From Periconia sp. R9002 (Eukaryota > Ascomycota > Dothideomycetes > Pleosporales > Periconiaceae), in the NCBI GenBank assembly GCA_023627715.1, contig JAMAHW010000231.1, positions 1 to 13,643 on the forward strand: a stretch of DNA of 13,643 nt, written 5' to 3'. Shown here in pieces: positions 1-13,643 of this stretch; position 1 is the first letter of the stretch; every line of letters begins with the position of its first letter. The notes beneath the pieces were generated by a model. It did not search any database. It saw only the letters and a list, made by a program, of their open reading frames with translations, and was not told the origin of the DNA. Position numbers and translations under genes: made by a program.

Positions 1-590
1 ATAGTATTAGCTAAAAAAGGTCTTAGTTTATTCTAAGTTCTATTAAACTTTTTTATAGTTAGGAGCTTTAGTAGTTTCTTTATTACGCTTAGCTAGAGCT
101 AATAGATAAGTATTAATTATTCTTACTACTTACTTAGTACTACTTTAAGTTATACTTTATTTTATTTAAGACTATTCTTTAGAACCTTATTTTATACTAT
201 TAAAGCCTAGATAGCTTCTTTTATTTATTAATAATCTATATTATCTAATAAACGCACTAATAGAGCTACTACTTTCTTAGGTTATTATTTTAGTACTATT
301 ATTTAGCTTAAACTATACACTACTTACGCTTTACTCTCCTAATACTTAATTATTAAACTATTAGGGTCCTACTTAAGCTTTAAAGTAAGATACTAAGTAG
401 TGCGTAAGAGGAGTAAATAGAAGTATAATACTATAGAATAATAGTAGAGTGTATAACTATTAATAAGTATAATATAATAGATTCTAAATAGTAGATATTA
501 AAAGTAGGGTAGCTTTTTAGTTAAAAAATTAAATTAATAATAAAGACTATCTAAGGAGTATAATATATGCTTACTATATACTAAGAAAAT
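1..590. other. RIP-mutated DNA, no gene assigned
   Basis: About 0.6 kb of TA-rich sequence almost free of CpA and TpG. I could not match either strand to a known protein. One minus-strand frame (roughly 30-330), with TAA/TAG read as former Gln codons, gives a Leu/Lys/Gln/Asn-rich stretch with a coiled-coil look (for example NKVLKNSLKQNK). That may be the tail of a dead transposase or a chance result of the base composition. The gypsy relic that starts near 759 should have its RT palm and fingers upstream of there, but I could not find those motifs here. Confidence 0.4.
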
Positions 591-596
591 TCCTAA

Positions 597-664
597 GCTC
601 TATAGCTCTATAGTAATAGAGTTATAGAGATAGCTCTATATTTCTATAGTTATAGAGCTATAGA
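597..664. repeat. Imperfect inverted repeat (foldback)
   Basis: The left arm CTCTATAGCTCTATAG (599-614) pairs with TTATAGAGCTATAGAG (649-664), 15 of 16 positions. Further copies of the same CTATAG/AGCTCTAT words lie between the arms. The palindrome GTTACGTAAC follows directly (about 668-677). The repeat sits just before the recognisable RT part of the gypsy relic. It could be a small MITE-like insertion that cuts the RT off from its N-terminal half, or a palindrome favoured by the low-complexity composition. Confidence 0.55.
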
Positions 665-758
665 GACGTTACGTAACCTCCTTATTACGTATCTATATTA
701 TAATTTACTTTAGGTCTAAGATCTTAGTCTTTATCTACATAGTGCTACTTATAGTAAT

Positions 759-1560
759 TATTAAAATTATACTTACTATAAGTGCTAAGAGTAATTTTAT
801 AAGGCATAGCCGTAATACTATATTATTTTACCTAAAAGAGTTAAAGTTAATTAAAAAAAAGTTAAAATAGTAGAAAAATAGCTATTACTACGTACTATAT
901 AAAATATATATATATTCTTTAGTTTTATAAACTACTACTATTAATTTATCTATAAATTCTTTTAGATTACACTTCTACTTACTAAATTAACCTAAAAAAG
1001 GCTAAATATAGCTTAGAGTAGGCTAGTATAAAAAAAAGAAAAAAGTTAAGTAATAGTAATAAGTTAAAAAGTAAAGAAAGCTTTCTTAATTTTAAAGAAA
1101 TTATTTATAGATATACTAATCTTTACCTATTTTAAGCTAGAAAAAAAAATAAAAGTAGAAATTAATACTTTAGGTAGAGTAATTACTAGTATTTTAAGCT
1201 AATTAGTACTAAAGCTTAATAGTATAGCTTAATAGTAGCTAATAGACTTCTTTTTAAGAAAGTTAATCTAGGTAGAGTATAATTATAATACTTATAACTA
1301 GAAATTATTAGTAATAGTTAAGAGTTTAAAGTACTAGTATTATTACTTATATAAAATCTATTTTAAAGTTTTTTTAGACTATAAAAACCTAAAATAGTTT
1401 ATAGAAACTAAAGTTTTAAACTATTATTAAGTTAAGTTCTATTTAGTACTATTAAAGTATAATTTTATACTAAATTATTAACTTAGAATTATAAACTTAG
1501 TAGATAAACTTTTTTAATACTTAGACTATATAGCTAAGGCTAGTAAGCTTTTTTAGAAAT
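759..1560 (+). pseudogene. Ty3/gypsy polyprotein relic: RT C-terminal part and RNase H
   Basis: One continuous plus-strand frame (codons starting at multiples of 3, e.g. 831) shows the order expected of Ty3/gypsy Pol once TAA/TAG are read as mutated Gln or Trp codons. In order: an EKCEF-like word with its Cys still TGC (783-785), an LGYIITPKG-like word near 820-840, the FxNYYRxFI motif near 915-950, LTKLT, the KAFLILKKLF stretch, then the RNase H core: VEIN for VETD(AS) with the catalytic Asp mutated to Asn, a SRKL-like word, KLLVIVKSLK for the ELLAIVKAL helix, DYKNLKQF for DHKNLxYF, ETKVLN, and a LVDKLF word for ADALSR near 1515. Dozens of in-frame stops make it dead. No integrase was recognised after it. 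The 5' part of RT is missing or unrecognisable. Confidence 0.85.
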
Positions 1561-1958
1561 ATAATAAGGTATTTATTTAACTATTATAGGACTTTCTAAG
1601 TAAGATAATAAAAACTAAGGCCTTATACTATATAGTTTATAAAAATATATTAGTATAAAAAAGAATTAATACTATAAAGTCTATTACTATTTTTAGTAGT
1701 AATATTTTAATTAATTTAATATATATAAAGTTATATATTTACGTTAATTATACTAATATTTATAACTCTATATAGTTACTACTATATAAAAGTTATAAGC
1801 TTTTAGTTATAGTTAACTATTACCTATTCTACTTACTTTTTTTAACCTCTTTTTCTATTAATTACTTTTAGCTTCTACTTTACTACTCTACTTTAGTTAT
1901 CTTAAAAATTTTTTAGATCTACTTAATACTACTACTTACTCTTAACTTTACTTCTAAG

Positions 1959-1994
1959 TCTAGGTCTAGGTTTAGGTTTAGGTTTAGTTCTAGC
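1959..1994. repeat. Hexamer array, 6 units
   Basis: Six diverged 6-bp units: TCTAGG twice, TTTAGG twice, TTTAGT, TCTAGC. The period of six equals two codons, so it probably came from a dipeptide repeat in a coding sequence. The minus strand gives (K/R)P repeats, the plus strand SR-like repeats. It is not a telomere tract: it is short, internal and impure. Confidence 0.8.
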
Positions 1995-2362
1995 TTTAAC
2001 GTTAATATTACCTATATAATAGTATCTATTAGCTCTTTTTATTATATTATATATACTACTAATTATTTATTCTACGCTATATTCTTACTTTTACTAACTT
2101 ATACTTAGCTTTAGTAATATACTTATAACGCCTACCTATTAGTTAGGTAAAGTATTAAATTTATAATAGTATAAATAATTCTTTTAATATTATTTATAAT
2201 TATTAAGTAGTACTTAAAAATATTATTTAGTAGAAAGCTATAGTTTTTACTTTTATATTTACGCTTACGCTCTCACTCTTTAGTTTAAAAAAGTATAAGT
2301 ATTACTAGTAAATTTAAATATATTAATAAGTAGATAATAATATTATTTATTTTATTTATACT

Positions 2363-2398
2363 ACTTATAATACTTATATTACTTATATTACTTATATT
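2363..2398. repeat. 9-bp tandem repeat, 4 units
   Basis: ACTTATAAT followed by three exact copies of ACTTATATT. No function is evident; such arrays are common in mutated AT-rich fungal DNA. Confidence 0.8.
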
Positions 2399-2442
2399 AT
2401 ATATATTTTTATTACTTTTAGATATAATTTATTTAAGTAATA

Positions 2443-2478
<36 letters not shown>
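2443..2478. repeat. (TAG)12 microsatellite
   Basis: Twelve perfect TAG units, with a smaller TAGTAG cluster about 30 bases further on (2506-2518). Under RIP, CpA becomes TpA, so the likely ancestor is (CAG)n, a polyglutamine-type repeat, every unit of which is now a stop codon in that frame. A native (TAG)n or (CTA)n cannot be excluded. Confidence 0.85.
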
Positions 2479-2710
2479 AAAATAGATAAAAAGTAGTATT
2501 TAAGAGTAGTAGTAGTAGAAGCTAAAGTCTACTTACTAGTAGTAGCGCTAACTTTATATACTTCTAAAGACTTCTATAGGTCTACTTAATACTAGCCTAA
2601 GCCTACCTATAAAACTTTTTTAATATTTAATTACTTTTTAATAGGTAGTTATTTATAGGTGTTAAAATATAGTAATATTTACTACTTTTTATAATTTTTT
2701 TTAAGTATAT

Positions 2711-2736
2711 ACGCTAAGCTCTTTAGAGCTTAGCGC
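2711..2736. repeat. Left terminal hairpin
   Basis: CGCTAAGCTCT and AGAGCTTAGCG are exact inverted copies around a TT centre, with ACGC/GCGC outer bases. This is the mutated version of the right terminal hairpin at 5119-5144, differing from it by transitions only. Confidence 0.8.
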
Positions 2737-2892
2737 TTATAGTTATATAATATATTATATAACTATACTTTTACTTTTATACGCTTTTTTCTTATATACT
2801 TTTTATAAATAACTTTTTAACTACTTTTTTACACTAGGCCTAGGTAACCTAGGTAGTTATTACTATTAAAAGTGCCTAATACTTACTTATTA
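2711..2892 (+). repeat. Left TIR of the 2.4-kb element (RIP-mutated arm)
   Basis: Matches the reverse complement of the right TIR. Within the outer 120 bp, nearly every difference is C-to-T or G-to-A in this arm: the CACGTG-type boxes of the right arm appear here only as TATATA-like words (about 2741-2763). Exceptions are about one transversion (near 2738), an indel and some mismatches near 2757-2770. The inner third, with CCTAGG and AAGTGCCTAATACTT words, is nearly identical in both arms. Confidence 0.88.
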
Positions 2893-3343
2893 TAAAAATT
2901 TCTTATTATAAAAGTAACCTTAAATTAGGAAGCTACTTAGTTAGAAAAAATATATTCTAATTAAAATATAGTTAAAAATAAGTAGTAGATTACTTAATTC
3001 TACCCTAAGGTAATTAAAGATAACTACTCTAACCTATAGTACTTATAAACTATAATAGAATTTCTTAGATAGTTAGCCTATTAATTTATATACTCTAAGT
3101 ACCTAGCTAATATTATAATATTTCTTATAATTAGTTATATTAATAAAGTAAAAAAGATAGTTAAATATATATAGAGAATTATTAGTACTAACTTAGTAAA
3201 GGCTAAAAAAATTATTTAGAAATTTAAAAAAAAATCTACTAACTAGCTTTAGTATAAAAAAAATTATAGATAAAAAGTTCTTAGTTATTTAAAATTACTA
3301 TTATAGATAGTAACCTAGTTATACCTATCTAAAAAAAACGTAT

Positions 3344-3760
3344 AGCTAAATACTTAGTAAACTAACTAAAAATAAAGAAATAGTCTAGACTACTAAAAAG
3401 TATAATAGAAAAATATAATTTTACCTTATATAGTCTATTCTACTAGCCTATTAAAATAACTACTTAGTTAAAGCTAAAGTAATTAGCTATAATAAGTATA
3501 GAGACTTCTCTAGAGATAATATAAAAAATTATTAAAAATACTTTACTAAGTTTAACTTTCTACTCCTTTTCTATACCTAAAAAAACTTATTAGAGCTAAG
3601 AAGAAAGTATTATAAGTATTATAAAGTTTATAATATAGGTATAAATTAAATAAAAAAACTAGGCTACTTTAAAATTAACTATAAAGTATAGCTAACTTTT
3701 TTTAGCTACTTTAGAGCTAATTTTTTAGTATATACGTAGAGCTTTTAAAAAAATAAGTAA
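3344..3760 (+). pseudogene. Unidentified coding relic inside the TIR element
   Basis: In the frame starting at 3344 the stops are few and all convertible to Gln or Trp, and the translation is varied and hydrophilic (words such as LTKNKEIV, YNKYRDFSRDNIKNY, KLGYFKINYK). A Tyr-rich run near 3608-3640 (YYKYYKVYN) could be a former Cys/His cluster, since RIP turns Cys TGC/TGT and His CAC/CAT into Tyr codons, but the spacing does not fit a CCHC knuckle cleanly. I do not recognise the family. The neighbouring frames are far more stop-rich. Confidence 0.3.
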
Positions 3761-4569
3761 TACTCTATCTAGTATAGCTAAAGTAGTTACTACTATAAAA
3801 GATTTCTAAAACCTATTTATAAAAGCTAATACTAAAATACTAAAATAGCTTAATATTATAAACTTATATATACTTAGTTAAAAAGTTACTTATAAGTACT
3901 CTAGCCTAAATAGTAATCTTTATTATAAACTTAAAAAATAGTAGAATAAAGTTAAAAAAGTACTATTATATAAAAAAACTATTAAAGTTCTTAATAAGTA
4001 TATATATATAAAAGGATAGATATATTTCTACTATTTAAAAGCTTTTACTTCTATAAGTAGTTTATAGGTAGTATTAATTAATTATAACTAACTTACTTAG
4101 GTGCTCTAAACTATAGTATCTAATATATACTATTTAGTTAAAATATAAAAGAATAGCGCTACCTAAAAGCTCTTCTAGAAGTATATATAAAAAGTAGCTA
4201 AAGTTAGTTATCTAAAAAGCTATTAATTTTTATCTAAAAAGTTATCTCCTACTATTAATTATAACTAAATAATTTATCTATTAAATTTAAAAAGTGTTAG
4301 GTAGTATATAACTAGTTACTTAACTATACTAAGCTTATAGATAGATAATAAAGAAAAATCAGTAAAAAGAGGTATAATAGAAATATATATATAAAAATCA
4401 CTATTAGTTAATTCCTATTCTTACTACTAGTATTAAAAAGGGGCTTATATATTTATATATATATATAAGTTATATAACTATAGCTAGTACTCTATATACT
4501 ACTTAGGTAGTAGCTATATTTTATCCCTTATAATAATATATTAGTATAGTAACTATTATAATACTAGTA

Positions 4570-4890
4570 ACTTTTCTTTTTTAACTTACTACTATACTAC
4601 GCTTCCTTTTTTTTTTAAATTACTATAGTTTTAACTATTATAGTATTATACTTAATCTCTTTATACTTTTTTTTTTATAAGTTTACTACCCTCTCTTCTA
4701 AGGCTACTTATCTATTAAAAATAGTAGTATCCTATTATAAGTAAGTTATTAATAAATTAGGCTCTTTATACGTATACGCTACTTTATTACTTTCTACTAC
4801 TCTATTACTATACGCCTATTTACTTTATTTTTCTACTCTACTTAATACTATATAGGTTTTTTACGCTACCTTAAATATTAATTTTATTTA
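4570..4890 (-). pseudogene. Unidentified minus-strand coding relic in the TIR element
   Basis: Read on the minus strand from about 4890 to 4570, one frame gives a charged, soluble-looking sequence with convertible stops only, including VAYTYKEPNLLITYL and VALEERVVNL words and ending in a Lys/Arg-rich segment (KKKRKRS), which could be a nuclear localisation signal. If real, it points towards the plus-strand relic at 3344-3760, so the element would have carried two convergent genes. The plus strand over the same bases is also fairly open, but reads as a Leu/Tyr/Thr-rich sequence that looks less like a protein. Family not recognised. Confidence 0.3.
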
Positions 4891-5091
4891 TCTCTATATT
4901 ATACTTATTAGTAAAATTAGGCTTTATAGATATATATTAGAGGTTTTTAAGTATATTTAATAAGTAAGTATAAGTATTAGGCACTTTTAATAGTAATAAC
5001 TACCTAGGTTGCCTAGGCCTAGTGCAAAAAAGTGGTTAAAAAGTTGTTTGTAAAAAGTGTGTGGGAAAAAAGCGTCAAGGGTTGGAATGTA

Positions 5092-5113
5092 GTCACGTGA
5101 CATGTCACGTAAC
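5092..5113. promoter_or_regulatory. Paired CACGTG-type boxes in the subterminal TIR
   Basis: GTCACGTGAC (5092-5101) is a perfect 10-bp palindrome with an E-box core (CACGTG). GTCACGTAAC (5104-5113) repeats it with one change, 12 bases on. In the left arm the same sites have been mutated to TATATA words. Known biology: CACGTG is bound by bHLH factors, and subterminal repeats in DNA transposons are often transposase sites. Which applies here is inference. Confidence 0.55.
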
Positions 5114-5118
5114 TGTCG

Positions 5119-5144
5119 GCGCTAAGCTCCGAGGAGCTTAGCGC
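5119..5144. repeat. Right terminal hairpin
   Basis: GCGCTAAGCTCC and GGAGCTTAGCGC form a perfect 12-bp stem around a GA centre, exactly at the outer end of the right TIR. It is the unmutated form of 2711-2736. Confidence 0.85.
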
Positions 5145-5146
5145 GG

Positions 5147-5509
5147 TGTATATTTAAATAGCTACTTATCTATAATATTATTATTAAAAAATATCTTAAA
5201 AGATATTCTATTAAATAAGAAAGTTTAAATTAAAATTATACTTTTAAAATAGGTTATTCTAGTATATATAAAAGAAATATCTATTAGTTTTTTTAATTTA
5301 GTTCTTATTTTTTACTTATTATAGGTTACTCTATTAAGTTATATATAGTTTTTTATTAGATAGTAGTAATTTAATTAAGTAGGATATTAAATTTATTTAG
5401 TTAAAGTTAATTAGTAAGAGAAAGAGAGGTAATTTAATAAAAAGTAGTTATATATATAAGTACCTACTTTTTATTTTAATTTTCTTTTTTTTTATCTTTA
5501 CTATAGACA
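5147..5509 (-). repeat. Possible 3' LTR of the copia element
   Basis: On the minus strand this segment begins TGTCTATAG directly after a purine run (AAAAAAAAAG, 5510-5519) and ends in TATACA next to the TIR element end, so it has TG...CA boundaries and a candidate polypurine tract, on the strand and side expected for the copia 3' end. A TATATATA run near 5450 would suit a U3 promoter. The matching 5' LTR would lie past the window end, so this rests on boundary features alone. The TG/CA ends could be coincidence, especially as 5147-5150 touches the RIP-free island. Confidence 0.3.
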
Positions 5510-6600
5510 CTTTTTTTTTAAATATATATTAGTATCTCTTATTAATCTACTACTTTTCTATTCTACTTTTAACTTTAATCTATTTTTAGCTTTTTAGCTT
5601 TAATTTACTTTAGTTCTTTAGCTTTACTCTATCTTAGCTTTCTATTTTAGCTTTTTAACTAAGTTTATTAGGTAAGTATTATTTTTTAAATATATTTTCT
5701 ATTCTAAGTTCTAACTATTATTACTTATATAGGATACTTATTCTACTTTTTAGTAGTCTACCTCTAAATAGCCTACTCTTAATAACTATTTTATATATAG
5801 TATATAAGTAGTTTAAGCGTTATATAGATCTAAGTATTTTTATATAAATTTAGTTTAGTACTATCTAAAGTCTACTAGTTACTATTAAAGCTAGTAGCGC
5901 TAATATTAGTATTTAGTTTAAGTCTACTAAAGTAGGTTTTCTTTTATACTTCTAATAATTCCTATTACTTATATATTTATATTATACCTATTTTATTATA
6001 AAACTTTTTAATTCTAATAGCTATATAAGGTATAGAGTAGTATATAGTTAAAGCTTTCTATAGTATTTACTAGTTCTAGCTTATATATTAAAGTCTTAAT
6101 TAGATTATTACTAATATTAAGTAGTAGGCTATTAAAATTATTTATAAGCTATACTATATTAAAGCTATTTTTATTTAGTTTATAAGTTAGCTTTAAAAGC
6201 TACGCGATTACTATAAATAATACTATAATAAAAATAAATACTTTTTTAGTTCTACTAGTTATATAAGAAACTTTAAAATTAAAAGTAGAGCTTATACTAC
6301 TTATATCTAGAACTATTATCTTTACTCTATTTAAAACTTTTAAGTAGGTTAGTTACTATAGTTTAGTTAGTCTATTACTATAGGTTAGTCTTATTCTAGA
6401 AGTAGTATTAGGCCTATAGGCCTTTATTTTATTTTTTTTATAAGAGCTAGCTAAGCTAATACTTTTTAGAGCTATAATAAGACTTTCTTTACTCTTTTCT
6501 ACTTTTTATATTTTAAATCTATAATACTTTTATAATAATTTTATTCTATACTTATAGTAGTAGTTTTTTAGCTAATATATTAGCTATATATATAGCTAGC
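5510..6600. other. RIP-mutated 3' region of the copia element
   Basis: About 1.1 kb between the end of the copia polyprotein and the candidate LTR. No domain was recognised. Near 5545-5690 the minus strand is a low-complexity run of AAAGCTA-type words reading as Lys/Gln/Ala/Leu-rich sequence, perhaps a coiled-coil relic. The length is long for a simple copia 3' UTR, so an extra mutated gene or a further insertion may be hidden here. Confidence 0.45.
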
Positions 6601-7086
6601 TAAATCTTTATTAGATTTCTACTTTAGGTTTTTTTTTCTATAAATACTTCTACCTTAATTCTTAGTATATTAGTTAAAATAAGTTATACTAGAGCTTAGT
6701 TTAGTATATATTTTATAAAGGCGTCTACTAAATTTTTTTTTTATTAATCTAATAAATTTTTATAACTTTTTTATTCTAGTATAACTAGTAGAGCGCTATA
6801 ATATTAATTATTAAGTATTTCTCTATTATTATTTTTAGCTTAACTAAATAGTTATATAGTAAGTATAAATTAGTATATATAATAAGTAGGATATTTTTAA
6901 ATAATAGTATTTACGTAATCTAGTTTAGCGTTATACTAAGCGCAATTATACTATTAAATCTACCTACTATTCTATATAGTTTACTAGTAAGTATACTATA
7001 CGTTACCTATTTATACTTAATAGAGTTCTAATAAATAATATTTCTTTTAATTTTAAAGCTTTCTCCTTTTTCTATTTATTTTTTAG
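6600..7086 (-). pseudogene. Copia polyprotein relic, C-terminal part (RNase H)
   Basis: The minus-strand frame carries the second half of a Ty1/copia RNase H. In order from 7081 downward: GNIIYW-like (7020s), SIKYKxVT for the STKCKRVTRS strand, LTSKLYRIVG for the LASExYGxVxG helix, then IYTNLYLLYNYLVKL for the TDSxSLYxxLVKL segment with its catalytic Asp mutated to Asn, and LVDAFIKY for PADAxTK near 6711-6730. The last motif is offset by one base from the upstream frame at a T10 run (A10 on the coding strand, 6733-6742), so a frameshift adds to the stop codons. The fragment is the direct continuation of the relic at 9875-13643 and is separated from it by the inserted LTR element. Confidence 0.85.
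7082..7086. repeat. Target-site duplication, 5' copy (TTTAG)
   Basis: TTTAG lies immediately before the 5' LTR and is repeated exactly at 9875-9879 immediately after the 3' LTR. Five bases is the size typical of LTR retrotransposon integrases. Confidence 0.9.
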
Positions 7087-7260
7087 TGTTATAGAGTAGT
7101 ACTAAGACTCTAGTGCATAAGCTACCTAGCGCAGAACAACTATTATTCTAGCCCCCTATTACCTATATAGCACCTAGTTTTTTTTACTTACTTAGCTCCT
7201 TAGTTTAAAATCTTACTATATTAGCCTTTATAACTAATACCTCTACTTATAACTTTTACA
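7087..7260 (+). repeat. 5' LTR (174 bp)
   Basis: Starts TGTTATAGAG and ends CTTTTACA. It is exactly as long as the 3' LTR and about 88% identical (roughly 20 differences, all C/T or G/A transitions). The most conserved block is GAACAACTATTATTCTAGCC and the CCCTATTACC that follows (7134-7163). A TATATAG word (7164-7170) lies beside it. Confidence 0.92.
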
Positions 7261-7379
7261 CTATTTTAGACTCTTTTTAGCTAAAGGTATAATTAAGCTC
7301 CTTCTAGAGGTATCGCTCTATTAAATACTATTAATTTTAGATACTAAAATAGACGCGCCTATAGGTAGGTAGATAAACA

Positions 7380-7745
7380 CTAAAGAGAGGAGAAGGCCTC
7401 CTACTAAGTAATTAACTAAGACTTAGTAGTAAAACTAACTAGTAGATACTTTAGATAATTATTAGTTCCTCTAGTAGGATAATTTTCTATATAAATCTAC
7501 ACCTCCTAATGAACTTACAATAACGAGTAATATCTAAGAACTTAGTAATAAAGTTAACTAGCTAATTATAATAGAGAATTATAAGATTAAAAAGACCTAA
7601 TACTAAAAGAGTAATTAGTTAAGTATAGACTTAAAAGGACCTAGTAGTAGAAAGCTAACTAGTAAGGACCTAGTAGTAGGACTAACTAGTAGGCGTAGAC
7701 CTAAAGGACTTAGTAGTAAGACTAACTAGTAAGAGATACTCTAGT
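7380..7745 (+). repeat. Diverged minisatellite, GACTTAGTAGTA...CTAACTAGTA units
   Basis: At least five copies of a roughly 25-base unit of the form GACYTAGTAGTA, a few bases, CTAACTAGTA start near 7421, 7539, 7638, 7667 and 7707, the last three nearly in tandem (29- and 40-base spacing). The first TATA-type unit (7481) lies between the first two copies, so two repeat families are interleaved. No coding potential was recognised. Confidence 0.7.
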
Positions 7746-8450
7746 AGACTAAGTATTTATAATAAGTAATAATTTTTTATATAAATTAACACCTTCTAAT
7801 AAATATAGCTAGCTTAGCTCTATTAGTTACCTAGCTTAGCTAGCTAGTGCGTTAACTACTTAATTATTACTAGATTAACTAGGGCACTTTAGATTTAAAA
7901 AATAAGGTAATTTACTATATAAATTAGCCTTTTTAATAAACTTAGTTAACTTAGTAATATCTATAATATTAGCTACTATAATAGTTAATAACTTAGCTAG
8001 CTCTATAAAACTAAGGATTACCTAATAAATAGCTAGTTTATAATTTAAGTTAATTTCCTATATAAATTGCTTTCTCTAACGAACATAGCTATCTTTACGA
8101 GATTCCTACCTACTTTATTAGCTAACCTATAGCTAGCTACTTTATTAACTAACTTATATAGCTATTACTACTAGTTAGATATTACTTTATTATATTTATT
8201 TATATAAATAAGCCTTTTACTATATAAAATTAGCTTCTCTAATAAACTTAGTAGATATAGTAATATTACTAATTACTATACGTTTATTTATATAAATTAA
8301 TATAAGCTTACGTACACCTCTACTACCCTACTACTTAGTTAACTATTACTTATATAGTTTAACTAAATACCTAAGAGTACCTAACATTTACTTAAAGCGC
8401 TAATTTCCTATATAAAAAAAGCTTCTCTATTAAACTTAGTACTCTAGGTA
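7481..8450 (+). repeat. TATA-bearing tandem units, about 140-190 bp period
   Basis: A shared core, roughly TTTCCTATATAAATT followed after a few bases by CTTCTCTAATAAACTTAG, recurs with starts near 7481, 7771, 7909, 8051, 8214 and 8401 (steps of 290, 138, 142, 163 and 187). The copy at 8051 keeps TpG, CpA and CpG (TTGCTTTC, AACGAACATAG), so it is closest to the ancestor. The sequences between cores share GCTAGCT/TTAGCTA words. The core looks like a TATA box with a conserved element about 20-30 bases downstream, which suggests duplicated promoter-like units; this is inference. Confidence 0.65.
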
Positions 8451-9020
8451 CTATTAGCTATAACTCTAAATAATAAACTAATACGCTCCCTCTACGCGTA
8501 TGTATAATAGCTAGAAATTAATAACTTATTACTTAACTCTAATAACTAATAACTATAGAGGCTTCTATAGTATTATTAAATTATATATAAAAATACTAGT
8601 AAGTCTATATTATTACTAGTAGTAAAGTCCTTTTTAGTAGTTACTCTATAGCTTTTATTACCTAGCTACTCGCGAGTATACTCTACGCCCTACTTATTAC
8701 TTATAAGAGCCCTATTACTACTTTAATAGTATTTACCTACTAGTAGTTTTACTAGTAACTTAATACCTATATAGTTCTTAGTAGGTTACCTAGAGCAAAT
8801 TATAGGCTAGCTAATTACTTAGCCTATCTACTATTACAATAGTAATAGTACTCCTCTAGCTTCTCTATAGAAAAAGGCCTTACTAGTACTTTTAGAGATA
8901 CCTAATATATTAATTTTAGTATAAAATTATATATAAATTAATAACGAGACGCCTTATAATAGTAAATTAGTTATAGAGAAGAGCTATAACAACTAATTAG
9001 TTACTAAGAGCTATAAAATT
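8451..9020. other. LTR-element interior without recognised gene
   Basis: RIP-mutated but less completely than its surroundings: isolated CpA and TpG survive (near 8506, 8786 and 8835), as do CpG words such as TACGCGTATG (8496-8505) and CTCGCGAG (8669-8676, a perfect palindrome). No domain or ordered repeat was recognised. Confidence 0.5.
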
Positions 9021-9026
9021 AACGCT

Positions 9027-9086
9027 AGCTATAAGGATAGCTATAAAAATAGCTATAAGGATAGCTTTAATAACGGCTACGACGCT
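9027..9086 (+). repeat. 12-bp coding-type repeat, (S/G)YK(D/N) relic
   Basis: Five 12-bp units: AGCTATAAGGAT, AGCTATAAAAAT, AGCTATAAGGAT, AGCTTTAATAAC, GGCTACGACGCT. They read SYKD, SYKN, SYKD, SFNN, GYDA. RIP turns GGC into AGC, so the ancestor was probably a Gly-Tyr-Lys-Asp type repeat. The frame stays open with convertible stops from about 8943 to 9190 and may be the only coding remnant in this element, perhaps the tail of a Gag-like protein. Confidence 0.55.
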
Positions 9087-9134
9087 ACTTATAAGTAAGA
9101 TAATAATAAGTACTAAAAGTTTATTAAAAGTACT

Positions 9135-9480
9135 AATTTACTAGCTAAATTTAACTCTTTTATAAACGCTAGATTACCTATTATATTCTAAAATTAAATA
9201 CTTACGTTAATTTTAATTAAATTAAGTACTTTAACGATAGCTATAACGCTAGAGATAGTTTAGATTACTAAAAGTTCTTTAAATTAGTTAATTTACTAGT
9301 AAAATAAGCCTTTTTACAAACGCTAAACTACCTCTTATATCTTAAAATTAAGTAATTACGTTAATTAAATTAAATTAACGTCTTAATAACGTTATAGATA
9401 CTCTAGATTACTAAGCGTTTACTAAATTAGTTAATTTACTAGCAAAAATAAGCTCTTTTATAAACGCTAGACCTTTACTA
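9135..9480 (+). repeat. Tandem repeat, about 150-bp period, three units
   Basis: The core AATTTACTAG, 8-10 bases, then a TTTTATAAACGCTAGA-like word recurs at 9135, 9290 and 9433 (steps of 155 and 143). The first two units continue together through ACCT(A/C)TTATAT and TTAAAATTAA into TTACGTTAATT. The third is cut short before the 3' end. Period and architecture differ from the TATA-bearing units upstream, so it is a separate array. Confidence 0.75.
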
Positions 9481-9686
9481 ATATTAACTTAGGTCTACAT
9501 TAATAGTTTCCTAGTATTTTAATCTATAAGGCTGAACTAAGATAATATAATAGAATTAGAGGATAGTTTTAGCCTATTTTTATATTTAAAAGTATAGATT
9601 TTACACTATTTTTTCCTATATTTAGATAAAGCTCTTATTATTACTTTCTTACTATATATAGTTACCTTAGGATAAAGTTTTCTAGA

Positions 9687-9697
9687 GGGGGGGGGGG
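9687..9697 (+). other. Polypurine tract (G11)
   Basis: Eleven consecutive G residues, preceded by AGA, end three bases before the 3' LTR. It is the only long G run in the window. In LTR elements a purine run at this place primes plus-strand DNA synthesis and so fixes the element's orientation as plus. Confidence 0.85.
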
Positions 9698-9700
9698 TAG

Positions 9701-9874
9701 TATTACAGAGTAGTGCTAAGACCCTAGTATATAGGCTACCTAGCGCGGAACAACTATTATTCTAGCCCCCTATTACCTATATAGCACCTAGTTTCTTCTA
9801 CCTATCTAGCTCTTTAGTCTAAAATCTCACTATATTAGCCCTTATAACTAATACCCCTACTTATAACCCTTACA
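9701..9874 (+). repeat. 3' LTR (174 bp)
   Basis: Direct repeat of 7087-7260. It begins TATTACAGAG, where the 5' copy has TGTTATAGAG, so each copy has lost a different ancestral base, and ends CCCTTACA. It keeps more C residues in its second half than the 5' copy. Confidence 0.92.
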
Positions 9875-9879
9875 TTTAG
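9875..9879. repeat. Target-site duplication, 3' copy (TTTAG)
   Basis: Exact copy of 7082-7086, directly after the terminal CA of the 3' LTR. Confidence 0.9.
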
Positions 9880-12800
9880 TTACTAAAATAACTAGAAATT
9901 TAAGCTAAAAAGATAAGTCTTTATTATTAATAAATAAACTATTAGTAAAAATAAATAGCTTTATTTTATATAAATTAAAAAGAATAAATATTAAGCTATA
10001 CGCTATATTTTCTATTTACTATTTAAAATACTTATTTAATAATTCTATATCTTTTTTAGTTAGTTCTATTATTTATATAGCTATAGATAGCGTAAATATT
10101 ACTTTTAGCTAATAGACTAAAGTAATATACGTGCTACGTACTTTCTACCTTCTATAAGTATCTACTATTCTTAAATTATTTAGTTAAATTATTACTAGTT
10201 TTGCGCTCTATCCTTTTTATATAAAAGTAATACTTTTACTATTTATAGTAACTTTCTTTCTATTAAATTTAATAAGCTAGTTTTTCATAAAAATAGTTTT
10301 TAGCTTTATATAGAGCTTTACTTTTTCTAATTTATTATTTTTATATTTTAAAAATACTTCTATAACTACGCTAATAGTATTATTAATTTATATTTCTATA
10401 ATTCTAAATATTTTATATTCTTTATTTATAATTAATAAGTATAAGTTATAAGATAAGACCCTTATTTTTAACCTATCTATATAGTAGCTATAGTAGGTAA
10501 TATACTAGTATAGGCTAAATTCTACTATACTATATAGTAGTTTTATAATTTAAATAATTATATTTTAAAAGAATAGGTATATAAGTTCTTTTAGTAGCTA
10601 TATATATAGTATTTAGTCTGGTTTATCCTTAGATTAGATATATACTTATATAATATCTCTAAATTCTATAAATATATTTTAGTTTTTTATTAGAGATAGC
10701 GCTAAAGTAAGTAGTAGCTTTTAGCTTATTTTTTATATTATAGAGAACTAGGTAAAGATTTCCTATTTTTCTTTATTAGAGTATCTTATAAAAACTAGTT
10801 ATATCTTTTTATATAGTTTTATACTAAGTCTTTTAATTTTATAGATAGTTTTAAGCTTAAAGATTTAGCTCTAATAAGTTTTAAAATTATATTACTATAT
10901 TTTAAATATACTATTTTTAAAAAAAGTATTAAATTTAGCTTTATTTAATTACTTAAAAAGCTTACTTAGTATTATAATAACTCTTTTTACTTAGAGTTCT
11001 AGTACTAGTTTATATATATTTTATTCTTTCTATATAAGAAAAATAGTATTTATCTAGGCTAGTTAAAATCTTTAAAGCTTACTACGCCCTTTTTTTTAGA
11101 TATTTTAAAGTTTTAGTATAGTATTAATCTTTTTAGCTATTTTATCTACCTAAATTTAGAAAATTTTTAGTAGATAGCTCTATCTATAGTTAACTTTTAG
11201 TAGATAGTCTAGTTTAATCTTTTCTACTATATTATCTTTCTAGTTTTAGAAAGTTTTTAGTAGATAGCTCTATTTATAAGTAACTTTAGGTAGATAATCT
11301 AGTTTTTAGTAGCTATTTATATTTTTAGCTATTACTTTAGGCTTTAAAAGGTAGTAATATAGTTTAACTTATATATACCTAAATTATATAAGGCTATTCT
11401 CTCCTTTAATAGTTATATTATAGTTATTTATAGCTTTAAAAATATATAAACCTATCTATCTCTTTTTTTTACGCTATACTAAGACTTTTATACTAATAGG
11501 TAGTCTAAATATATTACTAGTTACTAAGCTATTTTTTATATTTAATACTCTATTTACTTCTTACTTTACTTTTTTTTTAGCTAGTAACTATATTACTTTA
11601 TTAATTACTTTTACTTTAGTAACTATATCTAGTATTAGTAAAGATTTATTATTAATATATAGGTATATACTAAATATAAGTAGAGTTAGTACTAAGCTAT
11701 TTAGCCCTACTATATTATTAAAAGCTTTAATAGCTATCTATAAAATATTCTTATTACTTATTACTAGTAGCTCTACTTATAAAATATTATAGGTATACTA
11801 TAAGGGTGCGTATATATACTCTACCTTACTAATTACTTAGTAAGCTTCTACTAGTATTTTCTAGTAGTAAATACCTATAGTTTATATATATCTTTTAAAT
11901 TCTTCTAATATAAAGTTTATTCCTAGGTTATATATAATTTTATTTAGTAGGCCTTAATATATATTAATCTAGTAGTAGTAGAGCGCTTTCTAAGTATATT
12001 ATATTAATACACTTTTTAGAAAAGTTACTACTTAAAAAGATATATCTACGTTAATAATATATAGTATATCTTTTCTACTAATTTTTACTATATTAATAAT
12101 TACTTTATAGTTAAAGTTCTTTTAGTTTTTAATAGAAAATTTAAATTAGTAGGGCGCTTAGCTATATATTTAGTAGTAGTAGTAAAATTTCTAGATTTCT
12201 TTTAGTACTTTTAATTTAACTTTATAGCTAGCGTTAGTAAAAAGTTTATATAGCTTATTTACTTAGAGATACCTAAAGTAGTAATAGATTTATTAAAGTT
12301 CCTCTTTTATAAAGTAGTTTACTACTTTACTTTTACTAATATTAAAAAATAAGTATCTCTATTTCTTTACTATAGGGATTTCTTTACTATCTTTTTATAT
12401 AATAATATTCTATACGTTATTAAAGAAGGCTCCTAATCTATTAGTATTATAAATACTAAATAAAAATAAAGTATTAATATTAAAGATATAGTATACTACC
12501 TTACTTAGTAAGTTCTTAATTATAGCTATTTCTAGTAGGCTAATTAGTTTTTAACTACTAAAGTTAATATTATTTATACTAGGTATTTAATTAATTTTTA
12601 TAGTAGAGTTTTCTTATAAGTATACTTTAAGTTATAGTTTTCTAATAGTTAATATAGTAGCTACGCCTATATTCTATAATTTACTTTAGTACTTTTAGCT
12701 ATATTAATTTTTTAGTATAAATTAGTTTACTAAGGTTAGTATTTCTTATATAAAGATATCTTTACCTATTAATTAGTATATAAAAGCGTTATTTATTAAG

Positions 12801-13643
12801 TATTATACTACTACTTTACCTTTATTATTACTAAAGTAAGCTATAAAATTATTTTTATTATTTACTATATTATTTTTACTAAGTAGTTCCTTTTTATATT
12901 TAATAATATAGGCGTAGATCTATTCTTTAGAAAGTTTATAGCTATTATACTAAGTATATTCTAATATATATTAGCGTTAGAAAGGCCTTACTTCTTTATA
13001 TAAGTAGTTATATAACTAATAGCTTTTTTTATAATATATAATACACTCTTTATATTTCTAGCTATAAAGAGGTAAGCGTTTTTCTTTTAAATACTTATCT
13101 AATCTATTAGTATTATATTTACTTAGTTTATACTTATTTTATAGAGTACTTCCTAAGTATACTTTTTTAAACTATAGTCTTCCTTTAGAGTAAAAATAAT
13201 TATTACTTAGTATATAGTACTTTCTATTAGTAAAGTATATATTACTTTTATCCTTTTCTACTTTTTATATATATTATTTTATTTTATAGTTACTAGTAAC
13301 TTAAATTATAGAGTAGAGGTTACTAATAAGAGCGTTAACTATAAGTTTAATTTAGAATATAGCTAGCTCTAGCTTATAAACTTTTTAGTATACTTATATA
13401 ATTACTATATAAAGTTAGTAGTTACTTATAAATTTAGAGCTAAGTGTACGTTAAAGTAGTATAAATTTATCTACTATTATATTAAGTACGTTATTTATAG
13501 TTTTATCTAGATTATCTACTTTATAGTAAGTAAAGGTTAATATAGTTTATTTATCCTAGTACTACTCTTAATTTATTAAAGTATTAAATTATATATCTAT
13601 CTATTTATATATTATTTTCTATATTAAATTAGGGTTAATATAT
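9875..13643 (-). pseudogene. Copia polyprotein relic: Gag, protease, integrase, RT, RNase H start
   Basis: Minus-strand Ty1/copia polyprotein of the type common in ascomycetes, read from high to low coordinates with TAA/TAG taken as former Gln/Trp. Gag-type basic region (about 13050-13300 and probably beyond). Zinc knuckle (13004-13046): ECIIYY, then KKSY, standing for CxxC and KxGCWSxxH, first Cys still TGT. Protease DTGxAT seen as NIGVAT (12656-12673), then LGAFFNN. GAG-pre-integrase HHCC with SQAP and FKF(S/T)(L/I) words (12150-12300). Integrase VDxS (about 12044), YNLGINF for HDxGTNF (about 11929), VEAY and VEYIYAPLQYTYNIL for the VERYHAPLRRAYxIL box (11778-11823). RT RDIxQVYxQS (about 10650), mutated DD pair read as NN (10379-10384). 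First part of RNase H (to 9880). The start codon was not found and may lie outside the window. Confidence 0.9.

Follow-up and report, generated by a model that had tools for sequence, protein, structure and literature searches.

How does a short piece of DNA that keeps its CA and TG dinucleotides come to lie in a contig from which these dinucleotides have otherwise almost disappeared? The window, by which we mean the whole stretch of DNA analysed, is a complete contig of 13,643 bp (C231), consisting largely of repeats, in an assembly of 42.9 Mb and 267 contigs, whose size, together with the RIP-type composition, points to a fungus. Outside the patch the G+C content is 21%, the TA/AT ratio 1.87, and the (CA+TG)/(AC+GT) ratio 0.05. 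CpA is the depleted dinucleotide outside the insertion described below, with 61 CA on both strands together against 2280 CT, 306 CC, and 192 CG. An earlier note on this DNA had proposed that the patch is one arm of a TIR pair and that this arm escaped RIP while its partner was mutated. Our analysis leads to a different origin, which very probably is the late arrival of a truncated retroposon.

The interval first marked as clean, 5008 to 5150, holds 19 of the 81 CA/TG dinucleotides of the window, and the maximum in any other 143-bp stretch away from the patch is 6. The clean DNA actually extends from 4961 to 5147. Within these 187 bp there are 19 CA/TG where 0.84 would be expected from the remaining window (binomial tail 6e-20), so that the earlier observation of a clean patch inside RIP-type DNA is borne out. 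The segment from 4961 to 5007 has a single CA/TG, at position 4982; since this site is also kept in the left copy, the segment is uninformative on the RIP state.

The two copies differ in a very particular way. Over 181 aligned bases, 29 of the 32 differences between right and left copy are C-to-T or G-to-A changes, the others being one reverse transition and two transversions; thus, the statement that the arms differ almost only by such changes in the left one holds. In a longer global alignment, running beyond the shared part, 30 of 41 substitutions are of this type. Given this direction of change and the strong preference for CpA, we infer that the mutator of the AT-rich DNA in the window is RIP. 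The residual CA outside 4951–5148 (both strands, n = 61) comprise 34 CAC, 11 CAT, 11 CAA, and 5 CAG. The predominance of CAC among the survivors may reflect a sequence-context preference of the mutator, the CAC share being taken without an unmutated baseline.

What, then, are the two copies? They are oppositely oriented, and their constant ends, at about 2887 and at 4961, face each other, with homology extending outwards. A TIR DNA transposon was therefore rejected, as the conserved ends point inwards instead of marking the outer limits of a single element. Insertion of both arms as one unit was likewise rejected, because only the right copy has a duplication at its borders and only this copy is missing from C94, a contig with a paralogous stretch of host DNA. 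Against a single-unit insertion there is also the homology to C234, which borders the left copy separately, resuming at 2888, next to its constant end. The stretch between the copies consists of other RIP-mutated repeats; it is not a transposon body framed by arms. The supposed arms are independent truncated retroposon copies, of which the right one has its own duplication and empty site. The features are collected in the table.

Table. Features of the two retroposon copies and their surroundings; positions are those of the window.
Feature	Position	Strand	Basis or remark
Clean retroposon insertion, 187 bp	4961..5147	- (inferred RNA sense)	Family alignment, flanking duplication, empty site in C94, CA/TG excess
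Target-site duplication, left	4951..4960	.	GTATATTTAA; significance depends on the empty site
Target-site duplication, right	5148..5157	.	GTATATTTAA; perfect 10-bp match to 4951-4960
Perfect hairpin, GCGCTAAGCTCC-GA-GGAGCTTAGCGC	5119..5144	.	Inside the insertion, beside the truncated end; present in other family copies
Left "arm": constant end of a longer RIP-mutated family copy (constant end at the 2887 side)	1607..2887	+	Alignments; TA at 16/19 compared CA/TG sites
Host DNA between the copies	2888..4950	.	Partial matches to C234, C94, C134, C24, C13

The left copy is collinear with the long copies C249 and C25 as far as about 1605–1628. Its length is about 1.3 kb or more, a figure that gives the extent over which it matches such copies. 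A BLAST comparison of C234 with the window gave no 5′ boundary for it, and a search for a duplication around it turned up nothing convincing, with 12 near-matches where 6.6 would be expected in the window.

The right copy carries the argument. Read on the minus strand, it has the tail TACTTATACTTACTTA, at the 4961 end, and the 187-bp copy is apparently 5′-truncated. The flanking duplication is not conclusive alone, because in AT-rich DNA 2 of 33 mismatched pairings do as well as the 10-bp match of the window. Indeed, the 10-mer is not rare, occurring three times in the window (the third at 10902–10911) against 1.15 times expected by chance. It is the empty site in C94, more than the duplication, that carries the case for insertion. 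C94 shares the host repeat, with window 4843–4960 and 5151–6484 matching C94 11818–11702 and 11708–10357. When the insertion and one copy of the duplication are removed, the joined flanks give an alignment of 379 columns with C94, in which there are 32 substitutions; the junction is ungapped, and two single-base gaps lie elsewhere. C94 is the empty site of the right copy, that is, paralogous host DNA without the insertion. At three positions, both copies of the duplication have a base that departs from C94 in the direction of RIP. This is a hint that mutation of the target preceded its duplication, though a weak one, because C94 and the window differ both ways (17 versus 12 transitions). The earlier note had also considered a new terminal insertion. 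A new insertion it is, but of a whole element and not of a new terminus, as the duplication and the empty site indicate.

Matches to the patch are found at no fewer than 20 places in the genome, including the patch itself. Among the own-genome matches listed, the closest have 72–97% identity to all or part of the patch, and none is identical. In the family alignment of 36 rows, the copies share a constant end, TAAGTATTAGGCACTTTT..., preceded by TAAGTA or TAAG units of variable number; only C145b and C184 are without a recognisable constant end. The other end varies from copy to copy, so that a constant tailed 3′ end is combined with variable 5′ truncation. In C43 (L009 around 4860–4945), the family hairpin is split at the loop by about 75 extra bases, and C212 has a shorter extra piece there.

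Flanking duplications were sought by matching the left flank of each copy against the right side of that copy and of all the others, which gave 33 mismatched pairings for each of 34 copies (C145b and C184, 2 of the 36 rows, were dropped, and the C43 flank had only 17 bases). The match of a copy's own flanks was above all 33 mismatched pairings in 7 of the 34 copies, namely C2, C15, C33, C91, C28, C40c, and C40a. It was equalled or beaten by one of 33 in C145a, C232, and C135, and by two in the window copy; for the remaining 23, it was equalled or beaten by more, and no duplication was established within the stretch compared. Beyond that stretch, an exact 14-bp duplication flanks the 356-bp copy C9 and an 11-bp duplication flanks C39. 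For C43, there was no convincing duplication, and the search returned only the C43 flank itself. A test with a shorter left flank gave scores of at least 9 in 7 of 21 copies against 3.3% of 420 mismatched pairs, although it missed known cases, including that of the window itself (score 5). A constant tailed end, variable truncation, and duplications of 10–14 bp are hallmarks of target-primed reverse transcription. With target-site duplications of variable length, the anatomy of the copies points to a family of LINE/SINE-type retroposons, and the RNA sense of such a target-primed retroposon would be the minus strand in the window.

The mutational state of the family was scored by counting TA where the window copy has CA/TG; as the reference, that copy has 0/20 TA. 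Half of the aligned rows, 18 of 36, have TA at at least 10 compared CA/TG sites. The "heavy" (17) and "light" (13) rows were chosen from these TA counts, and C39, C232, C184, C145b, and C2 are in neither group; counts within a group are thus descriptive and not a test. In the heavy rows, TA is read 17 times at 5010, 11 at 5023, 17 at 5045, 15 at 5049, and 17 at 5060. The short copies in AT-rich surroundings are graded, with TA at 3/12 sites in C33, 4/11 in C232, 13/18 in C68a, and 6/7 in C57, part of these counts being subfamily differences and not RIP, as some sites vary among clean copies too. The C33 insertion (L011 4930–5053), nearly clean, of the same subfamily, and with a 12-bp duplication, is the closest relative of the window copy over a comparable length: 108 columns are identical and 2 different, both RIP-type, and a third RIP-type difference lies just beyond the 110 columns compared. 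Its surroundings are also AT-rich and RIP-type (G+C about 0.23–0.24), and a reverse-transcriptase remnant carrying 12 stops lies some 1.1 kb away. The C43 copy, at least about 670 bp in length, is mostly clean and lies in DNA of normal G+C.

We consider it very probable that the 187-bp fragment is a truncated retroposon that landed by target-primed reverse transcription in an already RIP-saturated block, and that it is clean by being younger than its neighbourhood and, probably, also by being of sub-RIP length. A transcript of the family would have been reverse-transcribed at a nicked target, and the product would be a 5′-truncated copy with a short repeat tail, set between the two copies of a 10-bp target-site duplication. 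The landing place would have been a repeat block previously saturated by RIP. The copy would then have retained its CA/TG sites for being younger than the mutation around it, and probably also for lying below the duplication length that RIP requires. The insertion boundaries, the duplication, the empty site, the family anatomy, and the RIP-type state of both copies are observed here, and parsimony favours RIP first and insertion second as the order of events. The graded states of the short copies would fit arrival at different times relative to RIP; they also fit the literature, in which RIP is weak on short repeats.

That weakness is the basis of the alternative that survives best, namely, that the insertion is older than the surrounding RIP and was spared solely because 187 bp is less than the length that RIP recognises. 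By the published thresholds, RIP has almost no impact below about 200 bp (PMC9970103) and typically acts above 400 bp (PMC4522978), and it is in keeping with them that the long left copy has been mutated but the short right one has not. However, the short copies in AT-rich DNA (C33, C232, C68a, C57) are mutated to varying degree and so are not immune, even if RIP spillover from neighbouring repeats could account for their mutations. Size cannot be the sole reason, because C57 and C68a are short yet mutated, and C43, several times longer than the window copy, is mostly clean. We therefore regard sparing by size alone as unlikely.

Far less probable is gene conversion, in which a clean donor would have replaced some 140 bp of a RIP-mutated arm, as the earlier note had suggested. 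Clean family copies do exist elsewhere in the genome, but the family is absent from the corresponding place in C94, the paralogous locus, the clean DNA takes up the space from one duplication copy to the other, and no identical donor is among the matches listed. Hardly more credible is an assembly chimera joining clean and mutated sequence; the window, as a complete small contig largely of repeats, is where a misjoin might be feared, but C94 has the two flanks as a single uninterrupted stretch, and a misjoin would not be expected to duplicate the target site. Protection of one end of a TIR transposon from RIP can practically be dismissed: 14 of the 17 heavy rows do retain the CA at 4982, but this site is a CAC, the context of 34 among the 61 CA that survive outside the insertion (again without an unmutated baseline), the inward-facing constant ends leave no TIR pair, the same end is mutated in the 18 rows with TA at 10 or more sites, so that protection is not general, and the 36 rows do not show a clean tip shared by many RIP-mutated copies. 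Neither gene conversion nor protection of an end has to be invoked to explain the patch.

Which enzyme could have mobilised the family? None of the reverse transcriptases at 73 RVT_1 places in the genome could be assigned to it, and by reading of the list none of the 73 is in C231. A reverse-transcriptase gene lies beside the C43 copy (L009 1037–3414, minus strand) as an open frame in GC-normal DNA, with an RVT_1 E of 1.9e-26. It was rejected as the family enzyme, since its strand is opposite to the inferred sense and it has no close own-genome copy, its three other own-genome matches being 26–29% identical. A LINE found on C175 (L043) and C14 (L044) ends in a CA-repeat tail and contains long open frames, that on C175 being of 1271 aa; its copies are apparently not RIP-mutated. 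By eye, its 3′ end is unrelated to that of the family, and its tail is different; it is not an evident source. Rfam gave no family match in the window, L012, or L009.

Fungal Tad1-like LINEs make 5′-truncated insertions by target-primed reverse transcription. The present family resembles them in its constant tailed end, in the variable truncation of the other end, and in its duplications of 10–14 bp, but differs in that no reverse transcriptase was found linked to it among the 73 RVT_1 places. The tRNA-related SINEs of Aspergillus fumigatus, described with target-site duplications of 4–14 bp (PMC5063351), are likewise short insertions with short duplications; in contrast, copies here reach about 1.3 kb, and the Rfam searches just mentioned gave no match. 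In Zymoseptoria tritici, MITEs, which are short non-autonomous elements, are reported to escape RIP (PMC9970103). The likeness is in short repeat copies with little RIP signature; unlike MITEs, which have TIRs, the copy here has no TIR pair and lies within a RIP-type block.

The window has other repeats as well. Positions 7084–7260 and 9698–9874 form a 177-nt direct repeat, 89% identical and in an LTR-like arrangement; the stretch that it brackets is less AT-rich (G+C about 0.2–0.36 in 200-bp windows), and a G run precedes the right repeat copy. Positions 1–821 belong to a high-copy repeat: among the matches listed, many span 1–821 and others about 361–821 only, a pattern that a long element together with its solo LTR would give.

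The patch is real, and its origin is ordinary: a truncated copy of a retroposon, still young, in DNA mutated by RIP. It removes an apparent exception to RIP, as no arm was spared or repaired. The insertion is useful mainly as a time marker. If such insertions were used as a series, those that can be dated could order RIP episodes against transposition, and they could show whether small copies in RIP-mutated blocks stay clean. It is tempting, but doubtful, to go further and propose that the family keeps seeding RIP-mutated blocks and persists via copies too short for RIP. If that were true, the TA grades of the short copies, from 0/20 in the window to 6/7 in C57, would record successive RIP episodes like an internal clock.
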